Made by a program: the position numbers and the translations under genes. Under the pieces are notes generated by a model, which saw only the letters and a list, made by a program, of their open reading frames with translations, was not told the origin of the DNA and ran no database searches. Positions 1 through 64,000 of a DNA stretch of 64,000 bases are shown here, in pieces. Every line of letters begins with the position of its first letter. Positions within the stretch are counted from its first letter, which is position 1. Source of the stretch: Flammeovirga kamogawensis (GTDB lineage Bacteria > Bacteroidota > Bacteroidia > Cytophagales > Flammeovirgaceae); assembly GCF_018736065.1 (NCBI RefSeq), contig NZ_CP076128.1, positions 3,201,501-3,265,500 of the forward strand, given 5' to 3'.

Positions 1-130
1 TCTTTTCAACATTAAGAAATGTATTTTTATACTCTTCTGTAGATTGAAGTGGAGTTCTATCAATTCTACCTAAAAGTAACAGAGCAAGTGCAATTATAAC
101 TGCTAATGAAATGTATATTTTCTTAATCAA
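1..130 (-). CDS. N-terminal fragment of a membrane-anchored protein
   Basis: The minus strand is open from a TTG at 130 to the window edge, giving 43 residues. After a short Lys-rich start (IKK) there is one hydrophobic segment (about residues 5-20, ISLAVIIALALLLLG) followed by GRIDRTPLQSTEEY. An in-frame stop lies just upstream, so translation must begin close to 130; ATC is the only other in-frame near-start. The layout is an N-terminal signal anchor with an exported domain outside the window. The xIDRTP motif just after the anchor recalls Bacteroidota neutral/alkaline ceramidase-like proteins, but that is a memory-based guess and the catalytic part is not visible. It is divergent from the DUF4136 gene and separated from it by about 150 bp. 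Confidence 0.55.
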   Translation of the reverse strand, partial: MIKKIYISLAVIIALALLLLGRIDRTPLQSTEEYKNTFLNVEK

Positions 131-230
131 TGCTTTGAAGATTTATCCTAATAAAGTGCTAATTTACTAAGACTACTGCGAAATAGAAGTATTTATCTTC
201 TATGTTTATTTTATATTAATAGAATACAAC

Positions 231-238
231 TATATTTG
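231..238 (+). promoter_or_regulatory. Bacteroidota-type -7 box upstream of DUF4136 gene
   Basis: TATATTTG matches the TAnnTTTG -7 consensus of Bacteroidota housekeeping sigma promoters, about 45 nt before the ATG at 283. A clear TTTG -33 box is not present at the usual distance; only TTTA-like sequence is seen there. Confidence 0.4.
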
Positions 239-282
239 CAGCTATTAACAGAAGACAATTTTTGAAAACTCATTTTTTAATC

Positions 283-981
283 ATGAAAACTTTTATTATT
301 AAAGCTGTTACTCTTTTGAGTATGGTTGCTCTTGTGCAGGGATGTTACCCTGGAGGAGCTGAATATACTAGTGATTTAGATATTGCTATCTCACAGTATG
401 AATCTGCAGAAAAACTACGTTCGTATAAAACGTACTACTTATCTGAGACAATGGATATCAGAGGATCTAAAAATGCTGATACTCTAACATCTGCTCAACA
501 AGATGAAATTATAGCTAACACAGACGCTTTATTGAAATCTACTCTAAATCTTTCTGAGATAACAAACCCAACTGCTGAAGGTGATGCAGATATTGTTGTT
601 CAGTTAACACAAATTGCTATCCAGCAAACAGGTGTGGCTTGGACGCCAGGTTACCCAGGTTATCCAGGATGGGGTTACCCAGGTTGGGGCTATCCAGGAT
701 GGGGATACCCAGGTTACCCAGGTGGAGGTTATTACCCTTGGGGTGGTTACTCATATTACCAATATAGTAATGGTAGTGTAATTGTAGACTTTATTGATGT
801 TGCAGAAACAAAGAAACTAAATGAAGGAACTGTACAAGGTGATACAGTAGTACTTTATTTAGGTTGGGTTGGCGGATTGAACGGTGTTTTATCTCGTTCA
901 AATAACGTTAGTATTGTAAATGATGGTATTGAAACATTATTTAACCAATACAATACTGCAAAAGCTGGAACTGACAATTAA
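283..981 (+). CDS. DUF4136-family lipoprotein with Gly/Tyr/Pro/Trp repeat
   Basis: A 232-residue protein starting at ATG 283; an in-frame TTG at 262 would add seven residues and spoil the signal peptide. Residues 1-21 form a lipoprotein signal ending in the lipobox LVQGC, so Cys21 should be lipidated and the protein envelope-anchored. The body (SYKTYYLSET near the start, a later DADIVVQLTQ strand, and a C-terminal FIDVAETKKLNEGTVQGD segment) fits DUF4136, a family of envelope lipoproteins without known biochemical function. It is interrupted by a low-complexity GYPGWGYPG repeat. It probably forms one transcription unit with the next two exported proteins (gaps of 27 and 33 bp). Confidence 0.8.
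   Translation: MKTFIIKAVTLLSMVALVQGCYPGGAEYTSDLDIAISQYESAEKLRSYKTYYLSETMDIRGSKNADTLTSAQQDEIIANTDALLKSTLNLSEITNPTAEGDADIVVQLTQIAIQQTGVAWTPGYPGYPGWGYPGWGYPGWGYPGYPGGGYYPWGGYSYYQYSNGSVIVDFIDVAETKKLNEGTVQGDTVVLYLGWVGGLNGVLSRSNNVSIVNDGIETLFNQYNTAKAGTDN
646..747 (+). repeat. In-gene short tandem repeat encoding GYPGW units
   Basis: Consecutive 9-bp and 15-bp units encode GYP, GYPGW and GYPG runs, about 34 residues in total, inside the DUF4136 lipoprotein. The unit sequences are similar but vary at third codon positions, so the array is not freshly amplified. Confidence 0.7.
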
Positions 982-1008
982 GAACATCCTTTCAAACAGA
1001 ACTCAATC

Positions 1009-1590
1009 ATGAAAAAATATATTTTATCTGTAGTTTTTGCTCTATTTGCATTAGGAGCAACAGCACAAGAATCGAATTTTATTATTACTTATCAAATGTC
1101 TCAGCCGTTAGGCGAAACTAATGATTATATTAGTGCATTTAGCGGAAGAGGTTTTGGTATGGAATGGAGACAGCATTTAGCAACGGCTCCGTTATCTTTT
1201 GGTCTATCTGTAGATTGGAATGTTTTATATGAAAAAACATCTGATCAATACAATAGTAATGGTGTAATTGCTGATGGTAAGCAATACCGTTACATGAATA
1301 TTGTTCCTATTTTAGCTCATGCTAATTACTATTTTAACAAAGATGGTATCACAAACCCTTACATTGGTGTAGGTGTAGGTACATACTATATTAACCAAAG
1401 AACAGAATTTGGACAATGGGCAATAGTAGAAGATAACTGGCATTTTGGTTTTGCTCCAGAAATTGGTGTAATAGCAGATGTTAACCCTTCTATTGATATG
1501 ATTTTTAGTGTTCGTTATAACTACGCATTAAAAGCAGGAGATTCTGTAGATCATTCGTATTTAGGAATTAACGTTGGTTTTGTCTACTAA
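1009..1590 (+). CDS. Small outer-membrane beta-barrel (porin-family) protein
   Basis: A 193-residue protein with a classical signal peptide (residues 1-19, cut after ATA before QES). The rest alternates aromatic/hydrophobic and polar residues in strand-like stretches ending in aromatic residues, closing with YLGINVGFVY, the usual C-terminal strand of an eight-stranded outer-membrane barrel. The Gly-rich segment YIGVGVGTYY and the ending resemble the porin/outer-membrane beta-barrel superfamily (OMP_b-brl). No substrate can be assigned. It lies between the DUF4136 lipoprotein and a small exported helical protein in the same orientation, which suggests a joint envelope role. Confidence 0.7.
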   Translation: MKKYILSVVFALFALGATAQESNFIITYQMSQPLGETNDYISAFSGRGFGMEWRQHLATAPLSFGLSVDWNVLYEKTSDQYNSNGVIADGKQYRYMNIVPILAHANYYFNKDGITNPYIGVGVGTYYINQRTEFGQWAIVEDNWHFGFAPEIGVIADVNPSIDMIFSVRYNYALKAGDSVDHSYLGINVGFVY

Positions 1591-1623
1591 ACTTTACTAC
1601 GTAATAAATATAACTTCATAATA

Positions 1624-2082
1624 ATGAAAAAAATCTTTTTTGTACTTTCTCTTTTAATAGGGATGTCAATTGTTTCAAACGCTCAATCAATTGATGCAGA
1701 AACAATCAAAACTGTAATTAAAACAGAAAAAAGAATCTTCTTTACAGAAAACATGCAGTTGACTTTAGAAGAGGCTCCTATTTTCTGGGAACTATATGAT
1801 AAATTTGAATTAGATAATTCTGAATTATCAAGAGAGAAAACAAAGTTATTTGAATCATTGATTGGTGGAACAGATGGTTTCAGTGATGAAGAAGCTTCTA
1901 CAATGGTGTCGGGTCTTGTAGCTTTACAAGCAAAAGATGTTAAGTTGAAGAAGAAACATTTAAAGATGATGTCTAAAGAACTGTCTCCAAAAACAGTTGC
2001 AAGATTTTTTCAATTAAATGAATTGATTAATAGTTTCTTAAAAACACAAATATTAAGCGAAATGCCTATCGTTCAAAAATAG
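1624..2082 (+). CDS. Small exported alpha-helical protein, function unknown
   Basis: A 152-residue protein with a signal peptide (residues 1-20, cut after SNA before QS). The mature part is predicted all-helical and charge-rich, with no Cys pair or catalytic motif. Residues about 40-75 (APIFWELYDKFELDNSELS) and the C-terminal helix resemble periplasmic Spy/CpxP-like or heavy-metal-sensor helical folds in general character only. It is the last gene of the 283-2082 envelope cluster and is followed at once by a strong terminator. I do not recognise the family with confidence. Confidence 0.6.
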   Translation: MKKIFFVLSLLIGMSIVSNAQSIDAETIKTVIKTEKRIFFTENMQLTLEEAPIFWELYDKFELDNSELSREKTKLFESLIGGTDGFSDEEASTMVSGLVALQAKDVKLKKKHLKMMSKELSPKTVARFFQLNELINSFLKTQILSEMPIVQK

Positions 2083-2100
2083 GTTAGCTTAATTAATATA

Positions 2101-2138
2101 AACCTCTGTATCTTTAAGTAGATACAGAGGTTTTTTTA
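2101..2138 (+). terminator. Intrinsic terminator after the envelope cluster
   Basis: A perfect 13-bp stem (2101-2113 with 2120-2132, arm AACCTCTGTATCT), 6-nt loop and a run of T residues. It ends the 283-2082 transcription unit, 19 nt after the last stop. Confidence 0.9.
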
Positions 2139-2148
2139 TATACAAAAA

Positions 2149-2733
2149 ATGAAAATTACGAAAGAATTTATCATCAAAGAGTTAAAGTCTTGGGGGATAT
2201 TTGTAGCAATAATAGGTGCACTTTATTTTACAGGTTTATTAACTGATGTAGCAGGAACTGTGCAACGCTTTGTAGTAGCTACAGGTATTGTAAATGCAGA
2301 TACAGATCAAGGAGTGTCAGGTAAAGCCGATTATAATTGGGTATTGAAAGAATTTGAAACAGGTAAACAAGTGAAATTATCTGATTTTAAAGGAAAAATG
2401 ATCTTTCTAAATGTATGGGCGTCTTGGTGCCCTCCATGTATTGCAGAAATGCCTAGTATTCAATCGCTCTACAATCAATTAAAAAATAAAGAAGATGTAG
2501 TTTTTATTTTACTGAATGTAGATGAAGATAAAACAAAGGCAAGTAAATTTTTAAAACGAAAAGAATATACCTTTCCTATCTATCAAAAAGTAACTTCTAC
2601 ACCGTCAATTTTCTATAGTAATTCTATACCATCAACCTATGTAATAAATAAAGATGGAGAGGTAATTTATAACCATCAAGGGCTAGCAAACTATGATTCT
2701 GAGAGCTTTATAAATATGCTAACATCTGACTGA
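2149..2733 (+). CDS. TlpA-family membrane-anchored thiol-disulfide oxidoreductase
   Basis: A 194-residue protein with one N-terminal membrane segment (about 15-32) and a periplasmic thioredoxin-fold domain. The active site is WASWC94-PP-C97, the CPPC variant usual in TlpA/ResA-type reductases, followed by the cis-Pro region (SIPSTYVINKDG). Such proteins reduce disulfides in envelope proteins, for example apocytochrome c, or act in oxidative stress; the substrate here is unknown. It has its own start 11 nt after a terminator, so it likely has a promoter within or near that terminator. No terminator is evident between it and rpoB, 230 bp downstream. Confidence 0.85.
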   Translation: MKITKEFIIKELKSWGIFVAIIGALYFTGLLTDVAGTVQRFVVATGIVNADTDQGVSGKADYNWVLKEFETGKQVKLSDFKGKMIFLNVWASWCPPCIAEMPSIQSLYNQLKNKEDVVFILLNVDEDKTKASKFLKRKEYTFPIYQKVTSTPSIFYSNSIPSTYVINKDGEVIYNHQGLANYDSESFINMLTSD

Positions 2734-2803
2734 CTTATATTTAGTATTTAATATTATTGATAAAACTTCTTACTAGAATCGTATGACTTTAGTAAGTTTT
2801 GTC

Positions 2804-2811
2804 TATATTTG
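2804..2811 (+). promoter_or_regulatory. -7 box of the rpoB promoter
   Basis: TATATTTG followed by C matches TAnnTTTG. It would start transcription about 2818 and give rpoB a roughly 145-nt leader. That leader holds a small hairpin (TACTT 2842-2846 with AAGTA 2851-2855). The -33 position lacks a good TTTG. Confidence 0.5.
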
Positions 2812-2963
2812 CAAGTTGCATATAATATATATTTTTTCATGTACTTGAAAAAGTATAAATATATAGCACAAAAATACATTTTGGCGGCCCTGTTTTATCA
2901 ACTATTATAGATAGTAATTGATTGATATACAGATAGTTTTGAAACTTAAAAAAGAGTACCACC

Positions 2964-5900
2964 TTGGCAACATTCAAGAACGGTAGAAAGAATTTTGCAT
3001 CAGCAAAAAGAGTATTGGGTTACCCAGACTTCTTAGATGTACAATTTAAGTCTTTCCACAATTTCTTTCAAATCGACACTCCACCTGAATTCCGTGAAGA
3101 CGAAGGTCTTTATAAGGTATTCATGGAGAACTTCCCTATTACAGATTCTCGTGAGAACTTTAATTTGGAATTTATTGATTATACAATTGACCCTCCTAAA
3201 TACACTGTAGATGAGTGTGTAGAGAGAGGCTTGACTTTTAGTGTACCTTTAAAAGCAAAATTAAAGCTTTCTTGTAGCGACGAAGATAATGAAGACTTTG
3301 AAACCATCGAACAAGATGTGTTCTTAGGAAACATTCCTTATATGACTACTCGTGGTTCGTTTGTAGTAAATGGTGCAGAACGTGTTATTGTATCTCAATT
3401 ACACAGATCGCCAGGTGTTTTCTTTGCACAATCAAAGCACACGAACGGTACTAAACTTTACTCTGCAAGAGTAATTCCTTTTAAAGGATCATGGATCGAA
3501 TTTGCAACTGACGTTAATAACGTAATGTATGCATATATCGACCGTAAGAAAAAATTCCCTGTTACGATGCTTCTTCGTTCGATCGGTTATGGATCGGATA
3601 AAGACATTTTAGATTTATTCGGTTTATCTGAAGAAATCAAAGTTGATAAGAAGAATCTTAAAAACTTATCTAACCGTACACTTGCTGCACGTGTATTAAA
3701 AACATGGACAGAAGACTTCGTTGATGAAGATACTGGTGAGGTAGTTTCTATTGATCGTAACGATGTAATCTTAGAGCGTGATCATATCATCTCTGAAGAA
3801 GATCTTGAATTGATCGAAGATGCAGGCGTAAGCTCTGTAATCGTTCATAGAAAAGATATTAACATCAACGATTTCCGTATCATCTTTGATACGTTATCTA
3901 AAGATAATTCAAACTCAGAAAAAGAAGCGGTACATCAAATTTACCGTCAACTTCGTAATACTGAGGCTCCTGATGATCAGACTGCGCGTGATATTATCAA
4001 TAACTTGTTCTTCTCTGACAAACGTTACGATTTAGGTGAAGTAGGTAGATACAAACTTAACCGTAAGTTACAGTCGGAAACAAGCATGGATATCCGTGTG
4101 CTGACTAAAGAAGATATTGTCAAAATCATCAAACACTTGATCCACTTGATCAACTCTAAAACAGTAGTTGATGATATTGACCACTTGTCAAACCGTCGTA
4201 TCCGTACGGTGGGTGAGCAACTTTACTCTCAATTTGGAGTAGGTTTAGCTCGTATGGCACGTACAATTAAAGAACGTATGAACGTACGTGATAACGAAGA
4301 CTTCAAACCAGTTGATTTGGTGAATGCTCGTACGTTATCATCTGTGATTAACTCGTTCTTCGGTACAAACCAGCTTTCTCAATTCATGGACCAAACTAAC
4401 CCTCTTGCAGAGGTAACGCACAAGCGTCGTATCTCAGCATTAGGACCAGGTGGTTTATCAAGAGAGCGTGCAGGTTTCGAGGTTCGTGACGTTCACTATA
4501 CACACTACGGTCGTCTTTGTACTATTGAGACACCGGAAGGGCCAAACATTGGTCTTATTTCATCTCTTACTGTTTATGCAAAAGTAAACAGCATGGGATT
4601 CATCGAAACTCCTTATCGTAAAGTTACAGATGGTGTTGTTGACATTGATGACAACAACGTTACATACATCTCTGCTGAAGAAGAGGATGATAAGTTTATC
4701 GCACAAGCGAAAACAGATCTAGATGATAACAACCGTTTCACAGAGGAGTTTGTAAAAGTTCGTTATGAGGGTGACTTCCCGCTTAAAGCGCCAGAAGATA
4801 TCCAATATATGGACGTTGCTCCTAACCAAATTGTATCTATTGCAGCATCTCTAATTCCTTTCTTGGAGCATGATGATGCCAACCGTGCATTGATGGGATC
4901 AAACATGCAGCGTCAAGCTGTGCCGTTATTGAAACCTGAGGCACCAATTGTAGGTACTGGTCTTGAAAGAAACGTAGCTATTGATTCTCGTACTGTTGTT
5001 CTTGCTGAGAAAGACGGTGTTGTAGATACAGTAGATGCCAACTCTATCAACATGAGATATGACCACACTGAAGATCAAAGACTAGCTAGTTTTGAGAATG
5101 AAGTGAAGTCACATTCATTAGTGAAGTTCCGTAGAACGAACCAAGATACTTGTATGAACATGCGTCCTATCGTTAAGAAAGGACAACGTGTGAAAAAAGG
5201 TGATGTTCTTTCTGAAGGTTACTCTACTGAAAATGGTGAGTTAGCAATCGGTAAAAACTTGCTTGTAGCATTTATGCCTTGGCAAGGATATAACTTTGAG
5301 GATGCGATTGTAATCTCTGAGCGTGTAGTGCGTAATGATGTTTATACTTCGCTTCACATTGTTGAATATGAATTGGAAGTGCGTGACACTAAACGTGGAG
5401 AAGAAGAATTAACTTCTGAAATTCCTAACGTTGGTGAAGATGCAGTTAAAAACCTTGACGAAAACGGTATTATCCGTGTAGGATCTCGTGTTCGCCCTGG
5501 TGATATATTAATTGGTAAGATTACTCCTAAAGGAGAGTCTGATCCAACTCCAGAAGAAAAATTATTACGTGCAATCTTTGGTGACAAAGCTGGTGACGTA
5601 AAAGATGCTTCTTTAAAAGCATCGCCATCATTAATCGGTACTGTTATCGATACACGTTTATTTGCTCGTCCTAAAAAGGATAAAGATTTACGTGCTAAGG
5701 CTAAGAAAGAAGTTGAGTTATTGAAAAAACAATACTCACGCGACTTGAAAGGTCTTGAGAACAAAATGATGACGAAGTTGATTGAATTATTAGACGGTAT
5801 GACTTGTGAAGGTGTACGTCATAAATTTGGTCAAGAAGTAATCAGTAAAGGTGTAGTTTTCAACGAAGCTAATATCGCTGAAAATATCTTCTCTGGTGAT

Positions 5901-6836
5901 AACCCATTCCGTGATGATTCTAGCTATGCAGTAGCTGAGGAAGTAAACCTTATCGGTGACCTTATCTTAGATAACTGGACAGAAGATGTTCGCGTTAATG
6001 AGTTAGTACGTGATACTGTAAAGAATTATATCAATGCTCGTAACGAGGTAACTGGTTACTTTAAGCGTGATAGATTTACATTAGAAGTAGGTGACGAATT
6101 ACCAACAGGTATCGTAAAACTTGCTAAAGTTTACATCGCTAAGCGTCGTAAATTGAAAGTAGGTGATAAGATGGCCGGTCGTCACGGTAACAAGGGTGTT
6201 GTTGCTAAGATTGTTCCTGAAGAGGATATGCCATACTTAGAAGATGGTACTCCAATGGATATCTGTCTTAACCCTCTTGGTGTACCTTCACGTATGAACA
6301 TCGGTCAAATCTATGAAACTGTTCTAGGTTGGGCTGGTTTAAAAATGGGTAGAAAGTATGCTACTCCTATTTTCGATGGTGCTTCTGAAGAAGAAGTAAT
6401 CGCAGAATTGAAGGAAGCAGGTTTACCAGACTTCGGTCGTGCTCAATTATATGATGGTTTAACAGGTGATCCATTCCACCAGAGAGTTTCTGTTGGTGTA
6501 ATGTATATGCTGAAACTTGGTCACTTAGTTGATGATAAGATGCACGCTCGTTCAATTGGACCTTACTCACTTATTACTCAACAACCGTTGGGTGGTAAAG
6601 CACAGTTTGGTGGTCAGCGTTTCGGTGAGATGGAAGTGTGGGCATTAGAGGCATTTGGTGCTGCTAATGTACTTCGTGAAATCTTAACAGTTAAGTCTGA
6701 TGATGTTCAAGGACGTGCGAAAGCTTATGAAGCGATCGTTAAGGGCGATAACATGCCTAATCCAAATGTTCCAGAATCATTCAATGTACTTGTGCACGAA
6801 CTTCGTGGTCTTGCACTAGAGATTACATTGAAATAA
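2964..6836 (+). CDS. rpoB: DNA-directed RNA polymerase beta subunit
   Basis: A 1290-residue beta subunit, normal length for Bacteroidota. It catalyses RNA synthesis with RpoC, RpoA, RpoZ and sigma. The rifampicin-binding region (about residues 465-535, with [20 protein letters not shown]) keeps the wild-type residues at the positions equal to E. coli Q513, D516, H526 and S531. The invariant [12 protein letters not shown] lies near residue 1070. Translation starts at TTG 2964: no ATG or GTG exists between the upstream in-frame stop at 2940 and the conserved N-terminus. rplL is not upstream and rpoC is not downstream; TlpA and a DUF5606 gene flank it instead. A strong terminator follows within 45 nt, so it is transcribed separately from rpoC. 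Confidence 0.98.
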
Positions 6837-6878
6837 TTCTAGGTCTGAACAAGACTAAAAAGCCAAAATGTATATATG

Positions 6879-6913
6879 AAAAACCTGTGAAGTTCTCTTC
6901 ACAGGTTTTTTCA
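6879..6913 (+). terminator. Intrinsic terminator after rpoB
   Basis: A perfect 14-bp stem (6879-6892 with 6897-6910, core AACCTGTGAAG), TTCT loop and T-run. It closes the rpoB transcript, confirming that no rpoC is co-transcribed. Confidence 0.9.
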
Positions 6914-7087
6914 TATTCATTAAGTAGATAAATATAAAGAAGTAGTAAAAATCAGCTGTCATTTATTAAATTGCGTAGCATTTTTTGCCACAGGTTAAAG
7001 GTCAATGACAATAATACTGAATTACTGAACTCTACACGTTGAATAATTGTAGATACATTAATTCTGAATACTATAAATATTAGAACA

Positions 7088-7525
7088 ATGAATTTAAAAG
7101 ATATTGCTGCTATTGCAGGTAAGCCCGGTTTATTTAAAGTTTTAAAGCCTTCACGTTCAGGTGTGATTGTTGAATCTTTAGAGGTTAAGCCTAAAAAAGC
7201 AATCGTAAATGCAAGTCAAAGAATCTCTATTTTAAAAGAGATCTCTATGTATGTTACAGGTCAAGCTGAAGAGTCTGTAGCTTTAGAAGAGGTATTTGCA
7301 TCGGTAAAAGAAAAGCACGGTTTGGCTAAGTTAGATGTTGATACTAAAAGTGAAGAGTCTTTAGAAGATTTTATCTTTTCTGTATTACCAAACTGGGATA
7401 GTGATCGTATTTATACTTCTGATATCAAGAAATTAGTAAACTGGTATAACAAACTAGTTGAATTCTATCCTTCTGCATTAGAAGATACAAAAGAGGAAGA
7501 ATCAAAAGAAGAAGCTGCTGAGTAA
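7088..7525 (+). CDS. DUF5606-family protein
   Basis: A 145-residue soluble acidic protein opening with MNLKDIAAIAGKPGLFKVL, the conserved start of DUF5606, a Bacteroidota-specific family of unknown function. Residues 10-50 (GLFKVLKPSRSGVIVESLE) look like a small beta-barrel with an N-terminal helix; the middle is helical and the last 20 residues are almost all Glu, Lys and Asp (KEEESKEEAAE), probably disordered. It stands alone between two terminators, so it forms its own transcription unit. No function can be derived from its neighbours. Confidence 0.8.
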   Translation: MNLKDIAAIAGKPGLFKVLKPSRSGVIVESLEVKPKKAIVNASQRISILKEISMYVTGQAEESVALEEVFASVKEKHGLAKLDVDTKSEESLEDFIFSVLPNWDSDRIYTSDIKKLVNWYNKLVEFYPSALEDTKEEESKEEAAE

Positions 7526-7547
7526 TTCACTCATAAGTTTTAAGTAT

Positions 7548-7591
7548 AAAAAAGGCGATGCAAGATTAAATTTCTTGTATCGCCTTTTTTG
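7548..7591 (+). terminator. Intrinsic terminator, probably bidirectional
   Basis: Stem AAAAAGGCGATGCAAG (7549-7564) with CTTGTATCGCCTTTTT (7574-7589), one G-U pair, 9-nt loop. It has a T-run on both strands and sits between the DUF5606 gene and the convergent PolX-like gene. Confidence 0.85.
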
Positions 7592-7607
7592 CAATTCAGA
7601 AACTAAT

Positions 7608-9296
7608 TTAGTTTCTTTTTTTTGTATTGAAATATTGCTCTAACTCATCTTTTGATAACGCATTTAGTGTCATTTCTTTAGTAAGTCCAGCTTTACGACC
7701 TACAAGTAATCCAAAGTGCATATCAGCATAACCTCCTACTGCATGTGCATCTGGGTTAAGAGACAATTTTACTCCCTGATCTAAAGCATATTTTGCCCAT
7801 CTCCAATCTAAATCTAATCTCCAAGGGCTAGAATTAATTTCAATAACAACATTATTTTTAGCACAAGCATCAATAACAGCTTTATGATCTATTGGGTAAC
7901 CTTCTCTACGTAATAATAATCTACCGGTTGGATGGCCTAAAATTGTTGTAGCAGGATGTTCAATTGCTGTAATCAAACGCTTTGTAGCTACTTCTTTTGT
8001 CATTGTTAAAGGAGAATGAATAGAAGCCACAATAAAATCAAAAGTTGCTAAAACATCATCGTCATAATCTAAACTACCATCAGGTAGAATATCAGATTCA
8101 ATACCTTTAAATATTTTAAAAGGTGCTAATTCTTTATTTAGTTCATCAATTTCTTGATGCTGTTTTTCTATGCGTTCAATTGAAAGACCATTCGCATAAA
8201 AAGCAGTTTTTGAATGATCAGAAATACCTAAATATTCATAGCCTTCATTTTTTAAAAATTCAGCCATTTCTCTTAAAGTATTTTGTCCATCAGAATAGTC
8301 CGAATGATTATGGAGACTACCTCTTAAATCCTCATCTTCTACCAATGTAGGTATACCACCTTTTAGGAATTGCTCATCAAAAATACCTTCTCTTAATTCA
8401 GGAGGGAAAAATGGTAAACCTGCTTTTTCATAAATTTCTTTATGTGTAGTAACTTCTTCTTTTCTAAGAATATCATTTAAAGAAGGTGAAGCATCGTCTT
8501 TTCTTAATTGTAAATGTGCAGTTGTAGCACTTTTCTTAAACGATAATTTTATGAACTCCTGAGGAGATGCTACATAAATTTCTACTAGACTACCCGTATC
8601 TTTAGTGGTACCTTTTATGGTAAGAGGAATAGATCTTTCTTCATCTAAATCTATTAATTCAGATTCAGATAAAATGCCAATTAATGCTTTTGTACTTTCT
8701 GTTTCTACAGTAAAGCTTAATGTATCTACAATTTCTCTATGAAGAGATAATTCTCCGGATGTACATGCTTTAATCCCTTTATCACTAAGAAAAGATAAAA
8801 TATTTTTAGCTATTACTTCAGCTTTAGCATAATGTAATCGCTTTCTATTCTCTTGTAAGAAAATAACTTGTTGAAGAATTTTAGCTTCAGTTTTAGCTGC
8901 GAATCCTTTTAGGGTTTGAACTTTATTTTCTTCACAGGCAACCTTTAGTTTTTCTAAAGAATCAATATCAAGTTCTTTCCAAAGAGTAGCAATTTTTTTA
9001 GGTCCTACTCCACTTAAACCCATCATCTCAATAACACCATCTGGTGTTTTCTCTTTCAATTCAGCTAACTCTTTAAAAGAACCTGTTTCAAACAAAAGCA
9101 TCAGTTTTTCAGCCATTGTTTTTGATAAGCCAATTTCAATTAATAGTTCATTGGAAAGTTCAAAAAGAGGTGTTCCTGCATTTTCCATACTTTGAATTGC
9201 AGAAGAATAAGCTCTTGTTTTAAAAGGATTTGCTCCGTGAAGTTCCATTAATGAGGTAACTAGTCGGAACGTTTTTATTATATCTTTATTTGTCAT
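7608..9296 (-). CDS. PolX-like protein: HhH, degenerate polymerase X domain, PHP phosphoesterase
   Basis: A 562-residue protein with the bacterial PolX layout: N-terminal helix-hairpin-helix region (residues 1-150, GLSGVGPKKIATLW near 93-106), a polymerase-beta-like middle (about 155-310) and a C-terminal PHP domain (about 325-555). In active PolX the palm carries GS...DLD; here the equal segment is GELSLHREIVDTLSF (181-195), with T192 and S194 where the two catalytic aspartates should be, and VEIYV (238-242) with Glu in place of the third. The PHP metal motifs are kept: LHNHSDYSDG (328-337), ISDHS, GIESDI, and PDAHAVGG near the end. I infer loss of polymerase activity with a retained nuclease/phosphoesterase; related enzymes act in base excision repair. 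Confidence 0.85.
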   Translation of the reverse strand: MTNKDIIKTFRLVTSLMELHGANPFKTRAYSSAIQSMENAGTPLFELSNELLIEIGLSKTMAEKLMLLFETGSFKELAELKEKTPDGVIEMMGLSGVGPKKIATLWKELDIDSLEKLKVACEENKVQTLKGFAAKTEAKILQQVIFLQENRKRLHYAKAEVIAKNILSFLSDKGIKACTSGELSLHREIVDTLSFTVETESTKALIGILSESELIDLDEERSIPLTIKGTTKDTGSLVEIYVASPQEFIKLSFKKSATTAHLQLRKDDASPSLNDILRKEEVTTHKEIYEKAGLPFFPPELREGIFDEQFLKGGIPTLVEDEDLRGSLHNHSDYSDGQNTLREMAEFLKNEGYEYLGISDHSKTAFYANGLSIERIEKQHQEIDELNKELAPFKIFKGIESDILPDGSLDYDDDVLATFDFIVASIHSPLTMTKEVATKRLITAIEHPATTILGHPTGRLLLRREGYPIDHKAVIDACAKNNVVIEINSSPWRLDLDWRWAKYALDQGVKLSLNPDAHAVGGYADMHFGLLVGRKAGLTKEMTLNALSKDELEQYFNTKKRN

Positions 9297-9337
9297 GATT
9301 TCTTTTTTCTTGGGAAGTTATAAAGTTAGAAGAATTA

Positions 9338-10132
9338 CTATTTCTTTCTGATTAATTTTTCGAAGAATCTAGGAAAGAACCTTTTGATGTAAACAGCAGC
9401 TTGTTCTCTAGGTCTACCAATTACAACTTCACTTTTACCTTTTGATACAGCTGATAATATATCTTTCACAGCTTTATCAACACTAATACCTCCTTTACCT
9501 TCATCTAAATGCCCTTGTGTTGATCCATCACCTTGAAGTGCATTTTTGGCTAAATTAGTTTTTACATAGCCAGGTAGTATATTCGTAATTTGAATATTTT
9601 CTGTGGCAAGTTCAGCTCTTAAGGAATCAAAAAAGCCCATTAAAGCATGTTTTGAAGCTGAATAAGCAGTTCTATCTGGTACGCCAAATTTACCTTGAAC
9701 ACTATTAATAGATACGATGATTGGATCATCAGACTTTCTTAAAATTGGTAGTAAAGCTTTTGTTAAATATACAGCACCCCAAAAGTTAACAGCAACTATT
9801 TGTTCAAAAGTACTTGTAGCAGTGTTTTCAAACCTAGAACGCTGACTAACACCTCCAACATGAAAAATTATATCAATTGCTCCATAAATTTCATGAGCCA
9901 CTTCTACTTTCTTATATAAAACTTCTTTATGATCATTTAAATCAAGTGGTAGAATTTGAACAGGAAAATCTGTTCCTATTTCCATCTTTACCTCTTCTAA
10001 TTTTGATGAATTACGAGCGGATAAAATCAATTTAGCACCTTCTTTTGCTAAAGTTATGGCCAGTATTTTCCCTATTCCAGAAGAAGCTCCCGTAATCCAA
10101 CAAACTCTATTTTTGTATCTTGATTTTTTCAT
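9338..10132 (-). CDS. Short-chain dehydrogenase/reductase
   Basis: A 264-residue classical SDR taken from ATG 10132; an upstream in-frame TTG at 10150 would add six residues. The cofactor motif TGASSGIG lies at residues 14-21 and the catalytic Ser/Tyr/Lys are visible in SINSVQGKFG and TAYSASKHA. Most SDRs of this type (DltE/DhrS-like) oxidise or reduce an alcohol/ketone with NAD(P); substrate unknown. The C-terminus is basic (IKRFFPRFFEKLIRKK) and may lie on a membrane. It is 41 bp upstream of the PolX-like gene on the same strand, so they may be co-transcribed. Confidence 0.85.
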   Translation of the reverse strand: MKKSRYKNRVCWITGASSGIGKILAITLAKEGAKLILSARNSSKLEEVKMEIGTDFPVQILPLDLNDHKEVLYKKVEVAHEIYGAIDIIFHVGGVSQRSRFENTATSTFEQIVAVNFWGAVYLTKALLPILRKSDDPIIVSINSVQGKFGVPDRTAYSASKHALMGFFDSLRAELATENIQITNILPGYVKTNLAKNALQGDGSTQGHLDEGKGGISVDKAVKDILSAVSKGKSEVVIGRPREQAAVYIKRFFPRFFEKLIRKK

Positions 10133-10256
10133 GATAATACGAAAATACAACCAATTATTGATTCTGTTTTGAAGTGTTTACAAAAAGTAATACAAAGATC
10201 ATAAGAATCAAGGAATTAGTGATAGATATTAACTGTTATCAATCAAGAGATACTTG

Positions 10257-10264
10257 TATATTTG
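10257..10264 (+). promoter_or_regulatory. -7 box upstream of panB
   Basis: TATATTTG matches TAnnTTTG and would give a leader of about 40 nt before the panB ATG. No clear -33 TTTG. Confidence 0.4.
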
Positions 10265-10307
10265 TATTCTTAAATTAAAAGAACGGAGAATTTTTAATTG
10301 AAACATA

Positions 10308-11126
10308 ATGTCAGTCCATAAACAAAATATAAAGAAAGTTACTACACATCAATTATCTGCTATGAAAGAGCGTGGCGAGAAGATTTCTATGCTTACTGCT
10401 TATGATTATTCAATGGCTAAGATTTTAGATGGTGCAGGTATTGACGTTCTTCTTGTTGGTGATTCGGCTTCTAATGTGATGGCAGGTAACGAAACTACAT
10501 TGCCTATAACATTAGACCACATGATATATCATGCATCATCTGTTGTGAGAGCAGTAGATAGAGCATTAGTAGTTGTAGATATTCCTTTTGGTAGCTATCA
10601 AGGTAGTTCGTCTGAGGCATTACGTTCTGCAATTAGAATTATGAAAGAATCTGGCGGACATGCAGTTAAAGTTGAAGGTGGTGAAGAGATAAAAGAATCT
10701 GTAGAACGTATTTTGTCTGCAGGTGTTCCTGTAATGGGACATTTGGGATTAACACCTCAATCAATTTATAAATTTGGTACATATACAGTACGCGCAAAAG
10801 AAGAAGAAGAAGCAAATAAATTAATTGCTGATGCTAAACTTTTAGAAGATTTAGGATGTTTTGCTTTAGTACTTGAAAAGATACCTTCAGCACTTGCAGA
10901 GAGAGTTGCAAAAGAGTTGACGATTCCTGTAATAGGAATTGGTGCAGGTGCAGGCGTAGATGGACAAGTATTGGTTGTACATGATATGTTGGGAATTACT
11001 CAAGATTTTAAACCTCGTTTCTTAAGAAGATATGCAGATATCGGAGGTATGATGACTGAAGCAGTTCATCATTATATTTCTGATGTAAAATCTAAAGATT
11101 TCCCGAACGAGAAAGAATGTTACTAA
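10308..11126 (+). CDS. panB: 3-methyl-2-oxobutanoate hydroxymethyltransferase
   Basis: A 272-residue PanB, the first committed enzyme of pantothenate (vitamin B5, hence CoA) synthesis: it transfers a hydroxymethyl group from 5,10-methylene-THF to alpha-ketoisovalerate. Family signatures are clear: [19 protein letters not shown] (N-terminal strand and helix), [10 protein letters not shown] with the metal-binding Asp, [13 protein letters not shown] with the second metal Asp, and GHLGLTPQS. Length is normal. No other pan genes are adjacent. The next gene, an RluA-type synthase, follows 48 bp later on the same strand and may be co-transcribed; a terminator follows only after it. Confidence 0.97.
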
Positions 11127-11174
11127 ATAATGAGTGTGTGATGAAACACATAAATTATTAATAAAAAGAAAACT

Positions 11175-11876
11175 ATGAATTTAGATCAATCTCAGATTAT
11201 CTATGAAGACAATCATTTAGTGGTTGTGAATAAAGCTCCTGGTATATTGGTTCAGGGTGATGAGACAGGTGATGAAACATTAACTGACATCGTGAAACAA
11301 TATGTAAAGGAAAAATATAATAAACCTGGAGCTGTATTTTTAGCTCCTGTACATAGATTAGACCGTCCTGTTAGTGGAGTTGTTGTGTTTGCAAGAACAT
11401 CTAAAGCTGCTGAAAGAATGGCTAAAATATTTCATGATCATAAGATTACTAAAACTTATATGGCTTTAGTAGAAAAGCGTCCGCAAAAAGATGCTGATAC
11501 TTTGATTAATTGGATGAAAAAAGACGATAAAAAGAACCGTTCTCATGTTTATCAATCCGAAAAGAAAGGGGGTAAATATGTAGAAACTCATTATCAGGTT
11601 CTTGGTAGAGTTGGTGATAATTACTGTTTAGAGGTAACACCTAAAACAGGTCGTTCACATCAGATTCGTGCACAATTAGGTAATATTGCAGCACCTATTA
11701 AAGGTGATATGAAATATGGTAGTAAGAAACAGATTTTAAAAGGTAAAATGATTTTCTTACATGCTAGACAATTACAATTTGAGCATCCTGTAAAGAAAGA
11801 GCCAATGCGATTTACTGCAAGGTTACCTGAACATGATATTTGGAAAAATTTCACTGAAATGTCTTCTACTATTTAG
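11175..11876 (+). CDS. RluA-family pseudouridine synthase
   Basis: A 233-residue RNA pseudouridine synthase. The catalytic Asp is D63 in VHRLDRPVSGVVVFART (residues 59-75), the family motif HRLDxxxSG. The N-terminus (IIYEDNHLVVVNKAPGILVQ) and the C-terminal KTGRSHQIRAQL element are also standard. There is no S4 domain, so this is the short RluA/RluC-catalytic-only type. Its target (23S rRNA or tRNA position) cannot be told from sequence. It is likely co-transcribed with panB and is followed by a terminator. Confidence 0.9.
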   Translation: MNLDQSQIIYEDNHLVVVNKAPGILVQGDETGDETLTDIVKQYVKEKYNKPGAVFLAPVHRLDRPVSGVVVFARTSKAAERMAKIFHDHKITKTYMALVEKRPQKDADTLINWMKKDDKKNRSHVYQSEKKGGKYVETHYQVLGRVGDNYCLEVTPKTGRSHQIRAQLGNIAAPIKGDMKYGSKKQILKGKMIFLHARQLQFEHPVKKEPMRFTARLPEHDIWKNFTEMSSTI

Positions 11877-11901
11877 TAGATAGAATACTTAAGATATCAA
11901 C

Positions 11902-11943
11902 AATCCCTATCGTCTTTTATTGATGATAGGGATTTTATTTTTT
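11902..11943 (+). terminator. Intrinsic terminator after the pseudouridine synthase gene
   Basis: Stem AATCCCTATCGTC (11902-11914) with GATGATAGGGATT (11922-11934), one G-U pair, followed by TTATTTTTTTT. Confidence 0.85.
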
Positions 11944-11960
11944 TTAATCTTAATAATTAA

Positions 11961-12125
11961 AAAGTTATCAACAGTATTGCTGTGAATAACTTTGTTCCAC
12001 GTGGAATAATGATTAAAAATTGAATAATTTCAATACCAATGTTGATAACTATTGAAAACGATCATTGTATTTTGACTTATTAGATGAATAAAAGTTATCA
12101 ACAACTTATTTTGTGTTGATAACCT
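11961..12125. other. Cluster of DnaA-box-like sites around a parS-like palindrome (candidate origin-type region)
   Basis: In about 165 AT-rich bases between convergent genes there are four TTATCAACA nonamers (11965-11973 and 12095-12103 on plus; 12040-12048 and 12114-12122 on minus) and one TTATTCACA (11981-11989, minus), which fits the E. coli DnaA box TTATnCACA exactly. Two more TTATCAACA copies lie in the adjacent cobC (12236-12244 plus, 12439-12447 minus). The parS-like palindrome sits at 11993-12008. TTATCAACA also occurs singly elsewhere in the window, but the few others I noticed are kilobases apart. Against an origin: genes on both sides point into this region, including rpoB. The pair at 12094-12123 is also an inverted repeat that could serve as a cobC terminator. 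Function is inferred. Confidence 0.45.
11993..12008. promoter_or_regulatory. parS-like ParB-binding palindrome
   Basis: TGTTCCACGTGGAATA contains a perfect 12-bp palindrome (TTCCACGTGGAA, 11995-12006) and matches the widespread chromosomal parS form TGTTCCACGTGGAACA at 14 of 16 positions. parS sites bind ParB and normally lie near the replication origin. Confidence 0.5.
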
Positions 12126-12633
12126 TTACAACTTCTCCATAATCAACTTTTAAATTGAATATTTTCTCTAATGGATATTTGTTAAAATGTTGATGAAAAA
12201 TGCGTAAAACAGTAGCGTGAGTGATGATTATTACTTTATCAACATCATGTTTTATAAGATCTTCAATAAAATTAATAACTCTTTTGTGTATATCTTTTAA
12301 TGCTTCTCCATTTGGTGGTTTTTGATTCACAAAATCATTTCCCCACTTATCTAATTGATTTCTAGGTATATCATTCCAAGCTATTAATTCCCAATCACCA
12401 AAATTACATTCAAGAAGACGATTATCTGTTGAATACTGTGTTGATAACTTTTCAGCTAGTAACATACATCTACTTAATGGAGATGAGAAGATGATATCAA
12501 CATCTGTTGGTAACTTGGTAATTACTTGAGTAATATCATCTTCAAAAGTATGAGCTAATGCAACGTCACTTTGCCCATAACAGATTCCTTTTTCGACAGC
12601 AACTTGTGTATGACGTACTATATAAATTTCCAT
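12106..12633 (-). CDS. cobC: Alpha-ribazole phosphatase, histidine phosphatase family
   Basis: A 175-residue histidine-phosphatase-superfamily enzyme. The RHG-type motif is VRHTQ (R7, H8), with later FSSPLSRC, the acidic LLECNFGDWE and the second His in IIITHATVLR. CobC removes the 5'-phosphate from alpha-ribazole phosphate, or from cobalamin phosphate, in the last steps of vitamin B12 nucleotide-loop assembly. Operon context decides the call over other phosphatases of this fold: its start overlaps the end of cobS by 16 nt, and cobT precedes cobS. The 3' end overlaps one of the TTATCAACA-type sites. Confidence 0.85.
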   Translation of the reverse strand: MEIYIVRHTQVAVEKGICYGQSDVALAHTFEDDITQVITKLPTDVDIIFSSPLSRCMLLAEKLSTQYSTDNRLLECNFGDWELIAWNDIPRNQLDKWGNDFVNQKPPNGEALKDIHKRVINFIEDLIKHDVDKVIIITHATVLRIFHQHFNKYPLEKIFNLKVDYGEVVKVINTK

Positions 12634-13391
12634 ACAATACTTAAAAGAAGATAAATAAAAACCTCAGTTAATTGTTGAGTTGCTCCAAGACAATCACCAG
12701 TGTACCCTCCTATTTTCTTTTTAAAATAATGACCTAAATAGCCTGTAAAAATTAATACTATAGGAATGATGACTACTAATACTATTTGTTGATAAAGAAA
12801 AAAAGGAAGGATTGCTATTGTTCCTCCAAATAGAATTGGTAAGCTGCTAAATTTTGTAATTGCAATTGGCTTTGATTTACTCTTATCTATATCTTGAACA
12901 TAGGGTAAAAAATCTACTAAAAGAGAAGCCATAAACCTACTTAATGTATGTGCAGTAATAATACTGATCAGTAGATAATTAGTATCAATTGTTTGAAGAC
13001 TAACTAATAGTTTGAATTTTAACCCTAAAATAATTATTAGAGATACAGTGCCATATGTACCAATACGGCTATCCTTCATAATTGTAAGAATTTTTTCTTT
13101 TGTATATCCCCCGCCAAAAGCATCAAAGGTATCGGCTAAACCATCTTCATGAAAAGCACCTGTTATCCAAATACTCAAAATCATTGAAAAAATTATTGAA
13201 ATTTCTGGATTTAAAAATTGCCTTAAACCTTGATATGCACATATAGAAATAAATCCAACAATTAAACCAATTACAGGGAAATATTTTCTTGATTTTTGTA
13301 AGTATTCTTGATCAAAAGGTACCCAACTTGGTATAGGTATTCTAGTGAAAAATTGTAGTGCAGTAAAGAATAAGTAGAGTTCTTTTTTCAT
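12618..13391 (-). CDS. cobS: Adenosylcobinamide-GDP ribazoletransferase (cobalamin synthase)
   Basis: A 257-residue polytopic membrane enzyme joining adenosylcobinamide-GDP to alpha-ribazole (or its phosphate) to make adenosylcobalamin (phosphate). The metal-binding family motif is HEDGLADTFDAFGGG near residues 80-95, with five to six hydrophobic segments and a GGYTGDCLGATQQLTE signature near the C-terminus. Its first base overlaps the last base of cobT and its 3' end overlaps cobC, so translation of the three is coupled. Confidence 0.95.
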   Translation of the reverse strand: MKKELYLFFTALQFFTRIPIPSWVPFDQEYLQKSRKYFPVIGLIVGFISICAYQGLRQFLNPEISIIFSMILSIWITGAFHEDGLADTFDAFGGGYTKEKILTIMKDSRIGTYGTVSLIIILGLKFKLLVSLQTIDTNYLLISIITAHTLSRFMASLLVDFLPYVQDIDKSKSKPIAITKFSSLPILFGGTIAILPFFLYQQIVLVVIIPIVLIFTGYLGHYFKKKIGGYTGDCLGATQQLTEVFIYLLLSIVWKFI

Positions 13392-14395
13392 TACTTATTA
13401 CTCACATTAGCAGAAGAAAAGCTAGCCATTTCATTCATGAAATTAACAGCACTTTGAACAATAGGAAAAGCCATAGCAGTACCAGTTCCTTCGCCTAATC
13501 GCATTCCCAAATGTAACAATGGGTTGGCTTCTAATTTTTGTAATAAAAGTGTGTGTCCTTTTTCATCAGAAACATGACTAAATATGGCATTTTTCTGAAT
13601 ATCTGGGTTTAGTGTCTTAGCTATTGCATATGCAGAAGAAACAATAAAGCCATCAACCATAATCATTTTCTTAAGAGAAGCAGCTTCTAACATGGCAGCA
13701 GCAATCATACAGATCTCATATCCACCAAATGCACTTAATATTCCAATTGCAGATGAAATATCTCCATGCTTTTGTTTTACTTGTTCTAATACGTTGAATT
13801 TCTTTTTAAAACCTTCAAGATCGACCCCAGTACCTTTACCGATACATTCATCCAATCTTAAATTATAGAGAGCACTCATTATTAAGGTAGCCGATGATGT
13901 ATTACCAATACCCATTTCTCCAAAACCAATTATATCTGCATCTTTTACATCATCACTATTGATAATCTCTTTCGCTTTATCAAAACACATAGCAATTTCA
14001 TTAGAAGATAATGCAGGACCATGGAGCATGTTTTGGGTACCATTGCCAATTTTCGCATTTATTAAATCAGGAATATTACCAAAATCATGATTGACTCCTG
14101 CATCTACAATTTTTAATTGAATTTTATGCTGATTAGCAAAAACATTTATTGCAGCTCCTCCATTCAAGAAATTATGTACCATTTGAAAAGTTACTTCTTG
14201 AGGGTAGGCACTAACTCCTTCTTTTGCAAGACCATGATCTGCAGCAAAAACAATTATTGTAGGCTTATTTAAAGTTGGAGATGTTGTATTTTGAACTAAA
14301 CAGATTTGTTTTGCTAAATCTTCTAATTCTCCTAGTGCTCCAATTGGTTTTGTTTTTAAATCTATTTTCTGTTGAATATCTGAAGTCAAGCTCAT
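13391..14395 (-). CDS. cobT: Nicotinate-nucleotide--dimethylbenzimidazole phosphoribosyltransferase
   Basis: A 334-residue CobT, which makes alpha-ribazole phosphate from dimethylbenzimidazole (or another base) and nicotinate mononucleotide. Typical features are ADHGLAKEGVSAYP near residue 50-65, FGEMGIGNTSSA in the middle, and GMRLGEGTGTAMAFP near the end with the catalytic Glu. It is the first gene of cobT-cobS-cobC. The bifunctional kinase/guanylyltransferase CobU that normally completes nucleotide-loop assembly is not in the window. I looked for a cobalamin riboswitch in the 160-bp gap upstream and see none. Confidence 0.96.
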   Translation of the reverse strand: MSLTSDIQQKIDLKTKPIGALGELEDLAKQICLVQNTTSPTLNKPTIIVFAADHGLAKEGVSAYPQEVTFQMVHNFLNGGAAINVFANQHKIQLKIVDAGVNHDFGNIPDLINAKIGNGTQNMLHGPALSSNEIAMCFDKAKEIINSDDVKDADIIGFGEMGIGNTSSATLIMSALYNLRLDECIGKGTGVDLEGFKKKFNVLEQVKQKHGDISSAIGILSAFGGYEICMIAAAMLEAASLKKMIMVDGFIVSSAYAIAKTLNPDIQKNAIFSHVSDEKGHTLLLQKLEANPLLHLGMRLGEGTGTAMAFPIVQSAVNFMNEMASFSSANVSNK

Positions 14396-14427
14396 AGTTT
14401 GTTATCAAGTTTTTTTAAGTACTTGTG

Positions 14428-14435
14428 CAAAAGTA
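14428..14435 (-). promoter_or_regulatory. -7 box of the cobTSC operon
   Basis: On the minus strand TACTTTTG (followed by C) matches TAnnTTTG and lies about 33 nt upstream of the cobT ATG. It overlaps a small inverted repeat (CTTGT 14422-14426 with ACAAG 14435-14439). Confidence 0.45.
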
Positions 14436-14556
14436 CAAGAAAAAGTAGAAATGCTAGTCAAATTAGATCTCAACTTCTAATAAATAATAGACATATGATT
14501 TTATAATTTATATAGAATTAATTAAGTTGATTCTATAACCATAAACACATCAATAT

Positions 14557-15405
14557 ATGAAATCAATTAAACCATCTGAGGTAACGACTGCAGAGATGCA
14601 TTCTTATCTTCTAAATTCTATTGCTCCAAGGCCAATTGCGTTTGTAAGTACTGTTGATAGGGATAACGCAGTTAACCTTAGTCCTTATAGTTGTTTTAAT
14701 TTTTTTGGAGCTAATCCCCCAATTTTAATTTTTTCGCCGACCAAAAGTGTTAGAGAGAATACAGAAAAACACACTTTAGCAAATATAAGAGAGACAAAAG
14801 AATGTACTGTTAATATTGTTTCTTATGCTATTGTTGAGCAGATGTCTTTATCAAGTACAGCTTATGATAAAGGAGTTAATGAATTCGTTAAATCGGGGTT
14901 GTCAGAATTAAAATCTGATATCGTAAAACCTCCTCGAGTAAAAGAGTCTCCTGTACAATTTGAATGTATTTTAAAAGAAATTATTCCTTTGGGTAATGAA
15001 GGTGGTGCAGGTAACCTTGTAATTTGTGAGGTTGTAAAAATGCATATGGATGAAAATACCTTAGATGCAAAAGGAATGATTGATTCTACAAAATTAAATT
15101 TGATGGGAAGAATGGGTGGTAATATGTATGTTAAAGCATCTGGAGATGCTTTACTTTCTATTCAGAAACCTACAAGAAATAAAGGAATAGGTATTGATAA
15201 ACTTCCATTGCATATTATTGAGAGTGATATTTTAACTGGAAATCATTTAGCAAAATTAGCCAACATAGAAAAACTGCCAACCGATATTGACTTTGAAAAT
15301 ATTGAAGTACCAGTTACCTCTTCAAGAGATGAGAATCATTTATTAGCAGCAAGGTTGTTGGATAAAGGGTTAATTCTTGAAGCATGGAAACTTCTATTAG
15401 TATAA
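14557..15405 (+). CDS. Flavin reductase-like (FMN-binding split-barrel) protein
   Basis: A 282-residue protein of the DIM6/NTAB flavin reductase family. The N-terminal half has the FMN-binding split barrel: APRPIAFVSTVDRDNAVNLSPYSCFNFFGANPP (about residues 22-54), then TKECTVNIVSY. The C-terminal 80 residues (after GRMGGNMYVKASGDAL) are an extension common in Bacteroidota homologues. Such proteins reduce FMN with NAD(P)H or bind FMN as an oxidoreductase; substrate unknown. It is a monocistronic unit divergent from cobT and closed by a bidirectional terminator. Confidence 0.85.
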   Translation: MKSIKPSEVTTAEMHSYLLNSIAPRPIAFVSTVDRDNAVNLSPYSCFNFFGANPPILIFSPTKSVRENTEKHTLANIRETKECTVNIVSYAIVEQMSLSSTAYDKGVNEFVKSGLSELKSDIVKPPRVKESPVQFECILKEIIPLGNEGGAGNLVICEVVKMHMDENTLDAKGMIDSTKLNLMGRMGGNMYVKASGDALLSIQKPTRNKGIGIDKLPLHIIESDILTGNHLAKLANIEKLPTDIDFENIEVPVTSSRDENHLLAARLLDKGLILEAWKLLLV

Positions 15406-15407
15406 AA

Positions 15408-15445
15408 TAAAAGAGGTTGATTTTCGTAAAAACCAACCTCTTTTA
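15408..15445 (+). terminator. Bidirectional intrinsic terminator
   Basis: Perfect 12-bp stem TAAAAGAGGTTG (15408-15419) with CAACCTCTTTTA (15434-15445), 14-nt loop. It lies between the flavin reductase gene and the convergent phosphosulfolactate synthase gene. Confidence 0.8.
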
Positions 15446-15465
15446 AGATAAATATCTTGTAATGA

Positions 15466-16239
15466 TTACTTCCAACCTTCATTTAAGAAGTCATGGAAAG
15501 TATCACCTCTTAATCCTAAACGGATAGTTTCTAAAGGAATAACCTCTCTTGGAGCAATATTACCTAAGTTTACGTTAGTACCAATTAATTTGATAAACCA
15601 AACTTGTTGTGCTTTTTGAGGAGCTTCCCAAATAATATTTTCGTAAGGAATCTGAGTTAAAATTTCTTCAACTAAACCAGATCTTACCTCTCCAGAAGAA
15701 CGGAATAAACCAACATTACCGCCTTCACGAGCTTCTCCAATAACTTTCCAAGCACCAGCATCTAATTCGTTGCGCATTAATTCAATCCATTTATATGGAG
15801 GAATAATTTTAGCTTCATCTTTAGATCCAACTTCAGAAAGTACGGTAACTTGTTTTGATAGTCTATTGATGTATTCACACTTTACATCATGAGCCATATC
15901 CATAGAGCCATCAGATACTTCAGCATATTCTAAACCGAACTTATCTAAAACTCTTAAGTAGTCTTCGAATTGATTACGAATTACGAAAGCTTCGAATAGA
16001 GTACCACCAAGATAAACGTTGATACCTGCTTCTTTGTAAAGATTAATTTTTTCTTGAAGTTGAGGAAACACATAAGATGTAGCCCAACCCAATTTTACTA
16101 TATCAATGTAATCACCTGAAGTTTCAAGAATATCTTCTACTTCACGTAAAGACATTCCTTTATCCATAGCCATAGTTAGCCCTTTATTTCTAGGCTTTGC
16201 ACTTCTTTCAGGTAGATTATTTAAAACGTAATTCATCAT
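15466..16239 (-). CDS. Phosphosulfolactate synthase (ComA family)
   Basis: A 257-residue protein resembling ComA throughout: KPRNKGLTMAMDKGMSL (about 16-32), IDIVKLGWATSYVFP, GINVYLGGTLFEAF, EVSDGSMDM, and EGGNVGLFRSSGEVR. ComA-type enzymes add sulfite to phosphoenolpyruvate to form phosphosulfolactate. In archaea this begins coenzyme M synthesis; in bacteria homologues supply sulfolactate, and in gliding Bacteroidota a role in cysteate and sulfonolipid (capnine-type) synthesis is plausible. The start is ATG 16239 or the second ATG at 16236. No ComB or ComC genes are adjacent. A hairpin plus U-run lies 15 nt upstream of the start (see leader). Confidence 0.85.
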   Translation of the reverse strand: MMNYVLNNLPERSAKPRNKGLTMAMDKGMSLREVEDILETSGDYIDIVKLGWATSYVFPQLQEKINLYKEAGINVYLGGTLFEAFVIRNQFEDYLRVLDKFGLEYAEVSDGSMDMAHDVKCEYINRLSKQVTVLSEVGSKDEAKIIPPYKWIELMRNELDAGAWKVIGEAREGGNVGLFRSSGEVRSGLVEEILTQIPYENIIWEAPQKAQQVWFIKLIGTNVNLGNIAPREVIPLETIRLGLRGDTFHDFLNEGWK

Positions 16240-16254
16240 CTGACGATTTGTAAC

Positions 16255-16328
16255 AAAAAAATCGACTATAAATTTTTAAGTCGATACATTTTAGTGTGGT
16301 TTATAACTATACGCTAGGCATAGTCACA
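16255..16328 (-). promoter_or_regulatory. Structured, attenuator-like leader of the phosphosulfolactate synthase gene
   Basis: On the minus strand an 11-bp hairpin (UGUGACUAUGC with GUAUAGUUAUA, plus-strand 16318-16328 and 16302-16312, CUAGC loop, three G-U pairs) is followed by a 7-bp hairpin (16279-16285 with 16261-16267) and a six-U run at 16255-16260. The U-run ends only 15 nt before the start codon, so this terminator-like element must be read through, or bypassed, for expression. It may also terminate the TPR gene transcript. Confidence 0.45.
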
Positions 16329-16417
16329 AGCCGATGCGCAATTTCGTAAATGTGAATGTGTTATGACGTATAATTTTGTTAAAAAATTAAAATATTAATT
16401 CTAATTAGGAATAAATA

Positions 16418-17806
16418 TCATTTAAACTTCTGAATTGCTGTCTCTAGGATTTTTTTCACGGTAGAATTTGGAATAAAATCAACTAATTCTTGATGTGCAT
16501 CATAATTTAGTTTTAATCCTTTTTCAATATGTTTGTAGGCATCTTTTAATTTTCCTCTTAATAAAAGGTAGGCAGATAATCTATAATGTAAAGAGTGGTT
16601 TTCTGGTAGATGGTTTAAACCTTCTAATATTATATTTGATGCTTCGGTTAGATCATTTTCTGAATTATAAACTTCCGACCAGTCTAACCATAAGTTTACA
16701 TTCTTAGGGTTGATTTCGCTTCCTTCTTTAAATGCTTCTAAACCGGATGCTATATTTCCTAATTGACATTCTGCTCTTGCTAAAGAATACCAATATTCAT
16801 CATAAAACTTATTTAGTTTTACGGCTTTATTTAAGTAATGCGTTGCCTGAAGAAAGTTACCTAGTTTTCTATGATTTTCTCCAACACCAAACCAAGCTTC
16901 ATCGTAATGCTCATCTACCTCAATTGCTTTTTTAAAGTAACGAATCCCAACATTATAATCATCCATTAACTCGGCAGAAGCTCCTAAATGACAATATAAT
17001 TCAGCTGTAGGAGACTCTGTGTATTGAAGTGCTTCAAGATACATTCTAAATGATTCAGGATACTGTTTTAAATTCATAAAACAATGTCCCATTTGCATAT
17101 ATGCCAGGTCGAATTTATCATTTACAAGCGTAGCATATTCTAATGCCGCTAGTGCTTTAGAATAATTTTTTGTTTGACTGTAGAAGATCCCCATATTGTA
17201 CCATGCATCAGCAGAATAAGGATCATTGTCAATAAATTCTTGTAAGAAATTATTAATATCTAATAGCTTATTCGTTTGGTTTCCACAGTCAATAAGCTCA
17301 TATATAGCATCTTCATGGGTAATGTCACTTTCAATTGCTTTTTTATATGCTAGAGTAGCTTTCTCAAAATCATTTATTGATTGAAGTGTAATACCAATGT
17401 TATAAAAAACATCAGCAGGGTTTTCTGCAACAGGTAATGCTTGTTCAAAACTAGCAATAGCCAAATCTGTCTCTCCTAAAATTGAATGTAAATTTCCTTT
17501 ATGGAATAAAACTTGGAAGTCTGTAGGTGCAATTTTCTCTGCATTATTTATTGCAGTAAAAGCTTCTTTAAACTGACCTGAATAGGCTAAGATACGTGCT
17601 TTTAAAACTAGAATAGAGGTAGAAAAAGGATATACTTGATGTGCATTCTCACATACATTTAATGCTTGTGGAATTTTAAAATTGATAAAATAATGTTCTA
17701 TGATGTCTTCAAAGGTACTTAAATCAAAAAATTCGATTCTCCCCTCTTTTTCCATCAACTCGTATTTCTCAATCGCTTTTTTTATATCGCTTTGACTATT
17801 TGACAT
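16418..17806 (-). CDS. Cytoplasmic tetratricopeptide-repeat protein
   Basis: A 462-residue protein taken from ATG 17806 (MSNSQSDIKK); an in-frame TTG at 17827 would add seven residues. It has no signal peptide. Nearly the whole length is TPR helices, about eleven repeats, for example DFQVLFHKGNLHSILGETDL, DVFYNIGITLQSINDFEKA and DEAWFGVGENHRKLGNFLQA. TPR solenoids mediate protein-protein contacts. Bacteroidota encode many of these; no partner can be named. It is upstream of the phosphosulfolactate synthase gene on the same strand, separated by 178 bp that carry a terminator-like element. Confidence 0.85.
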   Translation of the reverse strand: MSNSQSDIKKAIEKYELMEKEGRIEFFDLSTFEDIIEHYFINFKIPQALNVCENAHQVYPFSTSILVLKARILAYSGQFKEAFTAINNAEKIAPTDFQVLFHKGNLHSILGETDLAIASFEQALPVAENPADVFYNIGITLQSINDFEKATLAYKKAIESDITHEDAIYELIDCGNQTNKLLDINNFLQEFIDNDPYSADAWYNMGIFYSQTKNYSKALAALEYATLVNDKFDLAYMQMGHCFMNLKQYPESFRMYLEALQYTESPTAELYCHLGASAELMDDYNVGIRYFKKAIEVDEHYDEAWFGVGENHRKLGNFLQATHYLNKAVKLNKFYDEYWYSLARAECQLGNIASGLEAFKEGSEINPKNVNLWLDWSEVYNSENDLTEASNIILEGLNHLPENHSLHYRLSAYLLLRGKLKDAYKHIEKGLKLNYDAHQELVDFIPNSTVKKILETAIQKFK

Positions 17807-17933
17807 TTTGAAGATTTTGTTAATCAATACCGTACCTCAGTACAGTTTATAAGTTGTATAATATCGGAATAAATACTATTTGATGCTGTTAATAGCTTAT
17901 TTATTCTAATAATTATAATTGAATCGCTTTCTA

Positions 17934-18911
17934 TTAAAGTGATTCGTTAACCCATTTCATAGTATCGTTTAACGAAATAAATGGGATTTTGATTTGATCT
18001 TGAGCCTTTTTATTATCATACTCATACCTAGAAAAAAGTGACTTGATCAAGTCTTTTGAAAGTTGACTTGATTTTCCAGTAAATATTGAAAATACTTTCT
18101 CTATGTAATAAATAAAATTAACTGAAGATTTTGAGATCTTTTTATTAGGGGCTTTTACATTTAAACCATTACTTATTGTTTCTAAAGCTAGTTTAAATGG
18201 GAGGTTTGAAGCGTTTAAAATATATCTTTCTCCAGATATAGGTAACTCAATAGCTTTAATAACTGCAGTCGTAACATCTCTTACATCCACAGAACTAAAA
18301 AGCCCAGAAGGATAATACTTCACCCCTTTTTGAATTGTTTTAAAGATAGTGAGGCTACTTCTGTTCCAATCTCCTACTCCTAAAATTACAGATGGGTTTA
18401 ATACAACAACATCTAAACCTTCTCTGTATCCTCGCCAAACTTCTTGTTCAGCATTATATTTTGAAATAGCATAGGCAGACATTCCTTTGTCGCCAGTCCA
18501 TTTTGAATTTTCATCAATAAAATTACCGTATTCAGGAACTCCTAATGCAGCAATAGAACTTATATGGATAAATTTTTTGACACCAGCTTGTAATGAAATG
18601 TTTACAAGATTTGCCGTGCCATTTACATTTACAGCTCTAAGGTCATCTAATGTAGTATTAAAAGAAACAATAGATGCTGTATGGATTACATAATCTATTT
18701 CTTTAAGCTCTTCTAAAAGTGAATTAGGATCGAGAATATCTATATCTACCCAAGTAACTAACTTACTGTCATCACCTAAAAATGATTTATCATTACGTTT
18801 ACCATTTAAGGCAATTACATGGGCTCCTGTTTGTAGGATACTTTTTAGAATATATCCTCCTACAAAACCTGTTGCTCCAGTTATAAATACTTTTTTTCCT
18901 TCTAGTAACAA
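17934..18911 (-). CDS. NAD-dependent epimerase/dehydratase (extended SDR)
   Basis: A 325-residue extended SDR. The Rossmann motif is TGATGFVGGYIL near residue 11, the catalytic Tyr/Lys are in YAISKYNAEQEVW, and HISSIAALG holds the Ser. It resembles the dihydroflavonol reductase/nucleoside-diphosphate-sugar epimerase branch. The start appears to be TTG 18911: no ATG lies between the upstream region and the Rossmann motif, and the start is only 6 nt after the stop of the CpsB-like gene, so translation is probably coupled. It is the last gene of the polysaccharide export operon and may modify an exported sugar or lipid. Confidence 0.8.
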   Translation of the reverse strand: MLLEGKKVFITGATGFVGGYILKSILQTGAHVIALNGKRNDKSFLGDDSKLVTWVDIDILDPNSLLEELKEIDYVIHTASIVSFNTTLDDLRAVNVNGTANLVNISLQAGVKKFIHISSIAALGVPEYGNFIDENSKWTGDKGMSAYAISKYNAEQEVWRGYREGLDVVVLNPSVILGVGDWNRSSLTIFKTIQKGVKYYPSGLFSSVDVRDVTTAVIKAIELPISGERYILNASNLPFKLALETISNGLNVKAPNKKISKSSVNFIYYIEKVFSIFTGKSSQLSKDLIKSLFSRYEYDNKKAQDQIKIPFISLNDTMKWVNESL

Positions 18912-18917
18912 TGGAAT

Positions 18918-19691
18918 TTACTTTTGAGGTACTTTAATAATAAGATTGTTCTGTAAAGGTAAACCAAGTGCTTTATTATAGTACGACAATGTGCGTACTT
19001 TTTTTAACCAATTTAAATGTTTTGCCTTATGACAATCACTACCTATAAAATCAACTAATTGATCATTAATAAGGTTTTGAGCAATTTCTTTTGCTTTTGA
19101 TGAATAATACCCTGCTAACGATAAAGCGTTTACTTGTAAAAGGGCTCCTAAGCTCTTCCAACGTTTAATTTCATCGTAATTACCATAGGTATAAGTATAT
19201 CGTTCTGGGTGAGCAATTATGGGTTTGTATCCTTTTGAAATACACAAAAAGATTACTTCGTCTATAAAGAAACAAGAATTTATAAAAGATGTTTCTAGTA
19301 AAATATAATTATCACCAAAAGTAAGAAGAGGCTCATTACTTTTTAATTTTTTCAGAAAACCATCATCTAAATAATATTCAGCGGCGGCAGATAAATTTAC
19401 ATTGATATTTTGTTTATCAACTTCTGCTTGTACTAATGCTAACTTTTCAAGAATAATTTCTGGAGTGTTTTTATAAAAATCACTCATTACATGAGGGGTA
19501 GCAACAAGGTTTTTATATCCCATGTCAACTAATCCTTTTATAATATCTATTGATTCTTCAAGAGATTGGGCACCATCATCAATATTTGGTAAAAAATGGG
19601 CATGCATGTCACTTGTAATCTGAGGTCCTAATGGCTCAGAAACAACTACCTCTTTTTTATTATTTTTGAATAAATTAGTAAACCACTTCAT
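18918..19691 (-). CDS. CpsB/YwqE-type protein tyrosine phosphatase (PHP family)
   Basis: A 257-residue PHP-fold, Mn-dependent phosphatase. Metal-ligand motifs are visible: DMHAHFLPNIDDGA (about residues 29-42), ATPHVMSDFYKN, the later PIIAHPERY and IGSDCHKAKH. CpsB/CapC/YwqE enzymes dephosphorylate the Tyr-rich tail of the BY-kinase that controls capsule chain length. The partner kinase, with a Tyr-rich C-terminus, is the gene immediately upstream (99 bp). The first 25 residues (WFTNLFKNNKKEVV) may bind the membrane surface. Confidence 0.9.
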   Translation of the reverse strand: MKWFTNLFKNNKKEVVVSEPLGPQITSDMHAHFLPNIDDGAQSLEESIDIIKGLVDMGYKNLVATPHVMSDFYKNTPEIILEKLALVQAEVDKQNINVNLSAAAEYYLDDGFLKKLKSNEPLLTFGDNYILLETSFINSCFFIDEVIFLCISKGYKPIIAHPERYTYTYGNYDEIKRWKSLGALLQVNALSLAGYYSSKAKEIAQNLINDQLVDFIGSDCHKAKHLNWLKKVRTLSYYNKALGLPLQNNLIIKVPQK

Positions 19692-19790
19692 AATGGATGC
19701 TCTTGTTTAAAAATCATTGTTAGCTTACAAAAATACAAATACTAAATATAAACATATACTTATGTACGTTATAAAACCCAAATGTGTTTT

Positions 19791-22268
19791 TTACTTATTT
19801 TTAAATAGCTTCTTCCAAAATGGTTTTTTCTTCTCATCAAAGTAGGCTAAATCCCCCTCTGATAAATCAGATTCATACCCATAAGTGTATCCATATCCAA
19901 ATCCATCAGAGCTATATGACATTGTGCCATATCCATAACCATAGCCACCATAACTTCTTCTGTCAGGAACAGAATTAAGTATAATAGAGATATTAGGAAA
20001 CTTGCTAGATTTATAAAGGTTGTTTGCGTTATCAATAAAAGAGACTTTAGAATAATCAGCTCGTACTACATAGATTGGATTTGTTACATGACGCATGATT
20101 ATCATCCCATCAGTTACTAAACCTACAGGAGGAGAATCGAGCATTACTACATCATATTCTTCTTTTAATTTTGTCAAGAAGCTAGTAAAGTTTTTAGACA
20201 TTACTAACTCTGATGGATTTGGAGGAATAGGTCCAGCACTAATGTATTTTAAAGTAGGTATATCTGTATCCTGTAAGCACTCTTCTACAGTAGTTTGTCC
20301 AATAAGAATTGATGATGCTCCTTTAATATTACTCCCACCAAAAGCTAAATGTACCTTAGGTTTTCGTAAGTCGAGATCGACCATAATTACTTTTTTGTCT
20401 GACATAGCAATAATACCAGCAAGATTAGAAGCAATAAATGTTTTTCCTTCGCCACTAATTGTAGAAGTCACAGAAATTACACGAGCATCTTTACTGTTTT
20501 CTGCATCAAAGCTATCAGAAACCATAAAGTCTAAATTAGTTCTTACAGACCTAAAAGCTTCACTCATTGTAGATTTAGGATCAGTAGAAACTACTAATTT
20601 AGAAACGGGCATTTCTTCTTTCTGATATTTAGGAATTAGCCCTAAAATTGGCATTCCTGTTCTACGTTCTAGGTGTTTAATACCACTAATTTTATCCATT
20701 CTGATATATACTATGACTAGCATAATAACAGAAATAAATAAGCCTATAGCCATACTGATAGCAATAGCTATAATCTTTTTTGGAGCAATAGGAATTTTAC
20801 TAGCATAAGCCTCATTAATTACGGCAGAGCTTTCTATAGTACTAGCTTGTGCCATACTCACCTCAATCATTTTATTGGTAAGAAGATCATAAATACTAGT
20901 ATAAATTTCTACTCGCTTTTCAATTTTTTTAAGATCAGGGTCTCCTCCAATATTTTGATAGAATACCGTTTTGAGTTTAGAAATTTCTCTTTGAAGATCT
21001 CTAATGTTATCATCTAAGAAAGCTTCTGCAAACTTTATAGATTCAGCAACTTCATAACGTAATTTTTTATACAATTCTAGTTTTGCATTACTTGCAATAG
21101 TATTTGATGTATAAGACTCTTTAATTCTTAAAGCTTCTGTTTCTAGTTTTGCAAGCTCATCTAAGCTAGAAGAAATACTACCATCTGTAAGAATTGTAGC
21201 ATAAGCTTGTATGTAAACAATACTGCTATCGGCTTCTAGAAAATGTCTTAACTTTTGGTATTTCTTTTTTTCATTTTTAAGTGAAGATAAAGATTTTTCC
21301 AATTCTTGAATATTACCTACAATAGGTCCAGCTTCCATATATGAAGATAAGTCCTTACCATAGCTTATCGCTCTCATTTTTTTTTCTTGAAGTGCTAGAG
21401 AGTCTTTAGTAGTATCAATTTGTTTAAAAAGATAAGTTAAAGCTCTTTCGTAAACCAAAGCTTTACTTTCTCTAGATAACTGACTGTAGGCTGTATTTAT
21501 AGCTTTTAGCACAGCTACTGCTTTTTCTCTGTTTGCCGCTTTAAAAGATATTTGGATTGTATTTGCTTTTGGGTCGAATATTAAAACACTAATATTTTTC
21601 TTTATGAATTTAGTAATACTCGATTTTGAATTGAACTGAAAGGAATATCTATTATTATCAACATTTGGAGACTTACTTCTAATAATAATAGGTTGTCCAC
21701 CTAAAGAGAACCTTTGTCCAGACTTTCCTTCAATTTCGTTTTCTTGCTCACCAATTTTGTAAGTAATAATAAAGTTTTTTCCACCATTACTAAACTCTAA
21801 TAAAAAAGGTAAATCTTTTAATGCTGGTTGAATATTATTGGGGTATTCGAAGGTAAAAGGAACTGCATCTCCAAATAACTCTGAATTTCTAACATCACCA
21901 ACAGATTGATAAGTAACTGTAAGATCAATTAAAGAATCAATTACACGGTTATATGTTACACCAGAAGTAATTAATGCCATTTCACTCTCTAATTTACCAT
22001 CATTTAGAGAGTTATTCATGATACCAAATTTCTCTGCAAAATCTTGAGAAGAAGAGGTTAACTTAATTTGATTAAGTGTACTTGCTTCATAGATTCTAGG
22101 TGTCCACCTTATATAAAGGAAAGCACACATACCTGCCATCATTAAAATGAGAATAACCCAGATAAACTTTTTCTTGATAACAAATTCAAGCTTATCAAAA
22201 TCTATATTATTAGAAAGGTTATCACCGTCATTATCGTGGTCGTCCCATTCTTTATCAAAATCTGTCAT
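19791..22268 (-). CDS. Wzc-like polysaccharide co-polymerase and tyrosine autokinase
   Basis: An 825-residue fused Wzz/BY-kinase. Two membrane segments (about residues 33-52 and 497-522) bracket a periplasmic coiled-coil domain. The cytoplasmic kinase has Walker A STISGEGKTFIASNLAG, Walker A' VIMVDLDLRKPK and Walker B VVMLDSPPVG. The C-terminal tail has about fifteen tyrosines in RRSYGGYGYGYGTMSYSSDG and FGYGYTYGYESD, the autophosphorylation cluster. It controls polymer length and export of capsule or exopolysaccharide together with the Wza-like lipoprotein upstream (26-nt gap by its stop) and the phosphatase downstream. Confidence 0.95.
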   Translation of the reverse strand: MTDFDKEWDDHDNDGDNLSNNIDFDKLEFVIKKKFIWVILILMMAGMCAFLYIRWTPRIYEASTLNQIKLTSSSQDFAEKFGIMNNSLNDGKLESEMALITSGVTYNRVIDSLIDLTVTYQSVGDVRNSELFGDAVPFTFEYPNNIQPALKDLPFLLEFSNGGKNFIITYKIGEQENEIEGKSGQRFSLGGQPIIIRSKSPNVDNNRYSFQFNSKSSITKFIKKNISVLIFDPKANTIQISFKAANREKAVAVLKAINTAYSQLSRESKALVYERALTYLFKQIDTTKDSLALQEKKMRAISYGKDLSSYMEAGPIVGNIQELEKSLSSLKNEKKKYQKLRHFLEADSSIVYIQAYATILTDGSISSSLDELAKLETEALRIKESYTSNTIASNAKLELYKKLRYEVAESIKFAEAFLDDNIRDLQREISKLKTVFYQNIGGDPDLKKIEKRVEIYTSIYDLLTNKMIEVSMAQASTIESSAVINEAYASKIPIAPKKIIAIAISMAIGLFISVIMLVIVYIRMDKISGIKHLERRTGMPILGLIPKYQKEEMPVSKLVVSTDPKSTMSEAFRSVRTNLDFMVSDSFDAENSKDARVISVTSTISGEGKTFIASNLAGIIAMSDKKVIMVDLDLRKPKVHLAFGGSNIKGASSILIGQTTVEECLQDTDIPTLKYISAGPIPPNPSELVMSKNFTSFLTKLKEEYDVVMLDSPPVGLVTDGMIIMRHVTNPIYVVRADYSKVSFIDNANNLYKSSKFPNISIILNSVPDRRSYGGYGYGYGTMSYSSDGFGYGYTYGYESDLSEGDLAYFDEKKKPFWKKLFKNK

Positions 22269-22294
22269 AAACGGAAGCTTTTAAACTTTCACTA

Positions 22295-23209
22295 TTAATT
22301 TGTGGCAATTTGTTGAATCAGTAAGTAAAGTGATACAACACTTGATACAACACTTACCAATAACGTTAAATCTTGAAGATTACGTGTATCTGATTTTCTT
22401 CTTGGTTCAAGGTAAATTACATCATTAGGCATTACATTAATATTTGCCTTTGCAAGACCTTGAATTGTACTTAAATCAACAATTTGTACCGATGGTTTAT
22501 TAAATCCATACTTAGGGTCCGGTCTAATCATTCGGATATTTGTTGCCATAATATCGTTTTGAACAGGTACACCATTATTTTTTGCTGTTGCAGCAGCTCC
22601 TTGAGAAGCTAATGCGATAACATCTAATAAAGTCATATGTTCTGTTCTTAATGGTATAATTTCGGCTCCCGTTGCTCCCATTACAATCACACGTTTATTT
22701 GTGTATTGAGTGGCTACATATGGGTCTAAATAGAATTTACTATAAGCTTTTGCTAATGTTATATTTGCTTGTTCTAGTGTTTGTCCAACCAAATTGATAT
22801 TTCCAACAAGAGGTAAGTTTACACAACTATCAGATTTAACAAGATATTTCTTTGGGTCATCACCATTTTCTCTAATAGGAGCATTCATTGCACTATTAGG
22901 GTTCTCAATCATTGTGTTATTATTCATGTTTCCAGAAGAAGAATTTCTTCCTAACGATGCAATTTGAGAAGGTTGTAAATAATCTCCATTAGGGTCAACT
23001 ACTTTTTCTCCATCATTTGTAAAAACAGACATTGCAATAAAATCGTCTACCTCGATAGTATAATTATTGATTGCTGAATTTTCTGCATTTAAAAATGCAT
23101 CTTCATTAATACTCTCGTCTGTTTTAAAAAGAATACTCTTACGTATAGAGCAAGATGATAAAGCAACTAAAAGTAATAAAAGAGTATATATATAATATTT
23201 GTATTTCAT
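22295..23209 (-). CDS. Wza-like polysaccharide export lipoprotein
   Basis: A 304-residue protein starting at ATG 23209; an in-frame GTG at 23224 would add five residues ahead of the signal. The lipoprotein signal ends in ALSSC (Cys19), giving an envelope lipoprotein. Residues about 35-150 are a polysaccharide export domain (YTIEVDDFIAMSVFTNDGE, then DSCVNLPLVGNINLVGQTLEQA) followed by an SLBB-type domain (RVIVMGATGAEIIPLR). The final hydrophobic helix (LTLLVSVVSSVVSLYLLI) matches the outer-membrane-spanning helix of Wza. First gene of the wza-wzc-cpsB-epimerase operon. Confidence 0.92.
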   Translation of the reverse strand: MKYKYYIYTLLLLLVALSSCSIRKSILFKTDESINEDAFLNAENSAINNYTIEVDDFIAMSVFTNDGEKVVDPNGDYLQPSQIASLGRNSSSGNMNNNTMIENPNSAMNAPIRENGDDPKKYLVKSDSCVNLPLVGNINLVGQTLEQANITLAKAYSKFYLDPYVATQYTNKRVIVMGATGAEIIPLRTEHMTLLDVIALASQGAAATAKNNGVPVQNDIMATNIRMIRPDPKYGFNKPSVQIVDLSTIQGLAKANINVMPNDVIYLEPRRKSDTRNLQDLTLLVSVVSSVVSLYLLIQQIATN

Positions 23210-23331
23210 GTTTCGAATTATCACAAAGCGTTTATCAATTTAGCGAAAGAGTTTATGATAACGCTTATAAAAAATTAGATGGAAAATTATTACCTTCCAT
23301 TGGGGTTCCTAATCTAACAAAAGTAATAAAA

Positions 23332-23370
23332 AAGGCCTACTCTCTGATCATAAATCAAAGAGTAGGCCTT
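23332..23370 (-). terminator. Intrinsic terminator after the DsbD-like gene
   Basis: A 17-nt near-perfect stem (23332-23348 with 23354-23370, core AAGGCCTACTCT) with a 5-nt loop and, on the minus strand, a T-run at 23325-23333. It lies 19 nt past the dsbD-like stop. Confidence 0.85.
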
Positions 23371-23388
23371 AACTATTTTATAAAAAAC

Positions 23389-25404
23389 TTATTTCTTGAA
23401 TGATTTTACACCATTATCTAAGAATTCGATAAAGTTTTCAACATTTAAATCATATGCTTTGGCAGGGATCATTTTATCTCCATCACTATTTAATAGGCAA
23501 TAATAAGGTTGAGCATTGCTATTAAATTTAGTAATCTGAAAATCGAAGTTTTTCGCCCCAATTGTTTTCTTAACATTACCATCAAAAGTTGATGTTATCC
23601 ATTCACTTTCTGGAAGCTTAGTTGGATCATCTACATATAATGCTAAAATGATATAATCTTCTTTTAATTTTTGAAGAACTCTAGGATCTGACCATACATT
23701 ATCTTCCATTTTTCTACAGTTAGCACAACCATGCCCTGTAAAATCTAAAAAGATAGGTTTACCAAATTTCTTAGATGCAGCTACAGCCTGATTATAATCA
23801 AAGTATCCTTTTAAACCATGTGGTAAATGGAATATATCTCCATATTTCACTGGGTAAAGCATCTCATTTTGTTCACCACTAGATATAGATGCATTTTCAA
23901 CTTCTTGTCTTACTATAGCGTTAATATCAAATGTATGATGCGTTTGAGGAGGTAAGATTCCTGATAGCATTTTTAAAGGAGCTCCAAATAATCCTGGGAT
24001 TAAATAAAATACAAAGGCAAATACAATTGTTGCTAGAATTAATCGTGGAGGACTAACTGTATCCATTGGAGAATCGTGTGGTAAACGAATTTTACCTAAT
24101 AAATACAATCCTAACATAATTGATATTGCAATCCAGATAGCAACCATAATATCTTTATCCAAGATACCCCAATGATATACTAAATCTACAGTAGATAGGA
24201 ATTTGAATGCTAAGGCTAATTCAACAAAACCTAAAACAACTTTTACAGAGTTTAACCATCCACCAGATTTTGGTAAACCTTTCATTAAACCAGGGAATAA
24301 AGCAAAAATTGTAAATGGAAGTGCAAATGCTGATGCAAAAGCTAACATACCAAAAATAGGCTTAAGGTATGCCCCTCCTACAGATTCTATAAGAATAGTT
24401 CCTACAATAGGTCCTGTACATGAGAAAGATACCAATACAAGTGTAAATGCCATAAAAAAGACAGAGAAGAAACCTCCTTTATCAGATTTTTGATCAACAT
24501 TATTTACTAATGAACTAGGCATTGTAATCTCGAACATGCCAAAGAATGACATAGCAAAGATGATGAATATCGTAAAGAAAAGTATGTTTGGAATCCAGTG
24601 AGTACTTATTGCATTTGCAACACTAGGATCACCAGCAAGAGGTGCCAATACAACACCAAATAAACCATAAATACCAACTATGCTTAAACCATAAAATAAT
24701 GCTTTCGCTTTCCCTCCACTCTGGTTAGTAAAGAATGATACTGTAAGAGGAATCATTGGGAATACACATGGAGTAAAAATAGCTGCAAGCCCGAAAATAA
24801 ATGCTGAGATCATAAAACCCCAAATACTTTCACCTTCTGCAGGTTGCCCACTAGAAGAAACTGCTTTAAGTTCTTCTGTATTATTAGTTTTACTATCACT
24901 TACTGCTGTAACAGTAGAAACTTTTGCATCTTTATTTCCAAAAACAAACTCTTTTCCTAGAGGAATACATTGTCCTGTTTCATCAGAACAACTTTGTCCA
25001 GAAATACCTACCTCAATTTTAAAATCATCTTTTAAGATTTTTATTTTTTGAGTAAACTCACCATGTTTTTTAAAGTAAGTAATATCCCCTTCCCAAAGTT
25101 CATCGTATTTCTTTTTAGGGTTGATAGGTGTAAACTCTCCTGCTATTTGATAGGTGTTATTAGGCTTATATTCAACTTCAGTTAACATTGGTCCTAAATC
25201 AGGATCAAAATCTGAAGAATATAAATACCAACCATCTTTAATTTTAGCATGATAAGTAATTTCGATAACGTCTCCAGGTTTTGCATCTGGGTTAGATAAT
25301 TCTGCACTCCATGTTACAGGGTTAATTAATTGAGCATTTATTGATGACAGCGTCACGAATAAAAACATCAAAGTCAGGCTGATTAATTTAGTAATTTTAT
25401 ACAT
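23389..25404 (-). CDS. DsbD-like thiol:disulfide interchange protein
   Basis: A 671-residue protein with the three-part DsbD layout: signal peptide and N-terminal periplasmic domain (residues 25-150, with QSCSDETGQCIP), a membrane core of about eight helices (about 195-480, FTPCVFPMIPLTVSFF and SFSCTGPIVG holding the redox Cys pair), and a C-terminal thioredoxin domain (DFTGHGCANCRKMED, CxxC near residue 567-570). DsbD passes electrons from cytoplasmic thioredoxin to periplasmic thiol proteins and cytochrome c maturation. All needed Cys are present. It may feed the TlpA protein at 2.1 kb. It is transcribed alone and ends in a strong terminator. Confidence 0.92.
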   Translation of the reverse strand: MYKITKLISLTLMFLFVTLSSINAQLINPVTWSAELSNPDAKPGDVIEITYHAKIKDGWYLYSSDFDPDLGPMLTEVEYKPNNTYQIAGEFTPINPKKKYDELWEGDITYFKKHGEFTQKIKILKDDFKIEVGISGQSCSDETGQCIPLGKEFVFGNKDAKVSTVTAVSDSKTNNTEELKAVSSSGQPAEGESIWGFMISAFIFGLAAIFTPCVFPMIPLTVSFFTNQSGGKAKALFYGLSIVGIYGLFGVVLAPLAGDPSVANAISTHWIPNILFFTIFIIFAMSFFGMFEITMPSSLVNNVDQKSDKGGFFSVFFMAFTLVLVSFSCTGPIVGTILIESVGGAYLKPIFGMLAFASAFALPFTIFALFPGLMKGLPKSGGWLNSVKVVLGFVELALAFKFLSTVDLVYHWGILDKDIMVAIWIAISIMLGLYLLGKIRLPHDSPMDTVSPPRLILATIVFAFVFYLIPGLFGAPLKMLSGILPPQTHHTFDINAIVRQEVENASISSGEQNEMLYPVKYGDIFHLPHGLKGYFDYNQAVAASKKFGKPIFLDFTGHGCANCRKMEDNVWSDPRVLQKLKEDYIILALYVDDPTKLPESEWITSTFDGNVKKTIGAKNFDFQITKFNSNAQPYYCLLNSDGDKMIPAKAYDLNVENFIEFLDNGVKSFKK

Positions 25405-25521
25405 TATTTATGATTGATATAATAATTAGAAGCCACTATTTACTACTTAAAGTAAGTTTAATCTGTGAGGCAGATCACATTTGGAAATAAAAGTGATTAA
25501 ATACATTAATTATTACTACTA

Positions 25522-25833
25522 TTAGAGTATTTCTTCTCTTAAGATAGATCTAAATTGATTGACTTTTTCTCCAAATTTTTCTTTTAGAATTGCATGTAAC
25601 TCGGCTTCATGTGTACGCATAAACTTATCTGCTGCAGATAAATTATCTACATCTAGCATTAAAGCAAAGTTCGTTCCTTGGTTTTCAGCTTTCTCAGAGA
25701 GAAGCTTCATTAGTTTATAACTTTGAAAACATTCTGTCTTCAATACCTCAGGAATAAAGAAACTTTTCATCCATTCTTTCCAAGATGATAACATTTCGTC
25801 TTCAACATGGAATGATATATTATATAAGATCAT
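25522..25833 (-). CDS. DUF4286-family protein
   Basis: A 103-residue soluble protein beginning MILYNISFHVEDEML, a typical DUF4286 start (ferredoxin-like alpha/beta fold in which strand 1 is ILYNVT-like). Trp18 and Trp21 in SSWKEWMKSFFIPEVL and the FMRTHEAELHAIL segment fit the family. Function unknown. It is 117 bp upstream of the DsbD-like gene on the same strand; with no terminator between, they may be co-transcribed. Upstream is a gene-free 635-bp region. Confidence 0.8.
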   Translation of the reverse strand: MILYNISFHVEDEMLSSWKEWMKSFFIPEVLKTECFQSYKLMKLLSEKAENQGTNFALMLDVDNLSAADKFMRTHEAELHAILKEKFGEKVNQFRSILREEIL

Positions 25834-26468
25834 GTGATTTTTTATTTTTTTGCAAAATACACACTCTAATAGAAATCAACTATTTTTCGATTCTTATTTT
25901 AATAGATATCTTTAAAATAAGACTTTTGCTATCAACTGTTTCTAGAATCCATAGAATAGAAATAGAATAACATTGTAAAGATCAGTTATAAAAATTGACT
26001 TCTAATTGGATATACTTCCTTTTTAGTTGGTATTATTTCCTTAATATTTAATTACGTATTTATTTACGTACAATTAATTAATTAAAATGATAAACATATA
26101 ATGTAAAGACAATAAATAACATATTACAAAATAAACAATTTATTTTTAACTGATAATTAGCTACTTAATATAAGTACGTAGATATTTACGTTTATATTTA
26201 ATATCTAGTTAATTAAAATACTTACATAGATTATTATGAAATAGATCTTGGTTTATTTGAAATAATAGGAAGGAATATTTTTTAAATTAAAGAGAAATAA
26301 TAAGTACTTTTTTCATTTATAGTATTCTATAAACATTTTATAAAAAAGTTCCTGTAAGTAGTTAAAAAGTTACTTTTTGATTATCTGATTCTAATATGCT
26401 GTTTTACTAAAATTATAGTACATGCCCCCACAAACGATCTTGTGTGTAAAACGTTGTAGAGGGTAACT
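25834..26468. other. 635-bp gene-free AT-rich region with paired ACGT elements
   Basis: No ORF of note on either strand. Two copies of an ACGT-N8-ACGT arrangement are present (26054-26057 with 26066-26069; 26176-26179 with 26188-26191), each inside TACGTA-N4-TTTACGT and 122 bp apart. The rest is poly-A/T rich. Near the Hpt start the segment at 26420-26445 contains a short CACAA/TTGTG hairpin. Probably a regulatory region for the Hpt-queG pair or the DUF4286 gene. Confidence 0.5.
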
Positions 26469-26837
26469 ATGAAACCTAATTATTTCACAACATATACTAC
26501 TATACCATTATTAAAGTTAAAGATTTGGACAGAAATTCAGACCTTTGCAATTAATGAGTATCAATTAAAAGGATTAGTGGAGAGTTTTGAACAAGACTTA
26601 CACGATCTAATTAATAATGCTCGCTTGGGCCTAAAAAATGATAATCAACAAGGTATTTTTGAGGCGATGCATACTCTAAAAGGTATAGCAGGAACTTTAG
26701 GTGCTACTAGATTGCATAAAATGGCTCAAAGTGCTGAAAAATTAAGTATCAAACGACTTCAAGAGAAGAAAATAATTGACCAAATTGAACAATGTGGGAA
26801 TGCTTCTCTAAAAGCAATGAATAGTAGTAGTGAATAA
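26469..26837 (+). CDS. Histidine phosphotransfer (Hpt) domain protein
   Basis: A 122-residue single Hpt domain. The phosphorylatable His is H68 in [17 protein letters not shown], matching HxxKGxSxxxG. A long preceding helix ([24 protein letters not shown]) completes the four-helix bundle. Hpt proteins pass phosphate between hybrid sensor kinases and response regulators; no kinase is nearby. The first 25 residues ([18 protein letters not shown]) are unusual, and a later start is possible. Its 3' end overlaps the queG start by 8 nt, so the two are translationally coupled. Confidence 0.85.
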
Positions 26838-27768
26838 GCAATTACAAAAAGAGAGAAATGCTAATTTAATAAAAGCCGAAGCTAAACGCTTGGGTTTTTC
26901 TGAGTGCGGTATTGCCAAGGCTGGCTTTTTAGAGGAAGAAGCAGATCCTTTAGAAAAATGGCTTAAAAATAATATGCATGGAGAAATGGGGTACATGGCT
27001 AATCATTTTGATAAACGACTTGACCCTACCAAATTAGTTGAAGGAGCTAAATCAGTAGTAATGCTTTCTTACAACTATTACCCAGAAAAAGATTTAGCAA
27101 AAGATGGAAATTATAAGATTGCTAAATATGCTTATGGAGAAGATTATCATTATGTAATAAAACATAAATTGAAAGATCTTGTCAAATTTATTAATTCTGA
27201 GATTGGAGAAGTAGATGGACGTGTATTTGTAGATTCTGCTCCAGTAATGGAAAGAGCATGGGCAAAAAAAGCAGGGTTAGGTTGGGTAGGAAAACATAGT
27301 TTACTGCTTAACCGACAAATGGGAAGTTTCTTTTTTCTTGCAGAATTAATTATTGATCTTGATTTAGAAGCAGACCCTCCTGTTAAAGATTTTTGTGGAA
27401 CATGTACAAGATGTATTGATGCCTGCCCGACAGATGCTATTCCAGAAAAAGGTGTAGTTGATGGTAGTAAATGTATATCTTACTTAACCATTGAATTAAA
27501 AGATCAAATTCCAACACAGTTTGAAGGTAAAATGAACGATTGGATTTTTGGTTGTGATATTTGTCAAGATGTTTGCCCGTGGAATAGATTCTCTTCCTCG
27601 CATTCAACAGATACATTCAATCCTCATCAAAATTTGGGAAATGTAGATAAGAAAGAATGGGAAGAATTAACAGAAGATGTTTTTAAAGAGCTATTTAAAA
27701 AATCGGCAATTAAAAGAACAAAATATGCAGGACTTATGCGGAATATTTCTTTTGCAAAAAAAAAGTGA
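26830..27768 (+). CDS. queG: Epoxyqueuosine reductase
   Basis: A 312-residue QueG, which performs the last step of queuosine synthesis in tRNA: cobalamin- and Fe-S-dependent reduction of epoxyqueuosine. Two 4Fe-4S binding motifs are clear: [12 protein letters not shown] and [10 protein letters not shown], and the family's [23 protein letters not shown] is intact. Starts at GTG 26830, inside the end of the Hpt gene; no ATG lies close by. The stop codon lies within the left arm of the terminator. It links to the cobTSC operon through its need for cobalamin. Confidence 0.95.
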
Positions 27769-27790
27769 TTATCTAAATAATCACTTTTTA
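27760..27790 (+). terminator. Intrinsic terminator overlapping the queG stop
   Basis: Perfect 13-bp stem (27760-27772 with 27777-27789, AAAAAGTGATTAT) and 4-nt loop. The queG TGA is inside the left arm. T-run or A-run on both sides allows function on both strands. Confidence 0.8.
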
Positions 27791-27814
27791 GTTTATAAGT
27801 TCTGTAACTTTATA

Positions 27815-28021
27815 TTAGCCAACTAAAGAATAGGAGCTAATATGTTTATTACATTCGTTTTGAATTAAAAATGCATAATTTGGGAAAGTTGATTTACTCC
27901 ATGATCTTAATGATAAAACTTCATTGATCGAGAGAATCCCCAAAGACTTGCGTAATTCTTTTAAGAATAGGTGACGATCGAACGAAACTTTCTTTAGAAT
28001 TATTTTTGAATATTCAAGCAT
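27815..28021 (-). CDS. Small conserved Bacteroidota protein of unknown function
   Basis: A 68-residue protein starting MLEYSKIILKKVSFDRHLFLKELRKSL (ATG 28021). Short proteins with this opening (LxYxKxILxKVSFDxxLFxKELxKAL) are common in Bacteroidota, and it is convergent with queG and ends 25 nt past a bidirectional terminator, all consistent with a real gene. It is basic and mostly helical; the segment INEVLSLRSWS follows the family's pattern of a second helix. No biochemical function is known to me. Confidence 0.65.
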   Translation of the reverse strand: MLEYSKIILKKVSFDRHLFLKELRKSLGILSINEVLSLRSWSKSTFPNYAFLIQNECNKHISSYSLVG

Positions 28022-28174
28022 GATCGGGTTTTTGTTACTTGGTTGTTTGGTTATATAAAATATATAGTTGTCATCAATTATATTTCCTATGTTCGTTAAC
28101 GTGAATATAGTGTAAAAGTTACATTTTTAGTAATTATTCTTGAAATTTTTATTTTTTTCACATTTTTTGTAGAT

Positions 28175-29662
28175 ATGAATTTAGATATTTACGGTATGAA
28201 ATCAGTAGCATTCAAATACCATAATAATATTAAGTATATAGTTTTTGTGTTGAGCTTACTTTTATTAGGAATAGAAGGTATAGCACAAACAGTTACAGTA
28301 AACATAGGTAGAACTGAAATAGGTCAGAATGAAAATTTTGAAATTACTTTAACAGTAAAGAATGGTAGATTAACCAACTATTCTCAGTTTCCTGATATTC
28401 AAGGATTTAGAAAAGGGAGACCTTCTACATCAAGTCAGACATCCATAATAAATGGTCAAGTGTCTACGCAGCAGAGTGTTACACAAATGTATGCTCCAAC
28501 TAAACAAGGAACGTTTGTTTTAAAGCCATTCAAGATGTCTGTAAATGGCAAATCTGTAAATAGTAAAGGAGCAACAATTAAAGTTGGTAAAGCTGTTCAG
28601 CGCCAATCTTACGACCCTTTTGCAGATTTTTGGGGAAATGGAGGTTCTCAGCAGCAACAGCAAGAACAACAATTTATAGATGTAGAAGCAGATGCTTTTT
28701 ATGCTGTAAGTACAGATAAGAGATCAGTATATAGAGGTGAAGGCTTCAGGATGGATATTTCATTCTATGTTTCTGTTACAAATAGAGCAGAATTAGAATT
28801 TTTTAAAATTGATGAACAAATTTCTGATATTCTTAAAAAAGTAAAGCCAAAGAATTGTTGGGAAGAGAATTTTAATATTGAATCTATTCATCCAGAATAT
28901 GTAACAGTAAATGGTAAATCATATCGTCAATATAAAATATATGAGGCGATGTTTTACCCTCTTAATACAGAAGATATTGTTGTAGCTCCTACTCAATTGA
29001 AAATGATTAAATACCAAGTTGCACAACGTCAGTCATTTTTTGGAAGAAATAGAAAAGAAGATGTTGAGATCTTTAAATCTAAAGGAAGAACAATAAAAGT
29101 AAAACCACTTCCAGATAGCCAATTTAAAAGTATTGCAAGTGTTGGTAATTACCGTATGAAAGAAGATGTTAGCGATACTAAAATTAAAACAGGAGAAAGT
29201 GTAACTCTTGAGTTTAAAGTAGAGGGAGAAGGTAATATATCATCTATTAGAGAGCCAGATGTTGTAGATTCTGAAAACCTATTATTCTATCCTCCTAGTA
29301 TATCTCAAAATATAAAGAGAGCAAATAATCGAGTTGTTGGTTCGAAACAGTTTACTTATTATATAGAACCACAAGAGCCAGGAACATACAGCCTAAAAGA
29401 TTTTGTGAGCCTATCTATCTTTAATCCAAGAACTAAGAAATATGAAGTTCTTCACCCTAAGGGAACAATTACAGTAGAAGGAAAAAGTTTAAGAGACGCA
29501 AACATTTCTAAAACAGATTTAGGATCTTTTTATGATTCTATGAAAAATGCAGACAATTCTCTTATACCAATGAATGAAACCTCTTGGATTCAAATAATTT
29601 TAAACATCTTTGTAGTAATAACCTTAGTAACAACAGGTGTATTGTTGTTCAAAAAAATCTAA
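28175..29662 (+). CDS. BatD-family (oxygen tolerance) membrane protein
   Basis: A 495-residue protein with an N-terminal signal (about residues 20-38, IVFVLSLLLLGIEGIAQ), two immunoglobulin-like BatD repeats (TVTVNIGRTEIGQNENFEITLTV at the front, VSVTNRAELEFF and KTGESVTLEFKVEGEGN later) and one C-terminal membrane helix (WIQIILNIFVVITLVTTGVLLF) with a short basic tail. A Gln-rich linker lies near residue 160. BatD proteins act with BatA/B/C/E or MoxR ATPases in envelope stress or aerotolerance; none of these partners is adjacent. It is shorter than the common 550-600 residue form. Start could be ATG 28175 or 28196. The next gene, a lipoprotein, begins 4 nt after the stop. Confidence 0.85.
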   Translation: MNLDIYGMKSVAFKYHNNIKYIVFVLSLLLLGIEGIAQTVTVNIGRTEIGQNENFEITLTVKNGRLTNYSQFPDIQGFRKGRPSTSSQTSIINGQVSTQQSVTQMYAPTKQGTFVLKPFKMSVNGKSVNSKGATIKVGKAVQRQSYDPFADFWGNGGSQQQQQEQQFIDVEADAFYAVSTDKRSVYRGEGFRMDISFYVSVTNRAELEFFKIDEQISDILKKVKPKNCWEENFNIESIHPEYVTVNGKSYRQYKIYEAMFYPLNTEDIVVAPTQLKMIKYQVAQRQSFFGRNRKEDVEIFKSKGRTIKVKPLPDSQFKSIASVGNYRMKEDVSDTKIKTGESVTLEFKVEGEGNISSIREPDVVDSENLLFYPPSISQNIKRANNRVVGSKQFTYYIEPQEPGTYSLKDFVSLSIFNPRTKKYEVLHPKGTITVEGKSLRDANISKTDLGSFYDSMKNADNSLIPMNETSWIQIILNIFVVITLVTTGVLLFKKI

Positions 29663-29666
29663 TAGT

Positions 29667-30473
29667 ATGAAGAGTTTTTTGTCTCTAAATATAAAAATCA
29701 TTGTACTACTGTTCTTGTCATCTTGTGAAAAGTATGTTGACACAGTACCACCAGTAGTAGACTGGTTTACTATAAATGAAAATGATGGGTCTGGAGAGGT
29801 AATGATTGACACCTTATCTACAGAATTAGAATATAGAGCTTATTTTAGAGATGTTGGTGGTATGTTATCATATTCTATCACTTATGAATCTAAGGATAAT
29901 GATGGTCCAGGTTTAAGAGTACCTGCTTTCTTAAATACAATTGATACTTTTGCAATTGGTGGTGCTCAATCAGAAACATATACTAAAACAACCATATTTG
30001 GTGGAGATAATTCAGAAGGTTATTATGTAGCTGCAACAGGGTTATATGACATCCATTTAGATTATAGAGATCTGGCATTAAATGATGGTTCAAGAGTAAC
30101 AATTCCTATAGAATTAAGAAATTACGCACCTTTTTTTAAATACCAAGATTTTGAAGAGGATAGTGTTAACGGTACAACTACTTCAATTTTTAATATTAGA
30201 GTTACAGTAGACGATTTAGATAACAACCTGAATGCATGTAATATGATAATGTATTCCAAAGTATACGAACCAGATTCTATTGAAACAGATGGTATTGTTT
30301 ATGATTCGTTACTCGAATATACATTAACTCAACCTGTACCGGGTGCGGGACCATACCAAATAAATGAAACATTTGATTTTGACAGTGTTGGAATTTACGA
30401 GTTAAGGTTGTCTAGTTCTGATGATAAAAGAAATATAACAAACTCCATAATTACTATTGGAGTTCCAAAATAA
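29667..30473 (+). CDS. Lipoprotein of unknown function, co-operonic with batD
   Basis: A 268-residue protein starting at ATG 29667 (an in-frame GTG at 29637 lies inside batD and is unlikely). The signal ends in the lipobox FLSSC, followed by EKYVDTVPPVVDWF, so it is an envelope lipoprotein. The mature part is beta-rich with repeated DxxxN elements and two strands of the type FRDVGGMLSYSITYE and VDDLDNNLNACN, suggesting Ig-like/cadherin-type domains, but I cannot name a family. The 4-nt gap to batD shows they are one transcription unit, so it may work with BatD in the envelope. Confidence 0.7.
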   Translation: MKSFLSLNIKIIVLLFLSSCEKYVDTVPPVVDWFTINENDGSGEVMIDTLSTELEYRAYFRDVGGMLSYSITYESKDNDGPGLRVPAFLNTIDTFAIGGAQSETYTKTTIFGGDNSEGYYVAATGLYDIHLDYRDLALNDGSRVTIPIELRNYAPFFKYQDFEEDSVNGTTTSIFNIRVTVDDLDNNLNACNMIMYSKVYEPDSIETDGIVYDSLLEYTLTQPVPGAGPYQINETFDFDSVGIYELRLSSSDDKRNITNSIITIGVPK

Positions 30474-30474
30474 A

Positions 30475-30515
30475 AAAAAGCGAGAAGCATTAAATGTGCT
30501 TCTCGCTTTTTTACT
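30475..30515 (+). terminator. Intrinsic terminator after the batD operon
   Basis: Perfect 15-bp stem (30475-30489 with 30497-30511, AAAAAGCGAGAAGCA), 7-nt loop and T-run. It lies 8 nt before the left end of the insertion sequence. Confidence 0.9.
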
Positions 30516-30520
30516 ATATC

Positions 30521-30544
30521 TGTCTCGTCCTGAATTAGTGTTAC
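30521..30544 (+). repeat. Left terminal inverted repeat of the IS3-family element
   Basis: TGTCTCGTCC at the tip and TAGTGTTAC at the inner end are shared with the right end apart from a few substitutions. Confidence 0.85.
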
Positions 30545-30559
30545 ACAAAACGTAACATT

Positions 30560-30988
30560 ATGAATGAAGATCAAGAATATCAGTACACTAAACGTACACA
30601 AAAAGATTACAGCTACTCTTTTAAATTACAAGTTGTAGATGAAGTGGAACGAGGGGAAATTGGTATAACGGCAGCCAGACTTAAATATGGAATACAAGGT
30701 CATGGTACCATCCGTACTTGGATAAGAAAGTATGGTAATTTAGATTGGGATAATAAATCTGATTTAAAAATGGGAAAGACACCAGAACAAAAATTAATGG
30801 AGCTAGAACAAAAAGTTCTATTATTAGAGAAGCAAAAAGCTTCTTTAGAAAAACAACTCTACGTAACAGATAAAAAAGCAATTTTCTTTGATATGATGAT
30901 CGATATTGCTGAGGATGAGTTTAATATTCCTATTAGAAAAAAGTCTTTACCCAAGCAGTTGACCAATTCAAAAAAGAAGAAAAAATAG
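30560..30988 (+). CDS. IS3-family transposase OrfA (helix-turn-helix)
   Basis: A 142-residue protein beginning ATG 30560. Residues 16-60 form the helix-turn-helix DNA-binding domain (SFKLQVVDEVERGEIGITAARLKYGI, then GTIRTWIRKYG), and residues 75-105 a leucine-zipper-like coiled coil (LMELEQKVLLLEKQKASLEKQL) as usual for IS3 OrfA dimerisation. In this frame it ends soon after a Lys-rich run encoded by the slippery A-tract, so the stop at 30986-30988 gives free OrfA when no frameshift occurs; OrfA alone usually acts as repressor and end-binding protein. Confidence 0.93.
   Translation: MNEDQEYQYTKRTQKDYSYSFKLQVVDEVERGEIGITAARLKYGIQGHGTIRTWIRKYGNLDWDNKSDLKMGKTPEQKLMELEQKVLLLEKQKASLEKQLYVTDKKAIFFDMMIDIAEDEFNIPIRKKSLPKQLTNSKKKKK
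30970..30976 (+). other. Programmed -1 frameshift site (A AAA AAG) of the IS3-family element
   Basis: The heptamer A-AAA-AAG is correctly phased in the orfA frame (codons AAA at 30971 and AAG at 30974). Slipping by -1 continues as KEEKIGVKPTCELLGL, joining the orfB frame, which is open from 30937, and yields a fusion of about 435 residues. Confidence 0.85.
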
Positions 30989-31008
30989 GAGTCAAACCGA
31001 CTTGTGAA

Positions 31009-31866
31009 TTGCTTGGGTTAAATCGACAAATTTATTATCGTTCAAAAAGGAAAGTAAAAAAGAATAATAGTATTGCATCTAAAGTAGTAGACTTAGTGAA
31101 AAGAATTCGTTTGAAGCAAACTAAAATAGGGACAAGGAAATTATATCAATTACTTCTTCCTGAATTGCAATTACTAAATGTAGGTCGAGATAAGCTTTTT
31201 GATATCATGAGGGCTAATCGACTCGATATCAAGCCTAAAAAACAATATCATGTCACTACAAATTCTCATCACAGATTTAAAAAGCATAAAAATCTTATTG
31301 AGCATTTGGAAATAAATAGACCTGAACAAGTATTAGTTTCTGATATAACTTACATAGGTGAGCGAAGTAACCCAATGTATCTCTCCTTGGTAACAGATGC
31401 TTATTCTAAGAAAATAATGGGGTTAAACGTATCAGATAGTTTGAATGCAAATGGAGCTATTGCAGCATTAAAAGAAGCACTGAAAAATAGAAACTATGTT
31501 GATTTACCAATGATACACCATTCAGATAGAGGATTACAATATTGTAGTCACGAGTATCAACGACATCTTCAGGAAAATAAAGTATTGTGCTCGATGACGG
31601 AATCTTACGATCCTTATCAAAATGCGGTAGCAGAAAGAATAAACGGAATTCTTAAGCAAGAATTTATTTTAGGAATAAAAATTAATGATCTCGATTTAAT
31701 GAATAAATTTATTAGAGAATCTGTATATATTTACAATAATGAAAGGCCTCATTGGAGTAATTATATGAAGACACCTGTTGAGATGCATCAGCAAAGTGAA
31801 ATAAAAATGAGAACTTATAAAAGTAAAAATAGCACCGAGTCTACACTCGATGCTATCAATATATAA
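31009..31866 (+). CDS. IS3-family transposase OrfB (DDE integrase core)
   Basis: The catalytic part of the transposase. As written from TTG 31009 it is 285 residues, but the frame is open from 30937, and the upstream QFKKEEKIGVKPTCELLGL matches typical OrfB starts, so the real product is the frameshifted OrfAB fusion. The acidic triad is visible as VLVSDITY, IHHSDRGLQY and NAVAERINGILKQEF, followed by YNNERPHWSNYMKTPVEMH, the usual rve C-terminal motif. It catalyses excision and insertion of the element. Confidence 0.92.
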   Translation: MLGLNRQIYYRSKRKVKKNNSIASKVVDLVKRIRLKQTKIGTRKLYQLLLPELQLLNVGRDKLFDIMRANRLDIKPKKQYHVTTNSHHRFKKHKNLIEHLEINRPEQVLVSDITYIGERSNPMYLSLVTDAYSKKIMGLNVSDSLNANGAIAALKEALKNRNYVDLPMIHHSDRGLQYCSHEYQRHLQENKVLCSMTESYDPYQNAVAERINGILKQEFILGIKINDLDLMNKFIRESVYIYNNERPHWSNYMKTPVEMHQQSEIKMRTYKSKNSTESTLDAINI

Positions 31867-31878
31867 TAGTCTAAATCT

Positions 31879-31902
31879 GTAACGCTATGGACGGACTAGA
31901 CA
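31879..31902 (-). repeat. Right terminal inverted repeat of the IS3-family element
   Basis: Reverse complement begins TGTCTAGTCC and ends TAGCGTTAC. The next three bases, ATC, repeat the sequence before the left end. Confidence 0.85.
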
Positions 31903-31913
31903 ATCATTAAAAT

Positions 31914-32807
31914 TTAATCTTGCTTGTAACCAAACATTTTTAAACTTTTATCATTCTTACGCCAATCAGGATCAACTTTCACAAACGTTTCTAAGAATAC
32001 TTTCTTCTGTAAGAATTTTTCCATTTCTTTTCTAGAGTCAGCACCAACGTGTTTTAATTTCGATCCACCTTTACCGATAATAATTCCTTTCTGACTTTCT
32101 CTTTCGACCATAATAACGGCACGGATTTTTACAATATCCTTTTCGTTTTTATAGCTTTCTACAATCACTTCACAAGAGTAAGGAACTTCTTCTTTATAAT
32201 GTAAGAATATTTTTTCACGAATAATCTCAGAAATAAAGAAACGCATTGGCTTGTCGGTTAATTCTTCTTTATCATAAAATGCTTCGTGTTCTGGAAGCAA
32301 ATTTAAGATTTCGTCTAGAATAACAGGAACATTAAAACCATGTAAAGCCGAAACAGGCATTATTACTTTAGGGTTTAATTTCTCTTGCCAATAATTTACT
32401 TTATTTAAAACATCGTCTTGTTTTGCAAGGTCAATTTTATTGATGATTACAATAATTGGAACGTTTGTCTTCTCAAGTTTAATTAAGGCGTCTTTCTCTT
32501 TAAACTGTTCGAAAATATCAGTAACAAAAAGAATAACATCTGCATCTTGTAGAGAGTTATCAACAAAGTTCATCATCGACTCATGTAGTTCATATTTAGG
32601 GTTGATAATGCCAGGAGTATCAGAATAGACAATCTGATAATCATCGGTACTCATAATCCCCATAATACGGTGACGAGTAGTTTGTGCTTTTGAAGTAATA
32701 ATTGATAGACGTTCGCCAACCAATTCATTCATGAGTGTAGATTTACCAACATTCGGTTTTCCTACAATACTCACAAAACCTGCTTTATGTTTTTTAACTT
32801 CACTCAT
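31914..32807 (-). CDS. era: GTPase Era
   Basis: A 297-residue essential ribosome-biogenesis GTPase that binds the 3' end of 16S rRNA in 30S maturation. G1 is GKPNVGKST near residue 16, G3 is SDTPG, G4 NKID, and the C-terminal KH domain carries GIIIGKGGSKLKHVGADSR. Length and ends are standard. Its 3' end lies 12 bp from the right end of the IS element; the insertion must have displaced the shared intergenic terminator from immediately downstream of era, leaving it to rely on read-through or a signal inside the element. Confidence 0.97.
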   Translation of the reverse strand: MSEVKKHKAGFVSIVGKPNVGKSTLMNELVGERLSIITSKAQTTRHRIMGIMSTDDYQIVYSDTPGIINPKYELHESMMNFVDNSLQDADVILFVTDIFEQFKEKDALIKLEKTNVPIIVIINKIDLAKQDDVLNKVNYWQEKLNPKVIMPVSALHGFNVPVILDEILNLLPEHEAFYDKEELTDKPMRFFISEIIREKIFLHYKEEVPYSCEVIVESYKNEKDIVKIRAVIMVERESQKGIIIGKGGSKLKHVGADSRKEMEKFLQKKVFLETFVKVDPDWRKNDKSLKMFGYKQD

Positions 32808-32924
32808 GATTTACTAATAAATAAATAGTATTAATGTTTAATTCTATGTTTAAAATGGATTATAGTTTCTAGTTAGTATTTTCTTAAATAGAAACGGTAT
32901 CCCACTATAAATTATTAACTATAA

Positions 32925-35066
32925 TTAGACTCCAACAGTTCGATTAAAATGTGCGAGCCCAAAATAAATACAACTATAAGGTAATTCTCCATTAAAGTAA
33001 TCAAAAATTGGTTTAACTCCTTGATTACTACCAATGGTACGGATAGCCTCTGCTACAGCTTCTAGTTGTTCTCCAGTAATAAATTGGAATATGTCAATAT
33101 TATACCCCATCTCATATAAAGTCGCAAGATGATTAAAGATACTTTCATCCCTTAGTTGTCTTTGTTGTCCTATCTCATGAACACCAAGTCCTTTTTGATA
33201 CAACTCATATGTTAACAATAAAGAGCTACCTTTTATCTTAAAGCCTTCTTTAGATTTGGAGATAATAAACCTAACAATAGCTCCAATAAACTGGTTCCCA
33301 TATTTCTTTAATTTAACTTCACCAACACCAGATACCTTAACCATATCATTAACTGCAATAGGCATTTTCTCTGCCATATCTTTAATAGTTGCATCACTAA
33401 ATACAACATAAGGAGGTATTCCTTCTTTGTCTGCAAGAGATTTTCGTAAAACACGTAATGTTTCGAAAAGAGAAGTAGATAATTCTTCTTTTGCAGAAAC
33501 CTTTTTGGTAGGTGTTTTTGTTGATGGAGTAGCTTTAAATTGAGATAACTTAGCAAAGTTAACAGGATTTTTTCCTAATAGAATACTCTTACCCGTTTCT
33601 GTAACTCTAAAAGTATTATGTTGATCATAGGCAATCTCTACAAGGCCTAGATTAAGCATTTGTTGCAGGTATAACTGCCAATGGTCATAACTAATGTCTT
33701 TACCTGCACCATAAGTTTTAATTTGATCAAAACCGGCACGAACCAGGTCAATTCTACGAGACCCTCTCAATAAGTCAATAAGCATACCTGCAGATAAACT
33801 TTTATTCATTTCACGAGATGATCGAATAATAGCAGACATTGCCTTCTGAGCGATGACAGTTCCGTCAAAAAGTTCGGGAGGGTTTCTACAAACATCACAA
33901 TTACCACAATCTTTCTCTAAACTTTCTCCAAAATAGCTTAACAGAATTCGCCTCCTACAAGTACGTGTTTCTGCATATTGTTGCATGCGTTCCAGTTTAG
34001 AAAGTTGTAATTGAGATTGTCCACTATCCCCTACCATTTCACGCAATTGCATAACATCTGCAAAAGTGTAAAACAATAAAGTATCAGATGGTAAGCTATC
34101 TCTACCTGCTCTACCAATCTCTTGATAGTACCCTTCTAAATTTTTAGGTAAATTATAATGTATTACCCAACGTACATTGGGTTTATCTATTCCCATACCA
34201 AAGGCTATAGTAGCACAAATAATAGGAATATCATCTTTAATAAAACTTTCTTGTATCCTAGAACGTTCAGCAGCAGGCATTCCGGCATGATAAAACATGG
34301 CATTATGTCCAGCAGCTCTTAGCTTTTTTGCTAATGATTCTGTGTTTTTTCGAGAAAGGCAATATACAATTCCAGATTGATTGGGTCTATCTCTTAAAAA
34401 GTGAATAATTTTCTCTATTCTTTTCTGACCAGCCTCTACTCTTAAGCTTAAGTTAGGTCTATCAAAAGAAGAAATAAACATTCTAGGGTTCTTCATGTTT
34501 AGCTGTCTTGCTATATCATTTCTGGTAGCTTTATCTGCTGTGGCAGTAAGTGCAATAAATGATATATCAGGAAAGCGCTGTCTTAATGAAGCTAATTGAG
34601 TATATTCTGGTCTAAAATCATGTCCCCATTGAGAGATACAGTGTGCTTCATCTATGGCAATAAAACTAATATGTAATCTACATAAAAAGTCAAGAAATTG
34701 AGGAGTCAATAACTTTTCTGGAGATATATATAATAATTTTAATCGCTCATGAATAAGATCTTCTTCTATTTCTCTTTGTTCAACATAGTTTTGAGAACTA
34801 TTAATAAAAGCAGCTGGAACACCATTCGCTTTTAAGCTTTCAACCTGATCTTTCATTAATGCAATTAACGGAGAGATTACTATGGCCGTTCCATGAGAAA
34901 TAATTCCAGGAATTTGATAGCAGATAGATTTACCTCCACCTGTAGGCATTAATACTACCGTATCTTGTTTTGATAAGACATTAGCAATAATGTCTTCTTG
35001 CATTGGTCTGAATCGATCGTACCCAAAGTATTGCTTAAGGGCATGTTGAGCAGTGGATATATCCAT
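32925..35066 (-). CDS. recQ: ATP-dependent DNA helicase RecQ
   Basis: A 713-residue 3'-5' DNA helicase acting in recombination and fork repair. Visible are Walker A MPTGGGKSICYQIPG (about 40-54), the DEAH box with IDEAHCISQWGHDFRPEY (about 137-154), helicase C domain (GMGIDKPNVRWVIHYN), the zinc-binding Cys set CRRRIL...CGNCDVCRNP (about 370-395), the winged-helix RQC domain and an HRDC domain (VFSDATIKDMAEKMP). A further 100-residue C-terminal helical region follows. Divergent from the response regulator gene across a 548-bp gap. Confidence 0.95.
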   Translation of the reverse strand: MDISTAQHALKQYFGYDRFRPMQEDIIANVLSKQDTVVLMPTGGGKSICYQIPGIISHGTAIVISPLIALMKDQVESLKANGVPAAFINSSQNYVEQREIEEDLIHERLKLLYISPEKLLTPQFLDFLCRLHISFIAIDEAHCISQWGHDFRPEYTQLASLRQRFPDISFIALTATADKATRNDIARQLNMKNPRMFISSFDRPNLSLRVEAGQKRIEKIIHFLRDRPNQSGIVYCLSRKNTESLAKKLRAAGHNAMFYHAGMPAAERSRIQESFIKDDIPIICATIAFGMGIDKPNVRWVIHYNLPKNLEGYYQEIGRAGRDSLPSDTLLFYTFADVMQLREMVGDSGQSQLQLSKLERMQQYAETRTCRRRILLSYFGESLEKDCGNCDVCRNPPELFDGTVIAQKAMSAIIRSSREMNKSLSAGMLIDLLRGSRRIDLVRAGFDQIKTYGAGKDISYDHWQLYLQQMLNLGLVEIAYDQHNTFRVTETGKSILLGKNPVNFAKLSQFKATPSTKTPTKKVSAKEELSTSLFETLRVLRKSLADKEGIPPYVVFSDATIKDMAEKMPIAVNDMVKVSGVGEVKLKKYGNQFIGAIVRFIISKSKEGFKIKGSSLLLTYELYQKGLGVHEIGQQRQLRDESIFNHLATLYEMGYNIDIFQFITGEQLEAVAEAIRTIGSNQGVKPIFDYFNGELPYSCIYFGLAHFNRTVGV

Positions 35067-35476
35067 GTAAATATTTTAACAGAATTTCTTGGCAAGTTAC
35101 GACCTATAGGTAATCTTCTCAAATAGATTTTAAACTATTATCTTTTATAGTAGAAAAAATTAAATCGAATTACATTTAGAATAATTGAATGATAATTCAT
35201 CACTCTACTTACTCTATGTAGTATTTATTTAAATCGCTATTGTTTTGATAATAAAATAGATAGATATATGTATTTTTAATAGAAATAATGAAAATATACA
35301 GTTGATTATTTGCGAAATAGTTAATATTATAATATGTTTACAGTCAAGAAAGCAAACAAAAAGTTATTTTATTGCGAATTACGCAAATTTACCGATGATT
35401 GTTTTCTAGAAACAATTTATGCCTTTAGGTTATAAATATTTCGATGGAAGTTTAAATAATTGAATTGGTTAGAAAG

Positions 35477-35503
35477 AAGGTGAGTAATGCTCACCTTTTT
35501 TTA
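35477..35503 (+). terminator. Orphan intrinsic terminator
   Basis: Perfect 8-bp stem AAGGTGAG (35477-35484) with CTCACCTT (35490-35497), TAATG loop and T7. There is no open reading frame upstream on the plus strand back to recQ. Confidence 0.6.
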
Positions 35504-35514
35504 TTATGCAAATT

Positions 35515-35548
35515 TTTGTAAAAGTGTCAGTAAAGAATTTTACATTTG
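35515..35548 (+). promoter_or_regulatory. Bacteroidota promoter of the response regulator gene
   Basis: TTTG at 35515-35518, 22-nt spacer, TACATTTG at 35541-35548. Both boxes fit TTTG/TAnnTTTG; predicted start about 35555, 60 nt before the ATG. Confidence 0.65.
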
Positions 35549-35614
35549 TAGGAATTCTTATTTAATGATTCAATAAGCTATCTGATTTAAAATATAGATA
35601 CCCTTCAAAAAAAC

Positions 35615-35977
35615 ATGAGTAATTATAAAAACGTTTTTGTTATTGATGATGACCCTACAAACAACCTGATTTGTAGGAAGATGATCGAAAAAACTAATTT
35701 TGGTGAAAACGTGACAACTTTTTTAGATGTTACTGAAGCGGCAAATGCATGGGACGATTATAAACCTGAACTTGTATTTTTAGATATAAATATGCCACCA
35801 AGTACTGGTTGGGATTTTCTTGATCAATTAAAAACAAAAGGGATAGAAGCGAGTAATGTATATATGTTATCTGCTGATGTAACTTCTGATGATCGTAAAA
35901 GAGCAGCTCAATATGAACAAGTAGCAGGCATTATCATTAAACCATTAACACCGGTTAAATTGAAGGAAATAGAGTAA
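35615..35977 (+). CDS. Single-domain response regulator
   Basis: A 120-residue CheY-like receiver with no output domain. The acidic pocket is D11-D12, the phospho-acceptor D57 is in VFLDINMPPSTGWDF, the Ser/Thr switch is in MLSADVTSDD and the conserved Lys is in IIKPLTPVK. Such proteins pass or sink phosphate in relays or bind targets. Downstream on the same strand is a TPR protein (28-nt gap), then a convergent Hpt-like gene; together they look like phosphorelay parts without a local kinase. Confidence 0.92.
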   Translation: MSNYKNVFVIDDDPTNNLICRKMIEKTNFGENVTTFLDVTEAANAWDDYKPELVFLDINMPPSTGWDFLDQLKTKGIEASNVYMLSADVTSDDRKRAAQYEQVAGIIIKPLTPVKLKEIE

Positions 35978-36005
35978 TTCTTATTCCATAGAATGAATTG
36001 AGGAG

Positions 36006-37775
36006 GTGAGAGTATTTAATATACATAGAAGTGTGCTTGTAGGGATTGGTGTGTATATATTAATGCTGTTGCCTTTTTTTGCGTCTGCACAAACCGAAGA
36101 GAAAGACTCCATTAAAATTGAAGAACATTCTATTTCTGATATTCAGGTAGAGTTAGATTCTTTAATTTCTAATAAATACCATATCGAAGCTACTGCACTT
36201 GCAGATAGTCTTATCGATATTGCTAATCAAAATTATAGTAATACAGACGAAAGAATAGTATTACTTCATAAAAGGATTGCTGAAAAATTTGCAGATAACG
36301 GTTATTCTAACATTGCGTCTCAATATATTCAAAGAGGTTTAGCTGTTCTCAGGTCAAACCCTACACCTAACTATGCTTTTATTGGTGATATGTATATTTA
36401 TCTTGCTCAGATATTTAGACATCATCAGTTATCTAATATTGCGATAAATTATTATGAACAGGCTTTAGAGGCTTATGAACAAGCAGAAGGAAAAGCACAT
36501 TACTTTTCATTAGTGAATGTTTATATGACTTTAGGTACTTTTCATTATGAAATAGAAAATTACGGTACATCTAGTTCTTATTATACAAAAGCATCTGATG
36601 TAATCGCTAAAATGGATACTGAGTACCGTGCAGACATGGTAGAAATTCTTAATAGAATTGCTACAGCACAAGCAAAAACAGGTTCTTTTAAAGTGGCAAT
36701 TGCCAATTTGGAACGTTCAGTTAAAATTGCATTAAAAGTTTTTGGAAAGAACTCATTGCAACTTGCAGATCAGTACGAATCTCTTGCTTCTGTTTATTTA
36801 CAAAAAGGAGATTATGCTAAGGTAAATGAAAATGCAACAGCATTTGTTCGAATTTTAGTAGGTAATATTGGTACAAATCAAAGAAGACAAACCTATGAAA
36901 GAAGAATAGCAGATTCTTTTTTTGCGAGATATCAATATCACCTATCACACAAATGGTATAATAAATTATTTGAGGATGTAATTATTTCTACAAAAGATGT
37001 TGAAGAATTACAAAACTTAACAGATTGGTATATTCAAATTGGAGAAAAATTTGAAAGAGTAAAACAAGATTCTATCGCATTTTTAGTATTTGATGAATCT
37101 TTAAAACTAAATCAAAAACAATTCGGAGAAGATAATCTTAAAGCAGCAGAAATTTATCATCTTTTATCTAGAAGTAAAACAAAATTAGAGCAGTTTGTAG
37201 AGGCAGAAACGTATACAAATAAAGCATATCAAATTGAATGGGAATTAGGTACAGAAAAAGATAGTACCCAAATAGCAGTTCAAAATATTGATTTGGCAGG
37301 GCTGTTATTAATGAAAGGAGATACCTTAGAGGCATCTATACTTTATCATAATGTAATTGACTTAGAGAAAGACCGACAAAGTAGATGGAAGGCTATTGCA
37401 TTCAATAATTTAACCATGATCAAATATGGTAATCAAGAGTATGATTCAGCATATTTTTATGGAAATTCTTTATTAGAATATTACCAAACAAACTACGGTA
37501 GAGATTATATAAAAACGCTTGGATGTTATCTTTTACTAGGGAATATAGTTTATGAAACTGGAGACGAAGAAACAGCCGTAGAGAAATTTTATAGTAAACC
37601 AATACGTTTAGCACCAAAATTATTTTTAAAGAATAATGAGGTCTCTTATAAGGCCAATATTAATTTATCTAATTATTATTTAGCTGTAAACAAAGAAGAC
37701 CTGTCTCGCAGGTACGAAAGAAACGCACGTGAGATACAGGTCGTAATATTTTCAGAAGAGAAAAATATACCGTAA
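36006..37775 (+). CDS. Exported tetratricopeptide-repeat protein
   Basis: A 589-residue protein with an N-terminal signal (about residues 8-29, cut near FASAQ) and a mature part of tandem TPR and TPR-like helices, for example NIASQYIQRGLAVLRSN, NIAINYYEQALEAYEQAEG and SFKVAIANLERSVKIALKVFG. It starts at GTG 36006, directly after a rare AGGAGG tract that is too close to serve as a normal Shine-Dalgarno; no ATG upstream is in frame. Unlike many Bacteroidota TPR regulators it has no C-terminal membrane helix, HTH or kinase part. Likely co-transcribed with the response regulator 28 nt upstream. Confidence 0.8.
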   Translation: MRVFNIHRSVLVGIGVYILMLLPFFASAQTEEKDSIKIEEHSISDIQVELDSLISNKYHIEATALADSLIDIANQNYSNTDERIVLLHKRIAEKFADNGYSNIASQYIQRGLAVLRSNPTPNYAFIGDMYIYLAQIFRHHQLSNIAINYYEQALEAYEQAEGKAHYFSLVNVYMTLGTFHYEIENYGTSSSYYTKASDVIAKMDTEYRADMVEILNRIATAQAKTGSFKVAIANLERSVKIALKVFGKNSLQLADQYESLASVYLQKGDYAKVNENATAFVRILVGNIGTNQRRQTYERRIADSFFARYQYHLSHKWYNKLFEDVIISTKDVEELQNLTDWYIQIGEKFERVKQDSIAFLVFDESLKLNQKQFGEDNLKAAEIYHLLSRSKTKLEQFVEAETYTNKAYQIEWELGTEKDSTQIAVQNIDLAGLLLMKGDTLEASILYHNVIDLEKDRQSRWKAIAFNNLTMIKYGNQEYDSAYFYGNSLLEYYQTNYGRDYIKTLGCYLLLGNIVYETGDEETAVEKFYSKPIRLAPKLFLKNNEVSYKANINLSNYYLAVNKEDLSRRYERNAREIQVVIFSEEKNIP

Positions 37776-37780
37776 GTATA

Positions 37781-38146
37781 TTAGTTGCTTTTGATTTCGG
37801 TTAACTTCTCGTTTAAAGTATCGAGAATATTGCGAAGGTGACGCTCTAATTCTGCCCAAGCCATTACTGGATCTACAGAGTTAACATCTTCTTTGTAATT
37901 AGCACCAACATCTGCCATAAAACGCTCAAGAGTGTCTAGGTTAAATGTATGTAACCTTGTGCTAAATTTGTGCTTAACAGCACTGAATAAGTCAGAATCC
38001 TTATCTTCTAACGCAACTTTTAACTTTGGAAAGTCAGACTCAAACTCATCAATAGAGATTGATAAAAAGTCTATGTATCCTTCCTTGTCTCCTTCAAAAA
38101 GAGTATCTGTGAAACTGAAATCCATAGGATATGTTGATATTGCCAT
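37781..38146 (-). CDS. Hpt-like (histidine phosphotransfer) protein
   Basis: A 121-residue all-helical acidic protein. A candidate phospho-His is H59 in AVKHKFSTRLHTFNLDTLE, which resembles the Hpt motif HxxKGxSxxLG in spacing though the Lys-Gly pair is replaced (HKFSTRLHTFN). The preceding helix (DFLSISIDEFESDFPKLKVALED) looks like Hpt helix B. This fits a diverged Hpt domain and matches its location convergent with a single-domain response regulator unit. Could also be an unrelated four-helix protein. Confidence 0.55.
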   Translation of the reverse strand: MAISTYPMDFSFTDTLFEGDKEGYIDFLSISIDEFESDFPKLKVALEDKDSDLFSAVKHKFSTRLHTFNLDTLERFMADVGANYKEDVNSVDPVMAWAELERHLRNILDTLNEKLTEIKSN

Positions 38147-38502
38147 AATATTTTAGTCCTTTTAAAAGTAGTGAAATCTTTCTAGAATACTCTAGATTAT
38201 GTGGAATTAAATGATTAAAACCTTCTGATTTAAACAAGAATTCTACGATTACTAATACAAATATAGATATCAGTGATAGGAATTAATGAAGTAATAGCTT
38301 AATAAAAGTAAATCAATAACTATCATTAAAGATTGGCTGAAGTTCAATATTGTATTCTTTTCTAAAATTATTCATAATTGATTATCAACTTGTTGACAAT
38401 CGTTTAAATCTTTTTTCTGAATATTTTTTGGATTTATAAAAACTCGCCTTACCTTTGCATCGCTTTCAACGGGAAGCACCCTAAGAAAGTTAATTGAGAT
38501 AA
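38147..38502. other. 356-bp upstream region of the tRNA array
   Basis: No gene seen. It holds the tRNA-array promoter (38427-38457) and upstream AT-rich sequence; the left part is the 5' region of the Hpt-like gene. Confidence 0.4.
38427..38457 (+). promoter_or_regulatory. Promoter of the tRNA array
   Basis: TTTG (38427-38430), 19-nt spacer, TACCTTTG (38450-38457) followed by C. A full match to the Bacteroidota promoter consensus, about 45 nt before the first tRNA. Confidence 0.8.
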
Positions 38503-38575
38503 GCGAAAATAGCTCAGCTGGTAGAGCGCAACCTTGCCAAGGTTGAGGTCGCGGGTTCGAACCCCGTTTTTCGCT
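38503..38575 (+). tRNA. tRNA-Gly (GCC), copy 1
   Basis: A 73-nt cloverleaf: acceptor GCGAAAA with TTTTCGC, D-arm AGCTCAGCTGGTAGAGC, anticodon loop TTGCCAA, T-arm GCGGGTTCGAACCCCG. CCA is not encoded. Identical in sequence to copies 2 and 3. Confidence 0.97.
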
Positions 38576-38612
38576 CAATTAAAAAGATTCATTCGTCACT
38601 TGTGATGAATGG

Positions 38613-38696
38613 GCCGGAATGGCGGAACTGGTAGACGCGCAAGACTTAAAATCTTGTGAGGGTAACCTCGTGTGGGTTCGATTCCCACTTCTGGTA
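38613..38696 (+). tRNA. tRNA-Leu (TAA), copy 1
   Basis: 84 nt with a long variable arm (GTGAGGGTAACCTCGT), anticodon loop CTTAAAA, T-arm GTGGGTTCGATTCCCAC; acceptor GCCGGAA pairs with TTCTGGT with two G-U pairs. CCA is not encoded. Confidence 0.96.
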
Positions 38697-38702
38697 CAAA
38701 TT

Positions 38703-38775
38703 GCGAAAATAGCTCAGCTGGTAGAGCGCAACCTTGCCAAGGTTGAGGTCGCGGGTTCGAACCCCGTTTTTCGCT
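38703..38775 (+). tRNA. tRNA-Gly (GCC), copy 2
   Basis: Same 73-nt sequence as copy 1. Followed by a small hairpin (TACTAAA 38781-38787 with TTTAGTA 38792-38798) and a longer 126-nt spacer. Confidence 0.97.
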
Positions 38776-38901
38776 CGGAGTACTAAAGTGATTTAGTAAT
38801 TTGAATTGGAGAGACATCTTCAACACAGTAATGTGAAACATCAGTATCAGTTATGATGAATATGTAAAGATTTTAATTCATTTGTCACTTGTGATAGATG
38901 A

Positions 38902-38985
38902 GCCGGAATGGCGGAACTGGTAGACGCGCAAGACTTAAAATCTTGTGAGGGTAACCTCGTGTGGGTTCGATTCCCACTTCTGGTA
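38902..38985 (+). tRNA. tRNA-Leu (TAA), copy 2
   Basis: Same 84-nt sequence as copy 1. The 30 bases before it (TTCATTTGTCACTTGTGATA...) resemble those before copy 1, marking a duplication. Confidence 0.96.
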
Positions 38986-38991
38986 CGAATC

Positions 38992-39064
38992 GCGAAAATA
39001 GCTCAGCTGGTAGAGCGCAACCTTGCCAAGGTTGAGGTCGCGGGTTCGAACCCCGTTTTTCGCT
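38992..39064 (+). tRNA. tRNA-Gly (GCC), copy 3
   Basis: Same 73-nt sequence as copies 1 and 2, 6 nt after tRNA-Leu copy 2 and 3 nt before the terminator stem. Confidence 0.97.
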
Positions 39065-39067
39065 CTA

Positions 39068-39104
39068 AAGCCTAACAGAATTATCTGTTAGGCTTTTTTT
39101 TTAG
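39068..39104 (+). terminator. Intrinsic terminator of the tRNA array
   Basis: Perfect 12-bp stem AAGCCTAACAGA (39068-39079) with TCTGTTAGGCTT (39084-39095), 4-nt loop and T-run. Confidence 0.9.
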
Positions 39105-39169
39105 TAATTTTTTTGGTGTTATACCTACATTTTTTTGTGTTAATTGGTGTAGCAATCGTTTTTCCTTGT

Positions 39170-39177
39170 TACATTTG
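39170..39177 (+). promoter_or_regulatory. -7 box upstream of the PpiD-like gene
   Basis: TACATTTG with a TTGG about 23 nt upstream (39144-39147). Predicted leader about 110 nt. Confidence 0.5.
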
Positions 39178-39291
39178 CATGTTTTAATTTCGCTTTGTGA
39201 CTTTTTGAAGTATATATTTTTCAATACGCAGCGTTAAAACATTTATATAAATAAACGAACAGGTTCATATATAAAGCATTTATAATTTATC

Positions 39292-41391
39292 ATGGCAATA
39301 ATTACGAAGATCCGAGAAAAATCTGGCGTTGCAGTTGGATTCATCGCGTTAGGTCTGATTTTATTTATGGTTGGAGGAGATTTATTCTCACCTAACTCAA
39401 CACTACTTGGTAACAACAAAAATATTGTTGGTGAAATTGGTGGACAAGAAATCGAATTAAGACAATTTAGTGAGTTAGTCGATCAGATTAAATCAAACTA
39501 CCCAACTCCTCCTAATGAGCAACAAATGCAAGGAGTACGTCAAATGGCATGGAACGAGTTAATCTACCGTGAAGCATATGGACAACAAATTGAAGAGTTA
39601 GGTATCACGATTACTCCTGAAGAGTTAAATGATATGATCTCTGGAAATAACATTTCTCCAGAATTCGGTCAATACTTTAGAGATTCTACTGGTCAAGTGA
39701 GCAGAGAGAATATCAAAATGTACTTAGCTTCTTTAAAGCAGCAAGGACCAACTTCTCCTCAGTACCAACAATTCTTAGGATTTGAACAACAAATAAAAAC
39801 TTCTCGTAGCCGTATTAAATACGAAAACTTGATTTCAAGAACTTACTTTGCTTCTGATCTTGAAGGAAAGAAAGAATACGAAAAGCAAAATGATAAAGTA
39901 GAAATTGCATATGTAAATGTACCTTTCTATTCTATGCCAGATTCTGTAGTTAATGTAACTGAGTCTGATGCTAAAGCATATTACAATGCTAACCAAGAAG
40001 AATTTAAGCGTGATGCTAACAGAGGTATCGAATTCGTTACATTTAAAGTTCAGGCTTCTGAGGGAGACAAAAAGAACTTAGAAGATGAAATGAAAGACCT
40101 TTCGATTTCTTTTGCAAGAACATCGAACGATACTGCTTTTGTAGAATCACATACAGATGGAAATGCAAACTTCATGTCAGTTAATATGACTGGTCTTCCA
40201 TCAGTATTAGATGCAGATCAATTAGAAACTGGAAAAGTTTACGGACCTTTCTTTGCAGCAGGTTCTTACAGAGATTATAAAGTTTTAGGAGAGTCTACAG
40301 ATTCTGTTTATTCTGCTAAAGCATCTCACATCTTATTCAAAAATGATAAAGATGATGCTGCTGCTAAAAAAGAAGCATATGCTACTTTAAGAAAAATTCA
40401 AAATGGTGAAAACTTTGAAGAATTAGCAAAGAAAGTAGGTGATGCTGCTCCAACAACTAAATCAAGAGGTGGAGATTTACAGTGGTTCTCTGAAGGTCGT
40501 ATGGTACCTGCATTCGATAAAGCTGTATTTTCAGCTAGAAAAACAGGTTTAATCAATAGAGTTGTAAAAACTGAATTTGGTTACCATATCATTAAAGTAA
40601 CTGCAGTGAAAACTAAGAAAATGTTTGATCTAGCTGTTGTAGAGAAAAAATTAACTCCTTCTGATGCTACAGTAAATGAAGCATACCGTAAGGCATCTGT
40701 ATTTGCTGCATCTGTTAAAGGTGGTAGAAAAGACTTTGAAAAAATTGCTGAAGATCAAAAAATCTTTATTGAGCAAGCATTAACAATTGCTCCAACTGCA
40801 ACATTTATCAATAGCTTAAGAGGAAATAGTGTTAGACAGGTTATTCGTTGGGCATATAATGATGCAGACGTAAATGACGTTTCTGAAGTATTTGATCTTG
40901 ATGATCGCTTTATCGTAGCAACTTTAATGAGTGCTCGTGAAGAAGGAATTGCTGATTTTGCTGAAGTTAAAAACGAAGCTAAAGTTCAAGCAACTAAAGG
41001 TAAAAAAGCAGAAGCTATTGCAGCTAAATTAAATAAGCTTTCTGGTAAATCTATTGAAGATATCAGAAAAGGTTATGGTAATGGTGCAAAATCAGATATT
41101 GCTTCTGACCTATCTTTAAACGATGTTTCTATCCAAGGTGTAGGTCTTGCTCCTAAAGCAATTGGTACTGCATTTGGTTTAAAACAAGGTGAAGTATCGA
41201 AACCAATCATTGATGAAAATAGTGTATTAGTTGTTAAAGTAAGAAAGGCTGATAAAGCTTTAGAAACTGCTGACTACTCTATTTACCAACGTCAGGTTGA
41301 AGGTAGATACGTAAGATCTGCTAATTACAATATCTTAGAAGCTGTAAAGACTCTTTCTGATGTGAAAGATAACCGTTACAAGTTCTTCTAG
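39292..41391 (+). CDS. PpiD-like membrane-anchored peptidyl-prolyl isomerase
   Basis: A 699-residue periplasmic folding factor. One N-terminal membrane anchor (residues 12-29, GVAVGFIALGLILFMVGG), a SurA/PpiD-type N-terminal chaperone region, and a parvulin domain at about 340-445 (KASHILFKNDKDDAAAKKEAY, SRGGDLQWFSEGRMVPAFDKAVF, TEFGYHIIKVTAVK). A second, weaker parvulin-like region follows. PpiD-like proteins assist exported and outer-membrane proteins as they leave the Sec channel. Monocistronic, closed by a terminator. Confidence 0.93.
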   Translation: MAIITKIREKSGVAVGFIALGLILFMVGGDLFSPNSTLLGNNKNIVGEIGGQEIELRQFSELVDQIKSNYPTPPNEQQMQGVRQMAWNELIYREAYGQQIEELGITITPEELNDMISGNNISPEFGQYFRDSTGQVSRENIKMYLASLKQQGPTSPQYQQFLGFEQQIKTSRSRIKYENLISRTYFASDLEGKKEYEKQNDKVEIAYVNVPFYSMPDSVVNVTESDAKAYYNANQEEFKRDANRGIEFVTFKVQASEGDKKNLEDEMKDLSISFARTSNDTAFVESHTDGNANFMSVNMTGLPSVLDADQLETGKVYGPFFAAGSYRDYKVLGESTDSVYSAKASHILFKNDKDDAAAKKEAYATLRKIQNGENFEELAKKVGDAAPTTKSRGGDLQWFSEGRMVPAFDKAVFSARKTGLINRVVKTEFGYHIIKVTAVKTKKMFDLAVVEKKLTPSDATVNEAYRKASVFAASVKGGRKDFEKIAEDQKIFIEQALTIAPTATFINSLRGNSVRQVIRWAYNDADVNDVSEVFDLDDRFIVATLMSAREEGIADFAEVKNEAKVQATKGKKAEAIAAKLNKLSGKSIEDIRKGYGNGAKSDIASDLSLNDVSIQGVGLAPKAIGTAFGLKQGEVSKPIIDENSVLVVKVRKADKALETADYSIYQRQVEGRYVRSANYNILEAVKTLSDVKDNRYKFF

Positions 41392-41408
41392 AAATTGATT
41401 AAGATATA

Positions 41409-41445
41409 AAAAAGAGACTACCTCAAAAGGGTGGTCTCTTTTTGT
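41409..41445 (+). terminator. Intrinsic terminator after the PpiD-like gene
   Basis: Stem AAAAAGAGACTACC (41409-41422) with GGTGGTCTCTTTTT (41430-41443), one G-U pair. Confidence 0.85.
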
Positions 41446-41478
41446 TTCAAATAGAATTAATAACCAAAACCTTTTGTG

Positions 41479-42156
41479 ATGGCTAAAATTAAAGTAATTG
41501 AAACAGGTGATGGCTCTAGCTCATTATATAATGAGGCGTTAAACGAGACTTATCACTCTTCTCATGGAGCACTTACAGAGTCTAGGTATGTATTTGTACA
41601 ATCTGGATGGGATGCTATTAGAGAAGCAAAGAAAGAGGTAACTATCTTGGAAGTAGGCATGGGTACTGGATTAAATGTGATTTTAATGGTAGAGCAGGCT
41701 TTAAAATATCCTGATGTTACTATTAAAATGACAACTTTAGAACCCTATCCTCTAACAGCTGGTTTACTTCAAGAGCTGAATTATACGGCACTTTTAACGG
41801 ATGAACTTACGCCTTATTTTGAACAAATACATTCTTGCAATTGGGAAGAAGAGGTAGCAATCTTACCTAATTTTATTCTTACCAAAAAGAAAGAAACTTT
41901 AGAAACATTCATAGCTCCTAAAAATAGAGGGTTTGATGTTATTTTCTTCGATGCTTTTGCTCCTAATAAACAGCCAGAAGTATGGTCTGTGGAGAACCTT
42001 GAAAAATGCTTTGCTGCTACTATAGATCAAGGGATATTTGTAACTTATTGTGCAAAAGGGCAGTTAAGAAGAGACTTGGTAAGTGTGGGGTACGATGTTG
42101 AAAGGTACCCAGGACCTCCAGGTAAACGAGAGATGTTAAGAGGTTGGAAGAAATAA
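41479..42156 (+). CDS. mnmD: tRNA 5-methylaminomethyl-2-thiouridine methyltransferase (MnmD type)
   Basis: A 225-residue SAM-dependent methyltransferase, start at ATG 41479 (an in-frame GTG at 41476 is one codon earlier). It corresponds to the methyltransferase half of MnmC without the FAD oxidoreductase half, which makes mnm5s2U34 in tRNA. Motifs: SHGALTESRYVF, LEVGMGTGLNVIL (SAM-binding), FDVIFFDAFAPNKQPEVWS and the C-terminal GPPGKREMLRG. It is followed 12 nt later by nadD in one transcription unit. Confidence 0.92.
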   Translation: MAKIKVIETGDGSSSLYNEALNETYHSSHGALTESRYVFVQSGWDAIREAKKEVTILEVGMGTGLNVILMVEQALKYPDVTIKMTTLEPYPLTAGLLQELNYTALLTDELTPYFEQIHSCNWEEEVAILPNFILTKKKETLETFIAPKNRGFDVIFFDAFAPNKQPEVWSVENLEKCFAATIDQGIFVTYCAKGQLRRDLVSVGYDVERYPGPPGKREMLRGWKK

Positions 42157-42168
42157 AAATACATACCA

Positions 42169-42741
42169 ATGAAAGTAGGACTATTTTTTGGATCATTTAA
42201 CCCTATTCATGTAGGGCACTTAATCCTTGCAAATGCAATGCTGCAAAATGGAAATTTAGATGAAGTGTGGTTTGTTGTTTCACCTCATAACCCTTTTAAA
42301 AAGAAGAATACATTATTGCATGAGTTTGATCGTTTAGATATGGTGAATGCTGCAATTGATGGAAATTTTAAATTTAGATCATCAGATATTGAATTTAGAA
42401 TGCCTAAACCGAGTTATACTGTGGATACCTTAGCATATTTATCTTCAAAACACCCACATTTTGATTTTAAGTTGATTGTAGGTGAGGATAATTTATCAGG
42501 TTTTAAAAAGTGGAAAAACCATGAAATCATTTTAGATGATTATGGACTACTTGTTTACCCTAGACCAAAAGCGAAAGATTCTGATTTAAAAGAGCATGAT
42601 AATGTACAAATGATAGATGCACCTATGGTTGATATATCAGCTACATTTATTAGAAATTCGATAAAGGATGAAAAAGATATTAGGTATTTAGTACCAGAAA
42701 GTGTCTTGAAGTTGATAAGCAGTAGAAATTTTTATCAATAA
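42169..42741 (+). CDS. nadD: Nicotinate-nucleotide adenylyltransferase
   Basis: A 190-residue nucleotidyltransferase making nicotinic acid adenine dinucleotide in NAD synthesis. N-terminal GLFFGSFNPIHVGHL matches GxFGGSFDPIHxGH (residues 4-18), SPHNPFKKKN the substrate loop, and DISATFIRNSI the C-terminal ISSTxIR motif. Length is normal for Bacteroidota. Confidence 0.95.
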   Translation: MKVGLFFGSFNPIHVGHLILANAMLQNGNLDEVWFVVSPHNPFKKKNTLLHEFDRLDMVNAAIDGNFKFRSSDIEFRMPKPSYTVDTLAYLSSKHPHFDFKLIVGEDNLSGFKKWKNHEIILDDYGLLVYPRPKAKDSDLKEHDNVQMIDAPMVDISATFIRNSIKDEKDIRYLVPESVLKLISSRNFYQ

Positions 42742-42760
42742 TAAGAATTTATTGATTATA

Positions 42761-42799
42761 AAATAAGGGCTGTTTCCTAACTGGAAACAGCCCTTATTT
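42761..42799 (+). terminator. Bidirectional intrinsic terminator
   Basis: Perfect 17-bp stem (42761-42777 with 42783-42799, core AAGGGCTGTTTCC), 5-nt loop, between nadD and the convergent aminopeptidase gene. Confidence 0.9.
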
Positions 42800-42840
42800 A
42801 TGAAAAAATAGAAATCAATTTAAAACTTTTAGGTACTTAA

Positions 42841-45432
42841 TTAGTAGCCTTGTTGTTTTAATGCATCAATAACATCTTTGTCAGTTTCTTTATTTAAAGC
42901 TTCTTCTATTTTACCTTTTAAAGTTTCATCTTCTAATAAAGGACTTAAGGCTTGATATGCAGCAATTTTAGTTTGTGTGCTACTACCACGATTTTGAGCA
43001 TATTTTAAAACAATATCAACTGCCTTTTCTTTTTCCTCTTCATTTTGTAATGAAAGAATATAACCAGTCATTGTTCTAAACATATACTGTCTATACTGAT
43101 CATTCATTTCTGCTAATTTAGCATCATACCAAGGCAGTTTACCTTCAGTACCCAATTCAGCATAAATCATAGAAGATACGAATACAATATTAGGGTTTCT
43201 TGCGTCTGCAAACTTCTCTAAAGTTGGAACAATACTAGGTCCTTCAATAGCAGATGTTGCATATAAAGAAGTCGCAATTACCATATAAGAACTATCATTT
43301 AATGCCTGTTGTGCAGTAGGCAAGAAGTTTTCATCAATTGAACTTAATGTACTTAATGCAGTTGCTCTTACAGTAGATTTAGGGTCATTCTTTACAAGAT
43401 CACGAAGAATTGCAATAGTTGGGTTAAGATCTCCAGTACCTTTGTATCCATCAAAAATAGTAGCTGTTGTTTCTCTAATACCCCAAAAAGGATCTTTTAA
43501 ATATGTATTTAATTTAGCTATTAAAGAGGGGTCTGCAGTTATCATATCACCTAATTGTAATATAGCTTCTACCCTATGCATAATATTAGTGGCTACATTT
43601 GCCTGCTGTAAATAGGCTTCTGTGTTTTTTGAATGTGTTATTACAGCTGGTATAATATGCTCAGTATCAAAAATGATTAAACTCGGTTTTTCTGCAAATG
43701 CAAAAGAAAATGTTTCACTAGCTTCTTTTACTGTAATTTGTCTTTGCTCAGAATGACCATCGTTCCACCAAAATTCAACTGTTGTAGGAATTTTGTAGAT
43801 AGGAGTATACTCTGGATCCTGACGCTGCTGAACTAATAATTTTACTTTACCATTACTAAAAGAATCTTTAATGAATAGGTCTGGGTGCCCCGCCTCCATA
43901 AACCATTGATTAAAGAACCAATTAAGATCTTGACCTGTCACTTCCTCAAATGCTAATCTTAAATGAGCAATTTCTGCTGCCTTAAAAGCATTTTCTTTTA
44001 AGTATAAAGAAGCACCTTGAAAAAATGCATCATCACCAATAGTATGACGAAGTAAGTTTAAAGTATAACCACCTTTTGCGTAAGAATGGCTATCAAACAT
44101 ATCTTCTTTATTTTGATAGTGGTAACGAATTAGTGGTTCTTGCTTAGTTTCTGATTCTGCTAAATAACTATCTAGTTCAGATTGTAAAGCATAATCCGCC
44201 TCATCTTTACTAATTTTATGTTCTCTCCAAAGGTATTCAGAGTAGTTTGCCCAAGATTCATTTAGTGGTAAATTAGACCATGATTCTGAAGTTACTAAAT
44301 CACCAAACCAATGATGGAAAAGTTCGTGAGCAACAATAAAATCCCAATCTTGATCTAGTTTTTCTCTATCATCTACTTGTACAGACTCCATAAAGGTTGA
44401 AGCTGTCGTATTTTCCATTGCTCCAGATACAAAATCTCTAATTATTACTTGAGAGTATTTAGCCCAAGGGTAATCATAATTAAATCTTTCAGAGAAAAAT
44501 TCTAGCATTTCTGGTGTATTACCAAAAATTGTTCTTGCGTATTTTTCAAAAGCTGGTTCCACATAATAACTAACTTCTTTTCCTCTCCATTCATCTTTTA
44601 CAATAGCAAAATCACCAACAGTCATCATTGTTAAATATACTGAGTGTGGTAATTCTTGTTTCCAATGGTCAGTACGTGTTCCATCACTATTTTTTTGTTG
44701 AGAAACGAGCTTACCATTTGATAGCGTTACGTATTTATTTTGTACAGTGATAAATACATCTTGCTTCATTTTTACATTTGGATGATCGAATGTAGGGAAC
44801 CAACAAGAGTTTGCAGCAGTTTCTCCTTGTGTCCAGATTTGTTGTGGTTTTCCTATTTCATCACCTAAAGGATTGATAAAATAAAGTCCTTTGTCTGATG
44901 TGATAGCTTCACTCCCATGACTTTCTCTTTCATTTGGCTTAGCAGTGTATGAAATATGAATAGAACATACATCATTTCTAGAATAAGATTTATCTAGTGC
45001 TATAGTAATTTGTATACTATCATATGTGTAGTCTAAGCTTTTTAATACTTTTTGATTTTTATCAACAAGTTCAACTTTATGAATATCAAAGTTTTTTGCA
45101 TCTAAAATAACATCTTTTTGAGAATAGAAATGCGGTTGTAAAGTCAATATTGCATCCCCACTCATGTGTTGTTTTTCCCAATCAAAGCTTACTTTTAATT
45201 GTGTGTGTAGTAAATTAAAAGAACGATCATATGCAGCTTGATATGGACCACCTTTAGAAATCCACTCAGGTTGAGTAGTATCTTCTTCTGGTAATATTTC
45301 TGGTGTAATAGGTGTATCTGGTGTTTCAATTGCAGCTTGATCAGCAGCGGCAGGTTTAACCGTTTTACACGCATTTAAAGAACTACTTAAAAGAAGAGCA
45401 CAAAAGATGGCATGTTTATAATTTGATATCAT
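42841..45432 (-). CDS. M1-family zinc aminopeptidase lipoprotein
   Basis: An 863-residue protein with a lipoprotein signal (lipobox LNAC, residue 22) so it is envelope-anchored. M1 hallmarks: GAMENTTAS (the exopeptidase GAMEN motif) near residue 340, HELFHHWFGDLV near 368 (HExxH) with the third zinc ligand in LNESWANYSEYLW. The N-terminal domain of beta-strands and the C-terminal 250 residues of HEAT-like helical repeats (KDPFWGIRETTATIF, VRATALSTLSSI) follow the family. It removes N-terminal amino acids from peptides, probably for nutrient uptake. Monocistronic on the minus strand. Confidence 0.93.
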   Translation of the reverse strand: MISNYKHAIFCALLLSSSLNACKTVKPAAADQAAIETPDTPITPEILPEEDTTQPEWISKGGPYQAAYDRSFNLLHTQLKVSFDWEKQHMSGDAILTLQPHFYSQKDVILDAKNFDIHKVELVDKNQKVLKSLDYTYDSIQITIALDKSYSRNDVCSIHISYTAKPNERESHGSEAITSDKGLYFINPLGDEIGKPQQIWTQGETAANSCWFPTFDHPNVKMKQDVFITVQNKYVTLSNGKLVSQQKNSDGTRTDHWKQELPHSVYLTMMTVGDFAIVKDEWRGKEVSYYVEPAFEKYARTIFGNTPEMLEFFSERFNYDYPWAKYSQVIIRDFVSGAMENTTASTFMESVQVDDREKLDQDWDFIVAHELFHHWFGDLVTSESWSNLPLNESWANYSEYLWREHKISKDEADYALQSELDSYLAESETKQEPLIRYHYQNKEDMFDSHSYAKGGYTLNLLRHTIGDDAFFQGASLYLKENAFKAAEIAHLRLAFEEVTGQDLNWFFNQWFMEAGHPDLFIKDSFSNGKVKLLVQQRQDPEYTPIYKIPTTVEFWWNDGHSEQRQITVKEASETFSFAFAEKPSLIIFDTEHIIPAVITHSKNTEAYLQQANVATNIMHRVEAILQLGDMITADPSLIAKLNTYLKDPFWGIRETTATIFDGYKGTGDLNPTIAILRDLVKNDPKSTVRATALSTLSSIDENFLPTAQQALNDSSYMVIATSLYATSAIEGPSIVPTLEKFADARNPNIVFVSSMIYAELGTEGKLPWYDAKLAEMNDQYRQYMFRTMTGYILSLQNEEEKEKAVDIVLKYAQNRGSSTQTKIAAYQALSPLLEDETLKGKIEEALNKETDKDVIDALKQQGY

Positions 45433-45666
45433 ATAAAAATTGGTCTATTGAAAAAATTCTCTAGTTAAATGAATTATTTTAATAATCTACATTGAAAATA
45501 CTTCAGAAAATCGAGAGTATTAAGGATATTAATGTAGAATATGACAAATTAGGTAGAAATCATACGATTTTTGAAAATTTGAAGGCTAAAAAATCTTATA
45601 AACTGACAATTTGGCGATGATTTTCTAGGTGGGCCGTTTATTGAAACGCTATCATAAAAAAATATT

Positions 45667-46212
45667 ATGGAAAAAATTAGATCAACAACCGTCCTTGCTG
45701 TTAAGAAAAACGGTCAAGTGGCATTGGGTGCCGATGGGCAGGCAACATTTGGAAATACAGTTGCAAAAAGTAATGTTAAAAAAGTAAGAACATTAATGGG
45801 AGGTAAAATTCTTTGTGGTTTTGCTGGTTCTACTGCAGATGCATTTACATTAATGGAACGTTTTCAAGAAAAATTAAATGCTTTTGGCGAGGGTAATATG
45901 AAACGTGCAGCTATTGAATTAGCAAAAGATTGGCGTACGGATCGTTATTTAAGAAAGTTAGAAGCAATGATGATTGTTGCTGACAAAAATGACGTACTAA
46001 TTATTTCTGGAACAGGTGATGTGATAGAACCTGATCATGATATTGCAGCTATCGGTTCTGGTAGTATGTATGCACAATCTGCAGCTTTAGCATTAAAAAA
46101 GCATGCTCCAGACATGACAGCAGAAGATATGGTAAGAGAAGGTTTAGATATTGCTGCAGACATTTGTATCTACACTAACCATAATTTTGTTATTGAAACA
46201 GTAAAAGAATAA
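45667..46212 (+). CDS. hslV: ATP-dependent protease peptidase subunit HslV
   Basis: A 181-residue proteasome-like N-terminal threonine peptidase. The nucleophile is probably Thr7 in RSTTVLAV after removal of a six-residue propeptide. GADGQATFGNTVAKSNVKKVRTL is the family signature and IAAIGSGSMYAQSAA is also conserved. It works with the HslU ATPase in ClpQY/HslVU; hslU is not adjacent here. Followed 8 nt later by a PLP enzyme gene. Confidence 0.95.
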   Translation: MEKIRSTTVLAVKKNGQVALGADGQATFGNTVAKSNVKKVRTLMGGKILCGFAGSTADAFTLMERFQEKLNAFGEGNMKRAAIELAKDWRTDRYLRKLEAMMIVADKNDVLIISGTGDVIEPDHDIAAIGSGSMYAQSAALALKKHAPDMTAEDMVREGLDIAADICIYTNHNFVIETVKE

Positions 46213-46220
46213 CTCAAAAT

Positions 46221-47114
46221 ATGGATTATTTAGAGCAACCCTCTGAAAATACTCCAATGCAAGAAATAAAGGACCCTATTCTAGAACAGAATGGGGTCCG
46301 TTTGTTTGTAAAAAGAGATGATTTAACACATCCGGAGGTTTCAGGAAATAAATGGAGAAAATTAAAGTACAACCTTTTAAAAGCGAAGGAGGAAGGGTAT
46401 TCAACTTTGCTTACTTTTGGAGGAGCTTACTCTAACCATATTCATGCTTTTGCAGCTGCAGGAAAGTTATATGGTATGAAAACAATAGGTGTTATTAGAG
46501 GAGAGGAACACCTTCCTTTAAATAAAACATTGAATTTTGCTACTTCTCAGGGTATGGAACTTACGTACCTAGATCGTACATCATTTAGAGATTATAAAGC
46601 TGCAATACCAAAATTAAGAGAACAATTTGGCGATTTTTATATGGCCCCAATGGGAGGATCAAATCAATTGGCATTAGAAGGGGTTGCAGAATTAGGTGAG
46701 GAGATTAATAATTTTAATCAAAAAGTTGATTATGTGTGTGCTGCTTGTGGAACAGGTGGTACTTTGGCAGGGTTAATCAATTCTATAAAGAGTAACACTA
46801 AAATTATAGGTTTTCCAGCTTTAAAAGGAGGAGAATTTTTATATGATGATATTAATGGATTTTTATCTTCTAAAGAAAATATAAATATTAATTGGTCTTT
46901 AAATACTACTTACCACTTTGGAGGATACGCTAAAAAGAAACCTGAATTATTGGCATTTATGGAAGATTTTAAAGAAAAACATCACATAGAGCTAGAGCGA
47001 ATTTATACTGGAAAAATGATGTATGGAGTAATTGATCTGATTAAAAATGGATTTTTTGAACGTGGTAGTATTATAGTTGCTTTACACTCTGGAGGGTTAC
47101 AAATAAATAGATAA
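46221..47114 (+). CDS. PLP-dependent D-cysteine desulfhydrase / ACC deaminase-family enzyme
   Basis: A 297-residue fold-type II PLP enzyme. The cofactor Lys is in HPEVSGNKWRKLKYNL (about residue 41), with GGAYSNHIHAFAAAGKL and the phosphate loop AACGTGGTLAGLI. The family holds 1-aminocyclopropane-1-carboxylate deaminases and D-cysteine desulfhydrases; the short length and weak similarity to plant-type ACC deaminases point to desulfhydrase-like use of D-cysteine or a related amino acid, but substrate cannot be told. The 8-bp gap from hslV implies co-transcription. Confidence 0.85.
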   Translation: MDYLEQPSENTPMQEIKDPILEQNGVRLFVKRDDLTHPEVSGNKWRKLKYNLLKAKEEGYSTLLTFGGAYSNHIHAFAAAGKLYGMKTIGVIRGEEHLPLNKTLNFATSQGMELTYLDRTSFRDYKAAIPKLREQFGDFYMAPMGGSNQLALEGVAELGEEINNFNQKVDYVCAACGTGGTLAGLINSIKSNTKIIGFPALKGGEFLYDDINGFLSSKENININWSLNTTYHFGGYAKKKPELLAFMEDFKEKHHIELERIYTGKMMYGVIDLIKNGFFERGSIIVALHSGGLQINR

Positions 47115-47314
47115 ATGGAAAATTGAAACTAATTTTGGTGATTGTCATCAATTAAGTGTTTTAAATACAATTATTAATTGACTTTTATTAATAATTAACA
47201 TATTTTAAAGATATTAGATAAAAGAGAAAAACTTACGTCTAATAAAATCAAAATTGAAACTTAAAATACTCTTTTAAGCGTTTATATATTAATTAACTTA
47301 AACCCATAAACGTC

Positions 47315-47695
47315 ATGAAACGATTATCACTTCTTTTAGTTACCCTTTTTTGTAGTTTGTGTTTATTTGCTCAAACAGAAGAGATTCAAAAAATTTCTGA
47401 ACAAGAATATTCACAAGATGAATACACAGCCTTAGAAATGTTAGGGCCGCATTATTTATCAAGTTTAGAGATTACGCTACATGAATTAAATTGGGGATTA
47501 GACAACCATGAAAATGTAGCATTGAATGAAGAAATAGTAAAAGTATCAGAAGTATATGTATACAGTGCAGAAGATTTTCGATTAATTCATTACCATAATG
47601 GAGATGTACATGAGGTAGATTTAGATCAAATTGCACAGAAGGCAGATCTCTTAATGAATAACGAAGGCATATACTACTATGTAATGCGAGAATAG
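47315..47695 (+). CDS. Small exported protein of unknown function
   Basis: A 126-residue protein with a clear signal peptide (residues 1-19, MKRLSLLLVTLFCSLCLFAQ) and an acidic mature part of about 105 residues rich in Glu, Tyr, His. Strand-like segments (VAL...VKVSEVYVYSAEDFRLIHYHNGDVHEVDLD) suggest a small beta-sandwich. Not recognised. Stands alone: 200 bp upstream is gene-free and a terminator follows. Confidence 0.65.
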   Translation: MKRLSLLLVTLFCSLCLFAQTEEIQKISEQEYSQDEYTALEMLGPHYLSSLEITLHELNWGLDNHENVALNEEIVKVSEVYVYSAEDFRLIHYHNGDVHEVDLDQIAQKADLLMNNEGIYYYVMRE

Positions 47696-47720
47696 AAAAT
47701 ACAAAATATTACCATGTTTT

Positions 47721-47750
47721 AAGGTAGTCTTGCAAAAGATTACCTTTTTT
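47721..47750 (+). terminator. Intrinsic terminator after the 126-residue exported protein
   Basis: Stem AAGGTAGTCTT (47721-47731) with AAGATTACCTT (47736-47746), one G-U pair, 4-nt loop and T-run. Confidence 0.8.
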
Positions 47751-47796
47751 ATTTAAATTCTTTTTAATGAATGGTAGAACATATAACTGATTCTTA

Positions 47797-47804
47797 TAAA
47801 TTTG
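47797..47804 (+). promoter_or_regulatory. -7 box upstream of prs
   Basis: TAAATTTG followed by C; predicted leader of about 105 nt before the prs ATG. The -33 box is not clear. Confidence 0.45.
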
Positions 47805-47916
47805 CAGTGGTGATTGTTTAAGAATGCATAAACTTATTGTAAGTGATAGGCAAACCTAAACAGAATCATCCAATGGTTTTGGAATTCATAGATAGCGTAC
47901 CAAAAAAAAATTACTG

Positions 47917-48840
47917 ATGTCTTCAGTTAAAATCTTTTCAGCTTCGGGAACAGAATATCTCGCTAGCAAAATTGCACACTCTTATGGTAAATCTTTAGGA
48001 GATGTAGTTCTTCAACGTTTTAGTGATGGAGAAATTTCTACTCACTTCAACGAGTCTGTTAGAGGCTGTGATGTATTTATCATCCAATCTACTTGTCCAC
48101 CAGCAGATAATTTATTAGAATTATTATTGTTGATTGATGCTGCTAAAAGAGCATCTGCACAAACTGTTACTGTCTTACTACCATATTTCGGATATGCACG
48201 TCAAGATAGAAAAGACAAGCCTAGAGTGGGAATTGGAGCAAAATTGATTGCAAACCTTTTAACTGCAGCAGGAGCAACACGTGTAGTAACATGTGAACTT
48301 CATGCAGATCAAATTCAAGGTTTCTTCGATATCCCAGTTGTTCACCTTCAAAGTTCACCAATTTTTGTTCCTTACATTGAGAGCTTAGGTTTAGATAACC
48401 TTACTTTTGCTTCTCCTGATGTTGGAGGTGCAAAAAGAGCGAGATCTTATGCAAAGCACTTTAAAGCAGATATCGTTATGTGTGATAAACACCGCGAAAG
48501 AGCTAATGAAGTTGCATCTATGCAAGTTATTGGTGATGTTAAAGATAAGAACGTAATTCTTATTGATGACCTTGCAGATACTGCTGGAACTTTATGTAAC
48601 GCTGCAGAGATTATTATGGAAAAAGGTGCTAAATCTGTAAGAGCAATTTGTACACATGGTGTACTTTCTGGTCCTGCATATGATAGAGTAGCTGCTTCTG
48701 TATTAGAAGAATTAGTAGTAACAGATACATTACAGGTAGAGAACAGAGAAAAAATTCGCGTTCTTTCTGTAGCAGAGTTATTTGCTAAGGCAATTAGAAA
48801 GATTCAAGATCACGAATCAATTAGTTCTCTATTTATCTAA
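47917..48840 (+). CDS. prs: Ribose-phosphate pyrophosphokinase
   Basis: A 307-residue PRPP synthetase, making 5-phosphoribosyl-1-pyrophosphate for nucleotides, His, Trp and NAD. Motifs: FSDGEISTHFNESVRG, YARQDRKDKPR, the metal site CELHADQIQGFFDIPV, VMCDKHRERANE and the PRPP loop VILIDDLADTAGTL. prs is next to the rplY gene, a linkage frequent in Bacteroidota, but a terminator and a promoter lie between them. Confidence 0.97.
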   Translation: MSSVKIFSASGTEYLASKIAHSYGKSLGDVVLQRFSDGEISTHFNESVRGCDVFIIQSTCPPADNLLELLLLIDAAKRASAQTVTVLLPYFGYARQDRKDKPRVGIGAKLIANLLTAAGATRVVTCELHADQIQGFFDIPVVHLQSSPIFVPYIESLGLDNLTFASPDVGGAKRARSYAKHFKADIVMCDKHRERANEVASMQVIGDVKDKNVILIDDLADTAGTLCNAAEIIMEKGAKSVRAICTHGVLSGPAYDRVAASVLEELVVTDTLQVENREKIRVLSVAELFAKAIRKIQDHESISSLFI

Positions 48841-48866
48841 TAAGATAAGTCGAGAATTTTTTATAT

Positions 48867-48909
48867 AAGGCTATTTATCAGCATAACTTGTTGGTAAATA
48901 GCCTTTTTT
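48867..48909 (+). terminator. Intrinsic terminator after prs
   Basis: Near-perfect 14-bp stem AAGGCTATTTATCA (48867-48880) with TGGTAAATAGCCTT (48892-48905), followed by T4. Confidence 0.85.
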
Positions 48910-48956
48910 GTGCTAACAAGGTTAAACACATATTTCATTTTACAAAATAATATATG

Positions 48957-48964
48957 TACCTTTG
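48957..48964 (+). promoter_or_regulatory. -7 box of the rplY promoter
   Basis: TACCTTTG followed by C, the same box as in the tRNA promoter. It places the start about 48970 and yields a leader of roughly 120 nt. Confidence 0.65.
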
Positions 48965-48965
48965 C

Positions 48966-49089
48966 ACGCTGATTTCCCTCAAAGGAAATCTTTGTTAAGC
49001 ATGTTTTGGGATGGGATCCTACTTTCGGGTAAAGGAAGGTCAAGTACCAAAGCGTTAATACATGTTTTACTTTTATAATAAAAAATCAG
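48966..49089 (+). promoter_or_regulatory. Structured rplY 5' leader, possible 5S rRNA mimic
   Basis: A helix ACGCT/AGCGT (48966-48970 with 49051-49055) would enclose two hairpins: GATTTCC/GGAAATC (48971-48977 with 48984-48990), and a stem CCT-CTTT/AAAG-AGG (49018-49025 with 49031-49039) closed by a CGGGT loop, with an internal loop. The segment with GTTAAGC, then GATGG, then TTTCGGG and AAGGTC runs in the same order as conserved GUUAAGC, GAUGG and GUAGGUC parts of bacterial 5S rRNA, the RNA bound by L25. Autoregulation by L25 is inferred. Confidence 0.45.
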
Positions 49090-49665
49090 ATGAAAACAGT
49101 TGAAATCGTTGGTTACAAGCGTGAGGCTTTAGGAAAAAAAAGTGCTAAAGACTTAAGAAAAGAAGGTCTTGCTCCATGTGTAGTATATGGTGGCGAAGAG
49201 CCAATTCACTTTGCAGTACCAATGTACTTGTTCAAAGATATCATTTATACTCCTGCTGTTTGTTTCGTTAAGATCAACATCGAAGGTGTAGAAAAAACTG
49301 CTATCTTACAAGATTACCAACTTCACCCAATCTCTGAAGTATTGCTTCACGCAGACTTCTTAGAATTGAAAGAAGATACTCCTATCAAAATGGACGTTCC
49401 TTTATCTTTCACTGGTAAATCTCCTGGTATCCAACAAGGTGGTAAACTAGTTGCTAAAATCAGAAAGATTAAAGTAAAAGCACTTCCTGCTAACATGCCA
49501 GAAAGCGTTGAAGTATCTATTGAAGGTATGGAACTTGGTAAGTCAGTACGTGTTGGTGCTATCAAGCCTGATAACTATGAGATCCTTTATAACGACTCAG
49601 TTACAGTTGCATCAGTTGCTATTCCTAGAGCTTTACGTTCTGCTATGGACGCAGCAGCAGAGTAA
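49090..49665 (+). CDS. rplY: 50S ribosomal protein L25 (Ctc family)
   Basis: A 191-residue long-form L25/Ctc. The N-terminal 5S rRNA-binding domain (residues 1-95: KREALGKKSAKDLRKEGLAPCVVYGG, then EVLLHADFLEL) and a C-terminal TL5/Ctc beta-domain (about 100-180) are both present. It binds the loop E region of 5S rRNA in the large subunit; in some bacteria Ctc is stress-induced. Preceded by its own promoter and a structured leader and followed by a terminator, so it is a monocistronic unit. Confidence 0.95.
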   Translation: MKTVEIVGYKREALGKKSAKDLRKEGLAPCVVYGGEEPIHFAVPMYLFKDIIYTPAVCFVKINIEGVEKTAILQDYQLHPISEVLLHADFLELKEDTPIKMDVPLSFTGKSPGIQQGGKLVAKIRKIKVKALPANMPESVEVSIEGMELGKSVRVGAIKPDNYEILYNDSVTVASVAIPRALRSAMDAAAE

Positions 49666-49685
49666 TCAGCAGCTTAATTATAAAG

Positions 49686-49725
49686 AAAAGAGGTACGGTA
49701 GAAATACAGTACCTCTTTTTTTGTC
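49686..49725 (+). terminator. Intrinsic terminator after rplY
   Basis: Stem AAAAGAGGTAC (49686-49696) with GTACCTCTTTT (49709-49719) and an inner GTA/TAC helix; T-run. Confidence 0.85.
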
Positions 49726-49772
49726 TCATTTTTTTATTGTATAATGTGAATGAATAAATAGTCATTATACTC

Positions 49773-50597
49773 ATGCTTACCAACTCAACACTTCCTAAAT
49801 CATTTTTCTTACCATTAGAGCAAGGGAAAATAGAATGCCTCCAATTTGGTAATGGTACTAAATTATTGATTTGTATTCATGGCTTTGGAGATAGTGTTAA
49901 TCTATTTAGACATATTGCTCCAGCTTGGGAAAAAGAATATACTATTGTTGCTTTTTCTCTTCCTTTCCATGGAAAAACAGAATGGACTCCCTCCTATTAT
50001 TCTTCTAGAAATATTAAAAGTATTATTGAGGCAATTCTTTTAGAATATAAGCAAGAACGTTTTTCTATTTTAGGATACAGTATGGGTGGGAAAATTACAA
50101 TGTATTGTGTACAAAAGTACTTTAGTGATAAAATTGATAGATTAATTTTATGTGCTTCAGATGGTTTGAAAACACATATTTTGTATGATGTATCAAAATT
50201 GCCAAGATGGTATTTAGAGTCTATGATGCTATTAATGCGTTTTCCGAAAGCGATGTTTAAGCTAGTTGGTTGGATTTATAAAAGAGGTTGGCTTTCTAAA
50301 TTTTTGTATGATTTCTTTATGAATCATTTTGAGACAAAAGAACAACGAAGAAGATTTTTTGGGACAGCAACCTCGTCACGATATATGCAGCCTGATTTAA
50401 AAGAAGTAGCCTCTAAGATTAATCAGAGAAAAATTCCTGTAGATATGTATTTTGGAGAAAGGGATGAAGTTATTCTACTTGATGGAGCTATTAAGTTTTC
50501 AAAGCAATTAGATAATGTGCGTTTCTTTACTTTACCTAAAGGACATCTATTGATAGATGAGGATTTATGTGATATAATGATGGAAGATAATCAATAG
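49773..50597 (+). CDS. Alpha/beta hydrolase
   Basis: A 274-residue alpha/beta-fold hydrolase. The nucleophile is S103 in LGYSMGGKITM, the oxyanion motif is ICIHGFGDS (residues 33-41) and the likely Asp and His are in YFGERDEVILLDG and LPKGHLLIDEDL near the C-terminus. It looks complete. A cap region with aromatic and basic residues (KRGWLSKFLYDFF) may face lipids. Substrate unknown. Its stop lies 1 bp from the stop of the convergent DUF5916 gene (50597 and 50599). Confidence 0.85.
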   Translation: MLTNSTLPKSFFLPLEQGKIECLQFGNGTKLLICIHGFGDSVNLFRHIAPAWEKEYTIVAFSLPFHGKTEWTPSYYSSRNIKSIIEAILLEYKQERFSILGYSMGGKITMYCVQKYFSDKIDRLILCASDGLKTHILYDVSKLPRWYLESMMLLMRFPKAMFKLVGWIYKRGWLSKFLYDFFMNHFETKEQRRRFFGTATSSRYMQPDLKEVASKINQRKIPVDMYFGERDEVILLDGAIKFSKQLDNVRFFTLPKGHLLIDEDLCDIMMEDNQ

Positions 50598-50598
50598 T

Positions 50599-53235
50599 TT
50601 ACTTTCGGAAACGGTAGGTTAATTTCATAATAAACACATCTTCAGAAGGAGAGTTTGCGATGTTGTTTACAATTTCTGAAAAAGAAAACTCTCTAAAAGG
50701 CTCTATAATATCTCCTCTACCTTGAGACCAAACAGCAAAAAAGGTACAACCAGGTATATATTCCCATCTTAGAACAAGGTTCGAATTAAAATCTATCACG
50801 TCAAAGTCTGGCTTGCCAAAAGAGTAATTACCATCTTGATTAATCACAGTGTATTGTTCTGATGTATCATCGTAAGTGATTTCATCTGAAGAAAACTGAT
50901 GAAACCTGTCTGAATAATTACTAGCTTTTGGAGTTTCTACTCTTTTAAAATCATGATAATCACCTCTAGATGCAAATGGTTGAGCATAATATTGAAGAGA
51001 TAAATTAGGTCTTATAATAAGATTACCACGTATTGTTAAACCAAATGTATGTTGCTCTAATCTTGAAAGAATATAATTGTTACCAGCATTATTTTGTTCT
51101 GTAGTTACATATTGGATATTATCTCTATTGTATGATATAAAAGGAGATAATTGAAGTTCTACGGCATTTATTGGTCTATAATTTACGCCAACCCAAGCAT
51201 CAGCATTAAAACCTGCATTATTATTAGTAAAGGCAAACTCATTACCAAAATTGAAAGAGAGTTTTTTCCTGTCATCACTTTCTATATTGTACCATATTTC
51301 TTCTTTACTTGGTTTTAAAAAGGCAGGTCCTCCTCGTAGCATAAAATTATCTAAACGTTTTATCTGAACAGCACCTCCTGTGGCAAACTCCCAGAAGTTA
51401 TTAAATTCTAGAATTAAACGTCCGTGAATCCCGAAGTAGGTATTATTTCCTCCATAATCGAAATACATATACTCTCTAAGGTCGGCATTTATATTTCTAA
51501 ATACGCCTACGGGTTGGAGTGTTTGAAAACCAACTCTTGCCCATTGATCAATTAAATCTGAATGATTTAAAAAGCCAATATCATTAATTTCAAAATTGGG
51601 AGATCTCCAAGTGGTACCAATTTCGTATTGCCAAGGACTTCCACCTCCTCTACCAAATTTTAAATATCCTCCAGTTCCTGTCATTTGTGTGGCCGTAGTA
51701 TCAACAGAAACATAATTGGCATCTGGTCTTTGAAAGAAGTGACGACCAGATTCTTGTGTTGATGTGATTGATTCTGTACTTCCCTCAATATGGCTAATCA
51801 TAAGGTTTCCTTGTAGATAGTATGACCTGTCATTCCATTGATGTAAAAAATCTATACCTCCTGAATAAGCATTTTTATGTAAAAAATTAAGATTATCAGA
51901 AGTGATATTTCTATTTGTAGCTGTAAATGCGGCCCCAATTACAGAATTACCTTCGTTTATATCTTGAGTAGCTCTTACTGCTAAATAACTAGTAAAAGGT
52001 TCTACTATTTGATTTGATTTTACACCCTTTGTATCAATTTCTGCTTTTGTCTCTGCTGTGAAATTTTGCATTACACCAAAAGCAAACCCCTTTTTATTTT
52101 TGCCTGTTAGTTTGTAGGCACCTATAATGGGAACAACTTTTGGCTGATCTAGATATTGACCATCTTCTACATCAGGTTGATAACTAGGCTTTTTTCCAAT
52201 TCGTCTAGTATAGATAAGATTATCTCTAGAAAAGCTACCACCTGCATTCGATTTTGTTCCATCAAAAGACAGTGTATTTCTACCTTCAATAAAGAACGGT
52301 CGTCTTTCTCTAAGGTATATTTCGAAAGTAGATAAATTTAGTTGTGATGGGTCTGCTTCTACCTGTCCAAAATCTGGATTAACAGTAAAATCAAAAGTAA
52401 TATCACTGGTAATACCAATTTTACCATCTACACCAACATTAGCACTATATTCTGAACCTGTTTTATAAGGGTTTCCATCTTCTTTTGGAGCTCTATCATT
52501 TCTTCCTAAAACATAAGGGGCTATTTCTAATTGTTTCTGAGGTTTAATACCTTGTAAACCATGAAGTTCTCCAAATAGAAAAACCCAACCTGGAGAATCT
52601 TTAGGAATATATTGCCAATAAGAACGTTCTTCTTTTCTAAATAATCTTCTGGTAACCTGTAATCCCCAAGTCATATTATCTGATTTCGCAAAGCGAAGTT
52701 GAGAAAGAGGAATACGAATTTCTGCATTCCAACCGTCTTCATCAATAGAAGTTTTGGCCCACCAAATTGGGTCCCAGTTTGAATCCCAATTTCTACCATT
52801 ATTGCTTATTGCCTCATCTCCTATTACTCCAGATACACTTACTGTAAAAGAAAAGGCATTGGTTTTATCGTGATAGGAATCTATGTTAACTTCTACAAAA
52901 TCCCCTTCAAAACCATCTCTTCTTGACATTCTTTTTACAATACTATCAGGAGAAGAATCAAAAGCCTTAATTGCAAAATAAATGTACTTAGTATCGTATA
53001 GTACTTTAAAAGCTGTTTTTTGAGAAGGAGCGGCTCCATCTATAGGAGATCTTTGTGTAAAATCATCAGCCCATTCCACTTCATTCCAAGCAGAATCGTC
53101 GAATTTTCCATCTATGGTGATAGATTTATCACCTAAACTATTAGTGGTATAGTTACGATGAGATTTATTTTGTGCATATAGACGAGAGCCTATAGCACAA
53201 GATAGTAATGTAATGAAGAGTAGTAGAAGTTTCAA
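50599..53235 (-). CDS. DUF5916 outer-membrane protein with CBM9-like N-terminal domain
   Basis: An 878-residue exported protein: signal peptide (1-21, cut at LYA before QN), an N-terminal carbohydrate-binding-like sandwich (about 30-220; SITIDGKFDDSAWNEVEWADDF, FAIKAFDSSPDSIVKR, WNAEIRIPLSQLRF) and a DUF5916 region (about 240-878) of repeated aromatic-ended strands forming an outer-membrane barrel that ends FIMKLTYRFRK. DUF5916 proteins are common in Bacteroidota and of unknown role. Not adjacent to a TonB or SusC/D gene. Confidence 0.9.
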   Translation of the reverse strand: MKLLLLFITLLSCAIGSRLYAQNKSHRNYTTNSLGDKSITIDGKFDDSAWNEVEWADDFTQRSPIDGAAPSQKTAFKVLYDTKYIYFAIKAFDSSPDSIVKRMSRRDGFEGDFVEVNIDSYHDKTNAFSFTVSVSGVIGDEAISNNGRNWDSNWDPIWWAKTSIDEDGWNAEIRIPLSQLRFAKSDNMTWGLQVTRRLFRKEERSYWQYIPKDSPGWVFLFGELHGLQGIKPQKQLEIAPYVLGRNDRAPKEDGNPYKTGSEYSANVGVDGKIGITSDITFDFTVNPDFGQVEADPSQLNLSTFEIYLRERRPFFIEGRNTLSFDGTKSNAGGSFSRDNLIYTRRIGKKPSYQPDVEDGQYLDQPKVVPIIGAYKLTGKNKKGFAFGVMQNFTAETKAEIDTKGVKSNQIVEPFTSYLAVRATQDINEGNSVIGAAFTATNRNITSDNLNFLHKNAYSGGIDFLHQWNDRSYYLQGNLMISHIEGSTESITSTQESGRHFFQRPDANYVSVDTTATQMTGTGGYLKFGRGGGSPWQYEIGTTWRSPNFEINDIGFLNHSDLIDQWARVGFQTLQPVGVFRNINADLREYMYFDYGGNNTYFGIHGRLILEFNNFWEFATGGAVQIKRLDNFMLRGGPAFLKPSKEEIWYNIESDDRKKLSFNFGNEFAFTNNNAGFNADAWVGVNYRPINAVELQLSPFISYNRDNIQYVTTEQNNAGNNYILSRLEQHTFGLTIRGNLIIRPNLSLQYYAQPFASRGDYHDFKRVETPKASNYSDRFHQFSSDEITYDDTSEQYTVINQDGNYSFGKPDFDVIDFNSNLVLRWEYIPGCTFFAVWSQGRGDIIEPFREFSFSEIVNNIANSPSEDVFIMKLTYRFRK

Positions 53236-53318
53236 TGAAGTAAATTGAATATGGTAGTATAAGTAAAGTGTATATCTAGATAGTAAAGCTAAGCATTGCT
53301 AGGTGATAATAAAACTAA

Positions 53319-54551
53319 TTAGAAGAAAAGATATGCTAAGAAAATTGCTGCGATAACTCCTGCAAAATCAGCAAATAAACCACAAGTAATTGCATATCTA
53401 GTTTTTCTGACGTTGACAGAGCCAAAGTATACTGCAATAATATAAAAAGTAGTATCAGTAGCGCCTTGCATCATAGAAGATAGCTTTCCAGCAAAAGAGT
53501 CAACACCTTCTGAATTCATAATATCAAGCATAATACCTCTAGCACCACTACCACTTAATGGCTTCATAAAAGCTACAGGAAGAGCGTCTACAAATTCTGC
53601 ATTTATACCAAAACCAGTAGTAATCATCCATTTTAAACCGTCCATAATATAATCTAGAGCTCCAGACGATCTAAACATACCAATAGCAACTAATATAGCC
53701 ACTAAATAAGGGATAATAGTAACGGCGGTTTTAAAACCTTCTTTTGCTCCTTCAATAAAAGCATCATAGGCATTTACCTTTTTATAGGCAGCTAAACCTA
53801 CAAATGAAGTGATAATAAAAAGTAAAATAAAGTTACCAGCAATTGAAGATACAGTATTTGCTTGCTCGCTTGATAAATTATAAAATAATGTAATAGTACC
53901 TGCTATTAGAGCAACTAAACCACCTATATAGGCTAGAATTACTTTATCGAATAAATTTATTTTTTGATAGATGGAAACAATCAAAAGGCCAGCTAAAGAA
54001 GAAATACTTGTTGCTAATAATATTGGAATAAAAACATCTGTTGGTGTGGCAGCTCCTAATTGAGATCTATACATCATTACCGTAATAGGAATAAGCGTTA
54101 AACCTGATGTGTTCAATACTAAGAACATAATCATAGGGTTAGATGCTGTATCTTTTTTAGGGTTAATTTCTTGGAGTTCTTTCATTGCTTTTAACCCTAA
54201 AGGAGTTGCAGCGTTATCTAATCCAAGCATATTTGCAGAAAAATTCATCATCATAGATGAAATTGCAGGGTGATCTTTTGGCACATCAGGAAAAATTCTA
54301 GAGAAAAAAGGACCTACAAGTTTTGCCATTACATTAACAGCTCCACCTTTTTCTCCAACTCCCATTAGTCCCATCCATAAGGCAAGAGTTCCAGTTAAAC
54401 CAATTGATATATCAAAAGCTGTTTTAGACATACTGAAAGTACTTTCTATGATAGCCGCAAAAGTAGAAGCATCACCTAGAAACACCCATTTGCAGAGTGC
54501 GACAACAAAAGCTCCAAGTATAAAGAATATCCAAATGTAATTTAATGCCAT
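53319..54551 (-). CDS. Fused SpmA/SpmB-type membrane transporter-like protein
   Basis: A 410-residue polytopic membrane protein of the nucleoside recognition/Gate domain type, the fused equivalent of Bacillus spore maturation proteins SpmA and SpmB. First half: GLTGTLALWMGLMGVGEKGG, FPDVPKDHPAISSMMMNFSANMLGLDNAATPLGLKAM; second half: KEGFKTAVTIIPYLVAILVAIGMFRSSG and PLSGSGARGIMLD. About ten membrane helices. It is not linked to sporulation in this lineage; transport of a nucleoside-like or other small solute is conjectural. Confidence 0.88.
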   Translation of the reverse strand: MALNYIWIFFILGAFVVALCKWVFLGDASTFAAIIESTFSMSKTAFDISIGLTGTLALWMGLMGVGEKGGAVNVMAKLVGPFFSRIFPDVPKDHPAISSMMMNFSANMLGLDNAATPLGLKAMKELQEINPKKDTASNPMIMFLVLNTSGLTLIPITVMMYRSQLGAATPTDVFIPILLATSISSLAGLLIVSIYQKINLFDKVILAYIGGLVALIAGTITLFYNLSSEQANTVSSIAGNFILLFIITSFVGLAAYKKVNAYDAFIEGAKEGFKTAVTIIPYLVAILVAIGMFRSSGALDYIMDGLKWMITTGFGINAEFVDALPVAFMKPLSGSGARGIMLDIMNSEGVDSFAGKLSSMMQGATDTTFYIIAVYFGSVNVRKTRYAITCGLFADFAGVIAAIFLAYLFF

Positions 54552-54623
54552 GAAATAGGTCTATGAAGTGTATGTTTTAAACAAATATAGCTAGGATGAA
54601 CGAAGTAAAGTATTGAAATAAAA

Positions 54624-54660
54624 AAAAGTCTCTTTATTTACATGAAATAAAGAGACTTTT
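54624..54660 (-). terminator. Intrinsic terminator of the 112-residue membrane protein gene
   Basis: Perfect 16-bp stem (54624-54639 with 54645-54660, AAAAGTCTCTTTATTT), 5-nt loop; a T-run follows on the minus strand. Confidence 0.85.
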
Positions 54661-54680
54661 ATTAGCGTTCAAGAATTCTT

Positions 54681-55019
54681 TTAAGAGATTTCTTGCTGTC
54701 TTGCTAAAGTGGTACCTATTAAAATTCCTGTTATAGGAAGAACTACACCAATTAAGGCATAATATCTTAGTGCCATACTCGAAATTTCAATAGTCTCAGT
54801 ATCGACAGTTAAGCCAATATACGGAGATACGTAATAAATAAATGCGGCTCCAAAACCAACAGCACCAAAAGCAAAACCTAAGACAAGAGATAATTTAACC
54901 ATTTTAGCCAATGAATTAATTATTCTTTCCAAAAGTGGAAGTTTTGAACTGTGTTGGAATAACGAAAGTAGAGAAGGAATTAATATTCCTACTACTGCAA
55001 TTAATGTTAGTGTTCTCAT
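54681..55019 (-). CDS. Small integral membrane protein of unknown function
   Basis: A 112-residue protein with three hydrophobic segments (about 4-20, 42-64 and 83-105), basic loops inside and a short acidic external loop (VDTETIEISS). No motif was recognised. Own terminator downstream shows independent transcription; it points away from the OmpA gene across a 277-bp gap. Confidence 0.6.
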   Translation of the reverse strand: MRTLTLIAVVGILIPSLLSLFQHSSKLPLLERIINSLAKMVKLSLVLGFAFGAVGFGAAFIYYVSPYIGLTVDTETIEISSMALRYYALIGVVLPITGILIGTTLARQQEIS

Positions 55020-55296
55020 AACTCTATTCTTTTTATTAAGCTGATAGTAAAAATGCGGGTTGTTCTAAAAATTGTAGACGATAATTAAAAGTAGTTGAAT
55101 AACCCGATAAAAAATTTATTAAATCTAGATTGTAGTATTTATTTCTTAATTTAATCAAAAAACTAATTAATTGTTTAAATTTTTATTAAAAAAATAAGAA
55201 TAGTACAATATTTGAATTTAACATCTTAGATAAATTCAATTTAAGTGTAATTGTAACGTTAATGTTTAAATAATACTCGATATATTCAAGTTAAAT

Positions 55297-57927
55297 ATGC
55301 TAAGAAAACTATTGTATATATTACTAACTTTTTGTGTTCCATACATTACTCTTGCCCAATCAAAACAGGAACAAAAAGGTATTAAACAAATCTTTGATGG
55401 AGATGTTAAAGGTTCTATTGAAACTTTTAGAGCGTCATTAGAAGAGAACCCTAATTCAGCTTTATCTCAATTTGCTTTAGCTCATCAATTATTTGAAAAA
55501 GTAGACCAACAACGTAAAAGTGAAATGGTTATAATTCGATTTAAGAATATGGAGCCCTACTTTGAAGATTTACGCGAAGCATATAAATGGTCGCTTTTAG
55601 CCTCTAAAAGTTATGAGAAACTGTCGGAGGATGAAAAGAAAGTAATCCGTCAATCCTTGTCTGTTGCAAGTGATGAAGTAACAGGTTTTTTAAGTGCAAG
55701 AATACAGCAGCAAGCCTTTACATATTTAAACCAAGCTCCTTACAGAAGACCTACAAATCAGTTATATCGTACAGAAGTTTATAATAGAATAATGGAAGGA
55801 GATACATTAATGGCTCTGCGTGAAATCTTTATTAAACAATGTGGGGAGTATTTAATTGATTATCCAAAATCACCTTACAATACAAAAGTAAACGAAATCA
55901 GGAAAGGTGTTTTAAAAGAATATCTAAATAATACTACATTAAGACAGTACGGAAATAGATCAGGCCATATGTATGAAAGGTTCTGTAAAGAAATTATTGA
56001 CCTCTATTCATCTGAAGAACTGAAAAATATTGTTCCTTTATTTTATGGAAAAGAATATGGCTTTACTGGTCATAATATGCACAAATCTGAAGGTTATAAA
56101 CGTTTAAAGAAGTTTTCTGAAACTGAAAATTTGAGTATTATCGAAGCGTTATGTCAATTAAATATACATGATAGAGGTTGCGGTGATGCTGATGTAGCCT
56201 ATTATGATAGATTTATTAAAAGTATGGCACCAATGGATATTGCTTTTATTGCTGTACAAAAGGTAACCAATCGTGCTTTTCTAGATTTTGATTTAGATGA
56301 GGTAACAAGAATCTATAAATCATATGCTCCATTATTTCCAGATAAAGAAAAAAGTTTTAATCACATTTTAGATGCATTAGCAGAAGCAGAAGCTGCTAGA
56401 TCATTAGTTAATATTGGACCTAGTATAAACTCTATTACCAGAGATTATCAGCCTGTTATATCATTAGATGAACAATACCTTTATTTTGCAAGGAAAACAG
56501 CTAAATCTGGAGAAGATGTATATCTCTCTAAAAAGAACCCTTATGGAGAATGGGGGCAAGCAGAAGAGGTTGTAGAAGTAAATACGGAATCTCATGAAGT
56601 ACCTGTAGGTATTAGTGGCGATGGGCAGACGTTGTTCTTATATGGGAATTATAGCAAGATAAGACGATTCTCTTATGTTCGAGCAACAGAAACAAGATTA
56701 GGTAAAGGAGATTTTTACTATGCAAAAAAAATGAAGGATGGTAATTGGTCGGCTGTAAATGTTTTTACTTATCCCATTAATACTCCTTATTATGAAGCAG
56801 GTTTAAGTATGAGTCTAGATGGAGATGTAGCGTTTTTCACTTCCGATAGACCTGGAGCTGTAGGTGAGTATAATCCAAATTACCCAGAAGATGGTTTATA
56901 CTTTCACGGATCAGGTGAGTTTAATACAGATTTATATGTTTGTGAGAAAAATGAAAATGGAACTTGGAAGGAACCTATCAATTTAGGCGATGTTATTAAT
57001 ACACCTTTTGCAGAAAAAAATCCATACTTACATCCAGATAAAGAAACATTATACTTTTGTTCAGATGGACATGCAGGCTTTGGAGGCTACGATATTTTTA
57101 TGTCAAAGAGGCTTAATCCAGATTCATGGACCGAATGGAGTGAGCCTGTAAATTTGGGAGTATCTATAAATGGTGTTGAAGACGATGCTTTTTATTTAAC
57201 ATCAATGGGTAAGAAAGCACTCGTAGTATCTTCTGAAGGTAATAAAAATTATGGACGTGATGATATTTATGAAATTGATATTCCAAGTAAATATAGACCT
57301 CTTCCGCTAACTTTTGCACATGGTAAAGTAATAGACCCAAGTGGTGAAGGTTTATCAAAAGTGAGAATTAGAATTAAAACTGTTGACGGAAAAGATATTG
57401 AAACTAAGACTACATCAGAAACAGGAGACTTCCAAGTTGCCTTACCCCCTGACGAAGATTACATTGTTTATGTAGACGATGAAGATTTTATTGGTAGTAG
57501 TATAAAAATTGATGATGAGTCAGACCCAGATCATAATATTCAGTTAATGCCAATGGAAACGGTTAGCTTAACAGACGATGCTGAGGATGCTAGTTTTATA
57601 ATGACAAGTTTAAATTTTGATTCTAGTTCATCTGAAATTAGAAAAGAATCGGAATTTGATTTAAATAGATTAGCCGCTGCACTTTTAAGAAACGATTTAT
57701 GGATTCTTATTATTGAAGGGCATACTGATAATATTGATACAAAAGAGTACAATATTCAATTATCAAAAGATAGAGCAGCTGCAGTAAAAAATTATTTGAT
57801 TTCTAAGGGTGTAGATCAAACGAGGTTGGACGCCTATGGATTTGGTGAAGAGAGACCTTTAGATTCAAATAAAACACATCATGGCCGCCAGGAGAATAGA
57901 AGAGTTGTATTTACTATTTTAAAATAA
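55297..57927 (+). CDS. OmpA-family protein with TPR, PD40 and CarboxypepD-like domains
   Basis: An 876-residue exported protein: signal peptide (residues 1-20), TPR-like helices (about 25-100), PD40/WD40-like beta-propeller repeats (about 385-660, e.g. PVISLDEQYLYFARK, GISGDGQTLFLYG, MSLDGDVAFFTSDRPG, PYLHPDKETLYFCSDGHAGFGGYDIF), a carboxypeptidase-regulatory-like sandwich (about 675-760) and a C-terminal OmpA domain (about 770-876) with IIEGHTDNIDTKEYNIQLSKDRAAAV that should bind peptidoglycan. The layout is common in gliding Bacteroidota and resembles PorE/SprF-associated OmpA proteins of type IX secretion; that link is conjectural here, as no partner is adjacent. Confidence 0.9.
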   Translation: MLRKLLYILLTFCVPYITLAQSKQEQKGIKQIFDGDVKGSIETFRASLEENPNSALSQFALAHQLFEKVDQQRKSEMVIIRFKNMEPYFEDLREAYKWSLLASKSYEKLSEDEKKVIRQSLSVASDEVTGFLSARIQQQAFTYLNQAPYRRPTNQLYRTEVYNRIMEGDTLMALREIFIKQCGEYLIDYPKSPYNTKVNEIRKGVLKEYLNNTTLRQYGNRSGHMYERFCKEIIDLYSSEELKNIVPLFYGKEYGFTGHNMHKSEGYKRLKKFSETENLSIIEALCQLNIHDRGCGDADVAYYDRFIKSMAPMDIAFIAVQKVTNRAFLDFDLDEVTRIYKSYAPLFPDKEKSFNHILDALAEAEAARSLVNIGPSINSITRDYQPVISLDEQYLYFARKTAKSGEDVYLSKKNPYGEWGQAEEVVEVNTESHEVPVGISGDGQTLFLYGNYSKIRRFSYVRATETRLGKGDFYYAKKMKDGNWSAVNVFTYPINTPYYEAGLSMSLDGDVAFFTSDRPGAVGEYNPNYPEDGLYFHGSGEFNTDLYVCEKNENGTWKEPINLGDVINTPFAEKNPYLHPDKETLYFCSDGHAGFGGYDIFMSKRLNPDSWTEWSEPVNLGVSINGVEDDAFYLTSMGKKALVVSSEGNKNYGRDDIYEIDIPSKYRPLPLTFAHGKVIDPSGEGLSKVRIRIKTVDGKDIETKTTSETGDFQVALPPDEDYIVYVDDEDFIGSSIKIDDESDPDHNIQLMPMETVSLTDDAEDASFIMTSLNFDSSSSEIRKESEFDLNRLAAALLRNDLWILIIEGHTDNIDTKEYNIQLSKDRAAAVKNYLISKGVDQTRLDAYGFGEERPLDSNKTHHGRQENRRVVFTILK

Positions 57928-57931
57928 AAAA

Positions 57932-57953
57932 AAGACACTCAAGGTGTCTTCTT
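57932..57953 (+). terminator. Weak intrinsic terminator after the OmpA-family gene
   Basis: 7-bp stem AAGACAC (57932-57938) with GTGTCTT (57944-57950), then only CTT. Low confidence. Confidence 0.45.
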
Positions 57954-58426
57954 AATAGGTGTAAATAGTAGCAAATTTCATAGTAAAAAGTAGCTATGAG
58001 TAAATAGCGTAAATAGGTTGAACAAACAACATGTAAGTATTTATTAATTAAATACTTACGACAGTATATAAAGTAAATAAGTAGTAATAAAAATTTCTTT
58101 TGTTTATGTTGATAACACTGTAAATTTAAACTTATTTAGTTAAAAAAAGCAAATAAAAACTTAATTTTTAATAACATTTATTTACATTTAAATATCAAAG
58201 TGTTGTTTATCAGTAAGTTATTTGTTTAATTTTTTAATTGTTAGAAATGCTACTTCATAAAATTTGATCTATTTCTTCATTAATTTATTGATTTAAGTGA
58301 AGTAAGTATAATTTTTGAAGTGGAAGCATTTAGTTATATATTAGTATAGAGTTTCAAAACTATATTACTATACTACTAATTAGAGTAACTTGAGTATTAG
58401 TTAGCTCAAAACATTGAATTTTAACC
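57954..58426. other. Gene-free AT-rich region with a 27-nt palindromic element
   Basis: No ORF worth keeping. A perfect 11-bp inverted repeat GTAAGTATTTA (58033-58043) with TAAATACTTAC (58049-58059) and a 5-nt loop lies in this gap, 370 bp before the two-repeat secreted protein gene. One TTATCAACA-type nonamer is near 58105. Confidence 0.5.
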
Positions 58427-59080
58427 ATGCAGACTATTATATATTCTCTTTCATTATTCATTCTATTTTCACTAAATATTTTCGATACCAATGTGTTGGT
58501 AGATGAAGATGATAGACCAACATTTACAATTATAAAGCAAGGAGTACCCAAAGCATGTCCTTTAGGTGGTTTACACTTAATAGAAGGTATTGTAAGATCT
58601 GCCAATTCAAGTGAATATGTAGATATTTATATCTATCTGCAGAATTATGATGGTACCTGGTCTAAACAAATGTTTAAGAGAAAAGGAGGAGGAGTTGTAA
58701 AATTAGATGTCTCGTCATGTAATTTTACCGGAAACTATTATGCAATGGCAGATTATTCTTACAATAATGGAAAGAAAATGCCAAGTATAGTTCAAGTTCA
58801 AGAGAAGCACGATAGCTTGGGGAAAAATCCAAAATTTAGAGTTACAGAAAAATTCCCATTTAAAGAGTGTGAAGGAGATGTTACAGGAACTTACTTTAAA
58901 CAAGCAGAAGTTTTTACGCCTAAAGGAGAAAAGGTTGAGGTAACGATGTATTTACAAAAATCAGATGGATCTTGGCGTAAAAAACACTTTAGAAAAGTAG
59001 GTTCAGGTTTTGTGCCTTTAGAAATTAAAGGGTGTGATTTAAATGGGATTTATAAATCTAGAATCGTATTTGCAAATTAA
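58427..59080 (+). CDS. Secreted protein with two internal repeats
   Basis: A 217-residue protein with an N-terminal signal/anchor (residues 1-20) and an acidic stretch (LVDEDDRPT). The rest is a tandem duplication: repeat 1 about 41-108 and repeat 2 about 145-215, each with a YLQ-DG-W motif (YLQNYDGTWSK at 70-80 and YLQKSDGSWRK at 175-185), a K-rich turn, then a Cys-x-Phe/Leu motif. Cys44/Cys98 and Cys148/Cys203 occupy equal places, spaced 54 and 55, so one disulfide per repeat is plausible. A beta-sandwich fold is likely; function unknown and I do not recognise the family. Confidence 0.65.
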   Translation: MQTIIYSLSLFILFSLNIFDTNVLVDEDDRPTFTIIKQGVPKACPLGGLHLIEGIVRSANSSEYVDIYIYLQNYDGTWSKQMFKRKGGGVVKLDVSSCNFTGNYYAMADYSYNNGKKMPSIVQVQEKHDSLGKNPKFRVTEKFPFKECEGDVTGTYFKQAEVFTPKGEKVEVTMYLQKSDGSWRKKHFRKVGSGFVPLEIKGCDLNGIYKSRIVFAN

Positions 59081-59307
59081 ACTAACCTAGTTTGAAACTA
59101 TTTATACGGTTTTTGAGTATTTAATTAAAGATTTATTTTCCTAGAAGAATAGAATCTTTGGTTATTACTATTGACATATTCAAAAATTCATGTATTTTCG
59201 CGAGAAATCAAATAGTCTCTAAAAAATAAACTATTCAATAATCCAGAATAGCTGCAACGATTAGAGTGTGATTTTTATAAAATATAGATAAATAAAAAAA
59301 TATAAAT

Positions 59308-59529
59308 ATGTACTGGACATTAGAACTAGCATCTTATTTAGAAGATGCACCTTGGCCTGCAACAAAAGATGAACTAATTGATTACTCAGATCGTACAGGA
59401 GCTCCTGTAGAAGTAATCGAAAATCTTCAAGAATTAGAAGATGATGGTGAACCTTACGAAAGTATCGAAGAGATATGGCCTGATTATCCTACAAAGGATG
59501 ATTTCTTCTTTAACGAAGACGAATATTAA
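59308..59529 (+). CDS. DUF2795-family small acidic protein
   Basis: A 73-residue protein beginning MYWTLELASYLEDAPWPATKDELIDYSDRTGAP, a clear DUF2795 signature (short helical domain, YLxxAxWPATKxELIxYA). The rest is very acidic. Ends at a strong terminator. Function unknown. The -7-like TATTTTCG near 59200 is a poor match to the promoter consensus. Confidence 0.85.
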   Translation: MYWTLELASYLEDAPWPATKDELIDYSDRTGAPVEVIENLQELEDDGEPYESIEEIWPDYPTKDDFFFNEDEY

Positions 59530-59548
59530 TTCTAAAAGTAGCCAAATA

Positions 59549-59587
59549 AAAAAGTGCATTATTCTGAACTGAATAATGCACTTTTTT
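59549..59587 (+). terminator. Intrinsic terminator after the DUF2795 gene
   Basis: Perfect 16-bp stem AAAAAGTGCATTATTC (59549-59564) with GAATAATGCACTTTTT (59571-59586), 6-nt loop; it may also serve the convergent ispD. Confidence 0.9.
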
Positions 59588-59627
59588 ATTATATGTAGAA
59601 ATATAAATTAATGTAATAACTGAATAG

Positions 59628-60293
59628 TTAAGCCAATAAAGTTGCACCTATTTTTAAATCTTCAGGAGTTGTGATTTTAATGTTTTCATTGTTTCCTTCA
59701 AATAAATGCATTTTAAAACCAGCAAATTCTGCAACACTAGCATCATCTGTAAAAGAAGAATTATACGCATTTTCAAAGGCAGGGAAAAGTACATCAGACC
59801 TAAAAGTTTGAGGAGTTTGTACTAATACAAATTCATCTCTATTCATTGCTTTATTTCCCATTGGAGTAACTTCTCTGATGGATTCTTTAACAGCAACTGT
59901 AGGAATAGCTGAACCATGCTCTAATGCTTCTTTAAAACTACGTTGAATAACACTTGTAGCAACTAATGGACGTACACCATCATGTATAGCTATAAGGCAT
60001 TCTTGGTTTGGAATGTATTGAATTGCATTATCAACAGATTGGAAACGAGTATCTCCTCCTGTAATTACCTGATGTGGTGTTGAAAAATTATATTCTTTAA
60101 TCAATGCTTTCCAAGTTCCTATTTGATCTTTTGGTAAGGCTAAAATGATATGATTATCACTTTCAGCATTAAAGAATTTATTAATCGTATGCATTAAGAT
60201 AGGAAGACCGTTAACTATCAAAAATTGTTTAGGTGTAGAACTCTGCATTCTGGTTCCTTTGCCACCTGCTACGATAATACTATATTTTTTCAT
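59628..60293 (-). CDS. ispD: 2-C-methyl-D-erythritol 4-phosphate cytidylyltransferase
   Basis: A 221-residue nucleotidyltransferase, the third enzyme of the MEP isoprenoid pathway. N-terminal VAGGKGTRMQSSTPKQFLIV binds CTP, IHDGVRPLV is the IspD signature, and FTDDASVAEFAGF and GNNENIKITTPEDL end the domain. Complete in length. No ispF is adjacent. Upstream 302 bp are gene-free. Confidence 0.95.
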   Translation of the reverse strand: MKKYSIIVAGGKGTRMQSSTPKQFLIVNGLPILMHTINKFFNAESDNHIILALPKDQIGTWKALIKEYNFSTPHQVITGGDTRFQSVDNAIQYIPNQECLIAIHDGVRPLVATSVIQRSFKEALEHGSAIPTVAVKESIREVTPMGNKAMNRDEFVLVQTPQTFRSDVLFPAFENAYNSSFTDDASVAEFAGFKMHLFEGNNENIKITTPEDLKIGATLLA

Positions 60294-60595
60294 TTTCTTT
60301 TTTCTTTGATTGATAGTACAAAAAAAGTTGTATTTCCTTTTGAATAAAAAGAAATCAATAAAGAATACATAACCTTAACGATGTGTTATAATTATTCTAT
60401 CTACCAATTTTTGTATATTAATAGAGATAATTGATCTCAATTCAAGAAAGTTTTAAGTAAAACTATTTATATAAAATTGATTTAAAAATACTGTTCTTTA
60501 AAATAGATCAAGTATTTAAATATACTTTATTCTTTACTTTTATCTAGTAGTAAAGAATATTTTTAACCTAGGCTATGACCTCTATTATCTAACGT
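60294..60595. other. 302-bp gene-free region between ispD and a response regulator
   Basis: AT-rich, no ORF. It contains an inverted repeat ATTCTTTAC (60529-60537) with GTAAAGAAT (60550-60558) followed by ATTTTT, which could be a weak terminator or a regulatory hairpin before the response regulator gene. Confidence 0.4.
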
Positions 60596-60991
60596 ATGAA
60601 CCCAAGAACATTTAAAGTATATTTTGTAGAAGATAATCCTACAGAAATGATGTTAATGAAGTTAGCTTTACAACAAGTGCAAAATGTTGAAGCTAAGTTT
60701 TTTAAAGATGGAGAGTCTTTAATACAACAGTTTAAAGAAGATCCTTCAGATATTGTAGTAACAGATTTAATCTTACCTGATATCCATGGTAAGGAAATAA
60801 TAAAAATTTTAAAAGAACAGAATGATCAGGCTAAAATAATTGTAATGTCGGCACAAGAAGATGTACAAATGATTGCTGATTTACAGGATATAGGTATTTT
60901 TAATTATATAGTTAAAAGTGATGCTTGTTTAAAGTACCTACAAAAGACACTTCAAGTTGCCTGCTTTTTAATTGAAAAAGAATACAATTAG
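60596..60991 (+). CDS. Single-domain response regulator
   Basis: A 131-residue receiver with no output domain. E12-D13 form the acidic pocket, D57 is the phospho-acceptor in VVTDLILPDIHG, the Ser is in VMSAQEDV and the Lys is in NYIVKSDACL. It belongs to the same CheY-like type as the one at 35.6 kb but is clearly different in sequence. Its stop overlaps the end of the convergent gldD by 4 nt. Confidence 0.9.
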   Translation: MNPRTFKVYFVEDNPTEMMLMKLALQQVQNVEAKFFKDGESLIQQFKEDPSDIVVTDLILPDIHGKEIIKILKEQNDQAKIIVMSAQEDVQMIADLQDIGIFNYIVKSDACLKYLQKTLQVACFLIEKEYN

Positions 60992-61602
60992 TCTCTCCAA
61001 TCAAGTGAGTTCATCATGTGTAACATGTCTTCTTTTACAAATTCTATAACAGGAGCTAAAGAATCGTTTTGAGATGATGTAGGGAAATATAAAGCTGCTC
61101 TAAAAAAATGTTTGGTAGAATCTGTTACAAAAAATTGAAATTGACTAGGTACATCTCCCTCAATCTCATACATTACTGCAGAATACCCATTTTTAGTTCT
61201 AGCTGTATATTCATCTATTGCAGTTGCTTTTACATTATGTTTAAATGTGAGCGTATTAGATGTATTAATATAACCTACTAGAGAATCGTAGTTAGGTAAG
61301 TTTTTATAAGAGATGTCTACTATAGCATCAAATTCAGGATAACGAACTTCAATCCAATACGGTTCAGACATAAATGATTTGTCTGGGATAATTTCAGCAT
61401 TCTGAGCAACTCCAAAAATATAAGGGTAATCCTCAAATTCTTTTGATTTAAATTGGTCTGTATCGTACAAGTGCTGAGGGAACTCTATTCTATGGAAACC
61501 TCTAGGCTTAGGTAGGTAAGCTTCTTCTTCTTGATTACCACATCCAGTAAATGAAAAAATAATACAACTTAGTGTTGTAAGATAAAAAAGTGTTTTCATC
61601 AA
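60988..61602 (-). CDS. gldD: Gliding motility lipoprotein GldD
   Basis: A 204-residue lipoprotein; lipobox FTGC with Cys21 after a short signal; the ATG pair at the start gives a one-residue ambiguity. PRGFHRIEFPQHLY near the front and YKNLPNYDSLVGYINTSNTLTFKHN are the GldD signature. GldD is required for gliding in Flavobacterium and is linked to the type IX secretion/gliding machinery; its biochemical role is unknown. Downstream of gldE in the order mutY-ssb-gldE-gldD. Confidence 0.93.
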   Translation of the reverse strand: MMKTLFYLTTLSCIIFSFTGCGNQEEEAYLPKPRGFHRIEFPQHLYDTDQFKSKEFEDYPYIFGVAQNAEIIPDKSFMSEPYWIEVRYPEFDAIVDISYKNLPNYDSLVGYINTSNTLTFKHNVKATAIDEYTARTKNGYSAVMYEIEGDVPSQFQFFVTDSTKHFFRAALYFPTSSQNDSLAPVIEFVKEDMLHMMNSLDWRD

Positions 61603-61615
61603 TATTTATTTTTAA

Positions 61616-62995
61616 TTAATCCTGATCTTGCTTTTCAAATTCTTCTCTGAGCTTTTTGATATGCTCTTCGTCTTTAAATTTTACATGAACAGTTTTAATT
61701 CTTTTCTTATCAACAGCTTTTATAGTAAACTGAATATCTTCATAATCAATAACTTTTCCGGAAGATGGCATTTCTTGAAGTAACTCTAAAATTAACCCTC
61801 CTAAAGAATCGCTTTCACCTTTTACTTTATCAAAATAATCAGCAGGAAGTAAACCAATTCGCTCAAAATCAATTAATGATGTTTTTCCATCTAAGTTAAA
61901 ACTAGCGTCTTTACTCCAATAATCTTGAACTAAGTCACCATCAAACTCGTCATTAATTTCTCCAACTATTTCTTCTATAATATCTTCTAAAGTTACTAAC
62001 CCTGTAGTACCTCCATATTCATCAACAATAATAGCCATATGAACTCTTTTTTCTTGAAAATCTCTTAAGAGTTCATCAATTTTTTTAGATTCTGGAACGT
62101 AGTAGATATCTTTTCTAATAATTCTTTGCCATTCAAAATGTTCCTTTTTATCAAGGTATGGCAACAGATCTTTAATGTATAAAAGTCCCACTAAAGAGTC
62201 GATAGTATCTATATAAACGGGTAATCTAGAATAGGTAGATTTATTAATATGATCCATGAGTTCATGGAAGTCAATAGTTTTATCTAAGGCATTCATATCC
62301 GTTCTAGAAACCATAATTTGTTTTACAGTTTTAGAACCAAAACGAACAATACCTTTAAGCATTTCTTTTGCTTTGTCATCAGATTGGTCTGTAGCTAAAG
62401 ATACTGCCTGGTCTATTTCGTTAACTGATACTTCTAGGTTGTAGTTTTTATTAGCAAGTGCTTTCTCCATTGTGTTCCCCATACTTGTTAGTAATAAGGC
62501 AAATGGCTTAAATATCTTTATGCTAACAGTCCAAAAAGTGATCATTTTTTTTGCAAAAACTAAACTATTTTTTGTAGCATAAATTTTAGGTACAATTTCT
62601 CCAATAAATACAACTAGGGCAGTAACAACGAAAGTTAGAGTAACAAAAATTTCGAAACTATCTCGAGCTAAACCTAGCTGATCCGCAATTTGCCAAGCAA
62701 TAAATGTAGAAATCATTACTATAGCAACATTTACAAAGTTATTGCAAATAAGTATTGTTGCGAGTAAAATTTGAGGGGTCTGTAGTAGTTTAAATACTTT
62801 TTTTCCTGTAGGGTCATCCCCTTCTCTACATTCTTTAATTTGATCTGCAGTTAAAGAGAAAAAAGCAACTTCAGAGCCAGAAATAAGGCCTGATACGATA
62901 AGTAATAATACCACTATAAATGATGCTCCTAAAGGAATATCACTAAGTGCAAACATTAATAGTGGTACTATAGGGTGTGATAAATCACCTTCCAT
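61616..62995 (-). CDS. gldE: GldE, HlyC/CorC-type membrane protein with CBS domains
   Basis: A 459-residue protein: three to four N-terminal membrane helices of the DUF21 type (about 10-190, IVVLLLIVSGLISGSEVAFFSLTA), a CBS pair (about 225-345; MVSRTDMNALDKTIDF and MAIIVDEYGGTTGLVTLEDIIEEIVGEINDE) and a C-terminal CorC_HlyC domain. GldE is a GldD partner gene in gliding bacteria; the fold suggests an ion-related transporter or sensor. Located 13 nt upstream of gldD and 26 nt downstream of ssb on the same strand. Confidence 0.93.
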   Translation of the reverse strand: MEGDLSHPIVPLLMFALSDIPLGASFIVVLLLIVSGLISGSEVAFFSLTADQIKECREGDDPTGKKVFKLLQTPQILLATILICNNFVNVAIVMISTFIAWQIADQLGLARDSFEIFVTLTFVVTALVVFIGEIVPKIYATKNSLVFAKKMITFWTVSIKIFKPFALLLTSMGNTMEKALANKNYNLEVSVNEIDQAVSLATDQSDDKAKEMLKGIVRFGSKTVKQIMVSRTDMNALDKTIDFHELMDHINKSTYSRLPVYIDTIDSLVGLLYIKDLLPYLDKKEHFEWQRIIRKDIYYVPESKKIDELLRDFQEKRVHMAIIVDEYGGTTGLVTLEDIIEEIVGEINDEFDGDLVQDYWSKDASFNLDGKTSLIDFERIGLLPADYFDKVKGESDSLGGLILELLQEMPSSGKVIDYEDIQFTIKAVDKKRIKTVHVKFKDEEHIKKLREEFEKQDQD

Positions 62996-63021
62996 GGGTT
63001 CTTTTTAAATTCTAAAATAAG

Positions 63022-63501
63022 TTAGAACGGTAGATCATCTTTACCTTCTGCAGCACTTAAATCCGGTGTTGCTTGTGGTGTAGCAGCAGGAGTTGGCGTT
63101 GAAGTAGGTTGAGCAGCAGGAGCATTTGCAGCAGTTGGAGGAACGTAACCACCGTTGTTAGATTGCCCATCTTGACGAGAATCTAACATTTGCATATCTC
63201 TAGCAACAATATCTGTAATGTAACGAGTTACACCATCTTTTTCGTAAGTTCTATACTGAAGTTTACCTTCTATATACACCTTACTTCCTTTTCTTAAATA
63301 TTTTTCAGCAATAGTAGCTAGACCTCTCCACATAACAATGTTATGCCATTCTGTTTGAGTTTGTCTATTTCCATCTCTATCAGTGTAAGAGTCAGAAGTT
63401 GCAATAGAAAATGTTGCAACACTAGCACCTCCTTCAAGGTGTCTAACTTCAGGATCTTGTCCTAAGTTTCCTACTAAGATGACTTTATTTACTCCAGCCA
63501 T
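63022..63501 (-). CDS. ssb: Single-stranded DNA-binding protein
   Basis: A 159-residue SSB: OB-fold residues 1-110 ([62 protein letters not shown]), a Pro/Ala/Thr/Gln-rich linker, and the acidic protein-binding tail ending DDLPF. It coats single-stranded DNA in replication, repair and recombination. Context mutY-ssb-gldE-gldD is a known Bacteroidota arrangement. Confidence 0.95.
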
Positions 63502-63592
63502 TTTTTATTTTTAATGTTCTGTTAATTAATAAAATGTGAATCATTAAGTCAATGATAATCATAGAAGATTTTCTTCTGTGATTACAAAATAC

Positions 63593-64000
63593 TTAATAAA
63601 TAGATGTTGTCAAATAATTCTCGACAATGATCGGCTTTCCAATCGATTTTATTTCTTCAATAGTATACCATTTATAATCAAATAGATTTTTAGGTAATGC
63701 TATTTTGGAGCGCAATTTTACGTGAAAAAAGTCAATATATAACCGTTGATGTGATAACAAATGCTTAAAGGTTTCACTCTTTTTAAAAATTGCACCTTCC
63801 TCTAAAATAAGTCCTGTTTCTTGTTCTATATTTTGAATAGAAAAAGTTTGTTCTTCTTTTGAAGCGACTAATGGAAAGTCATTTAAGCCAGTCCAAATAT
63901 CGCCACTAGAACGTTTTTTTAAGATGAACTGATTATCAACTTCTATGACAATATAATGAAAATACCTGTTGGTAACTTTTACTTTTTTTAGCTTTACAGG
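63593..64000 (-). CDS. mutY: C-terminal part of A/G-specific adenine glycosylase
   Basis: An open frame of 135 residues continues past the window edge on the minus strand and stops at 63593-63595. It begins PVKLKKVKVTNRYFHYIVIEVDNQFILKKR and has GDIWTGLNDFPL, the MutY C-terminal NUDIX-like domain that recognises 8-oxoG opposite A. LLSHQRLYIDFFHVKL follows the family pattern. The catalytic HhH and Fe-S domains lie outside the window. It ends about 90 bp before the ssb start, in the conserved mutY-ssb order. Confidence 0.88.
   Translation of the reverse strand, partial: PVKLKKVKVTNRYFHYIVIEVDNQFILKKRSSGDIWTGLNDFPLVASKEEQTFSIQNIEQETGLILEEGAIFKKSETFKHLLSHQRLYIDFFHVKLRSKIALPKNLFDYKWYTIEEIKSIGKPIIVENYLTTSIY

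Follow-up and report, generated by a model that had tools for sequence, protein, structure and literature searches.

A likely satellite cluster of DnaA-type boxes with a parS-like palindrome behind rluD in Flammeovirga kamogawensis

What is a parS-like palindrome doing among DnaA-box-like sites next to rluD on the main chromosome of the marine bacterium Flammeovirga kamogawensis? The locus lies in a stretch of 64,000 nucleotides (the window; positions 3201501-3265500 of C1, the main chromosome contig of 4,667,875 bp), and a first-pass annotation had considered it to be an origin of replication, a ParB site away from the origin, or the operator cluster of a regulator. The idea came from the F. 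kamogawensis genome (G000; 6.97 Mb, 4 contigs) and was tested on the remaining genomes. The nine Flammeovirga genomes used (G000-G008) are mutually related; G002 is near G000 (89% in the stretch of the rluD cluster), and G001, G004, G005 and G006 are near one another (68-84%). Genomes from other genera (G009, G010, G011 and G012) were used for comparison. According to PMC8653839, Flammeovirga possesses a second chromosome with its own RepA; in G000, one Rep_3 initiator is encoded on each of the contigs C2, C3 and C4.

Boxes and palindrome between rluD and cobC

The cluster adjoins the 3' end of an rluD-like pseudouridine synthase gene (11175..11876, plus strand; PF00849 in Pfam), an ortholog of which was found at 83-98% identity in 8/8 other Flammeovirga genomes (9/9 with G000). 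A terminator-like hairpin (11902..11934, plus strand) follows the gene immediately ahead of the boxes; it is the sole terminator-like site in 11800-12300, and its fold z-scores are -5.4 and -6.8 for two overlapping stretches. Four DnaA-type boxes TTATCAACA are located at 11965..11973 (+), 12040..12048 (-), 12095..12103 (+) and 12114..12122 (-), with strands alternating over 165 bp, and a fifth box, TTATTCACA, which matches TTATNCACA, is found at 11981..11989 (-). The parS-like palindrome TGTTCCACGTGGAATA occupies 11993..12008. The box at 12114 overlaps the end of a cobC-like histidine phosphatase gene (12106..12633, minus strand; PF00300 in Pfam), which is convergent with rluD and separated from it by a gap of 76% AT; two more TTATCAACA boxes lie within cobC at 12236..12244 (+) and 12439..12447 (-). 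The palindrome and all seven boxes are unchanged in G002. A further TTATCAACA within cobS (12787..12795, minus strand) is probably incidental and has no counterpart among the TTATCAACA listed for G002. The first-pass annotation had thus described the boxes of the 165 bp correctly, together with additional copies beyond them and with the nearby rpoB gene (2964-6836, plus strand).

The window contains 14 copies of TTATCAACA, as compared to a mean of 1.62 in shuffled sequences (largest 5; 14 was reached in 0/100 shuffles). Seven of the 14 fall in 11965-12795 and the remainder occur about once per 9 kb, which agrees with the scarcity noted earlier. For TTATNCACA, two matches were found in the window, one of them inside the cluster, a total below chance (mean 4.48). 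The annotation had proposed counting both motifs over the genome: TTATCAACA has 398 copies versus 175 of a control word (2.3 times commoner), a point against reading it as a DnaA site, and the palindrome proved to be unique, TGTTCCACGTGGAATA being the sole place in 6.97 Mb with <=1 mismatch to the parS consensus. Other TTATCAACA clusters on C1 are at least those among the matches listed (100 of 398).

The parS consensus TGTTCCACGTGGAACA was taken from the first-pass annotation. The palindrome agrees with it at 15 of 16 positions; its presence had been recognized correctly, and its score of 14/16 was wrong. At <=1 mismatch, 0.03 sites are expected genome-wide by an independent-base estimate. 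Matches with <=3 mismatches numbered 20 as compared to 30 per strand for a reversed-pattern control, a lack of excess which is uninformative alone. The 12-bp core TTCCACGTGGAA occurs exactly in G000 two times (control word, one) and over 38 genomes 47 times (control word, six). A single ParB was found (TIGR00180 model), encoded beside ParA at C1:4184181. Being a near match to a 16-bp palindrome, rare in the genome and located near the origin, about 82 kb from the main group of parS-like sites upstream of mnmG, the palindrome is supported as a prediction to be a likely ParB site away from the origin, as the annotation had offered as one of its options.

Alternatively, the DnaA-box cluster could be real and the palindrome a chance match without ParB function. 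We regard this as the less probable case, yet one that has to be reckoned with: the site is present at the rluD locus only in G000 and G002 (2/9 genomes, close relatives), the remaining seven Flammeovirga genomes have no parS-like site with <=3 mismatches up to about 1.5 kb from rluD, and the 12-bp core also occurs elsewhere without TTATCAACA. Against chance stand the low expectation and the position of the only such site, which lies inside a box cluster, no more than 82 kb away from the main parS group. Furthermore, the sequence is identical in the sister species, although 0/16 changed bases between G000 and G002 are, taken alone, weak evidence of conservation.

Extra intergenic copies of TTCCACGTGGAA were observed in G001, G004, G005 and G006 (L104:16780, L106:9572, L107:9911 and L109:10185), and their 14-bp core GTTCCACGTGGAAT (one strand) is identical to that of the palindrome in the window. 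Their membership in the element was not supported: no TTATCAACA is present in roughly 20 kb around each (TTATCAACA alone counted), and no relative of C2 RepA or of its iterons was found at these sites. On C2, a 14/16 parS-like site is located 4.7 kb from the Rep_3 rep gene (C2:1082335-1088954; L007, L259). Two other features of the window were recorded. A long open reading frame fit for rpoC is absent alongside rpoB, and the rpoBC pair is seemingly split, or this rpoB is a separate copy. Additionally, five tRNA genes with alternating Gly(gcc) and Leu(taa) at 38503-39065 apparently represent a tandem duplication.

Persistence of the cluster and a second cluster inside a gene

Boxes of the pattern TTATN[CA]ACA were counted in the 500 bp behind rluD. 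Every Flammeovirga genome carried several: nine in G003, eight in G007, seven each in G006 and G008, six each in G000, G002, G004 and G005, and four in G001. This is far above the background of 0.215 per kb, determined over 1.28 Mb excluding the window, the mnmG stretches and the rluD stretches. Among fixed 500-bp background windows, 3/2,553 reached >=4 boxes and none reached >=6; sliding windows contained six boxes at two places (G000, -133 kb; G003, +46.8 kb). An unbiased 9-mer count returned TTATTCACA (24 copies, 9/9 genomes) and TTATCCACA (nine copies, 5/9 genomes) among the most enriched words.

Types and positions of the boxes shift between species. TTATCAACA prevails in G000 and G002, TTATTCACA or TTATCCACA in most others, and DNA identity of the cluster stretch between species groups is 42-53%. 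The gene past the cluster is likewise variable: cobC is found in G000 and G002 only, and, with names read from sequence, a secreted repeat protein is encoded in G004, G005 and G006, an acyltransferase in G003 and G008, a flavin reductase in G007 and a membrane protein in G001. Apparently, the cluster is older than its neighbour genes: boxes turn over, the next gene is replaced and the cluster is retained. Outside the genus, TTATnnACA was found two times (G009) or not at all (G010, G011) in the 1,200 bp behind rluD. Between G000 and G002, 0/61 box and parS bases had changed as compared to 28/183 other bases (Fisher P 3e-4); by this comparison, the motif bases are shown to be under constraint.

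These results bear on the proposal that DnaA, or another regulator recognizing TTATnnACA, controls a neighbouring gene from an operator or promoter cluster. DnaA doubles as a transcription factor in other bacteria (PMC4447404), and in G001 and G007 the next gene is oriented away from the boxes and may be regulated from them. However, rluD and cobC converge and no gene starts in the gap, the neighbour is convergent with rluD in 7/9 genomes, and it is the neighbour that varies among species and the cluster that stays. Promoter-like matches show no excess either (3 versus 4.4 in shuffles). The operator suggested by the first-pass annotation is therefore disfavoured, and we consider it improbable.

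A second conserved cluster (C1:2997962-2999222) was found within the coding sequence of a Lamin-tail/Big_5 gene (C1:2997337-3002349; L020:12337-17349), 133 kb away from the mnmG parS group on its left side, opposite to rluD; in G007, the position of this gene is about 190 kb to the right. The gene is present in 8/8 other Flammeovirga genomes at 33-74% protein identity (best stretch), and its internal DnaA-box cluster in 9/9 (orthologs L260-L269). Boxes occupy matching alignment positions, one column in 9/9 genomes, two in 8/9 and one in 7/9. In the aligned core, V-D-[NK] is coded by GTTGAT in 28/28 cases (background 46/121) and V-N-[NK] by GTGAAT in 5/6 (background 22/133), and binomial P values overstate these differences since the core was picked for its boxes and the nine genomes share ancestry. 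Codon choice tracks the boxes, and therefore the word is still TTATCAACA or TTATTCACA at positions with a different residue. These data support selection on the DNA, with boxes that would act as DNA sites and have a role beyond promoters.

Two other readings of this intragenic cluster were rejected. It is unsuitable as oriC, being located in the Lamin-tail/Big_5 gene and in a stretch of negative skew, and it does not result from coding for D-V-D-N repeats, as the encoded peptides are not such repeats. Homologous loci outside Flammeovirga, of which the best-matching stretches alone were examined, contain 28 boxes in G010 and 17 in G012 (L273 and L278), on both strands and in several frames; a few are found in G009, and 0-2 in G011, G013, G014, G015, G016 and G017.

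The position of the origin

The origin was located by third-position GC skew in sampled stretches of C1. Between 0.82 and 3.10 Mb the skew is negative; from 3.105 Mb onward, across the contig end and up to 0.58 Mb, it is positive, with the exception of one slightly negative stretch at 3.16-3.18 Mb. Between ybeY and mnmG/gidA lie three parS-like sites with <=2 mismatches (C1:3131947-3132124; L021:9947-10124), and the sign changes to their left, at a distance of at most about 20 kb. parS-like sites were present upstream of mnmG in 12/12 genomes looked at (G000-G010 and G012); they form a group of three in 9/9 Flammeovirga, and three other genera have parS-like sites there, too. DnaA-type boxes are likewise dense on this side. 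In G000, G002 and G003 their density reaches 5-8 per 500 bp at a distance of 4-8 kb from the mnmG parS group; in G007 and G008 it is five per 500 bp at +5 kb. Downstream of mnmG, G000 carries 13 copies of TTATCAACA (L021:14304-19587; region C1:3.132-3.142 Mb), and TTATCAACA clusters beyond mnmG also occur in G009, G010 and G012. Because the skew switch, the parS-like sites and the box clusters are found there, we infer that oriC is located at about C1 3.11-3.14 Mb on the mnmG side. Since TTATCAACA is enriched at this origin and exchanges with TTATTCACA and TTATCCACA in the clusters, it may be taken as a DnaA box that would be bound by Flammeovirga DnaA.

The dnaA gene itself is found apart from this oriC, at C1 2.13 Mb (L216:1477-3498), and its product contains GGRDHSTVVHA. 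DnaA of G000 comprises 673 aa; its N-terminal and AAA+ parts are joined by a long linker rich in Q, N and P.

Is the rluD cluster nevertheless the chromosomal origin, or a second active or former one? Such a reading could invoke the dense boxes and the parS-like site in an AT-rich gap, and in G003, G007 and G008 no other box cluster of the sampled region is as dense as the one behind rluD. Moreover, skew is weak right of mnmG and about zero at +60 to +100 kb in G008 (-0.004, -0.033; +0.034 beyond), which makes this chromosome less clear-cut than the other four. Against it, in 5/5 chromosomes (G000, G002, G003, G007 and G008) skew is clearly negative left of the mnmG parS group, reaches about zero in the bin from -20 to 0 kb and becomes positive between 0 and +20 kb. 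To the right, it remains positive in every 20-kb bin in G000, G002, G003 and G007 with no step at the rluD cluster, so that a turn from negative to positive is not found there. The rluD cluster is located at +76 to +101 kb in these five chromosomes, 75-101 kb from the skew switch (less clearly in G008). In the six genomes with both on one contig, 75-112 kb separate it from the mnmG parS group; in G004, G005 and G006 the two are on different contigs. The mnmG side, with parS-like sites shared across genera, is the better candidate, and the origin proposed by the first-pass annotation is unlikely, slightly more so than the operator. Origin-finders should take note that in G003, G007 and G008 the densest sampled DnaA-box cluster is not located at the skew switch.

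A gene for a 438-aa protein with 4-6 internal DnaA-type boxes was observed at +65.8 kb (G002), +46.8 kb (G003) and +76.1 kb (G008) of the mnmG parS group. It sits behind a regulator-like gene of 449-450 aa, probably as a two-component pair, as judged by eye; the stretches sampled in G000 and G007 contain no ortholog.

In V. cholerae, the site crtS is not known to be replicated very early. That the rluD cluster is a crtS-like checkpoint on chromosome I timing the replication of chromosome II is very improbable: Flammeovirga has the second chromosome with its own RepA mentioned above, and a Rep_3 initiator is encoded at C2:1086996, but the cluster shares no binding sites with the chromosome II initiator (10 exact copies of the C2 iteron ATGTATAGATNTACC exist in the genome, all at C2:1085788-1088954 and none on C1), it has no more 11-mers in common with the C2 rep locus than control sequence does (4 versus a control mean of 5.3), and the cluster, unlike crtS, would replicate very early.

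A predicted control site beside the origin

The best fit is a DnaA-box cluster outside oriC, a reading absent from the first-pass annotation. We consider it likely that the locus behind rluD, on the right arm of chromosome I, represents a satellite DnaA-box cluster, and that the lineage of G000 and G002 also gained a likely ParB-loading site there. The cluster is probably a side-site that helps to control replication, and not the origin itself. DnaA would bind the seven boxes (11965-12447). Soon after initiation the fork would duplicate the cluster, free or active DnaA would be drawn from oriC, and re-initiation would be discouraged; alternatively, the cluster may act by a datA-like hydrolysis role. 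In G000 and G002, ParB would load at the parS-like site between the boxes and spread from it, and the main parS group would thereby be joined by an outlying ParB/SMC site. For DnaA binding, ParB binding, titration and SMC loading alike, we infer the step from sequence.

Clusters of DnaA boxes outside oriC exist in B. subtilis, and they are said to be oriC-proximal in the title of an article by Okumura from 2012. In Flammeovirga, which belongs to another phylum, the boxes are TTATCAACA and TTATTCACA, one cluster bears a parS-like site, and a second conserved one lies inside coding sequence. The clusters of B. subtilis are stated to titrate DnaA, and their position to matter (PMC5010248); the location of the rluD cluster behind a terminator-like hairpin between convergent genes fits this account. 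Removal of six such clusters leads to early initiation, strongly only if all are removed, according to a review in which their role is also called not significant (PMC5295017).

The same review describes datA of E. coli as a compact DnaA-box cluster away from oriC which acts negatively on initiation, requires IHF and promotes hydrolysis of DnaA-ATP (PMC5295017). The rluD cluster resembles datA as a compact cluster off oriC, a likeness of arrangement. With chromosomal parS sites the palindrome shares its 15/16 match to the consensus, its location near the inferred origin and the presence of a ParA-ParB pair on C1; it differs from them in its surroundings of DnaA-type boxes, in its distance of 82 kb to the main parS group and in its presence at this locus in 2/9 genomes. 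V. cholerae crtS is, likewise, a main-chromosome site in a two-chromosome bacterium (PMC13342612), but the rluD cluster lacks chromosome II iterons. No description of a DnaA-box cluster outside oriC in Bacteroidota was found in searches of open-licence papers.

Tentatively, a wider picture may be drawn in which DnaA sinks flank oriC, are partly written into coding sequence by codon choice, and were in one lineage fused to a ParB-loading site. If such a fusion is true, initiator titration and segregation of the origin region would be coupled at one locus. The rluD locus, the mnmG-side origin and the intragenic cluster provide short sequences for testing titration and its possible link to ParB in a two-chromosome bacterium.
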